A DNA stretch of 64,000 bases, taken from assembly GCF_001747085.1 (NCBI RefSeq), contig NZ_MDJD01000054.1, positions 682,001 to 746,000 on the forward strand, given 5' to 3'. Below the pieces are notes generated by a model that saw only the letters and a list, made by a program, of their open reading frames with translations, was not told the origin of the DNA and did not search any database. Of the stretch, positions 1-64,000 are shown piece after piece. The position numbers and the translations under genes are program-made. Origin of the DNA: Flavivirga aquatica (lineage in GTDB: Bacteria > Bacteroidota > Bacteroidia > Flavobacteriales > Flavobacteriaceae). Each line of letters starts with the position of its first letter. Positions within the stretch are counted from its first letter, which is position 1.

Positions 1-350
1 TAAACTGACTCCTCAATAAAAGCGCCTTTTAATAAAGGTTTCTCTGATTTCTTACGGAAAGTTTTTATTAATTTAGCTGGTACATTACCAGTTTCTGAAT
101 ACATTACAGATGTATTCCCTTTTAAAACTGATGGAAGGTCTCCGAAATCTCTATCTGAAGCTTCCATTGCTTTTTCAAGTAATGTATTTTTAACAACTGC
201 TAATTTTACGTTTGCTTTAAAACAAGCGCGACGTAAGTTCGAAGTAGTTACTGCATTCATTCCTGAAATATCTGTTAAATAGATATTTGCATTGTTAGCT
301 AATTCTGCAGTTAACTCTTCAATTACTTGTGATTTATCTTCTCTTGTCAT
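1..350 (-). CDS. rplJ: 50S ribosomal protein L10 (3' end outside window)
   Basis: Reading leftwards from an ATG at 348-350, the frame stays open to the window edge and gives the first 116 residues of bL10, the stalk-base protein that anchors the L7/L12 dimers on the large subunit. The N-terminus (MTREDKSQVIEEL) and the FRKKSEKPLLKGAF stretch fit the family. The usual length is about 170 residues, so roughly the last third is missing. The gene follows rplA by 18 bases, as in the conserved rplKAJL order, and rplL would be expected next, beyond the edge. The 18-base gap leaves no room for a separate L10-binding leader. Confidence 0.95.
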   Translation of the reverse strand, partial: MTREDKSQVIEELTAELANNANIYLTDISGMNAVTTSNLRRACFKANVKLAVVKNTLLEKAMEASDRDFGDLPSVLKGNTSVMYSETGNVPAKLIKTFRKKSEKPLLKGAFIEESV

Positions 351-368
351 AATAAAAGTTTTAACTTA

Positions 369-1058
369 TTAACCAATTTTAGGATCAACAGCAATACTAG
401 GACTCATAGTAGAAGACATAAATATGCTTTTTACATATGTACCTTTTGAAGCAGTTGGCTTTAATTTCATTAATGTTTGTAATAATTCGTTTGCATTACC
501 TGCAATTTTATCAGCACTAAAAGATGCTTTCCCTATAGCTGCATGAACGATACCAGTTTTATCAACTTTAAAGTCAATTTTACCAGCTTTTACTTCTGTT
601 ACAGCTTTAGCAACATCCATAGTTACTGTTCCTGTTTTTGGGTTAGGCATTAAACCACGAGGACCTAATACACGACCTAAAGGTCCTAATTTACCCATTA
701 CACTAGGCATAGTAATAATCACGTCTACGTCTGTCCATCCGCTCTTGATTTTATCAAGATATTCATCTAAACCTACGTAATCTGCTCCAGCTGCTTTAGC
801 TTCGGCTTCCTTATCTGGTGTTACTAATGCTAATACTTTAACATCTTTACCTGTACCATGCGGAAGTGATACCACTCCTCTAACCATTTGATTAGCTTTA
901 CGTGGATCTACTCCTAAACGTACAGCTAAATCAATAGATGCATCAAATTTTGTATTGGTAATTTCTTTTACTAATTCAGATGCTTCATCAACAGAATAAA
1001 TTCTTCCTTTTTCTATTTTCGCTGCAGCTTCTTTTTGCTTTTTTGTTAATCTTGCCAT
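369..1058 (-). CDS. rplA: 50S ribosomal protein L1
   Basis: This 229-residue protein is uL1, which forms the L1 stalk and helps release deacylated tRNA from the E site. The family signature [14 protein letters not shown] is at residues 131-144, and the protein begins [10 protein letters not shown] as in other Bacteroidota. Its length is normal. It lies 19 bases after rplK and 18 before rplJ, so it is co-transcribed with both. No Shine-Dalgarno precedes the ATG, which is usual in this phylum. Confidence 0.98.
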
Positions 1059-1077
1059 TTTAAATGTCTATTATAGA

Positions 1078-1515
1078 TTAATTAGGGAATTGCCCTGTTA
1101 CGGTTATACCCATTGATCTTGCAGTACCAGCGACCATTTTCATTGCAGATTGGATAGTAAACGCATTTAAATCTACCATTTTATCTTCTGCGATAGTCTT
1201 AACCTGATCCCACGAAACTTTAGCTACTTTTTTTCGGTTTGGCTCTCCAGAACCTTTCTTCACCTTAGCTGCCTCTAATAATTGAACTGCTGCTGGTGGA
1301 GTCTTGATTACAAAGTCAAATGATTTGTCTTTGTAAACAGAAATAACAACTGGTAATACTTTACCAGCTTTATCTTGGGTTCTAGCATTGAATTGCTTAC
1401 AGAACTCCATGATGTTAACACCTGCAGCTCCTAAAGCGGGTCCAACCGGTGGCGACGGATTCGCAGCACCTCCCCGAACTTGTAACTTAACTACTTTACC
1501 TAATTCTTTTGCCAT
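1078..1515 (-). CDS. rplK: 50S ribosomal protein L11
   Basis: This 145-residue protein is uL11, which binds the GTPase-associated region of 23S rRNA and the stalk base. The glycine- and proline-rich N-terminal segment [17 protein letters not shown] (residues 22-38) is diagnostic, and the length is normal. It is the first gene of the rplK-rplA-rplJ run and is separated from nusG by 77 bases that contain an inverted repeat (1533-1568). That is the longest gap in the cluster and the likeliest place for a separate regulatory signal. Confidence 0.98.
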
Positions 1516-1532
1516 TTTTAATAATTTAATTA

Positions 1533-1568
1533 GATACGATTCTTAAATTGGAAGCAAAAGAACGTATC
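1533..1568 (-). promoter_or_regulatory. Hairpin in the nusG-rplK gap
   Basis: The arms GATACG-TTCTT (1533-1544, with one bulged A) and AAGAA-CGTATC (1558-1568) can form an 11-bp stem around a 13-base loop. It lies 18 bases upstream of the rplK start on the minus strand. No U-run follows, so a plain terminator is unlikely. An attenuator, a processing site or a ribosomal-protein binding leader is possible. The pairing is seen; the function is inference. Confidence 0.45.
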
Positions 1569-1592
1569 ATTTATATAGTGTAACAATTGTTA

Positions 1593-2147
1593 TTATACTT
1601 TTTCTACTTGCATATAACTTAACTCTAATGGTGTTTTTCTTCCAAAAATCTTAACCATTACTTCAAGCTTACGCTTTTCTTCATTTATTTTCTCTATAGT
1701 GCCATCGAATCCATTAAATGGTCCATCAATAACCTTAACAGTTTCTCCTTTTGTATAAGGTATTGCTACATTAGCAGTCTCTTCTACAGATAGTTCATCA
1801 ACTTTACCTAACATTCTATTGACTTCAGACTGTCTTAATGGTACAGGATCTCCTCCTTTTGTTTCACCTAAAAAACCGATGACATTAGTAACCGATCTTA
1901 TAATATGTGGAACTTCACCTGTTAAATTGGCTTGAACCATAATATATCCAGGAAAAAAAACTTTTTCTTTATGTATTTTTTTTCCGTTTCTTATTTGTAT
2001 AACACGTTCTGTTGGCACTAATACTTGGTCAACATAATCTTGTAAACCTAAACGAGCTATTTCATTCTCAATATAAGTTTTGATTTTGTTTTCTTGCCCA
2101 CTTACAGCACGAACAACATACCATTTTTTTTCACTTACTTCAGACAT
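1593..2147 (-). CDS. nusG: Transcription termination/antitermination factor NusG
   Basis: This 184-residue protein is NusG, which binds RNA polymerase and couples it to Rho or the ribosome. The NGN domain covers about residues 8-115, with the typical KVFFPGYIMV strand at 62-71. A KOW motif follows at about 131-160 (KGETVKVIDGPFNGFDG). Length and order are standard. It starts 10 bases after secE, so the two form one transcription unit in the conserved secE-nusG-rplK arrangement. Confidence 0.97.
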   Translation of the reverse strand: MSEVSEKKWYVVRAVSGQENKIKTYIENEIARLGLQDYVDQVLVPTERVIQIRNGKKIHKEKVFFPGYIMVQANLTGEVPHIIRSVTNVIGFLGETKGGDPVPLRQSEVNRMLGKVDELSVEETANVAIPYTKGETVKVIDGPFNGFDGTIEKINEEKRKLEVMVKIFGRKTPLELSYMQVEKV

Positions 2148-2157
2148 AAAATCTTAT

Positions 2158-2355
2158 TTAACCGTTAATCATTTTAAAGTAAGCCGTTATTATTTTACTA
2201 AAACCAGTATCAATACCCCAAATTGCTAGAGAAAATATAATTGAAAATACAGCAACTAAAATAGTTAAACTTTGAGCTTCAGCCCAAGTAGGCCAAGTCA
2301 CATTATTTTTTAGTTCTCCAAATGATTCTTTTATATAATTTACAATTCCAGCCAT
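2158..2355 (-). CDS. secE: Preprotein translocase subunit SecE
   Basis: This 65-residue protein has one membrane-spanning segment (about residues 29-52) after the conserved amphipathic part containing NNVTWPTWAEA (about 17-27). That is the minimal SecE form found in most bacteria. SecE stabilises SecY in the inner-membrane translocon. The product is small but the family motif and the position directly before nusG make the call safe. It is preceded by a terminator-like hairpin (2413-2435) and tRNA-Trp, so it probably has its own promoter or depends on read-through from tuf. Confidence 0.95.
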   Translation of the reverse strand: MAGIVNYIKESFGELKNNVTWPTWAEAQSLTILVAVFSIIFSLAIWGIDTGFSKIITAYFKMING

Positions 2356-2412
2356 TTTTTATGTTCTTTTTTAATATGAATTGAAAAACTTTAATTCAAA
2401 TCTATTTATAAA

Positions 2413-2435
2413 ATAACAGGCTCTTAACCTGTTAT
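2413..2435 (-). terminator. Terminator-like hairpin after tRNA-Trp
   Basis: Perfect 8-bp arms, ATAACAGG and CCTGTTAT, surround a 7-base loop. On the minus strand the stem is followed by a short T-containing stretch (TTTATAA). It lies between the tRNA-Trp 3' end and secE, and probably ends or processes the tuf-tRNA-Trp transcript. The weak U-run means partial read-through into secE is likely. Confidence 0.6.
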
Positions 2436-2445
2436 CATTTATTAG

Positions 2446-2518
2446 CACGGGTTGAGAGACTCGAACTCCCGACACCTGGTTTTGGAGACCAGTGCTCTAC
2501 CAACTGAGCTAAACCCGT
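2446..2518 (-). tRNA. tRNA-Trp (anticodon CCA)
   Basis: This is a 73-base cloverleaf with acceptor arms ACGGGTT and AACCCGT, the T-loop GTTCGAG, and the anticodon loop CTCCAAA carrying CCA. CCA is not encoded. It lies between tuf and secE, the common bacterial position for tRNA-Trp. Confidence 0.97.
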
Positions 2519-2522
2519 AAAG

Positions 2523-2556
2523 ATAAAGGTATTTCGATAAAACGAAACACCTTTAT
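2523..2556 (-). other. Long hairpin between tuf and tRNA-Trp
   Basis: The arms 2523-2536 and 2543-2556 form a 14-bp stem with a single mismatch and a 6-base loop, lying 20 bases after the tuf stop codon and ending 5 bases before the tRNA. There is no U-run, so it looks more like an mRNA 3'-end stabiliser or a tRNA-release processing signal than a full terminator. Confidence 0.5.
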
Positions 2557-2575
2557 TATATTCATTCGACTAGGA

Positions 2576-3763
2576 TTAGTCTAAAATTTCAGTTACTTGA
2601 CCTGCTCCTACTGTTCTACCACCTTCACGAATTGCAAAACGTAAACCTACATTCATTGCAATTGGTTGAATTAAATCAACAGTAATAGTTAAGTTATCTC
2701 CAGGCATTACCATTTCAACTCCATCAGGAAGCGCAATGTTTCCAGTTACATCAGTTGTACGTACATAAAACTGAGGACGGTAGTTATTATGGAATGGAGT
2801 GTGACGTCCACCTTCTTCTTTTTTAAGGATATAAACCTCTGCTTTAAACTTAGAGTGAGGTGTTACAGAACCTGGCTTAGTAATAACCATACCTCTTGAA
2901 ATTTGAGATTTCTCAATACCTCTTAATAAGATACCTGCGTTATCTCCAGCTTCTCCTCTATCTAATATTTGACGGAACATTTCAATACCTGTTATTGTAG
3001 ATGTTAACTTCTCAGCTCCCATACCAATAATTTCTACAGGATCTCCTGTATTAGCAATACCAGTTTCAATACGACCAGTTGCAACAGTACCACGACCTGT
3101 AATAGAGAATACATCCTCTATTGGCATTAAGAAATCTTTATCAACCTCTCTTAATGGCTCTTCGATCCAATCATCACAAGCTTGCATTAATTCTAATACT
3201 GTATCTACCCATTTTTGCTCACCATTAAGCGCACCTAAAGCAGAACCAGAAATAACAGGACCATTATCTCCATCATACTCATAGAAAGATAATAAATCTC
3301 TAACTTCCATATCAACTAACTCTAAAAGCTCTTCATCATCAACCATATCAACTTTGTTTAAGAAAACAACGATACGAGGAATACCTACCTGACGACCTAA
3401 TAAGATATGCTCACGAGTTTGTGGCATAGGACCATCTGTTGCAGCAACTACTAATATAGCTCCATCCATTTGAGCAGCACCAGTTACCATGTTCTTTACG
3501 TAATCGGCGTGACCTGGACAATCTACGTGTGCATAGTGACGGTTAGCTGTTTGGTATTCTACGTGAGATGTATTAATTGTAATACCTCTTTCTTTTTCTT
3601 CTGGAGCATTATCAATAGTATCGAAATCTCTCGCTTCTGATAAACCTGCATCAGCTAATACTTTAGTAATAGCAGCAGTTAAAGTTGTTTTACCGTGATC
3701 TACGTGTCCAATTGTACCAATATTTAAGTGTGGTTTTGAACGATCGAAAGTTGCCTTTGCCAT
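2576..3763 (-). CDS. tuf: Elongation factor Tu
   Basis: This 395-residue protein is EF-Tu, the GTPase that delivers aminoacyl-tRNA to the ribosome. The P-loop GHVDHGKT is at residues 19-26, the DxxG element DCPGHADY near 81, and NKVD near 136. The C-terminal beta-barrel domains end with the typical [11 protein letters not shown]. Length is normal. Four tRNA genes precede it and tRNA-Trp, secE and nusG follow, the classical tRNA-tufB cluster. No Shine-Dalgarno precedes the ATG. Confidence 0.99.
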
Positions 3764-3839
3764 GTTTTTAAAATAATTTAATCTTTGTTATATAATATAT
3801 TAGTGTATTCTAATTCTCTTTATTAATCTTTAATTATAG

Positions 3840-3911
3840 AGCCAATGACGGGAATTGAACCCGTGACCTCTTCCTTACCAAGGAAACGCTCTACCCCTGA
3901 GCTACACCGGC
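3840..3911 (-). tRNA. tRNA-Thr (anticodon GGT)
   Basis: This is a 72-base cloverleaf. Acceptor arms GCCGGTG and CATTGGC pair with two G-T wobbles, the anticodon loop is TTGGTAA with GGT, and the T-loop is GTTCAAT. It is the tRNA closest to tuf in the four-tRNA group. Confidence 0.96.
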
Positions 3912-3922
3912 TTAAATATTAG

Positions 3923-3995
3923 AGCGAGAGACCGGGTTCGAACCGGCGACATTCAGCTTGGAAGGCTGACGCTCTACCAACTGAGCTACTCTCGC
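3923..3995 (-). tRNA. tRNA-Gly (anticodon TCC)
   Basis: This is a 73-base cloverleaf with acceptor arms GCGAGAG and CTCTCGC, anticodon loop CTTCCAA with TCC, and T-loop GTTCGAA. It lies 11 bases from the following tRNA-Thr, so the two are surely processed from one precursor. Confidence 0.97.
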
Positions 3996-4051
3996 AATTA
4001 TTTAATAATTCTAAGTTTAAAATATCTTTTCCAGTATGGTTATAAAAAAAG

Positions 4052-4133
<82 letters not shown>

Positions 4134-4218
4134 AATTAAACTTAATTCACTCTTTTAAAGAACTTTTATATTTTGGTTTTCAACATATTTAAAAACCAAA
4201 ATATTTTATTTTTATTTG

Positions 4219-4292
4219 AGCCGATGGAGGGACTCGAACCCACGACCTGCTGATTACAAATCAGCTGCTCTAGCCAGCTGAGCTACATCGGC
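4219..4292 (-). tRNA. tRNA-Thr (anticodon TGT)
   Basis: This is a 74-base cloverleaf with acceptor arms GCCGATG and CATCGGC, anticodon loop TTTGTAA with TGT, and T-loop GTTCGAG. It is the first gene of the tRNA-tuf cluster, immediately after the hpf terminator. Confidence 0.97.
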
Positions 4293-4319
4293 GTTTCTTA
4301 CACTTTTTAAGCATAAAAA

Positions 4320-4341
4320 AGTCCGCTATTTCTAACGGACT
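4320..4341 (-). terminator. Terminator after hpf
   Basis: The arms AGTCCG and CGGACT close a short internal stem, and on the minus strand they are followed directly by six T. It lies 51 bases beyond the hpf stop codon and 27 before tRNA-Thr. It should insulate the xerC/hpf transcript from the strongly expressed tRNA-tuf unit. Confidence 0.75.
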
Positions 4342-4392
4342 GCAAATGTATAGATTTATTTGTTTAATCAAAACATTTTTTAAAAAAATTTA

Positions 4393-4695
4393 CTATAAAT
4401 GTGCTCTTAATTTTTCTTTTCGCTTTTTTAACTGTCTTTCTAGCGATGCAATAGCCATATCTGCGCCTTCTTCAAAGCTCTTACATTGTTTTTTTACAAT
4501 TAAACTATCTCCAGGAACACTTACTCTTGCTTCAAATATTTTATTTTCTTTATCGCTTGTGTTTTCTAATTTTAAAAAAACATCTGATTTAATCACTTTA
4601 TCATAAAACAAATCTAATTTATCCATACGTTTCTGAATGAAACTTATCAACTTCTGGTCTGCATTAAAATTAACTGATTGTGTGTTTACTTTCAT
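4393..4695 (-). CDS. hpf: Ribosome hibernation promoting factor, short form
   Basis: This 100-residue protein of the HPF/YfiA (S30AE) family has the beta-alpha-beta-beta-beta-alpha pattern, with a lysine-rich C-terminal helix (LERQLKKRKEKLR). It binds the small-subunit decoding centre in stationary phase and inactivates ribosomes. It is the short form, lacking the C-terminal dimerisation domain of long HPF. The neighbours xerC and rpsU upstream and tRNA-tuf downstream give the order usual in Bacteroidota. The opposite-strand frame over the same bases is only a shadow. Confidence 0.92.
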   Translation of the reverse strand: MKVNTQSVNFNADQKLISFIQKRMDKLDLFYDKVIKSDVFLKLENTSDKENKIFEARVSVPGDSLIVKKQCKSFEEGADMAIASLERQLKKRKEKLRAHL

Positions 4696-4896
4696 ACTAC
4701 TATTTTTTTTGGGTTAGACAATACCTATACCTCTAATTATAATTAATTTAAATCAATAATAATTATTCATTGTTCCTTCTTTATATTTAAAATAGAAAAG
4801 AAGACACTTATATCTTTATCTGTACTTATACTTTTATTTAAAAAGCCATATGCTTTCTTTTACAATAAATTTAAACAATTGAGATATTCATAAATA

Positions 4897-5787
4897 CTAT
4901 TTTTTACTTCTTGGATGTGCATTTATATGTACTTTTTTTAATTCTGCTATACTATTATGTGTATAAACTTGTGTTGCTGCCAAGCTTGAATGTCCAAGAA
5001 GTTCTTTAACAGCATTTAAATCGGCACCTTCGTTTAACAAATGTGTTGCAAAAGAATGCCTTAATATATGCGGACTCTTTTTTACTTTTGAAGATGCTAT
5101 ACTAAAATAATCATTTATTACTCTGTAAACAAGTGTTTCGTATATTTTAATCCCTTTTTTAGTTAAAAATAAACTATCTCTATCAGAAATACTTTGCAAC
5201 TCACTCCTTAAACCTAAATACTTAACGGTAGTTTTCACTACTGATTCTAACAACGGAACCATGCGCTCTTTATTTCTTTTACCTAATACTTTTAACACTT
5301 TATTATGTATATCGATATTTACCAGATTTAATTCAACAAGTTCTATCCTCCTAATACCTGTTGAATAGAACAACTCAATAATGAGCTTATTTCGAATACT
5401 TTCAAAATCATCATCAAAATTTAAATCATCAAGAACTGTTTTAATTTCTGCTTCTGAAAAAGGAATTTGTATTTTTTTACTTGTTTTTAGAGCCTTATGT
5501 TTTAATAAAGGATTTAAATTAATATCTCCTACTTTTAAAAGAAACTTATAATAAGTATTTAAACCCGATATTTTCCTATTAATACTCCTATTTGACAAAC
5601 CTTGCTCGACGAGAAAAACTATCCATGTTCTTATTTGAGCATAATTAACAGTATTAATAGAACTTTCTTGATATTCTTTATCTATAAACTCTAAAAAATC
5701 TCTTAAACCACTTTCATATGCATTTACAGTTAATTCTGAGTAGTTTTTTTCTAACAATAAATAATCTGTAAATGATTTGAAAGGCAT
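4897..5787 (-). CDS. xerC: Tyrosine recombinase XerC
   Basis: This 296-residue site-specific recombinase probably acts with a XerD partner at dif to resolve chromosome dimers. The core-binding SAM-like domain covers about residues 1-90. The catalytic set is visible: R146 (in YSTGIRR), H240 and R243 (HILRH), H266 (ELLGHSS) and the nucleophile Y275 (TQVYTH). The length is normal for Xer proteins and the gene is intact. Its place between rpsU and hpf fits a housekeeping Xer rather than a phage integrase. The choice between the symbols xerC and xerD rests on this context. Confidence 0.9.
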   Translation of the reverse strand: MPFKSFTDYLLLEKNYSELTVNAYESGLRDFLEFIDKEYQESSINTVNYAQIRTWIVFLVEQGLSNRSINRKISGLNTYYKFLLKVGDINLNPLLKHKALKTSKKIQIPFSEAEIKTVLDDLNFDDDFESIRNKLIIELFYSTGIRRIELVELNLVNIDIHNKVLKVLGKRNKERMVPLLESVVKTTVKYLGLRSELQSISDRDSLFLTKKGIKIYETLVYRVINDYFSIASSKVKKSPHILRHSFATHLLNEGADLNAVKELLGHSSLAATQVYTHNSIAELKKVHINAHPRSKK

Positions 5788-5871
5788 ATGTAAATTAATA
5801 AGTTTTTAAAAAATCTTGCTAAACAATATATAATTGAATATACAACGATTTTATTTAATGTTAAAACAAAA

Positions 5872-5895
5872 AAATTCCCGCATTAGCGGGAATTT
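5872..5895 (-). terminator. Strong intrinsic terminator after rpsU
   Basis: A perfect 10-bp stem (AAATTCCCGC and GCGGGAATTT) with a 4-base loop is followed on the minus strand by a run of T. It starts 25 bases after the rpsU stop, so rpsU is probably made mainly as its own short transcript and not with xerC. Confidence 0.9.
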
Positions 5896-5920
5896 AAATA
5901 TATTTCTGATTTAGAAGCTA

Positions 5921-6115
5921 TTAAACTTCTTCTGCATCTCTTAATCTTTGAATATATTGAGCTTTTTGTATTTGAACTCTACGTAAAACTGAAGGTTTAT
6001 TAAACTGCTTGCGTGTTTGTAATTGACGCTTGGCTCCAGTTTTATCAAACTTTCTTTTAAAACGCTTTAGCGCTCTATCTATATTTTCTCCTTCTTTAAT
6101 CGGTATTATTAACAT
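5921..6115 (-). CDS. rpsU: 30S ribosomal protein S21
   Basis: This 64-residue basic protein is bS21, which sits on the small-subunit platform next to the 3' end of 16S rRNA. The N-terminal segment (PIKEGENIDRALKRFKRKFD) is typical. It is a single-gene unit with its own promoter (6152-6178) and a strong terminator. Most unusual is the full Shine-Dalgarno upstream (6126-6135). In Flavobacteriia, published structural work shows that bS21 with bS6 and bS18 hides the anti-Shine-Dalgarno, and that rpsU keeps a strong Shine-Dalgarno, which suggests self-regulation. Confidence 0.97.
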   Translation of the reverse strand: MLIIPIKEGENIDRALKRFKRKFDKTGAKRQLQTRKQFNKPSVLRRVQIQKAQYIQRLRDAEEV

Positions 6116-6125
6116 AGTGTCTTAA

Positions 6126-6135
6126 CCTCCTCTCT
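6126..6135 (-). promoter_or_regulatory. Exceptionally strong Shine-Dalgarno of rpsU
   Basis: On the minus strand the bases AGAGAGGAGGT run up to 9 bases before the rpsU ATG. They can pair with nearly the whole conserved 16S 3' tail (ACCUCCUUUCU) over 11 positions, with one G-U pair. No comparable site precedes tuf, nusG, rplK or rplA in this window. Confidence 0.85.
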
Positions 6136-6151
6136 TTTAGATTTTCGGCTG

Positions 6152-6178
6152 CAAATATATAAATAATTCTGAATTCAA
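6152..6178 (-). promoter_or_regulatory. Promoter of rpsU
   Basis: Read on the minus strand, TTG (6176-6178) and TATATTTG (6152-6159) are 16 bases apart. They match the Bacteroidota -33/-7 pattern TTG...TAnnTTTG. Initiation just after the box gives a leader of about 30 bases that holds the Shine-Dalgarno. Confidence 0.65.
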
Positions 6179-6199
6179 AAATTAGTAATTAAAATTATT

Positions 6200-7366
6200 T
6201 TACGTTGCTGGTTTATATTCTTTTTTATCTATTATAATCTTAGACAAAATTTCTCTAAGTATTTCTGAGGTACCACCTCCTATAGTTCCTAGTCTACTAT
6301 CTCTTAATAGTCTGGCCATTGGATAATCTTCCATATAACCGTAACCTCCTAAAAATTGTAAACATTGATAAATAACCTCATCTGCCATTTTTGTCGCTTT
6401 AAGTTTAGACATAGTGGCCTCCTTTACAACATATTCCCCTTTATTTAACCTATAAGTCACAGAGTAATTAAACTCTTTGCAGATTTCCATATCTGTATAT
6501 AAATCTGCTACATTATGCCTTAAAGCTTGAAATTTATCGATTGTTTTATTAAATGCTTGACGTTCTGACATATATTTCAATGCATATTCTAAAGCAAATT
6601 CTGCTCTTGCATGTGCATTAACTCCCATTATTAAGCGTTCTAATGAAAAGTGTTGCACAATATAAGAGAAGCCTTTACCTTCTTTCCCCATTAAATTACT
6701 TGCCGGTACTTTAACATTATCAAAAGCTATTTCACCTGTATCCGAAGCACGCCACCCCAACTTATCTAATTTAGTTGCCGATATACCATCCACATCTCTA
6801 TCTACAACAAATATACTTATGCCTTTATTTCCTAATTCTGGATTCGTTTTTGCAGCAATCACTAAATAATCACTATACACTCCATTAGTTATAAAGGTTT
6901 TTGATCCATTAAGAACATAATGATCTCCTTCTTTAACTGCTGTTGTACGCATGCCTGCTACATCACTTCCTCCAAAAGGTTCTGTAATACACAGACATCC
7001 TATTTTATCTCCTGTTATACTAGGCGCTAGGTATTTTTGTTTAATAGTATGATCTCCTTCTGCATTTAAATGGGTCATTGCTAAATAGGCATGTGCCCAT
7101 ATTGCTGCGGCAAAACCTCCTGAATTTATCTTTTGAAGTTCTTCTAGAAGAATAACTGTATAAAATAAATCTAAATTTAATCCGCCATAAGCCTCTGGGT
7201 AATTAATACCAAAAAAACCCATATCTCCAAATTTCTTCCAAATAGATCTATCTATGCTACCTGTTTTTTCCCAAGTTTCAATATTTGGAACAACTTCTTT
7301 TTGTAAAAAATCTTGAAGGCTTTTCCTAAAAAGATTATGCTCTTCTGTGAAGTACATATTATTCAT
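6200..7366 (-). CDS. Acyl-CoA dehydrogenase
   Basis: This 388-residue flavoprotein makes the first oxidation of an acyl-CoA thioester, passing electrons to ETF. The FAD/substrate signature CITEPFGGSDVAGM is at about residues 126-139. The C-terminal helical domain carries GGYGYMEDYPMARLLRD (about 343-359), where the Glu is in the usual catalytic-base position of medium- and short-chain enzymes. Length is typical. It is last of a three-gene run with the AGCS symporter and the helix-hairpin-helix protein (gaps of 10 and 12 bases). Substrate chain length or branched-chain specificity cannot be read from the sequence. Confidence 0.92.
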   Translation of the reverse strand: MNNMYFTEEHNLFRKSLQDFLQKEVVPNIETWEKTGSIDRSIWKKFGDMGFFGINYPEAYGGLNLDLFYTVILLEELQKINSGGFAAAIWAHAYLAMTHLNAEGDHTIKQKYLAPSITGDKIGCLCITEPFGGSDVAGMRTTAVKEGDHYVLNGSKTFITNGVYSDYLVIAAKTNPELGNKGISIFVVDRDVDGISATKLDKLGWRASDTGEIAFDNVKVPASNLMGKEGKGFSYIVQHFSLERLIMGVNAHARAEFALEYALKYMSERQAFNKTIDKFQALRHNVADLYTDMEICKEFNYSVTYRLNKGEYVVKEATMSKLKATKMADEVIYQCLQFLGGYGYMEDYPMARLLRDSRLGTIGGGTSEILREILSKIIIDKKEYKPAT

Positions 7367-7378
7367 TTATTATCTTTT

Positions 7379-8248
7379 TCAATCTAACGACAAATATAAT
7401 TTAATTATGTCGATTTTATTTAGTGGAAAGCCCTTTACTTTTGCTAATTCATCTAATGATTTATAGCCTTCTCTTAGCTGACGTTGCTCTACGATATAAT
7501 GTGCCAAATCATAGTCTATATGCTGAATAGTCACCAATTCATCTACTCCTGATGTATTTATGTTAATTTTCTTAATCTTTCTTGGTGTTTGTACGGTAAA
7601 TTGACTAATAATTTTCTTAATTAATTCTGGTGTTAGCCCATAAACATCTTGAAGCTGAATATCTGCTATAAAACCTTCCTTAAATTTATTTCTGAATTTT
7701 ATTATTCGGCTAGAAAGCACCTTGCCTATTCCACTTATTTTTTGAAGCTCTTGAGCTGTAACTTTATTTAAGTCTTGCTTTTCTGAAAAGGCCTTGGAGG
7801 CTTTATAATTTTGAATTATTTTAGTTTTGGAATTGTTAATCCATTTTGGAAATTTAAAATACGGAGAGATAGCTTTCAATAAAGAATCTGACACTTTAGT
7901 TACTTCTTGAAATTGTTTTGTAGAATTAATCCATTTGTCTTGCTTTCTGTAAGCTAGTAACCTATCAATCTCATGATTGGTCATTCCTAATGTTGATCCT
8001 TTAAAATCTGTAATATAGTTTGGGTTAAAAGGGTAGATTTTTGGTTTACGTGATTCTAACTCTACTAATTTAAGTGAATCTATTTCTTTTATAAACACAA
8101 CTAGTTCTTCTTTATTTACTGAAATGTCTTCTCTAAAAAAATCTACAAAAAAGTATATACACTGAAATATAACAATAAGTATTATCAATAAAAAAATCCC
8201 ATTTCTTTGTTGCTTAGTGAACTCAAAATGGGGTTTAATATTTTGCAT
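7379..8248 (-). CDS. Membrane-anchored helix-hairpin-helix protein (ComEA-like)
   Basis: This 289-residue protein has one N-terminal membrane segment (about residues 18-36) followed by a soluble part with several helix-hairpin-helix units. One of them, LQKISGIGKVLSSRIIKFR (about 167-185), is the classic ComEA-type DNA-binding hairpin, and another follows the start of NINTSGVDEL. ComEA proteins bind incoming DNA during transformation, but in Bacteroidota this architecture is widespread and its role is less certain. It lies between the AGCS symporter and the acyl-CoA dehydrogenase in one operon, which gives no clear functional hint. Confidence 0.8.
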   Translation of the reverse strand: MQNIKPHFEFTKQQRNGIFLLIILIVIFQCIYFFVDFFREDISVNKEELVVFIKEIDSLKLVELESRKPKIYPFNPNYITDFKGSTLGMTNHEIDRLLAYRKQDKWINSTKQFQEVTKVSDSLLKAISPYFKFPKWINNSKTKIIQNYKASKAFSEKQDLNKVTAQELQKISGIGKVLSSRIIKFRNKFKEGFIADIQLQDVYGLTPELIKKIISQFTVQTPRKIKKININTSGVDELVTIQHIDYDLAHYIVEQRQLREGYKSLDELAKVKGFPLNKIDIIKLYLSLD

Positions 8249-8258
8249 TATTATTTAT

Positions 8259-9857
8259 TTATGATTTCGCTGCTTTTATAGCGTCAAGATATCTTTTCAA
8301 TTGCTTTTTAACTACTGGGAATAAGAAAAACAACCCAACCATATTAGGAAACACCATTGCAAAAATCATAGCGTCAGAGAAATCCCAAATAGATTTCATA
8401 CTTGCTGCAGCTCCAATTATTATAAATAATAAGAATAATAACTTATATATTAAATCAGCTGTTTTTCCTCTACCGAATAAAAACTTCCAAGATTGTAATC
8501 CATAATAAGACCAAGAGATCATAGTTGACACTGCAAATAACACTACTGCTATTGTTAAGAACACATTAGAGTAAGGAATATATTGAGCAAAAGCCATTGA
8601 CGTAATTCCTGCACCTTCATATGATATGCCATCTATCATTACCGATCCTTCTCCTCCATATTCAAAGTATCCACCAAAATTAAAAATAATGATCACAAGA
8701 GCTGTCATTGTACAAATAACAACTGTGTCAATAAATGGCTCTAATAAAGCTACCAAACCTTCTGAAGCAGAATATTTAGTTTTTACCGCAGAATGCGCTA
8801 TAGATGCAGAACCTGCCCCTGCTTCATTTGAAAAAGCTGCACGCTTAAACCCTACTAACAAAACACCTATTACGCTACCTACTCCAATTGCTGTAGGATT
8901 GAAGGCTTCTTTCATTATTAAAGCTACAGCATCATCTATTAAAGAAAAGTTACTTAGTATAATATATAAACAAGCAACTAAGTACATAACCGCCATAAAA
9001 GGTACTACTTTCTCCGTTACCTGAGCTATTCTTTTTATTCCGCCTATAATAATAATGCCTACTAAAAGAGCTAGTATCACACCTATTATTGCTCCTGCGC
9101 TTGTACTTTCTAATCCCATTAGTTCTTTTAAAACTATTGTTGCTTGATTAGATTGAGCTGCATTACCACCTCCAAAGGAACCTCCAATACAAAAGATAGC
9201 AAAAAATACTGCTGCTATTTTCCCAAGCATAGTAAATCCTTTTTCCTTTAAACCTTTACTAATGTAATACATTGGACCTCCATATACTGTTCCATCTTCT
9301 CCAACATCTCTATACTGAACTCCTAGCGTACATTCTACAAATTTTGAAGACATTCCTAACAACCCACAAATAATCATCCAAAATGTTGCTCCTGGTCCTC
9401 CAAGCGCTATAGCTAATGCTACACCTGCTATATTTCCATTTCCAACTGTTCCAGAAACAGCTGTTGCTAATGCTTGGAAATGCGTTACTTCTCCTTCTTG
9501 ACTTTCATCTCTAATAGTTTCTATTGCATCTCCACCTGGAGTTGAATCTCCATACATTTCTTCTAAAACAGGTCTATCTATATCATCGTATTTACCTCTA
9601 ACGACATTAATAGCCGTTGGAAATCTTCTAATATTTACAAAACCAAAATATATTGTAAAAAATAAAGCACTTCCTACTAATAAAATTAAAACAAAAGGAA
9701 TTCCTCCTATTTGAAAAAAAATAACGCTACTAAAAAAATCTGAAACAGGCTTAAACGCTTGATCAATTTGTTGGTCTATTCCTACTTCTGTAGTCTCTTG
9801 TGCAGTTGTTAAAAATGGTAGTATTAAGGTAAAAATTGAAAGAAGATATTTCTTCAT
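8259..9857 (-). CDS. Sodium/alanine symporter family (AGCS) transporter
   Basis: This 532-residue inner-membrane protein has about ten to eleven hydrophobic spans. It shows the AGCS pattern: the GTVGNGNIAGVALAI segment, VYGGPMYYISKGL, and FSNEAGAGSASIAHSA, which are sodium and amino-acid site regions of this family. AGCS members import alanine, glycine or related amino acids with sodium. The N-terminus has an extra signal-like hydrophobic stretch and a short polar segment before the first canonical span, making it longer than most bacterial members. It is the first gene of the operon with the two genes downstream. The exact substrate is not evident. Confidence 0.92.
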   Translation of the reverse strand: MKKYLLSIFTLILPFLTTAQETTEVGIDQQIDQAFKPVSDFFSSVIFFQIGGIPFVLILLVGSALFFTIYFGFVNIRRFPTAINVVRGKYDDIDRPVLEEMYGDSTPGGDAIETIRDESQEGEVTHFQALATAVSGTVGNGNIAGVALAIALGGPGATFWMIICGLLGMSSKFVECTLGVQYRDVGEDGTVYGGPMYYISKGLKEKGFTMLGKIAAVFFAIFCIGGSFGGGNAAQSNQATIVLKELMGLESTSAGAIIGVILALLVGIIIIGGIKRIAQVTEKVVPFMAVMYLVACLYIILSNFSLIDDAVALIMKEAFNPTAIGVGSVIGVLLVGFKRAAFSNEAGAGSASIAHSAVKTKYSASEGLVALLEPFIDTVVICTMTALVIIIFNFGGYFEYGGEGSVMIDGISYEGAGITSMAFAQYIPYSNVFLTIAVVLFAVSTMISWSYYGLQSWKFLFGRGKTADLIYKLLFLLFIIIGAAASMKSIWDFSDAMIFAMVFPNMVGLFFLFPVVKKQLKRYLDAIKAAKS

Positions 9858-9963
9858 AGGAGTGAATATTAATTTATTTTATTGAAAAATTCTTATTAAA
9901 AGCCAGCAAGATGCTAAAAAAAAATGGGTTTTTAAAACATAGACAGTTAAAAAAGCAAAAACA

Positions 9964-10983
9964 TTATGTAATATTATACTCAGAATTTAAAGCATTTATT
10001 TGTTCTGGTCTTCCTAAAACAATTATTTTAGAGTCTGGCTCTAATTCTAATTCGGCTTCTGGATTTACTACATATTCTCCCTTTTCATCTTTATAACCAA
10101 TTACAGTACAGCCCGTTTTTTTACGAAGGTCTAGATCTTTAATAGTCCTAACTTCATTTGTATTGTATAATTTTTTAACAGCTACTTCTTCTATATTTAT
10201 ATTAGATTTACCAACAATAGATAAATTATCAATAAATTCCATTAAGCCTGGAACGACAACTAAAGAAGCCATATGATCACCTCCAATTTTATCTGGCAAA
10301 ATAACATTATTAGCGCCTGCAAATTTTAGTTTATCGTATGATGATTCTAACGATGCCCTACTAATAATGTTTATAGTTTTATTTATTTGTCTTGTCGATA
10401 ACACCACAAATAAATTATCGGCATCATTGGGTAATGCAGAAATTAAACAAGAAGCACGATCTACACCTGCTTGAATCAAAGTTTCATCTTCATTGGCATT
10501 ACCTATAACGTATTGTACACCATCAAATCGAAGGTTTTCCTCTAATTCTTTATTTTTTTCAACAACTACAAAAGGGCGATTATGTGTTAATAATTTACGA
10601 GCTGCTTGCTTACCATTTCTTCCATAACCACAAATAATAACATGCTTTTTAAAATTATCTATTTTCTTTTGCATCTTTTTATGTATTAATTCTTCAACAT
10701 CATTTTTACTTAAAATATATTCTGTAATTATTGAGAGTGCATAACCTACTATTACGACACTTGCTAAAATTAAAAATATGGTAAAAATTTTGGATTGATT
10801 ATCTAACGGAACAACTTCACCAAAACCAACAGTAGTCATGGTTATAACTGTCATATATAAAGCATCAACCCAAGAGTAATCTGAAATTATTTTATAACCA
10901 GAAACCCCAATTAGCAAAATAACAACTAACAAAAATAAAGCTGTATATATTTTAGTTCTAAAAAATTTTATTAGTGGATTCAT
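9964..10983 (-). CDS. Potassium channel with RCK (TrkA) domains
   Basis: This 339-residue protein has two membrane segments around a pore loop with the selectivity filter TVGFGE (residues 51-56). A Rossmann-type TrkA-N domain follows (nucleotide loop VIICGYGRNGKQ, about 114-125), and then a TrkA-C domain at about 255-339. It is a Kch/MthK-type two-TM channel gated by ligand binding to the RCK module. A conserved Bacteroidota order places it after DUF2851 and PspC genes; here the gaps are 88 and 21 bases. Confidence 0.93.
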   Translation of the reverse strand: MNPLIKFFRTKIYTALFLLVVILLIGVSGYKIISDYSWVDALYMTVITMTTVGFGEVVPLDNQSKIFTIFLILASVVIVGYALSIITEYILSKNDVEELIHKKMQKKIDNFKKHVIICGYGRNGKQAARKLLTHNRPFVVVEKNKELEENLRFDGVQYVIGNANEDETLIQAGVDRASCLISALPNDADNLFVVLSTRQINKTINIISRASLESSYDKLKFAGANNVILPDKIGGDHMASLVVVPGLMEFIDNLSIVGKSNINIEEVAVKKLYNTNEVRTIKDLDLRKKTGCTVIGYKDEKGEYVVNPEAELELEPDSKIIVLGRPEQINALNSEYNIT

Positions 10984-11071
10984 CTACTAATGAAATTTTT
11001 TAATAGTACAGATATAATTCATATAATTATACTTAAATTAATATGATGGTTAATTTTACTTATTTCATCTA

Positions 11072-11314
11072 TTATAAATCAAAAACAGACGAACGTTTTG
11101 TATAGATCAAATCTTTAATTCGCATCCAAAATGCTAAAAATAAGTACAACGTAAAACCAAAACCCACTGTAACAAAAGTTATATACATAAAAGAAGTTCT
11201 AACAACTTTTGCCCTAATACCTAGTCTATCTGCTATACGCTGACAAACATAATATCCGTGTTTTTGAAAAAACAATAACGGTTTGTAAATATTGTTCATG
11301 CTGCAATTTAACAC
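11072..11314 (-). CDS. PspC-domain small membrane protein
   Basis: This 80-residue protein has a PspC domain. A short N-terminal part (FQKHGYYVCQRIADRLGI) leads into one or two hydrophobic spans (about 45-66) with the conserved glycine-rich FVTVGFGFTLYLFLAFWM. PspC proteins sense envelope stress or partner other membrane factors, but free-standing small PspC proteins in Bacteroidota are uncharacterised. It is co-directional with DUF2851 (21-base gap) and the potassium channel. Confidence 0.85.
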   Translation of the reverse strand: MLNCSMNNIYKPLLFFQKHGYYVCQRIADRLGIRAKVVRTSFMYITFVTVGFGFTLYLFLAFWMRIKDLIYTKRSSVFDL

Positions 11315-11335
11315 TAAGTTTATTTGTTTAAAAGT

Positions 11336-12607
11336 TTATTTGTTTAAAAATGAATTTCCTATTGCACATTTCAAACATTTATTTTTGTCACAATACGCTG
11401 TCTTAAGCTGAATGAGCGCTTGCGAATCTAATGCTGAACTCGAGCACTTTTTTAAATTATTAAAGGCTTTTATTATGTTATTTTTTTCTGAATCTATTAT
11501 TGACGCTATCTTAATAATATTATCATCTATAATTTCGCCTTTTTGTTTAGCATAACAAAATTTAATTGGTAAAATAGTATTTATTAAAATTAATTCTACA
11601 AAGGGTTTAGTAAGTGTTTTATTTAATGCTTTTGATTCTTTTTGAAATGTATAATGTGTTTCCCAAAACTTAGAGGTTGATACTTTAAAGAGATCGTAAA
11701 AACCTTTTAATTCGTTTATCTCTATAACTTTTGAAAATAAATTTTGATATTTATGGTATAAACTTGCCAGTTGAGACAATCGAATTGTTGGAAAATTAGG
11801 TGGCCGAAGTCTAAAAAACTGTACTGGTGCTACCTGATTATTTTCTAAATTGAATTTTTGCTTTAAAAACTTATAGTCTTTAACAAGATTTAAATAATAT
11901 GGTGTTTGCAAATCATCTTCTAATTGACCTGCTTGTCCTAATAACAATGCTTCTAAAGTTTGTTGATTGGGTTGTGTTTTTCTTATAATTGAAAAATCTA
12001 AAGATTGTGCTATACTAAAAAACGATTCTCCATTTACTTTTAGTCCAAAATTTTTAGCTAGCATTTTAAACAATACAGCCTCCCAATCATTTTTTGATTC
12101 TTTTAATAAAGCCTCGATGGTTTTCGATTTTCTCTCTAAGCGTTCAAAGTATAAACGTTCTTTCCAATTATTTAGAACAAAATTATCTATTGACGCAAAA
12201 TTATTTTCACAATTAATCCACTTACTTTGTTTAGAAAATAGTTTTTCATAATTATTTATAACAGATATATCTATAAAATCTTTTAACTGTAAGGTAGGTA
12301 TAGACGTATTATCTTTTCTAAAAACATCTGTATCATGTTCCCAAACAACATGTAGAATAACATTGTCATATGCCCTATCCTGTTCATGGTTATGCAAAAA
12401 CCAATCTGATGATTTTATATGAATCTCTACATTACCTGCCCATAACTGTTCTCCCAATCTAAGTTTAGCATTGAAAAAATCTGGCCCCGAATTTAGGTTA
12501 TGTTGACCTCCATTGGTAATTATAATAGATTTTCCTAAAACCGTTTTTAAATTATTTATTTGAAACTTTTTATGTTTCCATATATAGTGTAGAAAATCTT
12601 CTTGCAT
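11336..12607 (-). CDS. DUF2851 family protein
   Basis: This 423-residue soluble protein belongs to DUF2851, a family almost confined to Bacteroidota. It starts MQEDFLHYIWKHKKF and contains GQHNLNSGPDFFNAKL and WAGNVEIHIKSSDW (about residues 33-90), the family's best conserved block. That block resembles a nuclease-like fold core with acidic and lysine residues (PD...E-x-K), but a nuclease role is only inference. The C-terminus has four cysteines (CDKNKCLKCAIGNSF plus an earlier Cys) that could bind a metal. It leads the DUF2851-PspC-channel group. Confidence 0.85.
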   Translation of the reverse strand: MQEDFLHYIWKHKKFQINNLKTVLGKSIIITNGGQHNLNSGPDFFNAKLRLGEQLWAGNVEIHIKSSDWFLHNHEQDRAYDNVILHVVWEHDTDVFRKDNTSIPTLQLKDFIDISVINNYEKLFSKQSKWINCENNFASIDNFVLNNWKERLYFERLERKSKTIEALLKESKNDWEAVLFKMLAKNFGLKVNGESFFSIAQSLDFSIIRKTQPNQQTLEALLLGQAGQLEDDLQTPYYLNLVKDYKFLKQKFNLENNQVAPVQFFRLRPPNFPTIRLSQLASLYHKYQNLFSKVIEINELKGFYDLFKVSTSKFWETHYTFQKESKALNKTLTKPFVELILINTILPIKFCYAKQKGEIIDDNIIKIASIIDSEKNNIIKAFNNLKKCSSSALDSQALIQLKTAYCDKNKCLKCAIGNSFLNK

Positions 12608-12758
12608 ACTTTTAAATATGTACTACATTTTATATTAATAGTTGTAATCATAAATAACGCTTAGCTAATTTTTAAATTGCAGGGTTAATTATTTTAGTTT
12701 AGCTTACACTATAAATACTCGTATATTCTATGATAAGATCACTTTTGTTAAAACTTAT

Positions 12759-13994
12759 TTATTGAAATCTAATAGCTTTTACTGGAGAGATTTTTGTAAT
12801 AATATATGATGGCACTAAAAGCATAAGCAAACATAATATTAGTGTTCCTACGTTTAGGGCTACTATATAACCCAAACTAATAAAAACAGGTGCTTCCGAC
12901 ACATAATATACAGTAGGGTCTAAAGGGAATAGTTTAAAATATTTTTGAGCTAATAAAATCCCTAAACCTAAAATATTCCCCCAAAACAGCCCTAAAAGAA
13001 TAAGATAAGATGCATTATATAAAAAGAGTTTACGTATACTCCAATTATTACTTCCTAAAGCCTTCAAAATACCTATCATTTGAGTACGTTCAAGAATTAA
13101 AACCAATAATGCTGTAATCATATTAATACCTGCTACCAATATCATGATAGCTATAATTCCATAAATATTTTTATCAAATATTTTTATCCAATCAAAAATG
13201 GTTGGATATTTAGTTGTTATCGTATTAGAATCTATTAATGTTGGCATTTCTGCATGAATCTCAGCTCCTTTTTGCTCTAGTTCATCATAATCATCTATAA
13301 AGACTTCAAAACTCCCTATTTCATCCGACTTCCATTTATTAATGCGTTGAATATGACGTATATCTCCTATAAGATATTGTGCATCAAAATCTTGAAATCC
13401 TGAATTATACACACCAACAATATTATAAGTAATTATATTAGGCAACTTTTCTGGATCGTCTTTAGAAAAGACCATTTGAAACTTATCCCCTACCTTAAAA
13501 TATAATCGTTTAGCTAAATATTCTGAGATTAAAACTTCCTCATTTCTTTTTTTTGTATAGTCTGGAAGACGTCCTTCAACTAAAAATTCTTGATAATACT
13601 CCCAATTATAATCTCCTCCAACACCTTTTAAGTAAGCGCCTTCAAAATCCGTTTCGGTACGTATAACACCAAATTTTGCAGCTATTGCCTGAATGTGCTT
13701 AACACCTGTAACTGACTTAAATTCAGGATAAAAATCTTGTTTTTTAGATATTGGATAAACGCTTTCATGAGAATTATTGCTATCATAATTACTAATAGTA
13801 ACATGCCCATTAAACGCCACTACTTTGTCCCGTATTTTTTGCTGCAAGCCTATTCCCGTTGCAATAGCAATCATCATAACAACAATACCTATAGCAATAG
13901 CTGCAATACCAATTTTTATTATTGGCGCCGATATGCTACTTTTATACGCTTTACTACCAATAATGCGTTTAGCTAAAAAAAACTCGTAACTCAA
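12759..13994 (-). CDS. ABC transporter permease, LolC/LolE-like
   Basis: This 411-residue inner-membrane protein has the MacB/LolE layout. It has one N-terminal span (about 23-48), a large periplasmic domain (about 50-270) and three C-terminal FtsX-type spans (about 275-400) ending in ISPVKAIRFQ. LolC/E-type permeases extract lipoproteins for delivery to the outer membrane with a LolD ATPase, which is not adjacent here. The start is a TTG; the protein then opens MSYEFFLAKRIIGSK, as in homologues. The start codon is only 8 bases from the ATG of the divergent NamZ-like gene, so the promoter must lie in that gene. Confidence 0.85.
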   Translation of the reverse strand: MSYEFFLAKRIIGSKAYKSSISAPIIKIGIAAIAIGIVVMMIAIATGIGLQQKIRDKVVAFNGHVTISNYDSNNSHESVYPISKKQDFYPEFKSVTGVKHIQAIAAKFGVIRTETDFEGAYLKGVGGDYNWEYYQEFLVEGRLPDYTKKRNEEVLISEYLAKRLYFKVGDKFQMVFSKDDPEKLPNIITYNIVGVYNSGFQDFDAQYLIGDIRHIQRINKWKSDEIGSFEVFIDDYDELEQKGAEIHAEMPTLIDSNTITTKYPTIFDWIKIFDKNIYGIIAIMILVAGINMITALLVLILERTQMIGILKALGSNNWSIRKLFLYNASYLILLGLFWGNILGLGILLAQKYFKLFPLDPTVYYVSEAPVFISLGYIVALNVGTLILCLLMLLVPSYIITKISPVKAIRFQ

Positions 13995-14002
13995 AATTTA
14001 CT

Positions 14003-15253
14003 ATGCGGTTTAATATTTTCAAAAATACTGTTTTATTATTTGTTCTGGTAATGATTTCTTGTGCAAACTTGTCTAAACCTAAAGACCAAAATAAAAAAAC
14101 GAAAGAAATCCAAAATAAAAAAACATTAACAAAAAAGCTTACTCCTATTGTTGGAGCGAATCAATTTAAACATTATTTACCATTATTAAAAGAGAAACGT
14201 GTTGGAATAGTTGCAAATCAAACTTCTGTAGTCTTTAAAGGTGAAAATAATTTTACTCACCTAGTAGATTCTTTATTGGCTTTAAATATTAATGTGAAAA
14301 AAGTATTTGCGCCTGAACATGGTTTTAGAGGTTCTGCAGATGCAGGAGAAGTTGTTAAAGATGGTATTGATACTAAAACTAATCTACCTATCGTATCTCT
14401 TTACGGAAAAAACAAAAAACCTTCAAAAGAACAGCTTCAAGGTTTAGACATTGTTATTTTTGATATCCAAGATGTAGGTGCTCGTTTTTATACTTATATA
14501 TCTTCTCTACATTACGTTATGGAAGCTTGTGCAGAACAAGGCATTCCTGTTATAATTTTAGACAGACCTAATCCTAATGGTCATTATATTGATGGTCCTA
14601 TTTTAGAAAAAGAACATAAAAGCTTTGTAGGCATGCATCCTATTCCCATAGCTCATGGTATGACTATTGGGGAATATGCAAAAATGATAAATGGTGAAAA
14701 ATGGTTAGCAAATAATGTACAATGTAAACTAACGATTATTCCTATTAAAAACTATAATCATAAATTAAATTATAGTTTACCTATAAAACCAAGTCCTAAT
14801 TTGCCTAATGATAAATCTATTAATCTTTACCCTAGTTTATGCTTTTTTGAAGGCACAAACGTGAGTATTGGAAGAGGTACAAACAAGCAATTTCAAGTGA
14901 TTGGATCTCCTTTTTTCTTTTTAAAAGGACATCATTATGAATTCATTCCAAAGCCTAATTATGGAGCAAAATACCCTAAACATGAAAATAAAATATGTCA
15001 TGGGTATGATTTATCAAATTATAACGACTTAGAGGGTATTAATTTAAAATGGTTGATTGAATTTTATAATGCCAATAAACAATATGCTCCAAAAGAAACA
15101 TTCTTTAGTAATTTCTTTACAAAATTAGCTGGTACCAAAAAATTACAGCAGCAAATTGAAGTTGGTATGACAGAAAAAGCTATTAAAAAAACTTGGATAT
15201 CTGGATTAGAGAAATTTAAAAAAACCCGTGAAAACTATTTAATTTACCCCTAA
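14003..15253 (+). CDS. NamZ-like exo-beta-N-acetylmuramidase (DUF1343)
   Basis: This 416-residue protein has a lipoprotein-type signal (LVMISC, Cys at residue 19). The DUF1343 core then follows: APEHGFRGSADAGE, SLYG, DIQDVGARFYTY, DRPNPNG, and a C-terminal domain. NamZ of Bacillus is the characterised member; it removes terminal N-acetylmuramic acid from peptidoglycan chains. The gene is followed 12 bases later by a beta-lactamase-fold serine hydrolase, a pairing that recurs in cell-wall recycling loci. It is divergent from the LolE-like gene with almost no spacer. The enzyme class is well supported, the exact substrate inferred. Confidence 0.87.
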   Translation: MRFNIFKNTVLLFVLVMISCANLSKPKDQNKKTKEIQNKKTLTKKLTPIVGANQFKHYLPLLKEKRVGIVANQTSVVFKGENNFTHLVDSLLALNINVKKVFAPEHGFRGSADAGEVVKDGIDTKTNLPIVSLYGKNKKPSKEQLQGLDIVIFDIQDVGARFYTYISSLHYVMEACAEQGIPVIILDRPNPNGHYIDGPILEKEHKSFVGMHPIPIAHGMTIGEYAKMINGEKWLANNVQCKLTIIPIKNYNHKLNYSLPIKPSPNLPNDKSINLYPSLCFFEGTNVSIGRGTNKQFQVIGSPFFFLKGHHYEFIPKPNYGAKYPKHENKICHGYDLSNYNDLEGINLKWLIEFYNANKQYAPKETFFSNFFTKLAGTKKLQQQIEVGMTEKAIKKTWISGLEKFKKTRENYLIYP

Positions 15254-15265
15254 AAACTGAATAAA

Positions 15266-16330
15266 TTGAAACGTATTATAGCATCTTTAATCCTATTATT
15301 GACTTCAATAGGCTTTAGTCAAAATATTGATAACTCTATTGATTCAAAAATTAAAACTGCTAGAAAACAAGCTAAAAAGTTTTTACGTAAACAAAGGGTT
15401 CCAGGTATGTCCATCTCTATTTCTCAAAAAGATGAACTCATTTGGTCTGAAGGTTTTGGTCATGCTAAACGAAAACCTAAAGTAAAAATCAATCCTAATA
15501 AAACTCTTTTTAGAATAGCTAGCATATCAAAATCTATCACAGCGGTTACTCTAGCCAAATTATTAGATGACAATATTATTAATTTAGATGAAAGCATTTA
15601 CACATATCTTCCCGATTTTCCTAAAAAGACATATGATTTCACTGTTAGAGAATTAGGTGGCCATTTAGCAGGAGTTAGACACTATAAAGGCAGTGAATAT
15701 TCTCTTAATAAAAAAATGCAAATTACTGAAGGTTTAGATTTATTTAAAAATGATCCTCTTTTATTTGAACCTTCAACTCAGTTTTTTTATAATTCATTTG
15801 GATATGTTTTATTAAGTGCTATTATGCAAAAAGCTTCAAAAATAGGTTTTAACACATTGGTTAACAATTCTATTCTAAAGCCTTTACAAATGACTAATAC
15901 TTTATTGGACGCATCAGACATTAATATTCCAAATAAAACTCATTTTTACAGAGGAAAACATATTCTATCTAATTCAGTAGCTAATGAATATAAGGTTGCT
16001 GCTGGTGGTTTTTTATCAACTTCAGAAGATTTAATAAAAATAGGACAAGAAATTATTTCACCTCAATTTATTTCAAAAGCATCATTGTCTCAACTTATAA
16101 CATCTCAAAAATTAAAATCAGGTAACAACACAGGTTACGGTATTGGTTTTTCAGTTGAATACACTAAAAACAATACTCCTAAATACTATCATACTGGCGG
16201 AGGTGTAGGTGCCTCAACTATTCTTTTAATTTATCCAAAAGAAGCTATTGTTATTTGTATATTAACTAATAAATCTGGTGTTGAAACACATAAAATTGGA
16301 AAAACATTAGAGTCAATTTTTGTAGAATAA
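15266..16330 (+). CDS. Serine hydrolase, beta-lactamase/AmpC-like family
   Basis: This 354-residue secreted enzyme starts at a TTG and has a signal peptide ending near GFSQ (about residue 19). It has the penicillin-binding triad: SISK as the SxxK nucleophile motif (about residue 93), a YNS element at about 177, and HTGG (about 311) in the KTG position. Class C-type family members include esterases, D-amino-acid peptidases and carboxypeptidases. Following the NamZ-like gene by 12 bases, it probably acts on peptidoglycan fragments. Antibiotic resistance is not implied. Confidence 0.85.
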   Translation: MKRIIASLILLLTSIGFSQNIDNSIDSKIKTARKQAKKFLRKQRVPGMSISISQKDELIWSEGFGHAKRKPKVKINPNKTLFRIASISKSITAVTLAKLLDDNIINLDESIYTYLPDFPKKTYDFTVRELGGHLAGVRHYKGSEYSLNKKMQITEGLDLFKNDPLLFEPSTQFFYNSFGYVLLSAIMQKASKIGFNTLVNNSILKPLQMTNTLLDASDINIPNKTHFYRGKHILSNSVANEYKVAAGGFLSTSEDLIKIGQEIISPQFISKASLSQLITSQKLKSGNNTGYGIGFSVEYTKNNTPKYYHTGGGVGASTILLIYPKEAIVICILTNKSGVETHKIGKTLESIFVE

Positions 16331-16413
16331 AATGTTTTAAAAAAAAACTAAACTATCTTTCTTATTTATATGTTTTATTATACAGTTTTATAAACGACTA
16401 TTGCTGCTAAAAA

Positions 16414-16908
16414 CTAAACCTTAATTCGTTTTTTCATCTCTTCAACAATATTAAATGCAGCAGGACAAATGGCTACATTTTTTAATGTTAGGTTTGATAT
16501 TTGTTGAAATTTTTTTCGATCCGTATGTGGGAACTCTCGGCATGCTTTTGGTCTTACATCATAAATTGAACAATAATTATCTGTTCCTAAAAATGTACAT
16601 GGTACACTTTGCAATACATAATCATTATCTTCATCAACTCGTAAATATTGATTAATAAATTGCTGCGCTTTCATTCTAAAATGTTTTGCTATACGGTTTA
16701 CGTCCTTATCGGTAAATAAAGGCCCCGTAGTTTTACAGCAGTTCGCACATTTTAAACAATCAGTTTTTTTAAATTCTTCATCATGTAAATCCTCCATCAA
16801 ATAATCTAATTTTTTAGGTGGTTTATTTTTTAGCTTCGTGAAGAATTTTTTGTTTTCGTTATGTTTATCTTTGGCGAGCTTTGGAAGATTGTTTATAATG
16901 TCTTGCAT
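16414..16908 (-). CDS. YkgJ-type cysteine-cluster protein
   Basis: This 164-residue cytoplasmic protein contains CLKCANCC near residue 55 and three further cysteines in PCTFLGTDNYCSIYDVRPKACREFP (read as two short segments, about 103-127). That is the CxxCxxCC...C...C...C pattern of the YkgJ family, likely an Fe-S or zinc site. The family has no settled function. It is convergent with the serine hydrolase gene and stands alone. The frame on the opposite strand is a shadow. Confidence 0.85.
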   Translation of the reverse strand: MQDIINNLPKLAKDKHNENKKFFTKLKNKPPKKLDYLMEDLHDEEFKKTDCLKCANCCKTTGPLFTDKDVNRIAKHFRMKAQQFINQYLRVDEDNDYVLQSVPCTFLGTDNYCSIYDVRPKACREFPHTDRKKFQQISNLTLKNVAICPAAFNIVEEMKKRIKV

Positions 16909-17062
16909 GGTACAAAAATAATATTTTACGTCATTACGAAAGAATAATGGTTAAAGTAATCTTTAAAAAGATTACAATACCTCAACTCTGTTCTATACAG
17001 ACTTTTTAGGACATCTTAATGACAAACAAGTTTCCGACTTTACGGAAGTAAAAAACTATTAA

Positions 17063-17770
17063 ATGAAAGATCTTTTTGGAAAAGCTTTATTAGATTATCA
17101 AAATGGGAATTACACTGAAGATATTATTACTTCTACAAGTATTTCTGATGATGACGTTTTACCTCTTCCTTATTTGTTTAGAGATTTTAAAGACATGCCT
17201 AAGCTTGAACAAAAAGCTTTAAAATTAACAAAAGGTTCTGTGCTAGACGTTGGTTGTGGTTCTGGAGTCCATAGTTTTTACTTACAACAAAAAGGTTTTT
17301 CTGTTAAAGCTATTGACATTTCAAATGGAGCTATTAACGTTGCTAAACAACGTGGTGTTATAAACGCAGAAATAAAAGATATTTTAGATGAAACTCAAAC
17401 ATTTGATACAATTTTATTATTAATGAATGGGACTGGTGTTTTTCAAGAACTATCACAAGTATCTAAATACTTATCTCATTTAAAAAGCTTATTAAACCCA
17501 AATGGACAAATTTTGATTGATTCTTCTGATATTAAATACATGTATGAGGATGAAGATGGTGGTTTTTGGATAGATACTAATACCTCTTTTTATGGTGAAC
17601 TCGACTATTTTTTATCTTATAAAGGAGAAGAGGAATTACCTATGAAATGGTTATATCTAGGATTTGACACTTTAAAACTCGCTTGTGAAGCTGTTGGGCT
17701 AAATTGTGAATTAGTTATAGAAGGTAATCATTTTGATTATTTAGCGAGGTTAACTCCTGCACAGGTCTAA
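17063..17770 (+). CDS. Class I SAM-dependent methyltransferase
   Basis: This 235-residue protein has the methyltransferase motif I VLDVGCGSGVHSF at about residues 60-72, motif II AIDIS (about 83), and a ILLLMNGTGVFQEL stretch at the post-I/II sheet. No fused domain is present. The substrate cannot be told from the sequence. It is monocistronic and convergent with the beta-barrel gene at 17961. A conserved C-terminal hydrophobic-acidic part (YKGEEELPMKWLYLGFD) suggests a defined small-molecule subgroup rather than an RNA methylase. Confidence 0.85.
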   Translation: MKDLFGKALLDYQNGNYTEDIITSTSISDDDVLPLPYLFRDFKDMPKLEQKALKLTKGSVLDVGCGSGVHSFYLQQKGFSVKAIDISNGAINVAKQRGVINAEIKDILDETQTFDTILLLMNGTGVFQELSQVSKYLSHLKSLLNPNGQILIDSSDIKYMYEDEDGGFWIDTNTSFYGELDYFLSYKGEEELPMKWLYLGFDTLKLACEAVGLNCELVIEGNHFDYLARLTPAQV

Positions 17771-17847
17771 TATATTTTAATTTATTCTCGCGTAAATATT
17801 CGCAAAGTTTCACTAAAAAAATGAGCAAAGAATATTTAACTACCATA

Positions 17848-17883
17848 ACTTCTATGCTTAAAATTTAATTCAAACATAGAAGT
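17848..17883. terminator. Inverted repeat between convergent genes
   Basis: The 9-base arms ACTTCTATG (17848-17856) and CATAGAAGT (17875-17883) flank an 18-base AT-rich loop. The + strand downstream contains a run of six T (after ATA). It may end the methyltransferase transcript, but the long loop makes it weak. Confidence 0.35.
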
Positions 17884-17960
17884 CTCATATTTTTTATATT
17901 TCGAAACAAAACTTCAATAAAGTTTTCTTTCTTTTTCTTAGAAAATAGAATATATAAACG

Positions 17961-19700
17961 TTAGAAATCGAACTTATAAGTAGCTCCTGCTATAAGTTGA
18001 AAACTTTGTACTTGAAAATTTTGCCAACGCTGATAACCTTGACTAGCAATGTTATTTGCTTTTGCAAATACCGAAAACTCATCATTTATATGATAACCCA
18101 AATGTGCATTAGCATCAAAATAACTATCTAAATCTACAACCATAGAAGTAGCTCCAAAAATATTATCATCGACACTTAATAAATCTTTACGTCCTCCTAC
18201 AAGAAATAAATTCGCTCCTGCAAACCAATGGTCATTAATTTGATAATCTAAAAACACAGATCCTTTAATATCTGGTAAATTCCACGCTTCCGCTTCGTCA
18301 TCTGTAGAATAACCAAAGTATTCTGCTTTCATACCTAATTTAAAGTTTCTATTTAAATCTACCGTAATTTCTCCTGAAAAACTAAATGTATCTACATTAT
18401 CGTATACTATTCCAAAAGAATTTCCATATTTATAATCTTCGACATCGACCACAGCTAAAGACGTAAAATTATTTCTAAAAAGAGCCTTATTTCTATCTGA
18501 TATATAATGTCCACTAACATTATAGCTTGTATTACTAGACAACTTTCCTTTTAAACCAACATAGGCATTGTATAATTGATCTGTTGGAGATATAAATAAA
18601 GTTGGAGATACAAACGGGTTTTCTCCAGCAAAACCATAATATGAATTCTGAATTAAATCTCCTTCAATCCCTCCATAAGCAATCAAAACATCTTCAACCA
18701 TTCTATATGTAGCGGTAACATTTGGATAGATATATAGTTTACTCTCACTAGCTTCTGTATCACTTAAATAATAAGTAGAAACTCCAATATTTACAGTTAA
18801 ATCGTCTTGTTTCATTTGGTAAGTTGGAGAAATTCCAATTTGAAAATTACCATATTTTAACTCTTCATCTGTAAAATAATCTTTATCAAAATCTCCTGCT
18901 ATATAATCAATTTTAACACCTGTAGAAATTTCTATATCTCTAATTGGAACATCTACTTTTCCTTTAATTATTAATCTATTTTCTCCAGAACCTTGGTTAT
19001 CTCCAAAACGTCTAAAAAAGAAACTTCCTGAATTAATATAGGTATCTTCAAAAGCAACATCTGCTCCAAAATGCGCATCTAAAAATGAATGTCCTACATC
19101 TAATCCATAAGTAAATATCTTATCGTTAGCATAGTTTTCTGGTAGTCCGTACCAATTATAGATTTGATATTGGAAACCTGCCTCTACATTCCATGATAAA
19201 TCTCTTAATCTTGTTCCGTAATTCAATTCTATTTTTGTATCTGAAAACCGACTATCAACTAATACATCTTCAATATCTCCTAATGATGAATGGTTACTTA
19301 TATACCCTCCAATATTTTCATTTCTACTTATAGGGTGATTAAAATACACTTCTCCTAAAAGTGTCTTATAAGATCCTACACCTAAAGTTGCATAGTTATT
19401 ATACAAATTAGGTAATGGTTTTTTTTCAATTACTTCAGCTTTCCCTTTTGCTGGAGTAAAGGTGGATGCTACTGGAAATGAAAAAATATTATATTTAACT
19501 TCCTTTTTCACCTGAGTAGTTTCATCGTTTAAATGTGGAACTTCTTTTACCTTAAAGGCATCAGAGACTGTTGGAGCATAAGGTTTCACTACATCAATAA
19601 CTCCTGTATTTAAGGTGTCATTTTCTTTTCTTTGAGAAAACCCTATAGTTACACTGAGTAAAAGGATAACTATAAATATATTTTTTATGTGCTTTCGCAT
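17961..19700 (-). CDS. Outer-membrane beta-barrel protein paired with the TPR protein
   Basis: This 579-residue protein has a signal peptide (cleavage near GFSQR, about residue 23) and a proline-rich periplasmic lead with VIDVVKPYAPTVSDAFKV. A long series of alternating amphipathic strands follows, ending in phenylalanine (YKFDF), which is the outer-membrane barrel signature. It is often labelled TonB-dependent receptor, but I see no plug domain or TonB box of the usual kind. The TPR gene ends 85 bases upstream of this start, and the two are almost certainly co-expressed. The function is unknown; a partner or anchor for the TPR protein is inference. Confidence 0.8.
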   Translation of the reverse strand: MRKHIKNIFIVILLLSVTIGFSQRKENDTLNTGVIDVVKPYAPTVSDAFKVKEVPHLNDETTQVKKEVKYNIFSFPVASTFTPAKGKAEVIEKKPLPNLYNNYATLGVGSYKTLLGEVYFNHPISRNENIGGYISNHSSLGDIEDVLVDSRFSDTKIELNYGTRLRDLSWNVEAGFQYQIYNWYGLPENYANDKIFTYGLDVGHSFLDAHFGADVAFEDTYINSGSFFFRRFGDNQGSGENRLIIKGKVDVPIRDIEISTGVKIDYIAGDFDKDYFTDEELKYGNFQIGISPTYQMKQDDLTVNIGVSTYYLSDTEASESKLYIYPNVTATYRMVEDVLIAYGGIEGDLIQNSYYGFAGENPFVSPTLFISPTDQLYNAYVGLKGKLSSNTSYNVSGHYISDRNKALFRNNFTSLAVVDVEDYKYGNSFGIVYDNVDTFSFSGEITVDLNRNFKLGMKAEYFGYSTDDEAEAWNLPDIKGSVFLDYQINDHWFAGANLFLVGGRKDLLSVDDNIFGATSMVVDLDSYFDANAHLGYHINDEFSVFAKANNIASQGYQRWQNFQVQSFQLIAGATYKFDF

Positions 19701-19785
19701 ACTAATTATTTTTTATTTACGATTGACGATTTTCTTTTTTATAAACTAGGCCTTTATTACTTTAGACCTGACAAAACTATTACAA

Positions 19786-22700
19786 TTAATCCTCTGGTCT
19801 AACAGATGAATTTGTTTTAGCTTCTTCTATTTTAATTTTCCTTAATTCATCTTGCGCTTGAGCAGCTACATCATTAAACTCAGGGAAGTTTTGAATAACA
19901 CTTTCTAAAATATAAGTAGCTTGAAATGCATCATTTAATGCATAAAAATTCTTAGCCATAATTACTAAGCCTTTTGCACTATAATATTTATACCCTGAAT
20001 AGTTTTTTGCTAGTTTTTGAACCGTTTTATTAGATTCTTCATGCTCACCTTCCTTATTTTTAAAATAAGCGTTATAATACAATGCCTCTGCTGCAGTTTC
20101 TCCTGTTGCTATTTTTTCAACTTGAGCATATGCTATTTTAGCCTTAGCATGATCTCTTGTTTTCATTGCAGATCGTGCAATTATAATACGTGCATCACTT
20201 TTTATTTTATTATCTAATTTTGAACTAACTAGTACCTTTTCTGCATAAGACACTGCTCCTTCATAATTCCCTAATTGATAATTAGCCTTCATTAAATTTG
20301 ATTGAGCAAATATTACATTCTGCGGAAAACTAGCTTCTGTTTCTAGTCTTGATAGTAAAGGAATAGCATTATTCCAGCTTTTATTAACTAAATAAAATTG
20401 TGACAAACGTTGCAACGCTTCTTCTGTATATTCATTTTGTGATTTCTCAACTATATACTTGTAATGTGGTACTGCATTCTCTAATAAATCTTTTTTAATA
20501 TATAATTGTGAGACATAAAAATGTGCTTGTAATGCATATAATCCTTTAGGAAATTCATTTAAATATCCATTGAATTGCTTAATAGCTTTACCTGTATTAC
20601 CATCTAAATATTGCTTTTCGGCAGCTTCATAAGTTGCATTATCCAGATCTGCATTAGTAACCTCTACATAATCTAACGTTTTTACCCATGATGCATAATC
20701 ATCTACTCGTCCTAAATCAATATAAATTAAACGAACTGTAGATACAGCTTGAACTGCTTCTGGAGATCCTGGGTAATCTCCTGCTACTTTTTTAAATTTA
20801 GTTAAAGCTTTCTCATTTTTACTATCATTGTAATAAACCAGCCCTTGTCGTAATAATGCTTTTGGTACAAATGTACTCACATTATATTCTGCACTCAAAC
20901 GATCGTAAACAGTCATGGCTTTATCTACTTTATTTGCTTTTACATATGAATTACCTAATTCGTACATAGCATCATCACGTAATTTTGACTTAGGATATTT
21001 AGATATAAATTTTTCTAATTCTGCTATTTTTTCTGAAGATTCACCACTATAGCCTACACTTAAAGCTTTTTGGAAAAATGGGTAATCTGAATCTATTTCA
21101 TTTAATTTAATAGCTTTTTCGTAAGCTGTTATGGCTTTAGAATACTGACTAGAAACAAAATACCCGTCTCCTAATCGTAAATAAGCATCATTTAATCTCA
21201 CCTTATCTTCTTTTTTATTTGAAATAAATTGATTGAAATATTGGATAGATTGCTCGTAATTTTTCAACTTTAAATAAGCATAAGCTATGTTATAATCTAT
21301 GGTTTCATTTTCTGGTGTCTCTGAAGAAGATACTTCTTGTTGAAACTGTTTAAACCCAACTAAAGCATCGTCATAACTATTTAAATTATAATCTACTTCT
21401 GCTTTCCAAAAGGTTGCTCTTGCTGTATAGTTAGGGTCTCTTGGTTCTTTTAATGAAGCATCAAAAAGCGATTCTGCCTCTAAATAATTCCCTTCATTAT
21501 AAAGTTCTAATCCTCTATAAAAAGCTACTTTTTGATAAGCTACTTTATCATCAAAACTCTTTTTACCTCCTAATAATTTAAGTGCTTCTTTATAATTCTT
21601 TGAAGTAATATAAGAATCTATTAAAAGCGTTTCTATTTCTTCTTTATAACTTGTATTTGGATATTTATCTAAATAACTTGTTAAAACTTGAGGTGCTGAT
21701 TGATATGGATTACCTATTTCATAACTAATTTTCGCATAATTTAACCATGCATCTTCTTGAATTTTTAAATCAAAACTCATCTCTGAAGCATTTCTAAACG
21801 CATTTAAAGCTTCTTGTTTTTTGTCTAGACTTACATAACTTTCTCCTAAATGATAATAGGCATTTTGTGATATACCATCTTTTCCCCCTATTATTTTACT
21901 AAACTCTGAAACAGCGTTTTCATAATCGCTCTGTTTGTAATAAGCATATCCTAATTGATAAAAATCTATGTTATTCCATTTTCCATTTTTTCCTTCATAC
22001 TCTGTTAAAAAAGGAATCGCTTCCTCGTATTTTTTTAAATTAAAATAACTTTCTCCTATAATTTTTGAAAGTTCTGAAACTTCTGATTGATCACTTGTTG
22101 CTAACCTAGCTTCAGCAAGTTTAATAGCTTTTTCAAATTTTCCTAGTTTAAAATTTAAATCGGCTTGGTAATAAGAGAGCTTTTCTTTGTAACGTTCTTG
22201 ATCACTTACTTGATCGAAATAAGTGTTTGCTTTATCATAATCATCTCCTTGATACGCCATAAAACCAATATAATATTTAGCTTGAGAGCCATATTCTTGA
22301 GAGTTTTCAACTTTACTTAAATATTTCTTAGCGTTTTTAAATTGCTTTGATATAAATGCTGTATAACCATTATTGAAATAAAACCTTTCCCTGTCTTTTC
22401 CTCCCAAAGCATCTTCGTTAACTTTTTCATACCATTTTCTTGCATGTGCATATTTTCCGTTAACAAAATAATAATCTGCAACATCTGCAAAGGCCGTATT
22501 TCTTTTTGTGCTCGTGGGGTATTCTTCTACAAAATTTTCAACTAATTGATCTGCTTTATGCTGATTTAATCTTATCGCACAATTTGCAATATAATACGTA
22601 CAATCTGATTGTAGAATATTTTCTTTAGTTGTTTTTTTAACATCTCTAAATATAGATTGTGCTGCTTGGTATTGTTGATTATTATAAAGTGATAAAGCTT

Positions 22701-22806
22701 TTTGATAATCGGCTAAGTTACTTGTATAAACGGCAGATTTCTGTGCTATAACTTGAAAACTAAAACTTATAGCCACTAAAAGTGAAACAATATTTTTTTT
22801 AGTCAT
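19786..22806 (-). CDS. Large exported tetratricopeptide-repeat protein
   Basis: This 1006-residue protein begins with a signal peptide (SFSFQVIAQK, cleavage near residue 21). It then has some two dozen TPR-like helical hairpins through nearly all its length, with motifs such as YYQADLNFKLGKFEKAI and AYYHLGESYVSLDKKQEAL. It lacks any enzymatic domain that I can see, so a periplasmic or outer-membrane-associated scaffold is likely. The adjacent barrel protein (17961-19700) is its probable partner. The same two-gene pair occurs in many Flavobacteriia. No defined process can be assigned. Confidence 0.85.
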   Translation of the reverse strand: MTKKNIVSLLVAISFSFQVIAQKSAVYTSNLADYQKALSLYNNQQYQAAQSIFRDVKKTTKENILQSDCTYYIANCAIRLNQHKADQLVENFVEEYPTSTKRNTAFADVADYYFVNGKYAHARKWYEKVNEDALGGKDRERFYFNNGYTAFISKQFKNAKKYLSKVENSQEYGSQAKYYIGFMAYQGDDYDKANTYFDQVSDQERYKEKLSYYQADLNFKLGKFEKAIKLAEARLATSDQSEVSELSKIIGESYFNLKKYEEAIPFLTEYEGKNGKWNNIDFYQLGYAYYKQSDYENAVSEFSKIIGGKDGISQNAYYHLGESYVSLDKKQEALNAFRNASEMSFDLKIQEDAWLNYAKISYEIGNPYQSAPQVLTSYLDKYPNTSYKEEIETLLIDSYITSKNYKEALKLLGGKKSFDDKVAYQKVAFYRGLELYNEGNYLEAESLFDASLKEPRDPNYTARATFWKAEVDYNLNSYDDALVGFKQFQQEVSSSETPENETIDYNIAYAYLKLKNYEQSIQYFNQFISNKKEDKVRLNDAYLRLGDGYFVSSQYSKAITAYEKAIKLNEIDSDYPFFQKALSVGYSGESSEKIAELEKFISKYPKSKLRDDAMYELGNSYVKANKVDKAMTVYDRLSAEYNVSTFVPKALLRQGLVYYNDSKNEKALTKFKKVAGDYPGSPEAVQAVSTVRLIYIDLGRVDDYASWVKTLDYVEVTNADLDNATYEAAEKQYLDGNTGKAIKQFNGYLNEFPKGLYALQAHFYVSQLYIKKDLLENAVPHYKYIVEKSQNEYTEEALQRLSQFYLVNKSWNNAIPLLSRLETEASFPQNVIFAQSNLMKANYQLGNYEGAVSYAEKVLVSSKLDNKIKSDARIIIARSAMKTRDHAKAKIAYAQVEKIATGETAAEALYYNAYFKNKEGEHEESNKTVQKLAKNYSGYKYYSAKGLVIMAKNFYALNDAFQATYILESVIQNFPEFNDVAAQAQDELRKIKIEEAKTNSSVRPED

Positions 22807-23010
22807 TAAATGATTTGGTTTTTAATTTAAAATCAAAGATAAATAAAGAATTCTATTTTTTGATTTCAATAATTGTAAAACAAAATTCTTTTTCATTATT
22901 AATAATATACAACGTAACTATTATATTATAATTATGAATTGATTTATGAAATATTAAAATGGTTAGAGATAAATAAAAAGGATGATTATATACTTTTAGA
23001 ATTTCAAGGT

Positions 23011-23040
23011 TTGGAATTTGACATTTTTACAATACTTTTA
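23011..23040 (+). promoter_or_regulatory. Promoter of the ftsE-type gene
   Basis: TTG (23011-23013) and TACTTTTA (23033-23040) are 19 bases apart and fit the Bacteroidota TTG/TAnnTTTG pattern with one change in the last base. The ATG is 26 bases downstream. Confidence 0.4.
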
Positions 23041-23065
23041 CGGGGCTTTAAAACGTTACTAGTTT

Positions 23066-23749
23066 ATGTCTAAACCTATTTTACAATTAAAAGATGCTTC
23101 TATTTTTCAAGGTGACAGCCTTGTCCTTTCCAATGTAAACGTTAAAATTAACAAAGGAGATTTTGTATACTTAATTGGAAAAACGGGTACAGGAAAAAGT
23201 AGTTTTATGAAAACACTTTATGGTGACTTACCATTAATTAAAGGAGAAGGGCATATTGTTGACTTCGATTTAAAAAACCTTAAAGAAAAGGATATTCCGT
23301 TTTTAAGACGAAAACTAGGAGTTGTTTTTCAAGATTTTAAGTTGCTTACAGACAGAACAATTAACGATAATTTACTATTTGTTTTAAAGGCAACAGGCTG
23401 GAAAGATAAAAAAGAAATGAGTACGCGAGTTGAAGAAGTACTTACTAAAGTAGATATGAAAACTAAGGGGTTTAAATACCCCCATGAGCTTTCTGGTGGT
23501 GAACAACAACGTATTGCTATTGCCAGAGCTTTACTTAACAACCCTGAGCTTATTCTTGCTGATGAACCTACTGGTAATCTTGACCCCCAAACGAGCGTTG
23601 AAGTTATGGAGGTTTTACAGGATATTAATAAAAATGGAAATACCATACTTATGGCTACCCACGATTATGCTTTATTACTTAAATACCCTAGTAAAACATT
23701 AAAGTGTGATGAGAATGAGGTTTATGAGGTGGTGCAACGGAAAGGGTAA
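23066..23749 (+). CDS. ftsE: FtsE-type cell-division ABC ATPase
   Basis: This 227-residue ABC ATPase has Walker A GKTGTGKS (residues 38-45), signature LSGGEQ (142-147), Walker B LILADE (162-167) and a switch histidine in ATHD near residue 198. FtsE partners the membrane protein FtsX and controls cell-wall hydrolases at division. The lead MSKPILQLKDASIFQGDSLVL and the short length fit FtsE better than LolD or MacB. No ftsX is adjacent; in Flavobacteriia it is usually elsewhere. An alternative is another small LolD-like ATPase. Confidence 0.82.
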   Translation: MSKPILQLKDASIFQGDSLVLSNVNVKINKGDFVYLIGKTGTGKSSFMKTLYGDLPLIKGEGHIVDFDLKNLKEKDIPFLRRKLGVVFQDFKLLTDRTINDNLLFVLKATGWKDKKEMSTRVEEVLTKVDMKTKGFKYPHELSGGEQQRIAIARALLNNPELILADEPTGNLDPQTSVEVMEVLQDINKNGNTILMATHDYALLLKYPSKTLKCDENEVYEVVQRKG

Positions 23750-23777
23750 AAACTGCCTGATTGCTCAGACAGTTTTT
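23748..23777. terminator. Bidirectional terminator
   Basis: The arms AAAAACTG-CTGA (23748-23760) and TCAG-CAGTTTTT (23765-23777), with one mismatch and a 4-base loop, carry A- and T-runs on their outer sides. It lies between the convergent ftsE and subtilase genes and can serve both. Confidence 0.8.
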
Positions 23778-23781
23778 AAAG

Positions 23782-25152
23782 TTATTTTTTGATCATTTTT
23801 TGGGTGTGAATCGCTCCAGTCTTCATTTTAATTTCAACAAAATACATTCCTGAATTAAATTTAGACATATTTATTTTCAATTCTTTAGCATTTACTTCTT
23901 TAACTGAGTAAACTGTTTTACCAGTAATATCTGAAATAGAAATCGCATTTAAATCTTCTTTATTGGTTATATTTAAAATCCCAGTTGTTGGATTTGGAAA
24001 TATTGATAAACCATAATTACCTACTAGGTTTTTTCCTTGAGATTCATTAATCTTCGTTTTTACTTTTCTAGAAGTATTAGCAGAATTAATTGGCGGAGGT
24101 GGACAATCTAATGCTAAAGTCTCATCAATACTTAAATCGATATAACCTCCAGATTCTGGGTAATAATCTCCACTTAAAATTTCAATATTATTTCTTGCTT
24201 TAAATTTTAGTTTTGAACCACCAGTCACATCATTATTTGTCATTTTAATCTTATAGGGAGCTGTTACTAGTTTATAAAACCATGGACGGTATAAGACTCT
24301 ATCTTTAACCTCTACTGTTCCAAAATCGTCCGCCATATCTTTTGCCATTTTTACGGCTTCGTAGGCGTCTAGCACTCCCGAACCAATTTTGCCATAAAAT
24401 GCTTGATTAACTGTTAAATTATCGACCTTTCTAGATGAAAGTTTAATAATTGTCTCTACTTCTTTTTGAGTTAAACAATAATTAACATCGAACATCAGCC
24501 CTATAGTTCCTGTTACAATTGGAGCAGCATAGGAAGTACCTCCACTGTAACCATAATTACCTGTAGACTGTCCAACTACCTGAGTTAACACATGTCTACC
24601 CGGTGCTGCAACATCAACACTATCATTATATGTTGTAAATGGATAAACATTCCCTACAGCTTCAAATCTATCCTTTTGATTATTATGCAAAGGATTAGAA
24701 TCATTTAATTCATACAAATGTCCAACAACAGTTACAGCAATTACTTTATCATTTGCTGCAGGGTAATGGTATGCTTCGGCTCCTAAATTACAACTAAAAG
24801 CTCCATTACCAGCTGCAGCTACTAAAACGGCTCCATTACTATAAGCTTCATTCATTGCCGCTTCATAAATTTGCGTCGCATTTTGAGACAAAGTGCAAAA
24901 TCCCCAACTCATATTAATAACTTTTACTCCATTTTGAGCAAGTTGAATAACAGCACTAGCCCCACCTGACTTTCCTCTAATAAAATTATTAAAACCAATA
25001 GATGATATTCCTACATTATTATCTGTCTTTCCTCCAGCAAATAAAGATACACTTGTTCCATGCCCATTTGAAGAAGAACTATTTCCGTTGAGTATATCTG
25101 ATTGTCCTATTAAATCTTCATGATTAGTATTTACACTTTCTGAAATACCCAA
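23782..25152 (-). CDS. Catalytic and T9SS-tail part of the split subtilase
   Basis: This frame, open upstream to about 25250 but without a proper start, encodes an S8 domain and a C-terminal sorting tail. The histidine motif NGHGTSVS (H31 of the frame), the oxyanion AAAGNG (N116) and the serine motif GGTSYAAP (S207) are all present. The usual Asp before HEDL is absent: the segment reads GISESVNTNHEDL, with Ser where the Asp of DTG normally aligns. The end (FPNPTTGILNI ... QKMIKK) is a type A T9SS signal. Confidence 0.82.
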   Translation of the reverse strand: MGISESVNTNHEDLIGQSDILNGNSSSSNGHGTSVSLFAGGKTDNNVGISSIGFNNFIRGKSGGASAVIQLAQNGVKVINMSWGFCTLSQNATQIYEAAMNEAYSNGAVLVAAAGNGAFSCNLGAEAYHYPAANDKVIAVTVVGHLYELNDSNPLHNNQKDRFEAVGNVYPFTTYNDSVDVAAPGRHVLTQVVGQSTGNYGYSGGTSYAAPIVTGTIGLMFDVNYCLTQKEVETIIKLSSRKVDNLTVNQAFYGKIGSGVLDAYEAVKMAKDMADDFGTVEVKDRVLYRPWFYKLVTAPYKIKMTNNDVTGGSKLKFKARNNIEILSGDYYPESGGYIDLSIDETLALDCPPPPINSANTSRKVKTKINESQGKNLVGNYGLSIFPNPTTGILNITNKEDLNAISISDITGKTVYSVKEVNAKELKINMSKFNSGMYFVEIKMKTGAIHTQKMIKK

Positions 25153-25208
25153 AACGACATTAGAATTACCAGTACTTATATCCCAAGCTTCTGGAGCTCT
25201 AATATAAT

Positions 25209-25604
25209 TTAGTTCTTCTTGCTCTTGTAATTCCCCCCACTTGTACCAAAATCATTAGGCAAATAAAGTAATTGAATTTCTGGTACTTTTTCAATATTTA
25301 GAAATAGATTAGAAGCATTATTCTTTAACTCTTCAATCATGTTTTTATCTTCTACTTCAATTTCAAAAATTGTTTGAAGTAAAGGTGTTTTCGATGTTGG
25401 AAATGACTTTTTAATTTTTTTCGTATTATACTTTTTAAAAATACTATTAAGTATCTTGTCATTAAAAGAAAAATCACTTCCCCCTCTATTAGCTATAGGT
25501 CTCTTCGAAGTATTCGGAATACTAAACCAATATATATTAGCCTTTTGAGAATATCCAAAAGTGGTCGTTATGCAGAATAAAATAATTAATATATTATTTT
25601 TCAT
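25209..25604 (-). CDS. N-terminal part of the split subtilase (signal and propeptide)
   Basis: The 131-residue frame has a signal peptide (LIILFCITTTFGYSQ, about residues 5-19) and a propeptide-like region with the sequence QTIFEIEVEDKNMIEELKNN. It stops at 25209 soon after the G run. It begins only 2 bases after the stop of the upstream surface-protein gene, so both are in one operon. As it stands, this product would be exported without a protease domain. Confidence 0.75.
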   Translation of the reverse strand: MKNNILIILFCITTTFGYSQKANIYWFSIPNTSKRPIANRGGSDFSFNDKILNSIFKKYNTKKIKKSFPTSKTPLLQTIFEIEVEDKNMIEELKNNASNLFLNIEKVPEIQLLYLPNDFGTSGGNYKSKKN

Positions 25605-25606
25605 AA

Positions 25607-26575
25607 CTATTCAATCTTTGTTTTCAATAAATCTAATTCTTTTTTAAGCTCAATTGTATAAAGTGTAAGTTCTTCTATTTTCTGTAAAAGTAATTTATTC
25701 ATTTCACCAAGTTCAATACCATTTGCTTCAACTTCTTTAGCACTCGGTATACCTTTTAAATGTCCATTTTTATTAATATAATTTTCTACTTCATTTAATG
25801 TTTGCAATTTATAATCTGCTTCAAAAACATAATCTGCCCAATCTGTATAGACTTTTACTGCATGCGCTCTTACTTTTCCTTCTACAGATAGTCTATAAGT
25901 ATCTGAACCATCAATAAAAGAATTAGTTCCAATACCTAAATTAGAATTGGTTAATATATTCCCCTCTACCATAGCGCTGCCACTTTTAACTACAAACTTG
26001 TGCTCAGGTAAATAATTTCCATAACCAGCGATTACCATTCTACTATTTGTTTTTGGCATATGAATAAAGACATTATCACTACCGTCTTCATTTAATTTAA
26101 ATATTTCTGATTGATTTTTATTTAGGATGACTAATTCACCTTTACCTCCTGCTTCTGCAAAAAACCTATATCTCCCCATATTATTCCTATCCTCAAGTCC
26201 CATCCAAATCATTGATTTAGAAGATAAATTTGATTGAGGAAAGTCATAAATCTGAAATGCAGCTCCACTAAATCCAACAGAATTTGGAGTAAATTGTGTC
26301 CCTGCAGCTAATACTCTACTGGCCTTACTTACGTCTTGAAAATTATTAAAAATAGTACCATCAGGAACAGAATTAGTAAACTCTCCTATTGTTGCTTTTA
26401 AAGTTCCGTTTACTTCAAGCTTATAAAGAGATGATGAAGAAGGCGTAATACCTATTCCTATATTTCCTGTTAAATTTGTACTTCCAGAACCATTTGCAGA
26501 AGTTCCGTTTTCATCAGTTACTTGTGCGTAAGAAAGTGTTGTTGTTAAAACGCTAAATAAAAATAGTTTTTTCAT
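25607..26575 (-). CDS. Exported coiled-coil surface protein with tail-fibre-like C-terminus
   Basis: This 322-residue protein has a signal peptide (SVLTTTLSYAQ, cleavage near residue 18). A low-complexity Gly/Ser/Asn part (about 19-50) is followed by a beta-rich middle. The C-terminus (about 235-322) holds WADYVFEADYKL, GHLKGIPSAKEVEANGIEL and then a heptad coiled coil (KLLLQKIEELTLYTIELKKEL). This last block is common in Bacteroidota surface and tail-fibre-like proteins and has no assigned function. The T9SS subtilase gene follows 2 bases later, so protease and surface protein are probably made together. Confidence 0.75.
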   Translation of the reverse strand: MKKLFLFSVLTTTLSYAQVTDENGTSANGSGSTNLTGNIGIGITPSSSSLYKLEVNGTLKATIGEFTNSVPDGTIFNNFQDVSKASRVLAAGTQFTPNSVGFSGAAFQIYDFPQSNLSSKSMIWMGLEDRNNMGRYRFFAEAGGKGELVILNKNQSEIFKLNEDGSDNVFIHMPKTNSRMVIAGYGNYLPEHKFVVKSGSAMVEGNILTNSNLGIGTNSFIDGSDTYRLSVEGKVRAHAVKVYTDWADYVFEADYKLQTLNEVENYINKNGHLKGIPSAKEVEANGIELGEMNKLLLQKIEELTLYTIELKKELDLLKTKIE

Positions 26576-27062
26576 AATAAATATTTAAAAAAGTTAATAA
26601 TATAAAAAATTAAGTATTATTTTTTTGTTATAAAACAAGACTTAACTTACTTCAAATGTACTGTTTTCTTAAAAGATACTAGGATAGGAAAGCCTTAATT
26701 CTTTTAAGGGAAAACCTTTTTTAAACTAATCTATTTTATCTAAATTTTAAACTATAATACTCCCGTTTTTAGGACAGCAAATTAAATTAACAAAGTATTA
26801 AAGTGTAATGGATAGAAATGAAACCTATTAAGTGATTCAGAGAAAACCTAGATTACATACTTTTAATTTTTCTTACTTACTATTTCATCTTTTCTTAAAA
26901 TGTTTTACATTAATATTCTTTCCTTATATAAGACCTGAAAGTGTATTCTTAACACGAAAGTATATACCAAGTCTTTTATATCTATCGTTACAAAAGTAAA
27001 TGAAACTATTATTTTTATTATATTGATTTTTTCATTATTTAGTACCTTATCCCGTGATATTA
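26576..27062. other. Intergenic region, no gene seen
   Basis: AT-rich DNA between the surface-protein gene and the first IS. On the minus strand it holds a -7-like box (26653-26660) and a short hairpin CCTTAA/TTAAGG near 26693-26709. I found no open frame with a convincing start. Confidence 0.6.
26653..26660 (-). promoter_or_regulatory. Putative -7 box of the surface protein/subtilase operon
   Basis: On the minus strand this reads TACATTTG, a perfect match to TAnnTTTG, 78 bases before the ATG at 26575. A matching TTG at the expected distance is not clear, so the call is tentative. Confidence 0.4.
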
Positions 27063-27070
27063 TAAAGCTT

Positions 27071-28059
27071 TTGAATATCCGTAATTACTAATAATTGATT
27101 AAAAATGCTTATTTTGTTAAAAAAACAAGTCATGAATATTTTTAGTTTTACCGCCCATTTTGATAGTGAAGAAGCTTGTCGTACTCATTTTAAGCAAGAA
27201 AGAGATAAGATAGGAGTTAAATGCCAGCGTTGTGGTCATACTCATCACTATTGGATAAAGGCTGTTTGGAGCTATGAGTGCAAATCTTGTAGAGCCCGTA
27301 CATCTTTGAGAAGTGGTACTATTATGCAAAATTCTAATCTATCTTTTATGATATGGTATAAGACAATGTTTTTGATGACTACTACCAAGAAAGGATTTTC
27401 TTCTAAAGAAATCCAGAAACAGCTTGGTTTAAAAAGGTATGAACCTGTCTGGGCGATGGTTCATAAACTTCGTAAAGCAATGGGTAACAGAGATGCCCGC
27501 TATACTTTAGAAGGTATGATTGAAATGGATGAAGGTTATTTTACGGTCGAATCTTCTGAAATAGAGCAACAAAAAGGAAAAAGAGGTCGTGGTGCAGTAG
27601 GAAAGCAAAACGTAATGATAATGGCAGAATCCACTCCCTTAGAAGACCCGAAAACCAACAAGAAGGATCGCCAATGTCGCTACTTTAAAGCCAAAGTGCT
27701 GACAGATCATAAGGCTGATGGTGTAAATGATACTGTTAAAGAGTCTTTAGACGAACAAAGCATTGTTTTTACTGATAAAAGTACTTCATATGTTGATATT
27801 GCTGATTTTGTAGAACTACATATTAGTGAAAAATCAGATAAACAAACTACTAAAGAGACCTTGAAATGGGTACATATTACCATAAGCAATGCCAAACGAA
27901 ACTTACTTGGAAATTATCACAAAATTAAAGGCAAATACCTACAACTCTACCTAAACGAATTTGTTTACAAACTCAATCGAAGATATTTTGAGGAAAAACT
28001 ATTCGATAGACTAGTAATAGCTGGAATTACTGGATTATGAGTAAAAACGGATATTCAAT
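27071..28059 (+). mobile_element. IS1595-family insertion sequence, copy 1
   Basis: The element is about 989 bp with imperfect terminal inverted repeats (outer GAATATCCGT and ACGGATATTC; about 20 of 23 positions match inward). The direct repeat TAAAGCTT (27063-27070 and 28060-28067; two further bases TT also match) is an 8-bp-type target duplication. It carries one transposase gene and lies in intergenic DNA between the surface-protein gene and the glycan locus. The ends are uncertain by one or two bases because target and terminus share T. Confidence 0.85.
27105..28040 (+). CDS. IS1595-family (ISXO2-like) transposase, copy 1
   Basis: This 311-residue transposase has an N-terminal zinc ribbon (C40, C43, C59, C62) and then an ISXO2-like DDE-type domain. 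D142 is in EMDEGYF and D224 in VFTDKSTSY. The third catalytic position appears as N262 in ISNAKRNLLG, as in the DDN-type members of the family. The C-terminal YLNEFVYKLNRRYF is typical. The likelier start is the ATG at 27132 (MNIFSFTAHFD), as homologues begin this way. It is identical in translation to the copy at 51168. Confidence 0.9.
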   Translation: MLILLKKQVMNIFSFTAHFDSEEACRTHFKQERDKIGVKCQRCGHTHHYWIKAVWSYECKSCRARTSLRSGTIMQNSNLSFMIWYKTMFLMTTTKKGFSSKEIQKQLGLKRYEPVWAMVHKLRKAMGNRDARYTLEGMIEMDEGYFTVESSEIEQQKGKRGRGAVGKQNVMIMAESTPLEDPKTNKKDRQCRYFKAKVLTDHKADGVNDTVKESLDEQSIVFTDKSTSYVDIADFVELHISEKSDKQTTKETLKWVHITISNAKRNLLGNYHKIKGKYLQLYLNEFVYKLNRRYFEEKLFDRLVIAGITGL

Positions 28060-28147
28060 TAAAGCTTTTTATTTAACCCCTTATTTTAAAAATTTATAAT
28101 GTATTTTTAAACACATTTTAAGCTTTCTTATTACGTAAACACAAACT

Positions 28148-29473
28148 ATGAAAATTATATGCATTGGTACTTTAGATAAGTTTTCACGCTTTTATTTAAA
28201 AATAAAAGAAAACTTAAAAACTGATAATAAAAACCACTTATTTCATATTTACAGTATTCATTTTAGTGGTTTTATGTATACTCTACTCAGGTTTAAGTTT
28301 AGTTCATGGCTACCTGCTAAAGGTTGGTTTAATGCATTAATAAATAAGAAAAAGTATTTACGAATAATAGAGAATAAGAATCAATATAAAAACATAAATT
28401 ATAAAAATTTTATCACATTTCATTTAAAATTAAATCCATCTCTTTCAAAAATTAGTTTATTAATACAAGCTTTATCTTATATTGATATTTTAGATGATAT
28501 TTTAAAGAAGAAACGACCAGATGCTATTATTTTATTAGGTGATTCAAGACTTAGTATTGAGATATGTATAGCTCTAGCAAAAGTTTATAATATCAAAGTA
28601 TACTTTATAGAACAAGGCCCTTTTAATACCACTTTTTTTGACCCCCAAGGTGTTAACGCTAATGCCTCTATTAACAATATTAATTTAAAAAACGCTTCTC
28701 TTCCTACTAAAGAGCAAATTGAACTAGTAGATTATTTAATTAATAAGCCTAAGCAAAAAAAGTACAAAAGATCTCCAATATACAGAGGCATAGACTACAG
28801 TTTAGCTTATTTTTTTGAAAAAAGCTATCTATTCCCTCCTGATTTAAAATATACAGATACATTTCCAAAATTTTATAAATTCAAACAACAAGTTGTTTCT
28901 CCATTATCAATTAAACCTAAAGGAGAAATAAAACTTTACTTATTAATATTACAAGTCCCTTTGGATGTTAACATGATCTATCATAGTCCAAATTTCAAAA
29001 ATCATTTTGAAATTGTTAAGGCCATTCATAAAAACTTACCAAAAAACTCAAAACTTATTCTAAGGGAACACCCTATTTATAAAGACAAATACGATAAAGA
29101 ATTATATGATTATGTAATAAAACATAATCTTTCTTTTGATAATCATATCTCGTTAAAAGATTCTCTTAAACAAGCTGATGTTATTGTTGTTAATAATTCT
29201 ACTGTAGGCATTGAAGCCATTTCGTTAAAAAAAACTGTGGTAGTGCTAGCAAATGCATATTACCGCCATCCCGAAATATGTATTAAGTATACTAAAAACG
29301 ATAATTTAAATAGCATACTTACTAAAGCTCTTAATTTTAAACCTAAAGAACAATTTATTTATCATTTCTTATACAATTTCCTAACACAACACCTAATTGA
29401 AGGGTTTATAACCGATGAAAATTTAAATGCTCCTAAAAGTATCGCAAAAAAAATAAATAAAAGCTATACCTAA
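28148..29473 (+). CDS. Capsule-type polysaccharide transferase (KpsC/KpsS-like)
   Basis: This 441-residue soluble protein has a C-terminal half resembling the capsule polysaccharide synthesis family (PF05159). It contains LLILQVPLDVN (about 258), SKLILREHPI (about 303) and the donor-site pattern DVIVVNNSTVGIEAI (about 347-361). KpsC/S enzymes add Kdo linkers to a lipid anchor; more distant members act as other transferases. The N-terminal half is less conserved. It opens the glycan locus just after the IS, and kdsA (Kdo-8-P synthase) lies 13 kb away. Whether it uses Kdo is inference. Confidence 0.72.
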   Translation: MKIICIGTLDKFSRFYLKIKENLKTDNKNHLFHIYSIHFSGFMYTLLRFKFSSWLPAKGWFNALINKKKYLRIIENKNQYKNINYKNFITFHLKLNPSLSKISLLIQALSYIDILDDILKKKRPDAIILLGDSRLSIEICIALAKVYNIKVYFIEQGPFNTTFFDPQGVNANASINNINLKNASLPTKEQIELVDYLINKPKQKKYKRSPIYRGIDYSLAYFFEKSYLFPPDLKYTDTFPKFYKFKQQVVSPLSIKPKGEIKLYLLILQVPLDVNMIYHSPNFKNHFEIVKAIHKNLPKNSKLILREHPIYKDKYDKELYDYVIKHNLSFDNHISLKDSLKQADVIVVNNSTVGIEAISLKKTVVVLANAYYRHPEICIKYTKNDNLNSILTKALNFKPKEQFIYHFLYNFLTQHLIEGFITDENLNAPKSIAKKINKSYT

Positions 29474-29518
29474 GTTTGAGTAAAACAATCTATTTTTACT
29501 AAAAATTCAATATCAACT

Positions 29519-30454
29519 ATGCCTTTTTTCTCTGTTATCATACCTTTATACAATAAAGAATCACATATTAAGGACACTCTAAATAGCATCATAAAACAGA
29601 ATTTTAAAGATTTTGAAATTATTATAATAAATGATGGAAGTACAGATGGAAGTCTTGAAGCAGCCAAATTAGTTTCTGACAATAGAATTAAAATATATAG
29701 TCAAAATAATTCTGGTGCTTCTAGCGCTAGAAACTTAGGAATAAAAAAAGCTATTGGTAATTATATTGCATTAATGGATGGAGATGATATTTGGTACCCT
29801 AATCATCTTCAAGAATTTCATAATAGTATCTCTAAATTCCCTGATGCAGGTTTATTCTGTAATGCATATGATATAAAATTATCAAAATCTCAAATAGTAA
29901 AAGCTAGTTACAGTATTCGAAAAAGAGAAATCCCTCATATTATCGATGATTATTTTTTAGCAAGTACAATTCGTTCTTTAGGCTGGACATCTGCTATTGC
30001 TTTTAGTAAAAATGATTTTTATAATATTGGAGAATTTAAACCTAAAATTACTTCTGGACAAGATCTTGATTTCTTAATTCGATTTGCTCTAAAAAAAACT
30101 GTCATTTTTAATCCAAAAACAACATGTTATTATGATAAAACAGTAGCAAATAGCTTATCTAAAGAAAATCATCAAGAGAGTAAACGTATTTTATTCAACA
30201 GTTTTCAACAAGAAGAAAAATTAAACAAATCTTTAAATATTTACTTAAATCTTAATCGTTATTCTTTAGCCATTCAATGCAAGCTTGCTAAAAACAAAAC
30301 TACTTTTGCTAAATTGTATCCAGAAATTGACAAGAAACTACTCAATTTCAAACAAAAAATATTACTTGAAATGCCAAGTAATATACTAATGCTCACAAAG
30401 AAGTTTCACTTATTTTTAATAACTAAGGGTATATATATATCTTCTTTTAAATAA
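29519..30454 (+). CDS. Glycosyltransferase family 2
   Basis: This 311-residue cytoplasmic GT-A enzyme begins FSVIIPLYNKE, with INDGSTDGS (about 38-46) and the metal-binding DGDD (87-90). A QDLDF segment follows at about 180, corresponding to the usual ED acceptor motif. It is in the same direction as the capsule-type gene and 45 bases after it. The sugar transferred cannot be predicted. The antisense frame that overlaps it is a shadow. Confidence 0.88.
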   Translation: MPFFSVIIPLYNKESHIKDTLNSIIKQNFKDFEIIIINDGSTDGSLEAAKLVSDNRIKIYSQNNSGASSARNLGIKKAIGNYIALMDGDDIWYPNHLQEFHNSISKFPDAGLFCNAYDIKLSKSQIVKASYSIRKREIPHIIDDYFLASTIRSLGWTSAIAFSKNDFYNIGEFKPKITSGQDLDFLIRFALKKTVIFNPKTTCYYDKTVANSLSKENHQESKRILFNSFQQEEKLNKSLNIYLNLNRYSLAIQCKLAKNKTTFAKLYPEIDKKLLNFKQKILLEMPSNILMLTKKFHLFLITKGIYISSFK

Positions 30455-30557
30455 AGACAATTCATTTGTTTTAATTAAGGCTTTATATACTAATTGAATA
30501 TTTATAAATTTCACTTTTAATGATTTTCGGAAACAGAAAATTATAAATAAAAGAAAT

Positions 30558-31676
30558 TTAATTACTATCATCTTTCAAACCTAAAATACTAAAAAAGAAG
30601 CTAAATAAAATTAATTGAATTCCAAGTACCATAACTATTGTTACCGGTACAATAGTTTTTAATGTTTGATTTATATCTATACCTTCTTTAAACCCTAAGT
30701 AATACAAAACAAATCCTATAATAGTAAAAAACAGCCCAACTAATAAACCTCTTTCTAAAGTAAAATATAGAAATAGCTTATTATAACCTTTCTTTCTTGG
30801 TATTAACCCATGATTTGTTGCGTAAATCTTAGTTAGCGCGTAAAAAACAACAAATTGAAAACTAATTAAAAACAAACCAGCGAACAATGGTATCCATCTT
30901 GCTGCCTCATTGTTATTGTTTAACATGGTAACAAATGTTCCTATTATACCTATTAACATAAATAATATACCAGGTATTAAGAATAACCATTTTGGGCTAT
31001 ATAAAAGTAAAAATCTTAAATGTCTCCAACCGTCTGGAAATGTTCTTAAATGAGCCTCTCTACTTCTTCCCGCAGGAAATACTGTTGTTGGCACTTCTGT
31101 TATATTAAGATCCAACATAGATGCTTTTACAACAATTTCTGAAGCAAACTCCATACCAGTGGTAGATAACTCCATTTTATTATATGCCTCTCTTGTAAAA
31201 CCTCTTAACCCACAGTGAAAGTCTCCAATATTAGTTTTAAAAAACAAATTACCAACGAAAGTTAATACGGGATTACCAACATAACGATGTAAAAAAGGCA
31301 TGGAGTCTTTATTCGTTACACCTTTAAAACGATTTCCCATAACGAGATCAAATCCTTCTCTTAATTTTTCTATAAAGAGGTTAAGATTAAGAATATCATG
31401 GCTATCATCAGTATCAGCAGTAATAATATACTTTCCTTTGGAACCTTCAATAGCTCCTCTAGAAGCATTTCCATAACCCTTTTTTTCAACATTTATAACA
31501 ATAGCCCCTAATTTTTCTGCTATTTCTTGTGAACCATCGGTACTCCCATTATCTCCAATGACAACTTCTCCTTTAATATTGTTTTTTTGCATAAAAGCCT
31601 TAGCCTTTTCTACACATATAGCAATAGTTTCTGCTTCATTTAAGCATGGCATTACAATAGATAATTCAAGACTCAT
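30558..31676 (-). CDS. Membrane-bound glycosyltransferase family 2 (polyprenyl-phosphate type)
   Basis: This 372-residue enzyme has a GT-A domain (SIVMPCLNE; DNGSTDGS; DTDDSHD at about 88-94) and a C-terminal part with about four membrane spans (about 225-365). The closest general class is dolichyl/undecaprenyl-phosphate sugar synthases, which charge a lipid carrier for use by GT-C enzymes outside the membrane. Its start overlaps the end of the upstream multispan gene by 11 bases, an overlap that points to coupled translation. The pair could supply a lipid-linked sugar and its user. Confidence 0.85.
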   Translation of the reverse strand: MSLELSIVMPCLNEAETIAICVEKAKAFMQKNNIKGEVVIGDNGSTDGSQEIAEKLGAIVINVEKKGYGNASRGAIEGSKGKYIITADTDDSHDILNLNLFIEKLREGFDLVMGNRFKGVTNKDSMPFLHRYVGNPVLTFVGNLFFKTNIGDFHCGLRGFTREAYNKMELSTTGMEFASEIVVKASMLDLNITEVPTTVFPAGRSREAHLRTFPDGWRHLRFLLLYSPKWLFLIPGILFMLIGIIGTFVTMLNNNNEAARWIPLFAGLFLISFQFVVFYALTKIYATNHGLIPRKKGYNKLFLYFTLERGLLVGLFFTIIGFVLYYLGFKEGIDINQTLKTIVPVTIVMVLGIQLILFSFFFSILGLKDDSN

Positions 31677-32964
31677 TTAACTCTTTGTTTTTCAAAAATT
31701 CATTTAACAATATTATTATTATCGCAAAAATAAGCCAATCAAAATAGAAAACATAGCGTTTAATAGGATGAACAACCAATGCTATAAGCGTATTATTTGC
31801 AAACATAAATAGAGTTCCTAATAGGATGAATTTATATATAGCACTTCTATTAAATTTTGAAAAATAAAACATACTATACGCTAACAACATAAGGAATAAA
31901 AGCATTTGTTTAAATGATCCAAACGAATTTTTTAGATTTTTAAAAAAAAGTGTGATCCAACTTTTAAAATTTTTATTAACCAAGGGGAAGATTATTTTAG
32001 AACACAATCTATTTAAAGCTATATTTTGACTATTAAAGTCAAGTCCTTTATCCTTATAAAAATTCAGTCCCAATTTATAAATTCTTTTATTACATATCTT
32101 AGTAAAATTATCTCGATAAAAATAAGCATCATCATTACCATTATTTAAGCTTTGATTGCGTGTTAACTGGGCTTCTTTTAAGCTTTTATGGACCATTTTA
32201 AAATACACCCTTTCTTCTTTTTCTGTAAACAAATCTATATCACTTTCATTAGAAATATAAAATGGTGAGCTTATCAAATGCACATAATTCATTGCATTAT
32301 TTACAAAATGACCAAATACAATTTTATTATAAATTCTTTCTGATAAACTAGTTATAAAAGGAAGTGTTATTAAAATGATTAAAAATTTAAAATTTTTAAT
32401 CAAGGATTTACTTTTAAATATTAAATATGCTACAATTATTAATAATACTGGTATTAAAACTATAAACTGCCCTCTCGTTAAAATAATAACAATTAGTAAT
32501 AAACTAATTTTATAAATATACTTTAGATCCTCTTCAATAAACATTTTTAATGCATAACTAAAAATGATTAAAAAAAATGGATAAGTTAAAGCTTCAGATA
32601 AAATGGTATTTCCTAAAAAATGTAAATAAACACAAGGTGCTAAGCATATTAATTGCAAAAAAATAAAGCCCAAAAAAGCTATATTAAAAATATTTTTTAA
32701 TGTTTTTATCAAAAAACTAACACCATAAGCAATAATTGAATACTGGACTAATTTTAATGGGAATGCAAAATTGCTATCAAAAATACTTGTAAAAATCTTA
32801 AGAAAGATACAATAAACAGGACTATGATTAAAAGCCATATACAAAAAAGTATAGCTATCTGGATAATAAACAATTTCTTTATTAATTACTAGAACACCTA
32901 TAATAACATATATTGAAATATAAATTAAGTCATAGATATTAATACTTTTATTAAAAACTTTCAA
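31666..32964 (-). CDS. Multispan membrane protein, possible GT-C glycosyltransferase
   Basis: This 432-residue protein has about ten hydrophobic spans. Near the N-terminus, between spans, is YYPDSYTFLYMA with an acidic residue, the place where GT-C enzymes (PMT/ArnT-like) carry their catalytic Asp, and LTRGQFIVL lies in the middle. This is suggestive, not decisive; an O-antigen polymerase is the alternative. It overlaps the lipid-carrier-type GT2 gene by 11 bases, which fits use of a lipid-linked sugar. Confidence 0.55.
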   Translation of the reverse strand: MKVFNKSINIYDLIYISIYVIIGVLVINKEIVYYPDSYTFLYMAFNHSPVYCIFLKIFTSIFDSNFAFPLKLVQYSIIAYGVSFLIKTLKNIFNIAFLGFIFLQLICLAPCVYLHFLGNTILSEALTYPFFLIIFSYALKMFIEEDLKYIYKISLLLIVIILTRGQFIVLIPVLLIIVAYLIFKSKSLIKNFKFLIILITLPFITSLSERIYNKIVFGHFVNNAMNYVHLISSPFYISNESDIDLFTEKEERVYFKMVHKSLKEAQLTRNQSLNNGNDDAYFYRDNFTKICNKRIYKLGLNFYKDKGLDFNSQNIALNRLCSKIIFPLVNKNFKSWITLFFKNLKNSFGSFKQMLLFLMLLAYSMFYFSKFNRSAIYKFILLGTLFMFANNTLIALVVHPIKRYVFYFDWLIFAIIIILLNEFLKNKELNES

Positions 32965-33130
32965 TTTTATTTATTCTTTTTATGTTTTTTAAATGCCTAC
33001 AACTTAGTACAAGCTATTGTTTTCTTTCGTCAAATCTATAAAATGCATACTATAATCCATAATAATATATCAAATCATTTGTCTATCAATTAACTTAAAA
33101 TTATAACTCTTTCTATCTTAACAAATATTA

Positions 33131-34735
33131 TTAATTAAAAAAAGTATCGTAATTTACTGTATCTTTTACCACCCGCTTTCGTTCTTTAAAATGTTCATTA
33201 AAAATACTTCGAGTGTATTCCACTTCATTTGCCTTAATATCTAATAAATCTGCTATAGAATGAAATAAATCATCAATCATATATTTTCTATCTTCAACAA
33301 ATGGTATTTTTTTTTCTTTTTTATATTTTTTAGATTGCCAAACAAAAAATGGAATTTCAAACATTTTTTGAGAATAAATATCTTCATTATGTCCTGCCAT
33401 ATTTATATCATCAAACATTTCTTCTCCATGATCTGAAAAATAAAGTGCAAAACTCTTTGTATTTAAGCTATCTAATTTCTTAATAACACTAGATACTAAG
33501 AAATCGTTATATAAAATCGCATTATCGTAATGATTTATCTTAGTAAAGTTTTCTTCCGATCTAAAATCCGTAACTGGTTCTTCATGAAACTGATTAAACT
33601 CTTCTGGATATCTATTTTTATAATGATGATGCGTTCCCATTAAATGAATAAAAATCACTTTTTTCTTTACATCATTATTTATAACTTCATTAAATTCATT
33701 TAAGAGTTCTCCGTCTAAAACCTTACTATTACCTGCTATAGTAGTTGTTAAAAACTTATAATTCTTCGCGGACAAGCTAATTTTTGTTATCATACTCTCG
33801 TAAGGTCCTATAGGTCTTTGGTTTGACAACCAATATGTTTCATACCCTACACTATTAATCAACTGAATAATGGAACCCTCTGATATTTTCTCTGGGTTTT
33901 CATAATTTCCCAAAGTTAATATTTTAGTAAGTGCCCCAACAGTAAAAGCATGTGGACTAATAACATCTTTGTAAATTAATAGCTCTTCTTTTCGTTTTAT
34001 AAGTTCTGGCGTTGTTTCTCTATAATAATTATAAAGTCCCAGATGAGTTCGAGATGTAGATTCTCCAACTATTATAACAAAAACTTCTTGTTCTTCTTTA
34101 GATGGCCTTTTATAAATATTATGAAAATCTCCATTTTTATTTTCTTTATAATCTCCTAATTTTTTAGACTCTATATAATATTCTATATTTGATTTTACCA
34201 TCAAATATGGTACATTAAATACAATTAATTTAGAAAACTTTAAAAAGATAAGGATACCAATCAATAAACCCATTACTTTAAAACGATTAATGTTCTTAAC
34301 AACTGTATTTATTAGGCTTATTTTATTTATTCGAAAAATAACAATGCTAGTAATAACGAATATTAAAAAAGTAAAAAGACTTATAGGTATATCTACATAA
34401 AAATCGATAAATTCTTTCGTTTCTTCCAAATTAGAATCTAAGGCTACAAAAATAGCTGAAGCACTAAAAGGAGTCTTAAAAAGGTAATAATAAACAGTTT
34501 CAAAATAAATACTTATTGAAAAAATTAAAAAGGAAAAGGCAAAATAATATATACTGAATCTTTTATTATTATTATTAGTAAAAAGATACAATGGACAAAT
34601 AAGTGTTATAGCAAAAAAAATATTTTCAATTAAATTATAAATAATATTTAAAGCTATTTGATTAAATATGCATTCGAATATGAATGCAACTATTATAAGT
34701 ATAAGATACCTTAAAAACACTTTATCTATTCGCAT
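33131..34735 (-). CDS. Phosphoethanolamine transferase-like (EptA family) enzyme
   Basis: This 534-residue inner-membrane protein has five N-terminal spans and a periplasmic sulfatase-fold domain. VGESTSRTHLGLYNYYRET (about residue 222) has the metal-binding Glu and the Thr nucleophile used by EptA and other PEA transferases. LYFSDHGEEMF and GHNEDIYSQKMFEIP (about 455-480) supply the remaining zinc ligands. Such enzymes put phosphoethanolamine on lipid A or other glycans. It overlaps the upstream GT2 gene by 14 bases in the glycan locus, so a glycan substrate is also possible. Confidence 0.85.
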   Translation of the reverse strand: MRIDKVFLRYLILIIVAFIFECIFNQIALNIIYNLIENIFFAITLICPLYLFTNNNNKRFSIYYFAFSFLIFSISIYFETVYYYLFKTPFSASAIFVALDSNLEETKEFIDFYVDIPISLFTFLIFVITSIVIFRINKISLINTVVKNINRFKVMGLLIGILIFLKFSKLIVFNVPYLMVKSNIEYYIESKKLGDYKENKNGDFHNIYKRPSKEEQEVFVIIVGESTSRTHLGLYNYYRETTPELIKRKEELLIYKDVISPHAFTVGALTKILTLGNYENPEKISEGSIIQLINSVGYETYWLSNQRPIGPYESMITKISLSAKNYKFLTTTIAGNSKVLDGELLNEFNEVINNDVKKKVIFIHLMGTHHHYKNRYPEEFNQFHEEPVTDFRSEENFTKINHYDNAILYNDFLVSSVIKKLDSLNTKSFALYFSDHGEEMFDDINMAGHNEDIYSQKMFEIPFFVWQSKKYKKEKKIPFVEDRKYMIDDLFHSIADLLDIKANEVEYTRSIFNEHFKERKRVVKDTVNYDTFFN

Positions 34736-35564
34736 ATCGCCCTTTTAATTCCTTATATTCATCAATTCCCTTAACTCCAACAGTATACTTATATAGTATA
34801 TCCTTAAAAAAAATTCTTCTTTTTCTTAAAAGAAAAAAAATAAGTTTTAACAAAAATAAATAACTAAAGATTTTATAATCGATAAAATATAAAGCAGCCT
34901 GTGTTTTTATAAAATCGTCACTTCTAACATTACTTGTAGAGCGTTCTATAGAGTGCCTAACTATAACTCGATTTTCAAAATAAATTCTTAAATTTTTATT
35001 TAAAACTTCTTTTAAAAACAAATATTCTTCTCCAGAAGGGAAGAAACTACCTAAACCAAAAAAAGAATTAAATGCAATATTATTTTTTATAATATCTTCT
35101 CTTTTAAAAGCTATTTCAATTGATGACACCCCTCTTATATATCTCTTCTTAGAAAGTTTTCTTGATTTTTTTGAATAGTTTTTATAATTTTCCCCTGTAA
35201 ATGTATCAATTTTAAACTCAACTATTGAAACATCTTTTAAACGACAAAAAGTATCAATAATTATTTCTTGAAAATTTTCAACATATTCAACATCATCATC
35301 TGCTATTAAACATATACTTCCTGTTGCATTCTTAATGGCTAAATTTCTACTTTTCGAGAGTCCTTTATCATAAGAATTTATGACTCTTATATTTTTAAAC
35401 TCTGAAATTAACTCGCGCCCTTTTTCTGTTTGATTTATAATAAGAATATTTAAATCTTCTATTTTATTATAAAGAAACATGTCCTCTAAGAAAGACAATG
35501 AAACCCGGTTCATTGTGGAGATTAATATTTCTAGCGTTAAATTATTAGCTTGAGATTCTGTCAT
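34722..35564 (-). CDS. Glycosyltransferase family 2-like protein
   Basis: This 280-residue protein has a GT-A-like start (LEILISTMNR) and the DDD metal motif in LIADDDVEYV (about residues 87-95), with KGLSKSRNLAIKNA ahead of it. It ends with a hydrophobic-basic helix (YLFLLKLIFFLLRKRR), probably a membrane-association helix. The N-terminus diverges from classical GT2 (no IPxYN). It overlaps the PEA-transferase gene by 14 bases and follows the two flippase genes. Confidence 0.75.
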   Translation of the reverse strand: MTESQANNLTLEILISTMNRVSLSFLEDMFLYNKIEDLNILIINQTEKGRELISEFKNIRVINSYDKGLSKSRNLAIKNATGSICLIADDDVEYVENFQEIIIDTFCRLKDVSIVEFKIDTFTGENYKNYSKKSRKLSKKRYIRGVSSIEIAFKREDIIKNNIAFNSFFGLGSFFPSGEEYLFLKEVLNKNLRIYFENRVIVRHSIERSTSNVRSDDFIKTQAALYFIDYKIFSYLFLLKLIFFLLRKRRIFFKDILYKYTVGVKGIDEYKELKGRYANR

Positions 35565-35585
35565 CGATACACATATTAATACTCT

Positions 35586-36881
35586 TTATAAACTTCTATT
35601 CTCTCCTATAAAACTATGTCTTAAAATATAACCTACAACCATAAAATATAAAACATAGCGAACAAAGTGAGCAATAACAATGCCCTCAGTACCGTAAATA
35701 TCTATAAAATAAACTGAAAAACAATAAAAGAGTAAAACTGATAATATTTCAGTAAAAACAAAATAAGTCATTTGTTTTTTTGCTAAAAACTGATAAGATA
35801 AAACTATAGAAATAAACTTTATTAAATCACCTATTAATTGCCATTTAAATAAACTAGTCATATCTAAAAATTGGTCTGTAAAAAGGCCTTTAATTATTAA
35901 ATCCCTAAAAAGGTAGATAAATACCATTCCCATAATAATTAAAGGTAATAACAATTTATAGATTTTTTTAACCTCTTTTCTAAAGTCAAAGGTTGTATTA
36001 ATCTTAGCGTATTGAGGCAATATGTATAAAGGAAATATTGCTGCTAAAAATTGCATGTAAGTTTTAGAAATAGATGTCATTGCCGTCCAATAACCAGCTT
36101 CTCGCATACTAATTCTATTTTCTATTAAGTTTCTTATAGCTATATCTGTTATATTAATAAATAATATAACAACAACTGACATAACACTATAAGACAATAA
36201 TTGTTTTTTAAAACTCAAATTGAATGAGAACAGCTCTTTTAAATTAATATACGCTTTATGCCTTTTTGAGAAGAAACTAAGGTAGCTTATAAACTGTATT
36301 AAAGGAATTACACTAATAGCTAACAAACTACCCTTCAATCCTTTATTGAAGGTTAAAAGCACAATTAAAAATGTACTTACTATAATTGTACTTAATACCG
36401 TTTTTGAGTATAACTTATAAGCAGAAATACCGTTTAATAAAGAACTTAAAATAGCATTGACTGCCATAAAAGGGATTATGAACGATAAGATTTTAAATAT
36501 ATAAGCATAGTTTTTATCTGTGCCAAAAATGATATCATTAAAAGTATCCGATAAAAAGAATAAAATTACAAACGAAACTAAAGCCGCAAAAATACTAAAA
36601 ACAAACACAGTTGAAAATAAATTATTAAGCTGTTTTTTATCATCTCTATTTTCAGAAATATATTTCACTAGCCCATTAGAAGTTCCTAAAATAGAAAACT
36701 GTCCAAAAAAAGCAATTACATTTTTTAAATTACCTACTAGTGCAATTCCTTCTGCTCCAATTAAAATAGCTAAAGCTTTTTGAGAAATCAAAGCAAATCC
36801 CATTCTGACTAAAACCAATAATGTATTAGCTGAAGTCACTTTTAATAACAAATTATTCTTTATGAAACTTGGTATATTCAA
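35586..36881 (-). CDS. Wzx-type polysaccharide flippase A
   Basis: This 431-residue protein has about twelve spans of the MOP/PST (Wzx, WzxE-like) family. It starts SANTLLVLVRMGFALISQKALAI... with the ILIGAEGIALVGNLKN element near residues 40-55. It moves lipid-linked glycan units across the inner membrane. A second, related but clearly diverged flippase lies 36 bases upstream. Both share span layout and the IGAEG element, so they descend from a duplication. Confidence 0.85.
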   Translation of the reverse strand: MNIPSFIKNNLLLKVTSANTLLVLVRMGFALISQKALAILIGAEGIALVGNLKNVIAFFGQFSILGTSNGLVKYISENRDDKKQLNNLFSTVFVFSIFAALVSFVILFFLSDTFNDIIFGTDKNYAYIFKILSFIIPFMAVNAILSSLLNGISAYKLYSKTVLSTIIVSTFLIVLLTFNKGLKGSLLAISVIPLIQFISYLSFFSKRHKAYINLKELFSFNLSFKKQLLSYSVMSVVVILFINITDIAIRNLIENRISMREAGYWTAMTSISKTYMQFLAAIFPLYILPQYAKINTTFDFRKEVKKIYKLLLPLIIMGMVFIYLFRDLIIKGLFTDQFLDMTSLFKWQLIGDLIKFISIVLSYQFLAKKQMTYFVFTEILSVLLFYCFSVYFIDIYGTEGIVIAHFVRYVLYFMVVGYILRHSFIGENRSL

Positions 36882-36917
36882 TAATTCAGCTGGGTAAGTA
36901 AATTAATTAAAAGTAAT

Positions 36918-38219
36918 TTAGTCCTTTTCGCTTTCTAAACAAAAAAGAGAACTCCCAAAAATAAGTAAAATTATACCATAATACATTATATAACTCACAA
37001 AATGAGCAATAACAGCACCTTTAACATTATCAAACAGATTGATAAAATAAATGCTTGTTGTGTATAAAATTATAACTAAAAAAGCCTCAGTTAAAATATA
37101 ATGCCAAAACATTTTTTTAGCTAAAAATTGGTATGCAATAACAATTGATAAAATCTTAACAAAATCGCCTAATAATTGCCATACGAACAAGTCTTCCACT
37201 GGTAAAAATTCATTAGTAAATATGACTAATATGATATACTTTCTTAATAAATATATTATAAATAAAGCTACCACTAAAATGGGAATTATAGTTTTATAAA
37301 AGCTAAATACTTCTTTTTTAAATTCCTTAGTATCAGTAATCTCAGAAAAACGCGGTAAAATATACAACGCTATTAAAGAACTAATTAACATTAAATAGTA
37401 TTTAGATATTCTAGTCATAGCTACCCAAAAACCTGCATCTTTATAACCTATATTTTCCATAATATAAGATCTAATCGCAATAACAACAAATGGTAATAAG
37501 ACAGCTGTAAAGAGCGCCATTAATGAATAGGCGCTTATTTTTTTTAAAAAACCCAAGCTAACACTATTAACCTTTATAAGGGGCACTAAACTACGTCTAT
37601 TAATAATGCCAACCAATGTAATCAGAAATATTAATGATTCTGCTATAACAGCAGATATTAATGCTCCATCTAACTTATCTTGGTAAATTAAAAGCAAAGC
37701 TATTGAGACACTTAATATTTGCCCAATAATATTAATAATGATAAGTATTTTATACTTTGAAAAACCATTCATTATTGAAAATGAAAACATATTTAAAGAA
37801 TAAAAAGGAAGTACTATGGCAAAAATTTGGATGACATAAGCATAATCATTATAAGTAGGAAATATTATATTATTTATGAGTTCTGCATTGAAATAACAAA
37901 GAAATGATATACTTATAGTAGAGATGAATCCAGTATAAAAAACCGTAGATAGTGTTTTACTTAATTGTACAGTGTCTTCTTTAAATATTGAAACATATTT
38001 TACAACACCTTTATAAAAACCATGTGTAGCTATAGTTTGGAAAGAATTCACGAAATTACGCAAATTCGCTATTAAAGCTAATCCTTCCGCTCCAATAAAT
38101 ACTGCAATAGCTTTTGAAGTCAATAATCCTGCAATTATTCTAGTTAATACAGAAGCTGTTTGTAACGAAGCTATTTTAGCTAAAACCTTACTATTTATAT
38201 AATCTATTAATTTTTTCAA
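36918..38219 (-). CDS. Wzx-type polysaccharide flippase B
   Basis: This 433-residue protein is a paralogue of the preceding flippase, with the same twelve-span layout and FIGAEGLALIANLRN at about residues 41-55. It is the first gene of the minus-strand glycan run, which then reads flippase A, GT2, PEA transferase, the multispan protein and the lipid-carrier GT2. Two flippases with no clear Wzy or Wzz in view is odd: either two glycans are exported, or one flippase accepts a variant unit. Confidence 0.84.
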   Translation of the reverse strand: MKKLIDYINSKVLAKIASLQTASVLTRIIAGLLTSKAIAVFIGAEGLALIANLRNFVNSFQTIATHGFYKGVVKYVSIFKEDTVQLSKTLSTVFYTGFISTISISFLCYFNAELINNIIFPTYNDYAYVIQIFAIVLPFYSLNMFSFSIMNGFSKYKILIIINIIGQILSVSIALLLIYQDKLDGALISAVIAESLIFLITLVGIINRRSLVPLIKVNSVSLGFLKKISAYSLMALFTAVLLPFVVIAIRSYIMENIGYKDAGFWVAMTRISKYYLMLISSLIALYILPRFSEITDTKEFKKEVFSFYKTIIPILVVALFIIYLLRKYIILVIFTNEFLPVEDLFVWQLLGDFVKILSIVIAYQFLAKKMFWHYILTEAFLVIILYTTSIYFINLFDNVKGAVIAHFVSYIMYYGIILLIFGSSLFCLESEKD

Positions 38220-38403
38220 TTAATATGAATTTTCTTTACCAACTCGGCCTATTTTTTAAAATTGTAATGTGCATACCATAAACGCTGAAAAGAATATATT
38301 ATTCTTTCATTTTTCATCTAAAAGAAACCAAATATACAAAATCATTTAGTGCTAGTTTATTATCTTAAAAAACGTAAGACTAGACATACAGATACAGAGG
38401 AGA

Positions 38404-38637
38404 TCAAGATTTCTTTTTAAGGAGGTAATATAAATTAATACTAAATATAGTTATGTTAGTAATAATTATGGGTTTTGAAATTGGTTGAAAAAGAAAGCCA
38501 TAAAACACGAATAGTAAACAACCTAAATTGTTTACTATTCGTAATTTAATAACCGATTTCATTAAAAATGATAATAGTACAGTAGCCATCGCTAAATACC
38601 CTACCCATTCTATCCATGAAATCCCAAAGAATTCCAT
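38404..38637 (-). CDS. Small membrane protein, possibly YgjV-like
   Basis: This 77-residue protein has three predicted spans. It begins MEFFGISWIEWVGYLAMATVL, then LRIVNNLGCLLFVFYGFLF, which is similar in pattern to the YgjV-like inner-membrane family. The function is unknown. It lies 5 bases after the typA stop on the same strand and is probably transcribed with it. The overlapping + frame is a shadow. Confidence 0.6.
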   Translation of the reverse strand: MEFFGISWIEWVGYLAMATVLLSFLMKSVIKLRIVNNLGCLLFVFYGFLFQPISKPIIITNITIFSINLYYLLKKKS

Positions 38638-38642
38638 CTTTG

Positions 38643-40442
38643 TTATATTGACTTGTTTCGTTTACGTTCTACTTCAGTTAAATAAATTTTACGTAATCTT
38701 AAATGATTTGGAGTAACCTCTACATATTCATCTTTTTGAATATATTCTAAAGCTTCCTCTAAAGAAAATTTAATAGCAGGTACTATTTTAGCTTTATCAT
38801 CTGCTCCTGATGAACGTACGTTACTTAATTTTTTAGTTTTAGTTACATTAACAGACATATCATCTCCACGAGAATTTTCTCCAATAACCTGTCCTTCATA
38901 AATATCTTCTCCTGGATCAACGAAAAACTTACCTCTATCTTGTAATTTATCAATAGAATAAGGAATAGCTTGTCCTTTTTCCATAGACACTAAACTACCA
39001 TTTTGACGTTCTGGAATACCTCCTTTTAACGGTTGGTATTCTTTAAAACGGTGTGCCATAATAGCCTCGCCAGCTGTAGCTGTAAGTAACTGATTTCTTA
39101 AACCTATAATTCCTCTAGACGGAATTATAAACTCACAAACCATACGCTCACCTTTTGCTTCCATACTAAGCATTTCTCCTTTTCGCATCGTTACCATTTC
39201 TATAGCTTTACCTGATACTGTTTCTGGTAAATCTATAGTCATTTCTTCAACAGGTTCACATTTTATACCGTCAACTTCTTTTATAATTACCTGAGGTTGT
39301 CCTATTTGAAGCTCATAACCTTCACGACGCATCGTTTCTATTAAAACCGATAAGTGTAATACACCACGTCCAAAAACCATAAACTTATCTGCACTATCAG
39401 TTTCGTTTACTCTAAGCGCTAAATTTTTCTCTAGCTCCTTGGTTAAACGCTCTTTAATATGTCGAGATGTTACAAATTTTCCATCTTTACCAAAGAAAGG
39501 TGAATCGTTAATAGTAAACAGCATACTCATAGTAGGCTCATCAATAGCAATAGTTTTTAATCCTTCAGGATTTTCCCAATCGGCAACAGTATCACCAATT
39601 TCAAAACCTTCTAAACCAACAATTGCACAAATATCTCCAGTTTGAACTTCTTCTACTTTCTTACGTCCTAAACCTTCAAAAACATGAAGCTCTTTTATTT
39701 TAGATTTTACGATACTACCATCTCTTTTAACTAAAGAAATATTCTGACCAACTTTAAGTTCACCTCTAGTTAAACGCCCAATAGCTATTCTTCCTGTAAA
39801 AGAAGAAAAATCTAATGATGTTATTAACATTTGTGTTGTTCCTTCTTCAATTTTTGGTTCAGGAATATGATCTATAACCATATTTAACAATGGTTCTATG
39901 TTTTCTGTTTCATTTTTCCAATCATCGCTCATCCAATTATTTTTGGCTGAACCATAAACTGTTGGAAAATCTAGCTGCCACTCTTCTGCACCTAATTCAA
40001 ACATTAAATCGAAAACTTTTTCATGTACTTCGTCTGGAGTACAGTTTTCTTTATCTACTTTATTTACAACCACACATGGTTTTAAACCTAAATCGATTGC
40101 TTTTTGAAGTACAAAACGCGTTTGCGGCATAGGTCCTTCAAAAGCATCTACTAATAATAAAACACCATCAGCCATGTTAAGTACACGCTCTACTTCTCCA
40201 CCAAAATCGGCGTGACCAGGTGTATCTATAATATTAATTTTTGTATCTTTATATATTACAGAAACATTTTTTGAGGTAATAGTAATTCCTCTTTCTCTTT
40301 CTAAATCGTTGTTATCTAGTATTAAATCACCAGTATTCTCGTTTTCACGAAATAACTGACAATGATACATAATCTTATCAACCAAAGTAGTTTTACCATG
40401 ATCTACGTGTGCAATAATTGCAATGTTTTTAATATTAGCCAT
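38643..40442 (-). CDS. typA: Ribosome-associated GTPase TypA/BipA
   Basis: This 599-residue translational GTPase has the P-loop AHVDHGKT (about 11-18), the GITI switch, [14 protein letters not shown] and NKVD. The EF-G-like domains and the BipA-specific C-terminal domain follow. BipA helps 50S assembly and survival under stress or cold. Its length is typical. It is a chromosomal housekeeping gene that lies inside the IS-bracketed 23 kb. Its promoter would be in the 160-base gap shared with the divergent gene at 40610. Confidence 0.96.
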
Positions 40443-40609
40443 AATAGTGCCTTATTTTAAGCGTGCAAAGGTAAGTGTTATTTTATAATTTAGTTAAAAA
40501 TTTACTATAATAAAAATCAATTATAGTTTTTATACATAAATATTGTTAGTTTTAGTATAAAAAAACAACTAATACTTTAATCTATCAACTATCAAAAAAG
40601 GTATTAACT

Positions 40610-40969
40610 ATGACTTTATTTCAAAGATACGCAAAGTTTACTCCGTACTTATATTTTATAGCTATTACTGGATATTGGTTTATCGTAGTAAACAAAAACG
40701 AAGGAATTACTGCTTACCCTATTTTATTATTTGCAGTTCCCTTTTTATGGCAACTTTTTAAACCTAATAAAAAATTAAATTTTGTTTTAGGTATTACCTT
40801 TGTGTGTTTATCATCATATATTATATTAGCTTATCTATCAGATATTTTTAATATTATATCATTATCAATCCAGATTAAACAGTTTATGTTTTGTGGAGGA
40901 ATTTTTGTTATTGTAAACTTTGTAATGGCATTATGGATGATAAGAAATAGTTTGAAAGAAAATATTTAA
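40610..40969 (+). CDS. Small multispan membrane protein, unknown
   Basis: This 119-residue protein has four hydrophobic segments with short loops: residues about 14-28, 35-50, 57-75 and 92-112. I do not recognise a family. The ATG follows an AT-rich leader, and the frame is uninterrupted. It is divergent from typA. Frame length and hydrophobic periodicity support it as real. Confidence 0.65.
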   Translation: MTLFQRYAKFTPYLYFIAITGYWFIVVNKNEGITAYPILLFAVPFLWQLFKPNKKLNFVLGITFVCLSSYIILAYLSDIFNIISLSIQIKQFMFCGGIFVIVNFVMALWMIRNSLKENI

Positions 40970-41294
40970 CATCTTTTCATGTTCTGCTTTTCCTTTACCT
41001 AAAAATATTTTTTTCATCTTCTTTTTAAAAACCTACCTGTTCACATAATACCTGCTTGTTTTAAGTTTCTAAAAAACGACTACAACCTTAAACTGTCTAG
41101 TAATCTTAATGTTTTTTGTTATGTAGATTTATTGAAATATTCTAAATAAAAAACGTAGGCTATGTATTTATCATCATGCTGCAAAAGCAAAACATCCTGA
41201 GAGAATTCTACTTGATTAAAACCTAATAGTCTTTTTTCGTACTTAAACCGTAAATATATTCATAACTATTAATTACCCCCTAAAACCTACAATT
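40970..41294. other. Intergenic region, no gene seen
   Basis: AT-rich stretch of 325 bases between the small membrane protein and the CAP-domain gene. I see no long frame, strong hairpin or tRNA. The promoter for the CAP gene should be here but is not clear. Confidence 0.5.
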
Positions 41295-42011
41295 TTGAAA
41301 ACCTCAACTATCTTTATCTTAATGTCTTTTATGCTGTTTGCTTTAAAAAATAATGCTCAAACTAAAGCACAAGCACAAGAAATGCTTCAATTAGTTAATA
41401 ATTTAAGAGCCAAAAATAATCGTACACCTGTTTACTTAAATAATAAGCTTAATCTATCTGCAAAAAATCATTCTAAAGATATGGCAGACAATAATTATTT
41501 TGATCATGATGGCTTAAATGGCTCATCTTTTTCTGATCGTATTTTTAAAACAGGTTATTCTGGAAGTCCTAGAGGTGAAAACATTGCAGCAGGTAATAGT
41601 TCTGTTAAAAATACCTTTGACCAATGGGTAAATAGCGCTGGACATCTCGACAACATACTTAATCCAAATATAAACGAAATGGGTATTGGATACGGTTTTA
41701 ATAGTAATGCTAATTATCGTCATTATTGGACTCAAGTATTTGCCTTAAACAACTCATTATCAAATGAAAAAATTGTTGCATCTAATTTCACAACCTACCC
41801 TAACCCTGTGAATGATGTTCTTTTTATAAAAACCTCACTCGATTCTAGTAACTTAAATTATACATTAATCTCTTCTACAGGACAATTAATTATAACTGGA
41901 ACAACTTCAGGAAACAATGGTACATTTAAAATAGCTGTTAATAATCTGTCAAAAGGTGTTTATTTTTTAACTCTAAATAAAAATACAGTACGAAAACTAA
42001 TTAAGCTCTAA
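41295..42011 (+). CDS. T9SS-exported CAP (SCP/PR-1) domain protein
   Basis: This 238-residue secreted protein starts at a TTG and has a signal peptide (MSFMLFALKNNAQ, cleavage near residue 22). A CAP domain fills about 25-155: LRAKNNRTPVYLN, HSKDMADNNYFDHDG, GENIAAG, INEMGIGYG and YWTQVFA. The C-terminus is a T9SS type A tail (TYPNPVNDVLFI ... KGVYFLTLNKNT ... KL). The protein is therefore probably on the surface or released. Bacterial CAP proteins have no agreed activity. It is a single gene ahead of kdsA. Confidence 0.88.
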   Translation: MKTSTIFILMSFMLFALKNNAQTKAQAQEMLQLVNNLRAKNNRTPVYLNNKLNLSAKNHSKDMADNNYFDHDGLNGSSFSDRIFKTGYSGSPRGENIAAGNSSVKNTFDQWVNSAGHLDNILNPNINEMGIGYGFNSNANYRHYWTQVFALNNSLSNEKIVASNFTTYPNPVNDVLFIKTSLDSSNLNYTLISSTGQLIITGTTSGNNGTFKIAVNNLSKGVYFLTLNKNTVRKLIKL

Positions 42012-42107
42012 ATAATAAGGGATCTTTGTATTACGTCTATTTTTAAGAAATACTATAATTACTTTTGCTATTAGAAACATTTAAGGCATATAATTTTTTA
42101 AAATGAT

Positions 42108-42115
42108 TACATTTG
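42108..42115 (+). promoter_or_regulatory. Putative -7 box of kdsA
   Basis: TACATTTG is a perfect TAnnTTTG box, 20 bases before the kdsA ATG at 42136. No convincing TTG lies at the -33 distance, so this rests on one element and on its position. Confidence 0.45.
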
Positions 42116-42135
42116 CAGCTTAAATTTTAAAGCAT

Positions 42136-42954
42136 ATGAACCTTAACGAAGTTCCCAAAATAAAACACACCAATTCAAACAACTTTTTTCTACTATGTGG
42201 TCCCTGTGCTATTGAAAGCGAAGACATGGCATTACGTATTGCTGAACAAGTAGTTACGATTACAAACAAATTAGAAATTCCTTATGTTTTTAAAGGAAGT
42301 TTTAAAAAAGCAAATAGAAGTAGAATCGATAGTTTTACTGGAATTGGTAATGAAAAAGCTTTAAAAATTCTAAAAAAAGTATCTGAAACTTTTGATATCC
42401 CTACTGTAACTGATATTCATGAAGTTAGTGATGCTGTACTAGCAGCTCAGTATGTTGATGTTCTGCAAATTCCTGCTTTTCTAGTAAGACAAACAGATTT
42501 AGTTGTTGCTGCTGCAGAAACAGGTAAAGTGGTAAATTTAAAAAAAGGACAATTTATGAGCCCAGAAGCCATGAAACATGCTGTACAAAAGGTTAAAGAT
42601 TCTGGTAATAATAAAGCTTGGATAACAGATAGAGGTACTATGTTTGGTTACCAAGATATGATTGTTGATTTTCGAGGAATTCCTACTATGCGTGAATATG
42701 CTCCTACTGTTTTAGATGTTACTCATTCACTACAACAACCTAACCAAACTATTGGTGTTACTGGAGGTAGGCCCGATATGATAGAAACTGTTGCCAGAGC
42801 AGGAGTTGTTAATAATGTAGATGGACTATTTATAGAAACTCATTTCGACCCTGCAAATGCAAAAAGTGATGGAGCTAATATGCTTCATTTAGATAATTTA
42901 GAATCTCTCTTATCTAATTTAGTTACAATTAGAAAAGCAATAAATACTCTTTAA
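42136..42954 (+). CDS. kdsA: 3-deoxy-8-phosphooctulonate synthase (Kdo-8-P synthase)
   Basis: This 272-residue cytoplasmic enzyme condenses phosphoenolpyruvate and arabinose 5-phosphate into Kdo-8-phosphate for LPS inner core. LLCGPCAIESEDMA (about 19-32), VFKGSFKKANRSR and the later VTGGRPDMIETVARAG are family hallmarks. Length is normal. It is near, not within, the glycan locus. The protein has Cys in GPCAIE and no additional metal-type insertions, but I cannot decide the metal class by eye. Confidence 0.95.
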   Translation: MNLNEVPKIKHTNSNNFFLLCGPCAIESEDMALRIAEQVVTITNKLEIPYVFKGSFKKANRSRIDSFTGIGNEKALKILKKVSETFDIPTVTDIHEVSDAVLAAQYVDVLQIPAFLVRQTDLVVAAAETGKVVNLKKGQFMSPEAMKHAVQKVKDSGNNKAWITDRGTMFGYQDMIVDFRGIPTMREYAPTVLDVTHSLQQPNQTIGVTGGRPDMIETVARAGVVNNVDGLFIETHFDPANAKSDGANMLHLDNLESLLSNLVTIRKAINTL

Positions 42955-42978
42955 GCACCCTTAATTTTTTCACCTTAA

Positions 42979-43842
42979 ATGAAATACTTTACTATTAAAC
43001 CTATACTATTAGGTATAACTCTCTCTTTACTTTCTTTTAACTCAATAGCCCAAGATATAAATTCTAAAAAATACACTTCATCTAACAAAGGTAAATTCTT
43101 TATAAGTTGGGGTGGAAATAGAGAAGCATATTCAAAATCTAATATAAGGTTTAAAGGAAAAGATTATGATTTTACAATAAAAGATGCTTCTGCTAGAGAC
43201 AAACCTAAGGGATGGCATGTAGATTATATAAATCCAACAAGAATAACGATACCTCAAACTAATGTTAAAGTAGGTTATTTTATTTCGGATAATTACACCA
43301 TATCACTAGGCATAGATCATATGAAATATGTTATGAATAGAAACAGGTTTAAAACTGTTGATGGTTTTATTAATTTACCAAACACTGAAGAAGGCTCAAT
43401 ATACAATGGTACTTATAATAATGAAAACTTTTTTGTGTCAGAAGATTTTTTAAAATTTGAACATACTAATGGTTTAAACTATGTCTATACCGAATTTTCT
43501 AGATATGATGATATTTCTAAACTATTCAGTATTCAAAATACAGATAAATTTCAAGTAAATATGACTGAAGGTTTAGCTGGTGGATTTTTGTTACCAAAAT
43601 CGAATACAACGCTATTACAAAAAGACAGATATGATGAGTTTCACTTATCTGGTTATGGTATTTCTGCTCATGCAGGCCTTAACCTAACATTTTTTAAACA
43701 CTTTTTTATGCAACTAGATTTAAAAGGAGGTTATATAAATATGCCAGATATAAGAACTACTAGCAATACAGCCGAAAGTGCTTCACAACATTTCTTTTAT
43801 TTACAACGTGTTGTATCTTTTGGAGGTATTTTTAAAATTTAA
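42979..43842 (+). CDS. Exported protein, probable outer-membrane barrel
   Basis: This 287-residue protein has a signal peptide (SLLSFNSIAQD, cleavage near residue 25). Alternating amphipathic strands follow, ending FGGIFKI, which suggests an eight- to ten-stranded outer-membrane barrel. FISWGGNREAYSKSNIRFKGKDYDF near the N-terminus (about 38-62) is a typical conserved stretch of a Bacteroidota hypothetical family. It is 24 bases after kdsA and could be read through from it. Function unknown. Confidence 0.7.
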   Translation: MKYFTIKPILLGITLSLLSFNSIAQDINSKKYTSSNKGKFFISWGGNREAYSKSNIRFKGKDYDFTIKDASARDKPKGWHVDYINPTRITIPQTNVKVGYFISDNYTISLGIDHMKYVMNRNRFKTVDGFINLPNTEEGSIYNGTYNNENFFVSEDFLKFEHTNGLNYVYTEFSRYDDISKLFSIQNTDKFQVNMTEGLAGGFLLPKSNTTLLQKDRYDEFHLSGYGISAHAGLNLTFFKHFFMQLDLKGGYINMPDIRTTSNTAESASQHFFYLQRVVSFGGIFKI

Positions 43843-43942
43843 GTATACCTACTTACCAAATAACACACCCTAACTTTATTTCCTATTATTTTTTCTTATG
43901 ATAGGAAAACATCTATTCTACTAACCAAGATAAAGATGATAA

Positions 43943-44077
43943 CCAAAAACACCAGAACTATACATAAAAGAAATTAATGATAAATTAGACGACGACACTT
44001 ATATAGTAGTCGCAGTAATATCTTACAATAATACAGATACAGTTTACATAGAACAAAGTAACTTACCAAAAATTTAA
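43943..44077 (+). pseudogene. Short coding-like fragment without start
   Basis: A 44-codon frame ends in a TAA at 44075-44077. It contains PELYIKEINDKLDDDTY and NNTDTVYIEQ, a composition unlike random AT-rich DNA. A TAA stop lies directly upstream and no start codon is available, so it looks like the 3' remnant of a lost gene. I do not recognise its family. Confidence 0.35.
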
Positions 44078-44446
44078 CACTTCTTCAAGAATGATATAAG
44101 TTTACTATTTTGTGCTCAATTTTTATAATACACTTTCTCTTCTTTTCTTATGTTCTAAAAGAACATTTTCACACGTTTATAATTATTCTCTCCTACAATA
44201 CTTCAAAATCTACTATTTCTCTAGAAAGAAAACTTATTATTCTTAAAAATCCTCCTCAAAACTCAAACTTTTTAAAAAGTATAAAACAATCAATATAAGG
44301 TTCTTACATACTATTATTCGTATACCTATTTATAAAAAATATTACAAAATGTTAGATGTAAAACATTTTCAAAAAAAAAACGAGATTAATTTCGCACAAA
44401 TAATAAATATTTTAAATCTTATTATTAATTAATAACTTACAAAATT
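44078..44446. other. Intergenic region, no convincing gene
   Basis: AT-rich DNA. A 62-codon frame (44110-44298) is hydrophobic at its start and low in complexity; I see no reason to call it. Just before the next gene is a run of ten A (about 44375-44384). Confidence 0.4.
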
Positions 44447-45340
44447 ATGTCAAAAAAGTATAAAAAAATTATAGCCAAAGTTTTTTTTCTAGTATCAGCT
44501 ATTGTTTATTCTCAATCACCAGTTAGTGGATTTTATGCAAAAAAAAATGAGTTATCAATAGCATCTGGCTATTCATTTAAAAGTTACAACAAATTTTACA
44601 GAGGTACTACATTAAGTGATAACACTCCCGCTAATTTAGGAAAAATAACCTCATCAATTGTTAATTTATATGGTGAATATGGTATTTCGGATTGGCTCTC
44701 TACAGTAGCAAGTGTTCCTTATATTTCTATTAAAAGCGAAACTGGAGTAGATCCCATACAAAATAAAAATTTAGTAGAAGGTGTTCAAGATTTAGGAGTA
44801 ACACTTAAGGCTAAAGCCTATGAAAAAACTTTAAAAGGCGCTTCTAAATTAACATTAGGTGCTTCTGCTGGTATCAACATCCCTATTAGTGATTATGAAG
44901 CTAGTGGAGTATTATCTATAGGTAATAGAGCAACAACTATAGATTTTATTGCTATAGCTCATTACACAAGTCCTTTTAATGTATTTGCAGAACTACAAAC
45001 AGGTTATAGTGATAGAAATAGTAGTGATTTTGAAATACCAAATGCGGCATTACATATCGTAAAAATTGGGTATTTTAATGATTGGATATATGTACATACT
45101 AAATTGGGAATTCAGAATTCATTATCTGGCTTAGACATAGGTACTCCAGAATTTGCCAAAGCAGGTGGTCCTAATGCTTTACCAGAAACAGAAGTAGATT
45201 ATACTTCATTATCCTTTGATCTATACACCCCTGTTTACAAAAAAACTATTGGTCTTTCTCTAGGGTTTGCTACAACATTAAATGGACGTAATTTTAATGC
45301 TGAATCTGGTTTTTCTCTATCCTTAGTTTACAAATCATAA
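44447..45340 (+). CDS. Outer-membrane barrel protein (phenol-degradation MetA-pathway-type family)
   Basis: This 297-residue protein has a signal peptide (VFFLVSAIVYSQ, cleavage near residue 24) and a pattern of amphipathic beta strands ending SGFSLSLVYKS. Features such as WLSTVASVPYISIKSETG and LGASAGINIPISDYEA fit the transporter-like Toluene_X/Phenol_MetA_deg barrel group. A substrate cannot be given. It is a single gene with AT-rich flanks. Confidence 0.7.
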   Translation: MSKKYKKIIAKVFFLVSAIVYSQSPVSGFYAKKNELSIASGYSFKSYNKFYRGTTLSDNTPANLGKITSSIVNLYGEYGISDWLSTVASVPYISIKSETGVDPIQNKNLVEGVQDLGVTLKAKAYEKTLKGASKLTLGASAGINIPISDYEASGVLSIGNRATTIDFIAIAHYTSPFNVFAELQTGYSDRNSSDFEIPNAALHIVKIGYFNDWIYVHTKLGIQNSLSGLDIGTPEFAKAGGPNALPETEVDYTSLSFDLYTPVYKKTIGLSLGFATTLNGRNFNAESGFSLSLVYKS

Positions 45341-45403
45341 ATAAAACTACTATAAAGAAGCAAATATTTTGAGGGTATTATAATTAATTACAATCAAAAT
45401 AGA

Positions 45404-45539
45404 TTACCCCATTTTATGCATTCTAATTTTCAATATACTACTACTTTTTTATTATCAAACATCTCAATATTATTTATAGCGACAAAATTGTATTGATATC
45501 AGTCAAAAGTATATGGGTTAAATGCATAAAATGGGTTAA
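45404..45539. repeat. Inverted-repeat-bounded 136-bp segment, MITE-like
   Basis: The 19-base arms 45404-45422 (TTACCCCATTTTATGCATT) and 45521-45539 match in inverted orientation at 18 of 19 positions and enclose 98 bp of AT-rich DNA without a gene. The right arm overlaps the stop codon of the DUF1801 gene. A second, direct copy of ATGGGTTAAAT (45513-45523 and 45531-45541) abuts the right arm. A miniature transposon, or a long-loop structure with a terminator role, would explain it. No clear target duplication is visible. Confidence 0.5.
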
Positions 45540-45922
45540 ATAAGCCAAGCTTTTTTACTTTTACTCAATAACTCTGAAGCAGCATGTAAAAGCTTGACAA
45601 AATTTTCATGATCTAAATCTTCTAAAGTTTTTAATTGAATAGAACGTACTTGTTTTCGTTTATTATCATTTTTTAAGACAGGAAAATCTTTTTCTAAAAG
45701 AATGCCTTGTACAAAAGCGACATCAACATAATCCTTTCCTTTTAAAACATTTAAGTAAATCATTGGTTTTTTTTCAATGTTATAAAACGGGATTCTATAA
45801 CTATACTTCTCCTCTACTTCTGGTAACGTATCTAGAATAATACTTCGTATATAAAGCATTATAGATTGATAAGGTTCTTTTTGATTTATAAAATATTCGT
45901 CTACTGGCTTCACTGTTTTCAA
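45536..45922 (-). CDS. DUF1801 (YdhG-like) domain protein
   Basis: This 128-residue cytoplasmic protein is a DUF1801 member (YdhG/YjbR-like fold). YIRSIILDTLPEVEEKYSYRIPFY (two short segments, about 25-48) and PMIYLNVLKGKDYVDVAF are typical. The function is unknown; the fold is related to frataxin-like beta-sheet proteins. The last residues (WLI) and its stop lie inside the right arm of the inverted repeat. The gene is monocistronic. Confidence 0.85.
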   Translation of the reverse strand: MKTVKPVDEYFINQKEPYQSIMLYIRSIILDTLPEVEEKYSYRIPFYNIEKKPMIYLNVLKGKDYVDVAFVQGILLEKDFPVLKNDNKRKQVRSIQLKTLEDLDHENFVKLLHAASELLSKSKKAWLI

Positions 45923-46009
45923 TAGATTTAATAAACTCGTTTAAATAAGTTCAATTATAAAATTCAAACTTAACAAAAATTTATGATGTCGATTTAAAAA
46001 ATATTCATT

Positions 46010-46028
46010 TACTTTGTATTTCAAAGTA
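46010..46028 (+). promoter_or_regulatory. Palindromic operator 1 (with embedded promoter box)
   Basis: TACTTTG-TATTT-CAAAGTA is a perfect 7-base palindrome around five bases, ending 7 bases before the ATG at 46036. The left arm resembles the -7 promoter box. The same site with the same spacing lies before 47038. A regulator bound here would block initiation directly; the winged-helix protein at 46701 is the obvious candidate. Confidence 0.7.
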
Positions 46029-46035
46029 CTTTTAC

Positions 46036-46644
46036 ATGGAGCCAAAAGATTATTTAAAAGATATTAATGAAATTAAAGACATGATGAATAAATCATCCCG
46101 ATTTATATCATTAAGTGGTTTATCTGGAATACTTGCTGGGGTTTATGCCTTAATTGGAAGTGCAGTTGCATACTGGTTAGTTAGAACATCTGCAAGAGGA
46201 TATCTAATTCTAGATGGTACAATTTTCAAACTGTGTTTATTAATTCTCTTTTTAGTTGCCTTATTTAGTATTACTACTGGTATTATTTTAACCACTATAA
46301 AAGCAAAAAAACACGGAGCCAAAATTTGGGACAGTACATCAAAACGTTTAGTTTTCAATTTTCTAATTCCTTTAATAGCAGGAGGACTTTATATTTTAAT
46401 CATTTTAATTCAAGGTAAATACGGTCAAACAGGAGCTTTAATGCTAATTTTTTACGGCTTAGCTCTGGTAAATGCATCAAAATATAGTATTGGATATATT
46501 CGCTATTTAGGGTTTATTCAAATTATACTTGGTTTAATTGCTACCTTGTTTCCTGGATATGGTTTTTGGCTATGGGTTATAGGCTTTGGAGTCATGCATA
46601 TTATATATGGGGGATGGATGCATTTTAAATATGATAGAAAATAA
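46036..46644 (+). CDS. Membrane protein of the winged-helix operon
   Basis: This 202-residue protein has six likely membrane spans after a short cytoplasmic lead (MEPKDYLKDINEIKDMMNKSS). SGLSGILAGVYALIGS marks the first span. I know of no named family, but similar proteins stand next to small winged-helix regulators in many Flavobacteriia. It is the first gene after operator 1 and 56 bases before the regulator. A sensor or partner role for the regulator is inference. Confidence 0.75.
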   Translation: MEPKDYLKDINEIKDMMNKSSRFISLSGLSGILAGVYALIGSAVAYWLVRTSARGYLILDGTIFKLCLLILFLVALFSITTGIILTTIKAKKHGAKIWDSTSKRLVFNFLIPLIAGGLYILIILIQGKYGQTGALMLIFYGLALVNASKYSIGYIRYLGFIQIILGLIATLFPGYGFWLWVIGFGVMHIIYGGWMHFKYDRK

Positions 46645-46700
46645 TTAACTGTATTAAGTATACTTTGAATTTAAAATTTTAAAACTTAGAATTATCTATA

Positions 46701-46994
46701 GTGAGTATTATAACCAATATAAATAAAGTATTCGATCACCGAATTAGATTAGGTATCATGTCTATTCTAATGGTGAATGAATATGCAGATTTTAATATGC
46801 TTAAAGAACTTCTAGGTGCTACAGACGGTAATCTTGCTAGTCACACTAAAGCCTTAGAAAAAGCAGAATATATTAAAGTTGAGAAGCAATTTATAGGAAG
46901 AAAACCCAATACCCGCTACTCTGCTACCAATATAGGAAAAGCGGAATTTAAAAAACACATTAATGCACTCGAAAAATTAATTAACAAACAATAG
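46701..46994 (+). CDS. Small winged-helix transcriptional regulator
   Basis: This 97-residue protein starts with GTG. It is one winged-helix domain of the HTH_34/ArsR-like type: FDHRIRLGIMSILM, DFNMLKELLGATDGNLASHTKALEKAEYI (helix-turn-helix in two parts, about 31-59), then the wing FIGRKPNTRYSAT. There is no sensing domain. It lies between the two matching palindromes (46010-46028 and 47012-47030), which are likely its binding sites, with autoregulation through the first one. Confidence 0.88.
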   Translation: MSIITNINKVFDHRIRLGIMSILMVNEYADFNMLKELLGATDGNLASHTKALEKAEYIKVEKQFIGRKPNTRYSATNIGKAEFKKHINALEKLINKQ

Positions 46995-47011
46995 ATATTT
47001 TTTTATTTATC

Positions 47012-47030
47012 TACTTTGAAAAACAAAGTA
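47012..47030 (+). promoter_or_regulatory. Palindromic operator 2
   Basis: TACTTTG-AAAAA-CAAAGTA repeats operator 1 exactly in both arms and differs only in the five central bases. It too ends 7 bases before an ATG (47038). The shared CAAAGTACTTT extends beyond the palindrome in both sites. Confidence 0.7.
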
Positions 47031-47037
47031 CTTTAAA

Positions 47038-47532
47038 ATGGATTATAGGAAACAAATTATTAAATGGTTTTTTGATAAATCTCAAAAGATTTATGGAATC
47101 ATGCTTAGAAAGTATATACCATGGGAAATTAAAAAAACAGAATTACTTACTTACCCAAAGGATTCGTTTGGAAAACACTTAGGGATATTCTTAAACAACA
47201 ATAATTTTGAACTAATCCCTAAAGGAGAAAGACACGATGCATATCATATAATAACAGGATATGGAACTAAAGTTGAAGATGAAATTGCCTTACAATTCCT
47301 TTGCTTTGGCAATGGAAAAAGAAGCCTATACATATTCGGTCCTATTATTCTAGGAAGCATTATACTCCCTGAATACTTTAAATATTACTACAAATCATAT
47401 CGTATTGGAAAAAACGCAAACATATTTCATCACTACGATTATAAAAAACTTTTAAAAATATCAATAGAAGATTTTAGACAAGCCATATTTTCAAAAGCTC
47501 AAATTGAAATAATCAAACTACAATACAAATAG
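47038..47532 (+). CDS. Coq4-like protein
   Basis: This 164-residue protein carries the Coq4 metal motif HDxxH-x11-E as H66, D67, H70 and E82 (RHDAYHIITGYGTKVEDE). In eukaryotes and proteobacteria Coq4 serves ubiquinone synthesis. Flavobacteriia make menaquinone, so this member must do something else or act on another lipid. It is the first gene after operator 2 and leads an operon of membrane proteins, which suggests a lipid- or envelope-related role. That part is inference. Confidence 0.75.
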   Translation: MDYRKQIIKWFFDKSQKIYGIMLRKYIPWEIKKTELLTYPKDSFGKHLGIFLNNNNFELIPKGERHDAYHIITGYGTKVEDEIALQFLCFGNGKRSLYIFGPIILGSIILPEYFKYYYKSYRIGKNANIFHHYDYKKLLKISIEDFRQAIFSKAQIEIIKLQYK

Positions 47533-47550
47533 ATATAAAAAACAAGCATT

Positions 47551-48927
47551 ATGAAAAACATCCCCCTTATTATTTCTGCTATTTTATTTAGCACCCTTTT
47601 TTACAAACAAGACACAGGCTTAAACTTAAGTATATTCAGTTTTATTACAATTATCATCCTAATTATATATAATAAATTAGCGTTTAAACAAAAGAGTACC
47701 ATAGTTTTTAGTCTTATATATTTAATAACTGCAATAACGGTATTCGTCTATAATTCCAACTTATCAATAATATCAAATACCGTTGCGTTTTTCACATTAA
47801 TAGGTAATGTTTGTGAGCAAAATTCATCCATTTACATAAATTGGATAAATGGACTCTACTCATTTATAGCTGGTTTTTTTCATCGAAAACTTAATGTTAC
47901 TAACAAAGATGAAAAAATATCTAAACAAGAACTTGATTATCTGCATTTAGCAAAAATAATTGGCATTCCATTAATAGTCATTATCGTTTTCATCAGCTTA
48001 TATAAAAATGGAAATCCTATATTTAGTAATCTTATTTCTAAAATTGACTTTAGCTTTATAAACTTACAATGGATCTTATTATCTGTTTTGGGTTATTATT
48101 TATTCAGTAACATTTCGAAACCAGTAGAAGTAGATCCAGCTACATCTTACGATTTAAGTACAGGAAACATATTAACTAAAAAAAGAGAGTTGATTATAGA
48201 AAATCTAAAAAAAGAAAATCAATTTGGTCTTATTCTTATAGTTTTACTAAATGTATTAATCGCCTTTTTTCTTATTACCGATATTACGTATTTAATATCT
48301 ACTACAGATTTTAGAGCGCCCACTTTTTCAAATCAAGTACATAGTGGTATTAATGCATTGATTGCTTCTATAGTAATAGCCATAATAATTATACTATACT
48401 TTTTTAGAGGAAATTTAAACTTTTATAAAGCTAATAAAAACCTAAAAACAGTAACGTATACTTGGATCGCACTCAATATTATGTTAGTCATTAATATTGT
48501 AATTAAAGATTGTCAATATATCTATTATTTTGGTTTTACCTATAAACGTATTGGCGTTTTAATTTACTTACTACTTACAATAATAGGTTTATTTACAACG
48601 GCTATTAAAGTAAAACATATAAAAAACTTTTGGTATTTATTTAGAATAAACACTTTAACTGCTTTTACCATATTAATGATTTCTAGTACGATTAATTGGG
48701 ATAGTTATATAACACATTACAATCTTAACTATGCCAAGTCTATGGATTTTAAATATTTGATAGACCTATCAAATAACAATACGTTCTTTCTTAAAAACTA
48801 TGCCGAAAAAAATGATTTAAGTAATGAAAGAAAAGCGGATGTTGAAAAAAAGTACCAAAACTATTTAAGCAAATTGAAAGATAACAAATGGCAAGAAGTA
48901 CAATACGATAACTTTAAAATTCAATAA
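47551..48927 (+). CDS. DUF4173/DUF4153-type multispan protein
   Basis: This 458-residue protein has about twelve spans and the DUF4173 core: YFFRGNLNFY, the TYTWIALNIMLVINIV part (about 300-315), and FGFTYKRIGVLIYLL. It ends with a soluble tail of about 70 residues (NNNTFFLKNYAEKN...). The family is common in Bacteroidota and Firmicutes and has no known role. It is 18 bases after the Coq4-like gene and 5 before the next, so all are one transcript. Confidence 0.82.
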   Translation: MKNIPLIISAILFSTLFYKQDTGLNLSIFSFITIIILIIYNKLAFKQKSTIVFSLIYLITAITVFVYNSNLSIISNTVAFFTLIGNVCEQNSSIYINWINGLYSFIAGFFHRKLNVTNKDEKISKQELDYLHLAKIIGIPLIVIIVFISLYKNGNPIFSNLISKIDFSFINLQWILLSVLGYYLFSNISKPVEVDPATSYDLSTGNILTKKRELIIENLKKENQFGLILIVLLNVLIAFFLITDITYLISTTDFRAPTFSNQVHSGINALIASIVIAIIIILYFFRGNLNFYKANKNLKTVTYTWIALNIMLVINIVIKDCQYIYYFGFTYKRIGVLIYLLLTIIGLFTTAIKVKHIKNFWYLFRINTLTAFTILMISSTINWDSYITHYNLNYAKSMDFKYLIDLSNNNTFFLKNYAEKNDLSNERKADVEKKYQNYLSKLKDNKWQEVQYDNFKIQ

Positions 48928-48932
48928 AACTT

Positions 48933-49364
48933 ATGAACCTTTCTCTTACTATTTTAAAATCAATAGTACTTGCAACATCCATTTTTTGGTTGGTTATTAT
49001 TTCTGAAGACTTTGAAGCCTCCATGTTTTATCTTATACTTTTATCAATAATTCCAATTTCATTATGCTGTACCATAGTAATACTATCTACTATTGCTCCC
49101 TTTTTTTGGTTCAAAAAAAATAGTAGAACTAATAAAGACATCTTTAAAAAGTACTTCCCTTTCTATGCTATAGTAAGTTTTGGTTTGTGTAGTTATGGTA
49201 TTTACGAATCTAAATTTGGGGCTTACCTTATAAGCTTTTTTGCTTCAGCATTTTTTACAACGTTGCAAACATGGGTTTTATTAGTAAATCATAATAAACA
49301 GAAAAGACATATTACAACCAGTACAAAGTACATTCAAACTACAAAACCTGAAGATAACATATGA
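48933..49364 (+). CDS. Small four-span membrane protein, unknown
   Basis: This 143-residue protein has four hydrophobic segments: about residues 7-22, 30-55, 68-82 and 92-115. I recognise no family. Its stop overlaps the start of the following SanA-like gene by 4 bases, so translation is coupled. Being fixed between two DUF4173/SanA-type genes suggests a role in the same process. Confidence 0.7.
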   Translation: MNLSLTILKSIVLATSIFWLVIISEDFEASMFYLILLSIIPISLCCTIVILSTIAPFFWFKKNSRTNKDIFKKYFPFYAIVSFGLCSYGIYESKFGAYLISFFASAFFTTLQTWVLLVNHNKQKRHITTSTKYIQTTKPEDNI

Positions 49365-49990
49365 AATATTTAAAAAAGACCGTTTTATTTGGTGTTATAG
49401 CATTAATAATTGTCCTATTTATAGATTATTCAGTATCTCATAAAGCAAAAGACTTTATTTATGATGACATCTCAACAATAAGTAAAAACAAGGTTGGTCT
49501 CATTCTAGGAGCCAGTAAATTAACAACTAGCGGCAATATTAACTTGTACTACAAGTATAGATTAGAAGCAGCTATATCATTATACAAAGCTGGAAAAATA
49601 GAACTCATATTAATTAGCGGAGATAACGGAAGAAAAGGTTATGATGAACCTACCGATTTTAAAAACGATTTAATTAAAAACGGGATTCCAGAAAATAAAA
49701 TATTTCTCGACTATGCTGGTTTTAGAACTCTGGATTCTATAGTAAGAGCCAAAGAAGTATTTGGACTTACTGAGTATACTATTATTTCTCAAAAATTCCA
49801 TAATGAACGTGCTATTTATCTAGCAAGACATTTTAATATTAACGCTATTGCTTTTAATGCTAAAGACACTCCTACTCGCTATATCTTTAAAACTAAATTA
49901 CGAGAATATCTAGCAAGAACTAAGGCTTCAATAGATATGTTATTTAATGTAAGCCCTAAATTTTTAGGAGATAAAATAGAGATAAAATAA
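49361..49990 (+). CDS. SanA/YdcF-like envelope protein (DUF218)
   Basis: This 209-residue protein has one N-terminal membrane span (about 6-24) and a DUF218 domain with KVGLILGASKLTTSGNINL (about 45-63), ISGDNGRKGYDE (about 87-98) and AIYLARHFNINAIAF (about 150-164). SanA of E. coli affects vancomycin exclusion and surface barrier functions, and YdcF binds S-adenosylmethionine. No catalytic residue is proven in the family. It is the last intact gene of the operon. Confidence 0.85.
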   Translation: MKYLKKTVLFGVIALIIVLFIDYSVSHKAKDFIYDDISTISKNKVGLILGASKLTTSGNINLYYKYRLEAAISLYKAGKIELILISGDNGRKGYDEPTDFKNDLIKNGIPENKIFLDYAGFRTLDSIVRAKEVFGLTEYTIISQKFHNERAIYLARHFNINAIAFNAKDTPTRYIFKTKLREYLARTKASIDMLFNVSPKFLGDKIEIK

Positions 49991-50036
49991 ACCAGAAACA
50001 CACAACACCTATAAATTTCATAATCAAAACAATAGT

Positions 50037-50332
50037 ATGAATAAATCAATAACTACAAGTAAAACTATAGCTATTTTAAGCTTTGCTATTGGACCATTCT
50101 TTTCATACTTGAATTAAGCTTTAGTATAAGTATAGGGTTTATATATCTAGGATTGATATTCGTAATACTAGCTGCCTGTATAAATATGATTTCATTAATC
50201 ATTTTAATTTTTTTTCTACTAGACCCAAATAATCAAAAATCTGAGCTTATAAAGACTTGTTTCATTGTTTTATCAAACATCCCTATAGTCATTTTATATT
50301 TCACTATTCTTAATTCACAACTAATTTATTAA
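50037..50332 (+). pseudogene. Broken gene for a small three-span membrane protein
   Basis: From the ATG, MNKSITTSKTIAILSFAIG runs 26 codons to a TAA at 50115-50117. The other frame then reads on without interruption as SFSISIGFIYLGLIFVILA ... FTILNSQLIY to 50332. A one-base change near 50105-50113 would join them into a protein of about 98 residues with three spans. It is the first of three damaged genes at the operon end. Confidence 0.65.
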
Positions 50333-50343
50333 AACATAAAACC

Positions 50344-50721
50344 ATGACTTTTAAATTCAATAAAACATATTTAATACTAACAATAACACTCTTTATAACA
50401 GAAGTTTTAATAGCATTATATTTAACAAGTGGCTTTATTCGTTACACTGTTGGAGATTTTCTAGTTGTCATACTTTTGTATTGTTTCTTTAAAAGTTTTA
50501 TCCTCGAAAATTATTTAAAAATTGCTCTTTCAGTCTTACTATTTTCTTTTTTCGTTGAGTTTATGCAATTAATCAACATCCTTAACATATTGAATATACA
50601 AGACAATCAATTGCTTAGAACATAATTAAGAAGTACCTTTCAAGTTTAAGATTTAATTACTTATACATTAGGCACAATAATTGTTATGATTTTTGAATAC
50701 AAACTAAAAAACCATGGATAA
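50344..50721 (+). pseudogene. DUF2809 gene with two nonsense codons
   Basis: The open part (50344-50625, 93 codons) shows DUF2809 features: FIRYTVGDFLVVILLYC and FFVEFMQLINIL. After a TAA at 50623 the same frame continues with LRSTFQV, another TAA at 50647, and then DLITYTLGTIIVMIFEYKL, which is the expected C-terminus. It ends at 50721, overlapping the DUF1361 start. Without the two stops the protein would have about 125 residues, the usual family size. A functional truncated product cannot be excluded. Confidence 0.7.
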
Positions 50722-51132
50722 CATCAAACAATTTCTATGCAACAGATACAAAATTGTATTTGCTCTATTAATTACTGCAGTTTTTAGCATGATATTATTA
50801 ATGGTTAGAATGAAAATTACAAATTCTTATTTTTATTTATTCTTAGTTTGGAATTTATTTTTAGCTGTTATTCCCTTTAGTATTACAAGCTATTTACTAA
50901 GTTTTTCTATACCTAACAAAGTAGTCCTTATATTTTGTTCTGTATATGGTTACTCTTTCTTCCTAATGCACCATATATTATTATCGATTTTCTGCATTTA
51001 AAAGTAAGCCCTAATCAGTTACTCTGGTTAGATGTTTTAGTCCTATCTTCTTTTGCTATAACAGGATTAATTCTTTTCTTCTTTTCGTTATTAGATATGA
51101 GAATAGTTTTAAAACAATTTATAAAAAGCAAA

Positions 51133-52122
51133 TTTGAATATCCGTAATTACTAATAATTGATTAAAAATGCTTATTTTGTTAAAAAAACAAGTCATGAAT
51201 ATTTTTAGTTTTACCGCCCATTTTGATAGTGAAGAAGCTTGTCGTACTCATTTTAAGCAAGAAAGAGATAAGATAGGAGTTAAATGCCAGCGTTGTGGTC
51301 ATACTCATCACTATTGGATAAAGGCTGTTTGGAGCTATGAGTGCAAATCTTGTAGAGCCCGTACATCTTTGAGAAGTGGTACTATTATGCAAAATTCTAA
51401 TCTATCTTTTATGATATGGTATAAGACAATGTTTTTGATGACTACTACCAAGAAAGGATTTTCTTCTAAAGAAATCCAGAAACAGCTTGGTTTAAAAAGG
51501 TATGAACCTGTCTGGGCGATGGTTCATAAACTTCGTAAAGCAATGGGTAACAGAGATGCCCGCTATACTTTAGAAGGTATGATTGAAATGGATGAAGGTT
51601 ATTTTACGGTCGAATCTTCTGAAATAGAGCAACAAAAAGGAAAAAGAGGTCGTGGTGCAGTAGGAAAGCAAAACGTAATGATAATGGCAGAATCCACTCC
51701 CTTAGAAGACCCGAAAACCAACAAGAAGGATCGCCAATGTCGCTACTTTAAAGCCAAAGTGCTGACAGATCATAAGGCTGATGGTGTAAATGATACTGTT
51801 AAAGAGTCTTTAGACGAACAAAGCATTGTTTTTACTGATAAAAGTACTTCATATGTTGATATTGCTGATTTTGTAGAACTACATATTAGTGAAAAATCAG
51901 ATAAACAAACTACTAAAGAGACCTTGAAATGGGTACATATTACCATAAGCAATGCCAAACGAAACTTACTTGGAAATTATCACAAAATTAAAGGCAAATA
52001 CCTACAACTCTACCTAAACGAATTTGTTTACAAACTCAATCGAAGATATTTTGAGGAAAAACTATTCGATAGACTAGTAATAGCTGGAATTACTGGATTA
52101 TGAGTAAAAACGGATATTCAAT
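51133..52122 (+). mobile_element. IS1595-family insertion sequence, copy 2
   Basis: This copy of about 990 bp has the same terminal repeats as copy 1 and the same orientation. The 8-bp direct repeat AAAGCAAA (51125-51132 and 52123-52130) fits the target duplication of the IS1595 family and is confirmed by the in-frame join of the interrupted DUF1361 gene. I see no difference from copy 1 inside the element. Confidence 0.9.
51168..52103 (+). CDS. IS1595-family (ISXO2-like) transposase, copy 2
   Basis: This 311-residue product is identical to that at 27105-28040, including the four zinc-ribbon cysteines and the D142, D224 and N262 positions. The likely start is again the inner ATG (here 51195). 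Both copies appear intact and so could be active. Confidence 0.9.
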   Translation: MLILLKKQVMNIFSFTAHFDSEEACRTHFKQERDKIGVKCQRCGHTHHYWIKAVWSYECKSCRARTSLRSGTIMQNSNLSFMIWYKTMFLMTTTKKGFSSKEIQKQLGLKRYEPVWAMVHKLRKAMGNRDARYTLEGMIEMDEGYFTVESSEIEQQKGKRGRGAVGKQNVMIMAESTPLEDPKTNKKDRQCRYFKAKVLTDHKADGVNDTVKESLDEQSIVFTDKSTSYVDIADFVELHISEKSDKQTTKETLKWVHITISNAKRNLLGNYHKIKGKYLQLYLNEFVYKLNRRYFEEKLFDRLVIAGITGL

Positions 52123-52419
52123 AAAGCAAAATTGAAAAATACTTAATAACATTTATAATCTTACTTACTGCATTTGGTATTTATTTAGGGAGATTTTTAC
52201 GCTATAATTCATGGGAGGTTATTCAAAATCCATCGAATTTATTTAACGATATTTTAAGTATTATAATCCACCCAAATAAACACTACGAGGCTTGGTTATT
52301 TACCATATTATTTGGTATATCTTTAAATATTGGTTTTTGGGTATTTAATGTTTTTGTTAATTCTAAAACAGTTTACAATGACTAAAAACAGTTAAAGTAA
52401 AATAGATACTTAATTTTAA

Positions 52420-53229
52420 TTATGCTTTAACAGGTTGGTTAACATTTGGAATTTCTCTATTTTTTTCCTGAATTTTTCGCACTACCGAAGTTGCTCTTTT
52501 TCTAGTTAAAAGACGTGGTAAGCCTGATAAAAACTTATTAAAAATTCCTGGTACTGCAACCTCTTTTCCTTTAATCATTGCTTTATAACCATAAGCTGCC
52601 ACTTTATCTGCACAAGCCATATTAAAGGTTATTTTATTTTTAGAACATTCTCCAGAAACAACCTCTTGAAAAGATGTTTTAGTAGGTCCTGGACATAATA
52701 CTGTTGCTGTAACACCTGTTCCTTTTAACTCATTAGATATAGCTTGAGAAAACGATAACATATAAGCTTTTGAAGCATAATAAATAGACATTAAAGGCCC
52801 TGGCTGAAAACCTGCTAAAGATGATACATTTAAAATTTTCCCAGAATTACGTTCTAGCATACCTGTTAATACTAACTTAGTTAAGTGTGTACTAGTTATA
52901 ACATGTAGCTGTAACATGTCCATTTCTCTCCTCCACTCCGTATCTGCAAACTTACCAAACAAACCAAAACCTGCATTATTAACTAAAACATCAATAGGCA
53001 TACCTTTAATTTCATTAAAAATAACTTCTGAAACACCAGGATCGCAAAGGTTTTTTACTATTGAAATTATTTCTATATCATTTATTTTTAGAATCTCTGA
53101 CTTTGCATTTTCTAAATTAGTAGCATCTATATCAATTAAAACAAGGTTATAATTATCCTTAGCTAATAAAAGGGATAGTTCTAACCCTAATCCAGATGCC
53201 GCTCCAGTTACTAAAGCTGTTTTAGACAT
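52420..53229 (-). CDS. Short-chain dehydrogenase/reductase
   Basis: This 269-residue SDR has the nucleotide motif TGAASGLGLEL (about 8-18), NNAGFGLFG (about 85-93), the catalytic NVSSLAG (Ser, about 139), and YYASK (YxxxK, about 153-157). Thr-Gly-x3-Gly-x-Gly fits the classical NAD(P)H type. The substrate is unknown. The stop side faces the 3' end of the broken DUF1361 gene. It is 48 bases after the Lys1-type gene and probably in the same transcript. Confidence 0.9.
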   Translation of the reverse strand: MSKTALVTGAASGLGLELSLLLAKDNYNLVLIDIDATNLENAKSEILKINDIEIISIVKNLCDPGVSEVIFNEIKGMPIDVLVNNAGFGLFGKFADTEWRREMDMLQLHVITSTHLTKLVLTGMLERNSGKILNVSSLAGFQPGPLMSIYYASKAYMLSFSQAISNELKGTGVTATVLCPGPTKTSFQEVVSGECSKNKITFNMACADKVAAYGYKAMIKGKEVAVPGIFNKFLSGLPRLLTRKRATSVVRKIQEKNREIPNVNQPVKA

Positions 53230-53277
53230 TATGTATTATTTATTATTCTTAAAATTTATTTTAAATTATTTATTTGC

Positions 53278-54483
53278 TTATCCGTCAATATAATCTTGTA
53301 AATAAGCAAAGTGTTCTGTCAATTTTCCGTTCTCAGTAATTTTTGAACGTTTTAGAATTCCATCTTTATCTCCATTAAAAAATGCAGGAATAACATGTTG
53401 CAAAAACATATCACCAAAACCTTCACTAGCATCTTTTGGAAGCTCACAAGGTAAATTATCTACTGCCATAACAACAATAGCTTTATCATCTTTATAATCT
53501 ACTTCTCTTTCAGTTTCTGGATCATAACCATAAATAGGTTCTGCTATAGTAGACGCACGAAGTGTTGTGGCTACAGGTCCATCAACATCACAACTAATAT
53601 CTGCTACTACTTTAATATTAAAATCTGAAGACTTCACATCATCTCTCGTATATAAATATGGAGCTCTGTCTCCATAAAAATGTCCTGCAATATAATAATC
53701 TGTTACTTTAGCAAAACGCATAAAATCCGATTCATATGCTTCGGGATTATTAAAGAAATCTATATTATCTAGTATAGTACCGTCCTTACGCTTGTTATAA
53801 GCTAAAACATCTATTTTGCAATATACTGGCTCATTAAAAGTATTATTTAGATACTCATTAACTGAAATACTTTTTATCCTCATAGCATCTAACATCTCTT
53901 GAACTCCATTAGATACCTTTCCACTCCCCGTTAATAATATTTTAATATTAGGTAATCTTATACTATTTAATTCTTTTATTAAAGCGTCTTGATTTGGTAA
54001 AGTACCTGCTTTTGGTAAATTAAATGAATTATACTTTAAGCCCCAAGCTCTAAACCCATTATAGCTGCCTACTATACCTGCATAACGTCCAAAACCTATT
54101 AAACGAAAACCTTTATCATTAACTATGGTTTCATGATCGAAAAGTTCTATGTTTTTTTCTAAAATAGTTTTTAAAAGTTTTCTATTATAAGGCTGTTTTT
54201 TAATAGTATGCGAAAAGAAAAAGTATTTTTTATTAGGTATAAGCGTATCTATTGGCACTTCTTTTACCCCTATCATAACATCGCAATCATTAATATTTTC
54301 TACAACTTCTAATCCCTTTCTTTTATATTGCTCATCTGAAAATGCACGAATATCTGAAGATTCCACTTTAAAAGTAGCTTCTGGAAATAGTTTCTGCGCT
54401 TCTTCTAATTTTGAAGGTGAAAATACAACACGACGGTCTGGTGGACTTTTACGTTCTTTTATAATGACAAACTTAAGACTCAT
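53278..54483 (-). CDS. Lys1-type saccharopine/alanine dehydrogenase-like enzyme
   Basis: This 401-residue protein has an AlaDH/PNT-like N-terminal domain (KFVIIKERKSPPDRRVVFSP; DVMIGVKEVP at about 70-79; FSHTIKKQ) and a Rossmann half with ILLTGSGKVSNGVQEML. That is the architecture of NAD-dependent saccharopine dehydrogenase (lysine-forming). Such genes are common in Flavobacteriia, but their reaction is not settled. It is the first gene of a two-gene unit with the SDR and is divergent from the tmRNA promoter region. Confidence 0.8.
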   Translation of the reverse strand: MSLKFVIIKERKSPPDRRVVFSPSKLEEAQKLFPEATFKVESSDIRAFSDEQYKRKGLEVVENINDCDVMIGVKEVPIDTLIPNKKYFFFSHTIKKQPYNRKLLKTILEKNIELFDHETIVNDKGFRLIGFGRYAGIVGSYNGFRAWGLKYNSFNLPKAGTLPNQDALIKELNSIRLPNIKILLTGSGKVSNGVQEMLDAMRIKSISVNEYLNNTFNEPVYCKIDVLAYNKRKDGTILDNIDFFNNPEAYESDFMRFAKVTDYYIAGHFYGDRAPYLYTRDDVKSSDFNIKVVADISCDVDGPVATTLRASTIAEPIYGYDPETEREVDYKDDKAIVVMAVDNLPCELPKDASEGFGDMFLQHVIPAFFNGDKDGILKRSKITENGKLTEHFAYLQDYIDG

Positions 54484-54557
54484 ATTAATTTAATTAGTAG
54501 TTAATTCTTTCATGAGAGTAAAAAAGTGATACAAATTTTGAACGAAAGTAACAGGAT

Positions 54558-54591
54558 TTGAAAGCTTATACAAACTTTTTCGATAACTTTG
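54558..54591 (+). promoter_or_regulatory. Putative promoter reading toward tmRNA
   Basis: TTG (54558-54560) and a perfect TAACTTTG (54584-54591) are separated by 23 bases, within the range known for Bacteroidota. Initiation would fall just before the folded element at 54598, leaving a leader of about 130 bases ahead of tmRNA. Confidence 0.5.
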
Positions 54592-54597
54592 CATTCT

Positions 54598-54674
54598 GCG
54601 TTAAGGATTGAGGCGGCATCCTTTTGCTTTTTCTGCAAAAGATATAGCCGAAAGCCTGCCCCCTTTTGGGAGCG
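54598..54674 (+). repeat. Structured element upstream of tmRNA
   Basis: The sequence folds into a hairpin: CTTTTGC (54621-54627) and GCAAAAG (54635-54641) form a 7-bp stem with a 7-base loop. Outside it GGC-GGC (54612-54617) can pair with GCC (54547 onward, read as 54647-54649) and GCC (54654-54656) across a GAAA bulge. A second hairpin CCC-TTTT-GGG follows at 54661-54670. I recall closely similar segments, including the reverse-strand AAAGGATGCCGCC part, from other Flavobacteriaceae intergenic regions. That memory is unchecked. Confidence 0.5.
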
Positions 54675-54727
54675 CTAAAATGATTATCATTTTTCAATTA
54701 GTAAAATTACTGCTTAGGCAGAAAAAC

Positions 54728-55119
54728 GGGGTCGACTGGTTTTGACAGCGAGATTAATTGAACGGTAAGCACGTCGTGTAATGACATTGAAACACGTTAA
54801 AGGCTAGATCAAATTTTAAACGGCGAGAATAACTACGCTTTAGCTGCATAATCTGAATTATAGTAAGATTAGCCTAGGTACACAAGGTGTACAAGCTTTA
54901 TGTCTCCGGAAAGCCTTGGTTAACGGCGTTCCATTTTGAGGCATCGTAAATGTTAACATAGATTGAGTAGCGCTTTGATGCTCTTTTGAAACTAAAGAAG
55001 ATAAGTTATAAGTAGGTTTTCTTTAACCAGCTTATAATCGAAAACCCAAGAAAAGAATAAACGTGTAGAAAGCCCTTTGGTTACTTGTTTGGACGAGGGT
55101 TCGACTCCCTCCGACTCCA
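54728..55119 (+). ncRNA. ssrA: Transfer-messenger RNA
   Basis: The 392-base tmRNA starts GGGGTCGACTGG and ends CGACTCC-A. The 5' and 3' ends form a seven-pair acceptor stem, and GGTTCGACTCC gives the T-arm. Inside is a tag frame (54822-54851) reading GENNYALAA and a stop, which fits the phylum. tmRNA rescues ribosomes stalled on broken messages by adding the degradation tag. It is the one-piece form. CCA is not encoded. Confidence 0.97.
54822..54851 (+). other. tmRNA tag-peptide reading frame
   Basis: The codons GGC GAG AAT AAC TAC GCT followed by TTA GCT GCA TAA encode GENNYALAA, ending in the hydrophobic Ala-Ala recognised by ClpXP. The first alanine of the tag comes from the charged tmRNA itself. 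Confidence 0.95.
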
Positions 55120-55121
55120 CA

Positions 55122-55147
55122 AAAACCCCTTATTTATAAGGGGTTTT
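55122..55147 (+). terminator. tmRNA terminator
   Basis: AAAACCCCTTA and TAAGGGGTTTT form an 11-bp stem with a four-base loop starting 3 bases after the tmRNA 3' end, with the T-run inside the descending arm. Confidence 0.85.
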
Positions 55148-55824
<677 letters not shown>

Positions 55825-56176
55825 TTCTATCAAACTATACGCATAAAAATTACAATAATATACTGGTTTTAATTTAACTAAAAACAGTACTATTCTTCAT
55901 ATCCTATTAACATCTTCAATTAAAACTCATATAATCTAACATTTGTTTTGTTATATAACCCATTTATGGTATTAGTTTATTTTATATAAACATATTTTTG
56001 AATGTTATAAAACAATGTATTAATCAATTCTTAAACAGTTTTAATCTATGATTAGTAATATTGATGAAAACTATAGTAAAATAGTCTCACATTTAAAGTA
56101 AATCATTTTTCTATAAATGCAACCCCTTAACTTGTAATTACCTCCTTTTATAAATTATTTAATAATAGATATTATA
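55825..56176. other. Intergenic region before the sulfatase cluster
   Basis: AT-rich DNA with no gene that I can support. TACTG(G)TTTT and AAAACAGTA (55861-55889) form a bulged hairpin that may be a weak terminator for the small gene upstream. The promoter of the sulfatase gene is not obvious. Confidence 0.4.
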
Positions 56177-57682
56177 ATGAAAAAACTCATAATCCTTACT
56201 TTACTTATTACCCTAACAGCTTGCAATAAAAAAACTAAAGAAGAAAAAAAAGAAGCTCCCAATGTGGTATTCATTTTTGCTGATGACATGAGCTATAGTA
56301 CTATTAACGCCCTAGGAAATACAGGAATTGAAACCCCTAATTTAAATCGATTAGTAAACAATGGCACCACATTTACTAATACCTATAATATGGGAGGTTG
56401 GAACGGCGCCATATGCACAGCTTCCAGATCTATGATAATTTCTGGACGTAGCCTTTGGGATATTAACCAATTTAGAACCAATTGGTTAAAAAACAAGAAA
56501 CTTGACAAAACATGGGGGAAACTTATGGAAGCTAATGGCTACGATACTTACATGACAGGAAAATGGCATATCGATGCAAAAGCTAGTAAGGTGTTTCAAA
56601 ATGTTGTACATATAAGACCTGGAATGCCTGGAGATTCTTGGGAACATGAAGAAATGATTGCCAAATTCAAAGCTATTAAAGATACTAAGATAAACCCCGC
56701 TAGTGTTATGCCTATTGGATATAATAGACCCTTAAATGAACAAGATACTTCTTGGTTCCCTACAGACACAAAGTTTGGTGGTTTTTGGGAAGGTGGTAAA
56801 CACTGGAGTGAAGTTTTAAAAGATGACGCCTTTACTTTTATTGAAAAAGCCGAAAAAAGTGAGAATCCTTTCTTTATGTATCTATCTTTTAATGCTCCTC
56901 ATGACCCTAGGCAAGCACCACAAGAATTTTTAAACAAATACCCTTTAGACAAAATTAGTCTTCCAAAAAGTTGGTTACCAGAATACCCTTTTAAAAACGG
57001 TATGGGCTGTGGTCCAGATTTAAGAGACGAAGCTTTAGCTCCTTTTCCTAGAACAGAATATGCTACTAAAAAACACATTCAAGAGTATTACGCTTTAATT
57101 ACACATTTAGATGTACAAATTGGAAAAATTATAAAGCGATTAGAAGCTAGTGGTAAAATGGATAATACCTATATTATTTTTACAGCAGATCATGGATTAG
57201 CCATAGGTAAACATGGACTAATTGGAAAACAATCACAATTTGATCACAGTATTAGAGCACCATTTATAATTTCTGGTCCAGACATACCTAAAAACAAAAA
57301 AGTAACGCACGATATTTATTTACAAGATGCTATGGCAACTACTCTAGAAATTGCTAATATAAAGAAGCCAAACTATGTGTTTTTTAATAGTGTATTAGAT
57401 TTAGCTAAAGGCAAACAAACTAAAAGTCATTACGAAGCTATTTATAATGGCTATGTAGATTTACAACGTATGATTAGAAAAAATGGTTATAAACTTATTG
57501 TATATCCAAAAATTGAAAAAACCTTATTATTTGATTTAAATAATGATCCAGAAGAGATACAAAATATTGCTTCTCTCGCAAAAAATAAGACTAAAGTAAA
57601 AACCCTTTTTAAAGACCTCATGCTTTTACAAAAAGATATGAAAGACACTTTAAATTTAAATAAGATATACGATAAACTGTAA
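56177..57682 (+). CDS. Sulfatase (S1 family) lipoprotein
   Basis: This 501-residue sulfatase has a lipoprotein signal (LTAC, C16). The metal site FADD is at about residues 34-37. The formylglycine motif is C80-T-A-S-R84-S-M-I-I-S-G90, with alanine in place of the usual proline. GKWHIDA (about 133) and TADHGLAIGKHGLIGKQ supply the other active-site residues. It removes sulfate esters, here probably from a marine polysaccharide, outside or in the periplasm. A second sulfatase follows 10 bases later. Which polysaccharide is not known. Confidence 0.9.
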   Translation: MKKLIILTLLITLTACNKKTKEEKKEAPNVVFIFADDMSYSTINALGNTGIETPNLNRLVNNGTTFTNTYNMGGWNGAICTASRSMIISGRSLWDINQFRTNWLKNKKLDKTWGKLMEANGYDTYMTGKWHIDAKASKVFQNVVHIRPGMPGDSWEHEEMIAKFKAIKDTKINPASVMPIGYNRPLNEQDTSWFPTDTKFGGFWEGGKHWSEVLKDDAFTFIEKAEKSENPFFMYLSFNAPHDPRQAPQEFLNKYPLDKISLPKSWLPEYPFKNGMGCGPDLRDEALAPFPRTEYATKKHIQEYYALITHLDVQIGKIIKRLEASGKMDNTYIIFTADHGLAIGKHGLIGKQSQFDHSIRAPFIISGPDIPKNKKVTHDIYLQDAMATTLEIANIKKPNYVFFNSVLDLAKGKQTKSHYEAIYNGYVDLQRMIRKNGYKLIVYPKIEKTLLFDLNNDPEEIQNIASLAKNKTKVKTLFKDLMLLQKDMKDTLNLNKIYDKL

Positions 57683-57692
57683 TTACAACTCC

Positions 57693-59369
57693 ATGTTTAA
57701 ACTATCAAACATAAATTTATTAATAATATTTTTTATCATATTTAGTTTCCTCTCTTGTAATAAAAAACAAGAAAGCAAGTCTCAAAAACCAAATATTATT
57801 TATATCATGTCTGACGACCATACCTCTCAGGCATTTGGTATTTATGGAAGTCGATTAGCAAAATTAAACCCTACACCTACATTAGATAAGATTGCTAACG
57901 AAGGACTTATTTTTGATAATTGTTTTGTAAATAATGCTATTTGTATACCAAGTAGAGCTGCAATTATCACAGGACAACGCGCACAAACAAATGGTGTTTT
58001 AGACTTAGATGGACAAATAACTCCGGAACAACAATATCTGCCTATAGAAATGAAAAACTTAGGTTACCAAACTGCTATTGTTGGAAAATGGCATTTACAT
58101 AATGAGCCTTCTGCTTTCGATTTTTATCAAGTACTACCAGGACAAGGTAAATATTTCGATCCTACTTTTAGAGTTCGAGGAGAAAAACCATGGACAAAAA
58201 ACACTATAAAAACTAAAGGACATTCATCAGACAATATTATGGATATAACTTTAGATTGGTTAAAAAGCAAAAGAGACCCTAACAAGCCTTTCTTTTTAAT
58301 GCATCATTTTAAAGCACCTCACGATGATTTTGAAAATGCACCTAGATATAACAACTATTTAAAAGATACATTTATTCCAGAACCAGAGAACTTATATGAT
58401 AATAAAAATAATGGCTCTGTTGCAACACGAGGTATTAACGATTCGCTTACGCGGATAATTGGCTCCTCTGTTTCACGAAGAAACATAGTACGTAATCAAG
58501 CTATGAATCTATACATAGATAGCACCCTTTATAGAAATTACAGAAATGCACAAGAAGTAAAACCTAGTGAGCTGGTTAAATATATACGTAATGATGAAGA
58601 GGATAAAAATACAAGTATTGTTTATCAAGAATATTTAAAAAGATACTTAAGATGTGTAAAAGGTGTTGATGATAATGTAAAAAGATTAATGGACTATTTA
58701 AAAGCTGAAGGGCTTCTTGAAAACACGATTATTGTATACACAGGAGATCAAGGATTTATGCTAGGAGAACACGATTATATTGATAAACGTTGGATGTACG
58801 ACGAATCTATGCGTATGCCTTTTTTTGTAAGATATCCCAAAACAGTAAAAGCAGGAACTAGAACAGATGCGATTATTAACAATACCGATTTCGCACCTAC
58901 GTTAATAGAAATGGCAGGAGGTAATACTCCTAATTATATGCAAGGAAAAAGTTTTAAAACCATATTAGAAACAGGTAAAGAACCAAAAGGTTGGCAACAA
59001 GCTACCTATTATCGTTATTGGATGCATTTAGCGCATAGACATGCAAACCCTGCACATTTTGGTATTAGAACAAAAAACCACAAGCTTATATTCTATTATG
59101 GGAAATATTGGATAGATACTGATAACCCCGAAATTAATTATAATAATAAAAGTTGGGGTAACAATTTTACCAGACATACGCCTGTTGCTTGGGAATTCTA
59201 TGATTTAAAAAAAGATCCTAAAGAAATGAATAACGCCTATAGTAATCCTGAATATAAAGACATTATTACTAATCTAAAATCACAACTTATTAAACTTAGA
59301 AAAGATTTAAATGAAACAGATATTAAATATCCGCACATACAGGAAATAATTAATGCGCATTGGGATTAA
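57693..59369 (+). CDS. Sulfatase (S1 family) lipoprotein
   Basis: This 558-residue sulfatase has a lipoprotein signal (FLSC, C22), the metal pair in MSDDH (about 39-43) and the canonical C84-I-P-S-R88-A-A-I-I-T-G94 motif for formylglycine. VGKWHLHNE and TGDQGFMLGEHDYIDKRWM are further active-site blocks. It shares little with its upstream neighbour apart from the core, so the two likely cut different sulfate positions. The same operon, with a GH2 glycosidase convergent to it, suggests one glycan target. Confidence 0.9.
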   Translation: MFKLSNINLLIIFFIIFSFLSCNKKQESKSQKPNIIYIMSDDHTSQAFGIYGSRLAKLNPTPTLDKIANEGLIFDNCFVNNAICIPSRAAIITGQRAQTNGVLDLDGQITPEQQYLPIEMKNLGYQTAIVGKWHLHNEPSAFDFYQVLPGQGKYFDPTFRVRGEKPWTKNTIKTKGHSSDNIMDITLDWLKSKRDPNKPFFLMHHFKAPHDDFENAPRYNNYLKDTFIPEPENLYDNKNNGSVATRGINDSLTRIIGSSVSRRNIVRNQAMNLYIDSTLYRNYRNAQEVKPSELVKYIRNDEEDKNTSIVYQEYLKRYLRCVKGVDDNVKRLMDYLKAEGLLENTIIVYTGDQGFMLGEHDYIDKRWMYDESMRMPFFVRYPKTVKAGTRTDAIINNTDFAPTLIEMAGGNTPNYMQGKSFKTILETGKEPKGWQQATYYRYWMHLAHRHANPAHFGIRTKNHKLIFYYGKYWIDTDNPEINYNNKSWGNNFTRHTPVAWEFYDLKKDPKEMNNAYSNPEYKDIITNLKSQLIKLRKDLNETDIKYPHIQEIINAHWD

Positions 59370-59391
59370 TATACACTAACAATAAATAAAA

Positions 59392-59427
59392 AAGAGGCTA
59401 TCTAAAAATATTTTTAGATAGCCTCTT
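59392..59427. terminator. Strong bidirectional terminator
   Basis: Perfect 17-base arms (59392-59408 and 59411-59427) form a long hairpin between the convergent sulfatase and GH2 genes. The flanking A-run on the left and the T-containing right side allow termination from both directions. Confidence 0.85.
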
Positions 59428-59481
59428 GCAATTTATACTAATCCATAAAATTTGTGTTAACCGCTTTTTTAAAGCAAACAA

Positions 59482-61563
59482 TTAATACACCCACGTACAA
59501 GTATCTTTTAATAAAGCTCCTTTAAAATCTGCAGAAACCTCAACCTTATTTTCTCCTTTCTTAAGGTTTAAATCTTCCCATACAAAAGCACCATTTTCTT
59601 GAGTTGGTTTCTTATTAATTTTTTCTCCATTTAAAGTAAGCTCTACATTTTTAGCATTTGAATATACCTTAACCTTTGTTGTTGGATTATCTCTGTAAAT
59701 ATGTCTTTTACTTGTAATATAAAGAACAGGCATTTTAGACCAATTAGCTTTATAGAAATAAAAAACATCTTTTTTAACCTCTCTATCGTAAGTTATCATG
59801 CCTTTATGATTTAACAGTTCGGCATCTCCACGGTCGACGATAGGCCAACTAAAATCAAACATATTCCATATGTATTTACCCCATATATATTTACGTTTAT
59901 TAATTACCTTATAATTTTTTTCATGTACATAACACTGGTATTGCTCTGTATAAAATTGTCCTACCGTAGGGTCTGGAGGCGTTAGTTCTTGTCTTTGATG
60001 TGCAATAGAACCTCCAGCTCCATATTCTGAAACAGCAATTTTTAAATTAGGCTTCTTTTCATGTACACCATCCATAAAAGCTCCTATACCGTCATGAGGG
60101 TTATTATACCAACCAAAATACTTATTCCAAGCAATTAAATCTGTTACTTCATGTCGATCCATTAACTTTTTATTAGAAGCTGCCGTAGTAAGACGTGTAG
60201 GGTCTTCAGTTTTCATAAGCTTCTGAAATTCTTGCGCATGCTCTATAGGAATATGAACTTCGTTATACATGCCCCAAAGAAGAATTGAGGGATGATTATA
60301 ATTTTGTCTAATAAGCTCAATGATTTGTTGGCGGCAATTTTCTTTATATTTTTTGTTATTTTTCTTATATGGTGGTGTAATAGGAACTTCCGCCCAAACT
60401 ACTATACCATTTTTATCCGTAATATCATACATAAGATCTGCTTGTTGATAGTGCGCAAACCTAATTGTGTTTACACCCATTTCTTCCATCAATGCCATAT
60501 CACGCTCATGCTGATCATTAGTTAAAGCAGAACCAGATTGCTCCCACTCTTGATGTCTGGAAACTCCTCGAAGATTAATATATTCATCATTTAAAAAGAA
60601 TCCTTCATTAGCATCTACGTGAAAATATCTAAGCCCTAGTGGTTGCTGTACAACATCTATTTCTTTTCCTTTTTTTATAATGGCTATTCGAGCTGAGTAC
60701 AAGTAAGGATCTTTTTTTCCATGCCATAAATGCGGGTTTTTAATAATAGCTTTTTGACTCACATCTTGAAGTCCATTTTTTAGTATTGGCTTTGTAACTT
60801 GTTTCCAAATAATTTTTCCAGAGGCATCACTAATAGAAGTTTCAACTAATACATTCTGTGCCTCTTTATACCCATTATCCAGTTTTGTTACAATTTCGAC
60901 CTCAGCCTTTTTTTTAGTAACATTTTGTTGCTTTAGGTAAACTCCTGGAGAAGCATAATCAATTGGTGAGATACAAACTTGGTCTGTATATATAAGCTCT
61001 ACAGGTCTGTAAATACCTCCAAAACGTGTAAATAAATAATCGCTTGTGGGTACTATTTCAGCATTATCGGCATTACTAACCATGACCGCCAATTGATTAT
61101 CTGAATTAAATTTAATTAAATCAGTAATTTCAAAAGCAAAAGCAGCATATCCGCCATCATGAGCTCCTACTTCTTTTCCATTTAAATAAACTTTTGTTCT
61201 CGCTAGAGCGCCTTCAAATCTAATAAAAACACGCTTTGCGTTTAATTTTGAAGCGGCATGAAAAGTCTTTCTGTACCAAGCATGTCCTTTATAATATCCC
61301 GTTTTCTTAATAATATCTGTATTCCAGGTATGAGGCACACTTACCCATTGCCAACGACTACTATCAAAATTTTCTTTGGAAGCATGTCTGTGAGGTCCTT
61401 GAAAAAACTTCCATGCCCCATTTAATGATTGGGTTATTCTTGGTGAATCAACATTAATAGGTATTTCAAGCTTATTATCAGGCAAAGAAAATACAGTCAC
61501 TGAATTTAAACAACTTAGTAGTACTAAGTAAAAAAATAATGTAAAAGGATTTAGTCTATTCAT
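59482..61563 (-). CDS. Glycoside hydrolase family 2 enzyme
   Basis: This 693-residue exported glycosidase has an N-terminal signal. A sugar-binding jelly roll (about 40-190) follows, then an immunoglobulin-like domain (about 200-310) and a TIM barrel. E435 in WGMYNEVH is the acid/base and E513 in VSEYGAGG the nucleophile. A C-terminal Ig-like domain ends the protein. GH2 members split beta-galactosides, beta-glucuronides or beta-mannosides; the lack of a long small chain and of an N-terminal SusD-like domain does not decide which. With the sulfatases it probably attacks a sulfated glycan. Start chosen as the first ATG before the signal. Confidence 0.9.
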   Translation of the reverse strand: MNRLNPFTLFFYLVLLSCLNSVTVFSLPDNKLEIPINVDSPRITQSLNGAWKFFQGPHRHASKENFDSSRWQWVSVPHTWNTDIIKKTGYYKGHAWYRKTFHAASKLNAKRVFIRFEGALARTKVYLNGKEVGAHDGGYAAFAFEITDLIKFNSDNQLAVMVSNADNAEIVPTSDYLFTRFGGIYRPVELIYTDQVCISPIDYASPGVYLKQQNVTKKKAEVEIVTKLDNGYKEAQNVLVETSISDASGKIIWKQVTKPILKNGLQDVSQKAIIKNPHLWHGKKDPYLYSARIAIIKKGKEIDVVQQPLGLRYFHVDANEGFFLNDEYINLRGVSRHQEWEQSGSALTNDQHERDMALMEEMGVNTIRFAHYQQADLMYDITDKNGIVVWAEVPITPPYKKNNKKYKENCRQQIIELIRQNYNHPSILLWGMYNEVHIPIEHAQEFQKLMKTEDPTRLTTAASNKKLMDRHEVTDLIAWNKYFGWYNNPHDGIGAFMDGVHEKKPNLKIAVSEYGAGGSIAHQRQELTPPDPTVGQFYTEQYQCYVHEKNYKVINKRKYIWGKYIWNMFDFSWPIVDRGDAELLNHKGMITYDREVKKDVFYFYKANWSKMPVLYITSKRHIYRDNPTTKVKVYSNAKNVELTLNGEKINKKPTQENGAFVWEDLNLKKGENKVEVSADFKGALLKDTCTWVY

Positions 61564-61783
61564 TTAATCAAACTATTTTTATAATTATCTTGGTATTAAA
61601 GAAGATTATTCTTAATTAATTTATAAAATTAAAAATACTAAGTAGTTTTGGTGTGACTGTAAGTATTTCAAATGTACTTTAGAGTTCATTTCTAAACCAT
61701 AAACTATACAGATACCTTATTTTCAATATTTAACAATTTAATTTTTGGATAGAAGAATTTTACAAGAACAACAATCATACTTA

Positions 61784-62374
61784 TTATTTAAATAATTTTT
61801 TATAATCTTCGGGTGTATCAATATCTCTAAAAATTTGAAACGATTCTAACTCAAGTGTAATAATATTATATTCTGAATTGTTTAAAAATGATTTCGCGCC
61901 TTTATCCCCTTCAAGCTTTAAAAGCTTATCAATAATAGTTATAGGAAAAATTGCAGGAACACCTTTTTTATTCTCGTAAGCAGATGCTATGATTTCACCT
62001 TGATTATCTTGATATAGATTAATTAATGAATCAATATAAGCTGAATCTACATGAGGCTGATCTGCTAATGTTATTAAAACAGCATCAGAATGTTCTTTTA
62101 AAGTTTGTAAATGTTTAATTCCAGAAACAATACTTGAACTTAAACCGGATTTCCAATTAGGATTATTAATAAAAGTGACCTCTGGCTCTTTTATTTCTTT
62201 TTTAATAAGCCCTGAATTTGCACCTAACACACAATAAACGTTGTTTGCTTTAGATGCTAATGCATTATGTATTGTAACTTCCAAAAGTGTGGATTTTTCA
62301 TAAGGTAACAACTGCTTAATACGTCCCATTCTGGAAGATTGACCTGCTGCTAGTATGATAATCGATATATTCAT
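61784..62374 (-). CDS. MocA/MobA-like nucleotidyltransferase
   Basis: This 196-residue protein has the nucleotide-binding loop LAAGQSSRMG-x-K at about residues 8-19 and a DQPHVD metal motif (about 108-113). It matches molybdenum-cofactor cytidylyl- and guanylyltransferases more than sugar nucleotidyltransferases. The XdhC-family gene is 3 bases upstream. That partnership supports maturation of a molybdoenzyme of the xanthine-dehydrogenase group, which is not in this window. Confidence 0.83.
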   Translation of the reverse strand: MNISIIILAAGQSSRMGRIKQLLPYEKSTLLEVTIHNALASKANNVYCVLGANSGLIKKEIKEPEVTFINNPNWKSGLSSSIVSGIKHLQTLKEHSDAVLITLADQPHVDSAYIDSLINLYQDNQGEIIASAYENKKGVPAIFPITIIDKLLKLEGDKGAKSFLNNSEYNIITLELESFQIFRDIDTPEDYKKLFK

Positions 62375-62377
62375 TCT

Positions 62378-63409
62378 TTAATTTTGAGAATGAATTTTAC
62401 CCGTAATTGTTTTTAAATAAATAGGTTCTTTATTTCTCGTAACTGCTAAAACTTCAGATAAAATGGACAAAGCAATTTCTTCTGGTGTTATAGCACCTAT
62501 ATTTAATCCTGCAGGACTATGTATACGTTCTAAAAACGATTCTTCTAATTCTGTTGTATAATCAAATAATTCATTTTGAAGTTGTTCTCTCCTTTTTGCA
62601 GATCCTAATATGCCAATATACAACTGTTTACAATCTTTTAATTTCAAAAGATATCTAAGATCTTGAGCATAATTATGAGTCATTAAAATAACTGCACTTT
62701 GTGCATCTATACCATCAACAACAAAAGTTTCTGGCGTATCTGAAATCACAGATTTTGCTCCAGGAAAATCTTGAAGTTCTTTTGGGTCTCTTATAGATGT
62801 AACCACATCGACTTCCCAACCTAAAAGCGATGCCATTTTACAAAGCTTTACAGCATCATGTTCTCCTCCTATAATAAGTAACTTAAAACACGGAAGTAGT
62901 TTTTGTGAAAATATTTTCACATCTTCATTTTGCGAAATTTGATTTTTATGTTGTTTTGAAAAAGTAAAATTTTCCTTTTCTCCAAAGGAAATTATAGAAT
63001 AGAAATCTCCTACGCACTCATCCTCTTTTTTATAAAATGATTGAATAGTAAATGTTATTCTTTCTTCTAATTTCTGAAAAAATAGGTTTTTAAATTCATT
63101 AGAAATATCAAGAGGTTCTAACAAAATATACAATATGCCTTCACATCCTAAACGATAACGACCATCGTATGTCATTATTTTAGATTTCCCTGTTTCAAAA
63201 ACAGATTGCGCTCTTCTTAATACCTCTTTTTCTACACAGCCTCCACTTACAGCACCAACCATAGTACCGTTACTAGATAGTAACATGCGTACTCCTGGAC
63301 GCCTATAAGAAGAACCATCCAAATCAACCACCGTGGCAAGAACATTCTTTACCTCAGACGCTTGATTAAGGATGGCTGCTTGTATTATTTGCTTAAGTTC
63401 GTGTGTCAT
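62378..63409 (-). CDS. XdhC/CoxI family molybdoenzyme maturation factor
   Basis: This 343-residue protein has an XdhC N-terminal domain (SSYRRPGVRMLLSSNG at about 32-47 and AVSGGCVEKEVLRRAQ at about 53-68). A Rossmann-like C-terminal half follows (LLIIGGEHDAVKL, about 182-194). XdhC binds and inserts a sulphurated molybdenum cofactor into xanthine dehydrogenase-type enzymes. The MocA-like gene follows directly. No xdhA/B gene is adjacent; the client must be outside the window. Confidence 0.88.
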   Translation of the reverse strand: MTHELKQIIQAAILNQASEVKNVLATVVDLDGSSYRRPGVRMLLSSNGTMVGAVSGGCVEKEVLRRAQSVFETGKSKIMTYDGRYRLGCEGILYILLEPLDISNEFKNLFFQKLEERITFTIQSFYKKEDECVGDFYSIISFGEKENFTFSKQHKNQISQNEDVKIFSQKLLPCFKLLIIGGEHDAVKLCKMASLLGWEVDVVTSIRDPKELQDFPGAKSVISDTPETFVVDGIDAQSAVILMTHNYAQDLRYLLKLKDCKQLYIGILGSAKRREQLQNELFDYTTELEESFLERIHSPAGLNIGAITPEEIALSILSEVLAVTRNKEPIYLKTITGKIHSQN

Positions 63410-63456
63410 GGACTCAATATAGCAAAAACATTCTTAATATCAATTCGAATATAATA

Positions 63457-64000
63457 TTACTTAATTATAAAGGTTTCTTTAAATTTAGCCATTTCTTTTT
63501 CTTTCCATGCTTTACTCAAATTTTCTGGATCAAACCAACGAGGTTCTGTGTGTGTTTTACTCCATAATTCGGCTGCTGAAACCATCTTTTTAAGTTGCTC
63601 TGGATGTTTTGCACTTAAATCATTTTCTTCACTAATATCTTCGTCTATATTGTATAATTTCCATCCATTTTTATACGCTTTAGTTGCTTTCCACTCATCT
63701 TGTCTAACTCCAACATCTGAAAAACCACTACGGTGTCGCATTGCAAAAATCATTTCTCCTTTACGAGGGCTTTTGTCTTTCTTAAAGGCTTTCCAAATAT
63801 CTTTACCATGAAGATTATTATCTTTTGGAAGTTTTTTACCTGCTAAACCAGCAAAGGTTGGGAAAAAATCCAATGCAGAAACAGGATAATCGTAACGTTT
63901 TCCTTCTGCAACATTTTTAGGCCAATGGAAAAACATTGGTACACGATAACCACCTTCATAAGTATCTCCTTTTTCTCCTTTAAGCGGGTCGTTATTTGCT
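63457..64000 (-). CDS. Sulfatase, C-terminal part (gene runs off right edge)
   Basis: The frame enters at the right edge and is open to the stop at 63457, giving 181 codons. GDTYEGGYRVPMFFHWP and DFFPTFAGLAGKKLPK are typical of the C-terminal half of S1 sulfatases, and a DGWKLYNI-like segment marks the C-terminal subdomain. The catalytic half with the CxPSR motif is outside. An inner ATG (63934-63936) is not the start, because the sulfatase reading goes on beyond it. Confidence 0.87.
   Translation of the reverse strand, partial: ANNDPLKGEKGDTYEGGYRVPMFFHWPKNVAEGKRYDYPVSALDFFPTFAGLAGKKLPKDNNLHGKDIWKAFKKDKSPRKGEMIFAMRHRSGFSDVGVRQDEWKATKAYKNGWKLYNIDEDISEENDLSAKHPEQLKKMVSAAELWSKTHTEPRWFDPENLSKAWKEKEMAKFKETFIIK

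Follow-up and report, generated by a model that had tools for sequence, protein, structure and literature searches.

What does the extended Shine–Dalgarno (SD) sequence in front of rpsU do in Flavivirga aquatica? The original prediction held that this site answers to ribosomes lacking bS21, the ribosomal protein that rpsU encodes. We followed the question through the 64,000-nucleotide stretch of DNA that carries the gene (the window), the remainder of the F. aquatica genome and relatives within the Flavobacteriaceae.

The rpsU leader and its pairing with 16S rRNA

The rpsU gene (5921–6115, minus strand) encodes a 64-residue protein that retains Tyr54 and is, by its profile and structure matches, clearly the housekeeping bS21 (hereafter bS21A): it scores 50.4 bits against TIGR00030 (curated cut-off 28.95), and its best PDB match is F. 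johnsoniae bS21 (7jil chain z, 7jil_z; E = 2.8e-25 over 62 residues). The stretch 4393–6115 holds, consecutively and on one strand, hpf (ribosome hibernation factor), the gene of a xerC-like tyrosine recombinase, and rpsU.

The sequence 5′ of the gene is TATATTTGCAGCCGAAAATCTAAAAGAGAGGAGGTTAAGACACT-ATG, within which the elements run, 5′ to 3′, TATATTTG CAGCCGAAAATCTAAA AGAGAGGAGGT TAAGACACT ATG. The first of these, TATATTTG (6152–6159, minus strand), is a −7 promoter element of the Bacteroidota type TAnnTTTG, which was present upstream of rpsU in 126 of 133 SD-bearing relatives (shuffled rate 4%), its G standing at a median of 34 nt before the ATG. Placing the transcription start from this element gives a predicted mRNA leader of about 30 nt (6116–6147, minus strand). 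A weak candidate −33 element, AATTTTTG (6176–6183, minus strand), was seen 16 nt from the −7 element, a spacing slightly short of the known consensus. On the 3′ side of rpsU is an intrinsic terminator (5872–5895, minus strand) with a 10-bp stem, a 4-nt loop and a T tract, predicted to work on both strands; shuffling yielded 0.1 such sites in the region. A compact unit of some 30 leader bases with its own promoter and terminator, as first described, is therefore what the locus appears to hold.

The extended SD, AGAGAGGAGGT, lies 9 nt before the ATG (6125–6135, minus strand). All four rrn copies of the genome end their 16S gene in ...GGAACACCTCCTTTCTAG, and the anti-SD complementary to the rpsU site, ACACCTCCTTTCT, is kept in each. 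The gapless duplex of AGAGAGGAGGU with the 16S tail ACCUCCUUUCU comprises 11 pairs (ten Watson–Crick and one G–U) at −17.3 kcal/mol, computed with ViennaRNA duplexfold rather than free_scan and with the F. aquatica tail applied to all relatives; a Bacteroidota rpsU SD was counted as extended at −13 kcal/mol or better and 9–13 consecutive pairs, a range within which this site falls. Pairing with about 11 bases of the tail had been anticipated, and all 11 nt of the organism's own tail are indeed paired; calling the SD ‘full-length’ is justified when the tail is taken as A1534–U1544, the 11 nt visible bound in the F. johnsoniae structure (PMC9976891, Fig. 2 legend). In a few relatives the pairing runs over more bases.

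Such a site is exceptional in this genome. The pattern RAGGAGGT-N3-12-ATG, searched genome-wide with ATG starts only, occurred at 65 sites in 4.64 Mb, against 92 for the reversed pattern. Checking each for gene context placed nearly all of them inside other long reading frames or before ORFs of few residues, while the handful outside ORFs led into ORFs of 5 to 35 codons; rpsU alone was a plausible gene start outside another ORF, so that equally strong sites before many other genes, which would have spoken against a dedicated role, were not found. Background statistics were drawn from these genome-wide pattern searches and from a simple gene calling of 644 kb (434 genes), in which 15 genes reached −6 kcal/mol or better in the SD region against 32 in the mock window, indicating that SDs are avoided. 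The starts of tuf, nusG, rplK and rplA carry nothing similar, as originally noted (−2.9 to +1.8 kcal/mol), and secE, hpf and xerC likewise have no SD (same range). No ORF fell below −7.5 kcal/mol among the 46 in the window of at least 150 aa; typA and kdsA were covered through this set rather than by name.

Two other strong matches were not accepted as gene-start SDs. One, of −16.7 kcal/mol at the start of a pxpC-like gene (L383:14841), pairs only with a bulge and falls within the last part of the upstream member of a pxpB–pxpC-like pair. The other is an intergenic AAAGGAGGT (L336:1440–1560; G000:C34:504055; −17.0 kcal/mol) before a 29-codon ORF (L336:1472) that nothing supports as a gene; it may mark a tiny gene or be a chance occurrence.

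Probable autoregulation by ribosomes that lack bS21

The autoregulation model for bS21 reportedly goes back to Jha et al. 2021. In F. johnsoniae, McNutt et al. 2023 (PMC9976891) demonstrated that bS21-less ribosomes bring about autoregulation of rpsU, whose translation rose when bS21 was depleted, truncated or altered by Y54A. They also found rpsU to be marked by exceptionally strong SDs in about 80% of Flavobacteriales, with extended SDs across the Bacteroidota (PMC9976891). The pocket that holds the 16S tail has likewise been established by experiment, and it is Tyr54 of bS21 that turns the tail into it (PMC9976891).

The F. aquatica locus shares with that of F. johnsoniae an SD at or beyond −13 kcal/mol, a canonical anti-SD, Tyr54, a monocistronic rpsU and an otherwise complete lack of strong SDs at gene starts (PMC9976891). 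It differs in its leader (about 30 nt versus 25 nt; PMC9976891), in the one G–U among its pairs and in having another bS21 gene, which is SD-less; regulation is known there by experiment and deduced here from sequence.

The strong pairing and the shortness of the leader would also be in keeping with a constitutive, unregulated ribosome-binding site serving high expression of a much-needed ribosomal protein. We consider this very unlikely, as the highly expressed neighbours tuf, rplK and rplA do without an SD and, in F. johnsoniae, the rpsU leader is used poorly by wild-type ribosomes and well by bS21-less ones (PMC9976891).

The F. aquatica leader is thus very probably the published Bacteroidota bS21 switch, its operation in this species being read from the sequence. 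In a complete ribosome, bS21, bS18 and bS6 would keep the 16S tail in its pocket, closing the anti-SD to ordinary mRNAs. In a ribosome lacking bS21, the freed tail would form 11 pairs with the rpsU leader, setting off bS21 synthesis; newly made bS21 would then close the tail again, and synthesis would fall. A site that answers to bS21-less ribosomes matches the published mechanism (PMC9976891), and the sequence-level predictions that were tested all hold. The mechanism first proposed for this locus is therefore supported as correct, but it had already been published and the idea is not new. Since the second, SD-less gene means that bS21A is not the sole source of bS21, the rpsU loop may by itself give only partial feedback.

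Conservation and loss of the SD in the family

We compared the leader with its homologues across the Flavobacteriaceae, the check that the original prediction had called for, in 117 bS21A loci (one genome per genus, mainly the higher-scoring matches of a Pfam search). The strong SD was kept, at −13 kcal/mol or better, in 109 of the 117 (median −18.1 kcal/mol). A GGAGG or GGGGG core occurs in 109 leaders, 98 of which place it 9–10 nt before the ATG. Tyr54 was found in the F. aquatica product and in 114 of the 117 family proteins. The F. aquatica rpsU locus is an ordinary, well-conserved member of the published system.

The eight bS21A leaders below threshold all came from genomes of 1.2–2.2 Mb, an association of SD loss with small genome size at p ~3e-5 (Mann–Whitney; genomes of known size, relatedness uncorrected). 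These loci are L295, L300, L305, L310, L324, L325, L327 and L332, with relatives in L479–L522. Decay of the anti-SD as the cause found no support, CCTCC still being present in both readable 16S sequences. That several Flavobacteriaceae with small genomes have lost the SD is what might be expected of a functionless relic from an SD-using ancestor, an explanation to which we give almost no credence: the 9–11 paired bases are nearly fully conserved in 109 of 117 genera while SDs are otherwise avoided, and in Chryseobacterium relatives the SD covaries with an altered anti-SD (PMC9976891).

In the first, less selected set, Tyr54 was absent from three of the eight SD-less bS21A proteins and from none of the 109 with an SD. 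Adding loci chosen for their similarity to an SD-less His54 protein gave 152 distinct bS21A: 132 with SD and Tyr54, one with SD and another residue, 13 without SD but with Tyr54, and six with neither. Tyr54 was thus lost in 6/19 SD-less against 1/133 SD-bearing proteins (Fisher p ~1e-5, the sequences not being independent), and six of the seven proteins without it belong to the SD-less small-genome group. That the SD and Tyr54 have been lost together in nature supports a functional tie of the SD to anti-SD occlusion, although the association is partial, with 13 of the 19 SD-less proteins keeping Tyr54.

A second bS21 gene and its possible occupancy of the ribosome

A PF01165 profile search found two bS21 genes in the F. 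aquatica genome. The second, bS21B, lies outside the window (G000:C7:53517-53708; L065:5518-5712), encodes 64 residues about 55% identical to the rpsU product (TIGR00030 46.7 bits, cut-off 28.95), lacks an SD and keeps Tyr54. Judged by identity, some 60 of 200 genera in the family have a member of this group, the lower edge of the count being soft. None of 80 named bS21B loci had a strong SD (strongest −6.1 kcal/mol), nor did any in another set that overlaps the first in part (−9.8 kcal/mol at the strongest); Tyr54 was retained in 60/60. Five genomes given as 99% complete, G090, G195, G137, G157 (one contig) and G193, hold only bS21B and no SD-bearing bS21A (loci L426–L430).

In 46 of the 80 loci (L086:3107-3970 and 45 others of L085–L164), the gene immediately preceding bS21B in the same orientation encodes an RpoD-type sigma factor (287 aa). 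Such genomes have, besides this pair, a distinct RpoD that is highly conserved: mean identity was 98.7% among 18 non-adjacent sequences versus 80% within the bS21B-linked group. The F. aquatica genome gave one such RpoD match only, so bS21B has been kept there without a sigma partner.

An inverted repeat, TTTAGGA-N3-TCCTAAA, was also observed about 25–45 nt before the bS21B start (L086:3961-3977, L121, L125). The palindrome TTTAGGATAATCCTAAA upstream of bS21B resembled an operator, but in sigma-linked loci its left half coincides with the final codons of the sigma gene (YLG-stop). The repeat occurs in loci without the sigma gene too, and hairpins upstream of bS21B outnumbered those in shuffles (7.8 versus 5.7) but were not uniform.

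The presence of bS21B in F. aquatica and many relatives had previously gone unnoticed. McNutt et al. name lineages with several bS21 genes, none of them in the Flavobacteriaceae (PMC9976891). Multiple bS21 paralogues, possibly giving ribosomes of different composition, are known for example in Francisella tularensis (PMC9578407); as there, the Flavobacteriaceae can have more than one bS21 gene per genome, but here one paralogue carries the SD switch and the other is SD-less and often sigma-linked. The marine flavobacteria Dokdonia have two RpoD-type sigma factors per genome (PMC3587595), and the sigma factor encoded next to bS21B seems to belong with their second RpoD. The Dokdonia paper does not mention bS21 (PMC3587595); the connection to bS21B comes from the present analysis, and our literature search found no paper tying two RpoD homologues to bS21.

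Phages supply further bS21 genes. About 20 distinct, SD-less forms were found on IMG/VR contigs (L165–L223). Among full-length genes with an ATG none exceeded −4.8 kcal/mol, one locus at a contig edge having been left out for its meaningless value, and all 17 aligned forms have Tyr54. Being SD-less and equipped with Tyr54, phage bS21 should escape rpsU-type control. A third bS21 type, in which His replaces Tyr54 (L068:3364-3555; L076:3272 onward), was also seen; its SD is moderate (−10 to −12 kcal/mol) and its promoter TATAAT-like.

The most economical account of these findings would be that the rpsU SD senses any bS21 on the ribosome. If so, and if bS21B enters ribosomes, this paralogue, having no SD of its own, could fill them and silence bS21A. 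This extends the autoregulatory model to a site that reads total bS21 occupancy, where SD-less bS21B or phage bS21 would fill the ribosomes, shut rpsU and so swap the bS21 type in one direction. We regard the extension as a serious but minority possibility. It is favoured by the lack of a strong SD in every bS21B examined and in full-length phage genes, by the consistent retention of Tyr54 in both, and by the sigma gene often adjacent to bS21B, as conditional expression predicts; against it, the sigma partner is absent from F. aquatica itself, and bS21B may have another role.

More tentatively still, many Flavobacteriaceae may possess a two-gene ribosome switch, in which bS21A is made mainly when ribosomes carry no bS21, and bS21B, SD-less and often sigma-linked, enters them under other conditions, closes the anti-SD and turns bS21A off. 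Were this true, shifts in transcription and in ribosome type would coincide, and phages with an SD-less bS21 would be exploiting the same logic.

The rpsU leader itself adds one more genome to the published case of specialised bacterial ribosomes. What the analysis contributes beyond this is a family in which an autoregulated bS21 coexists with, or gives way to, a paralogue that escapes its control, a proposition that is testable; the question of the bS21 paralogues is the part worth further work. If bS21B does enter ribosomes, a sigma-factor programme would be tied to ribosome composition, and the function of bS21 heterogeneity could be tested directly in cultured strains (for example Algibacter, Hyunsoonleella) or by giving bS21B to F. 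johnsoniae.
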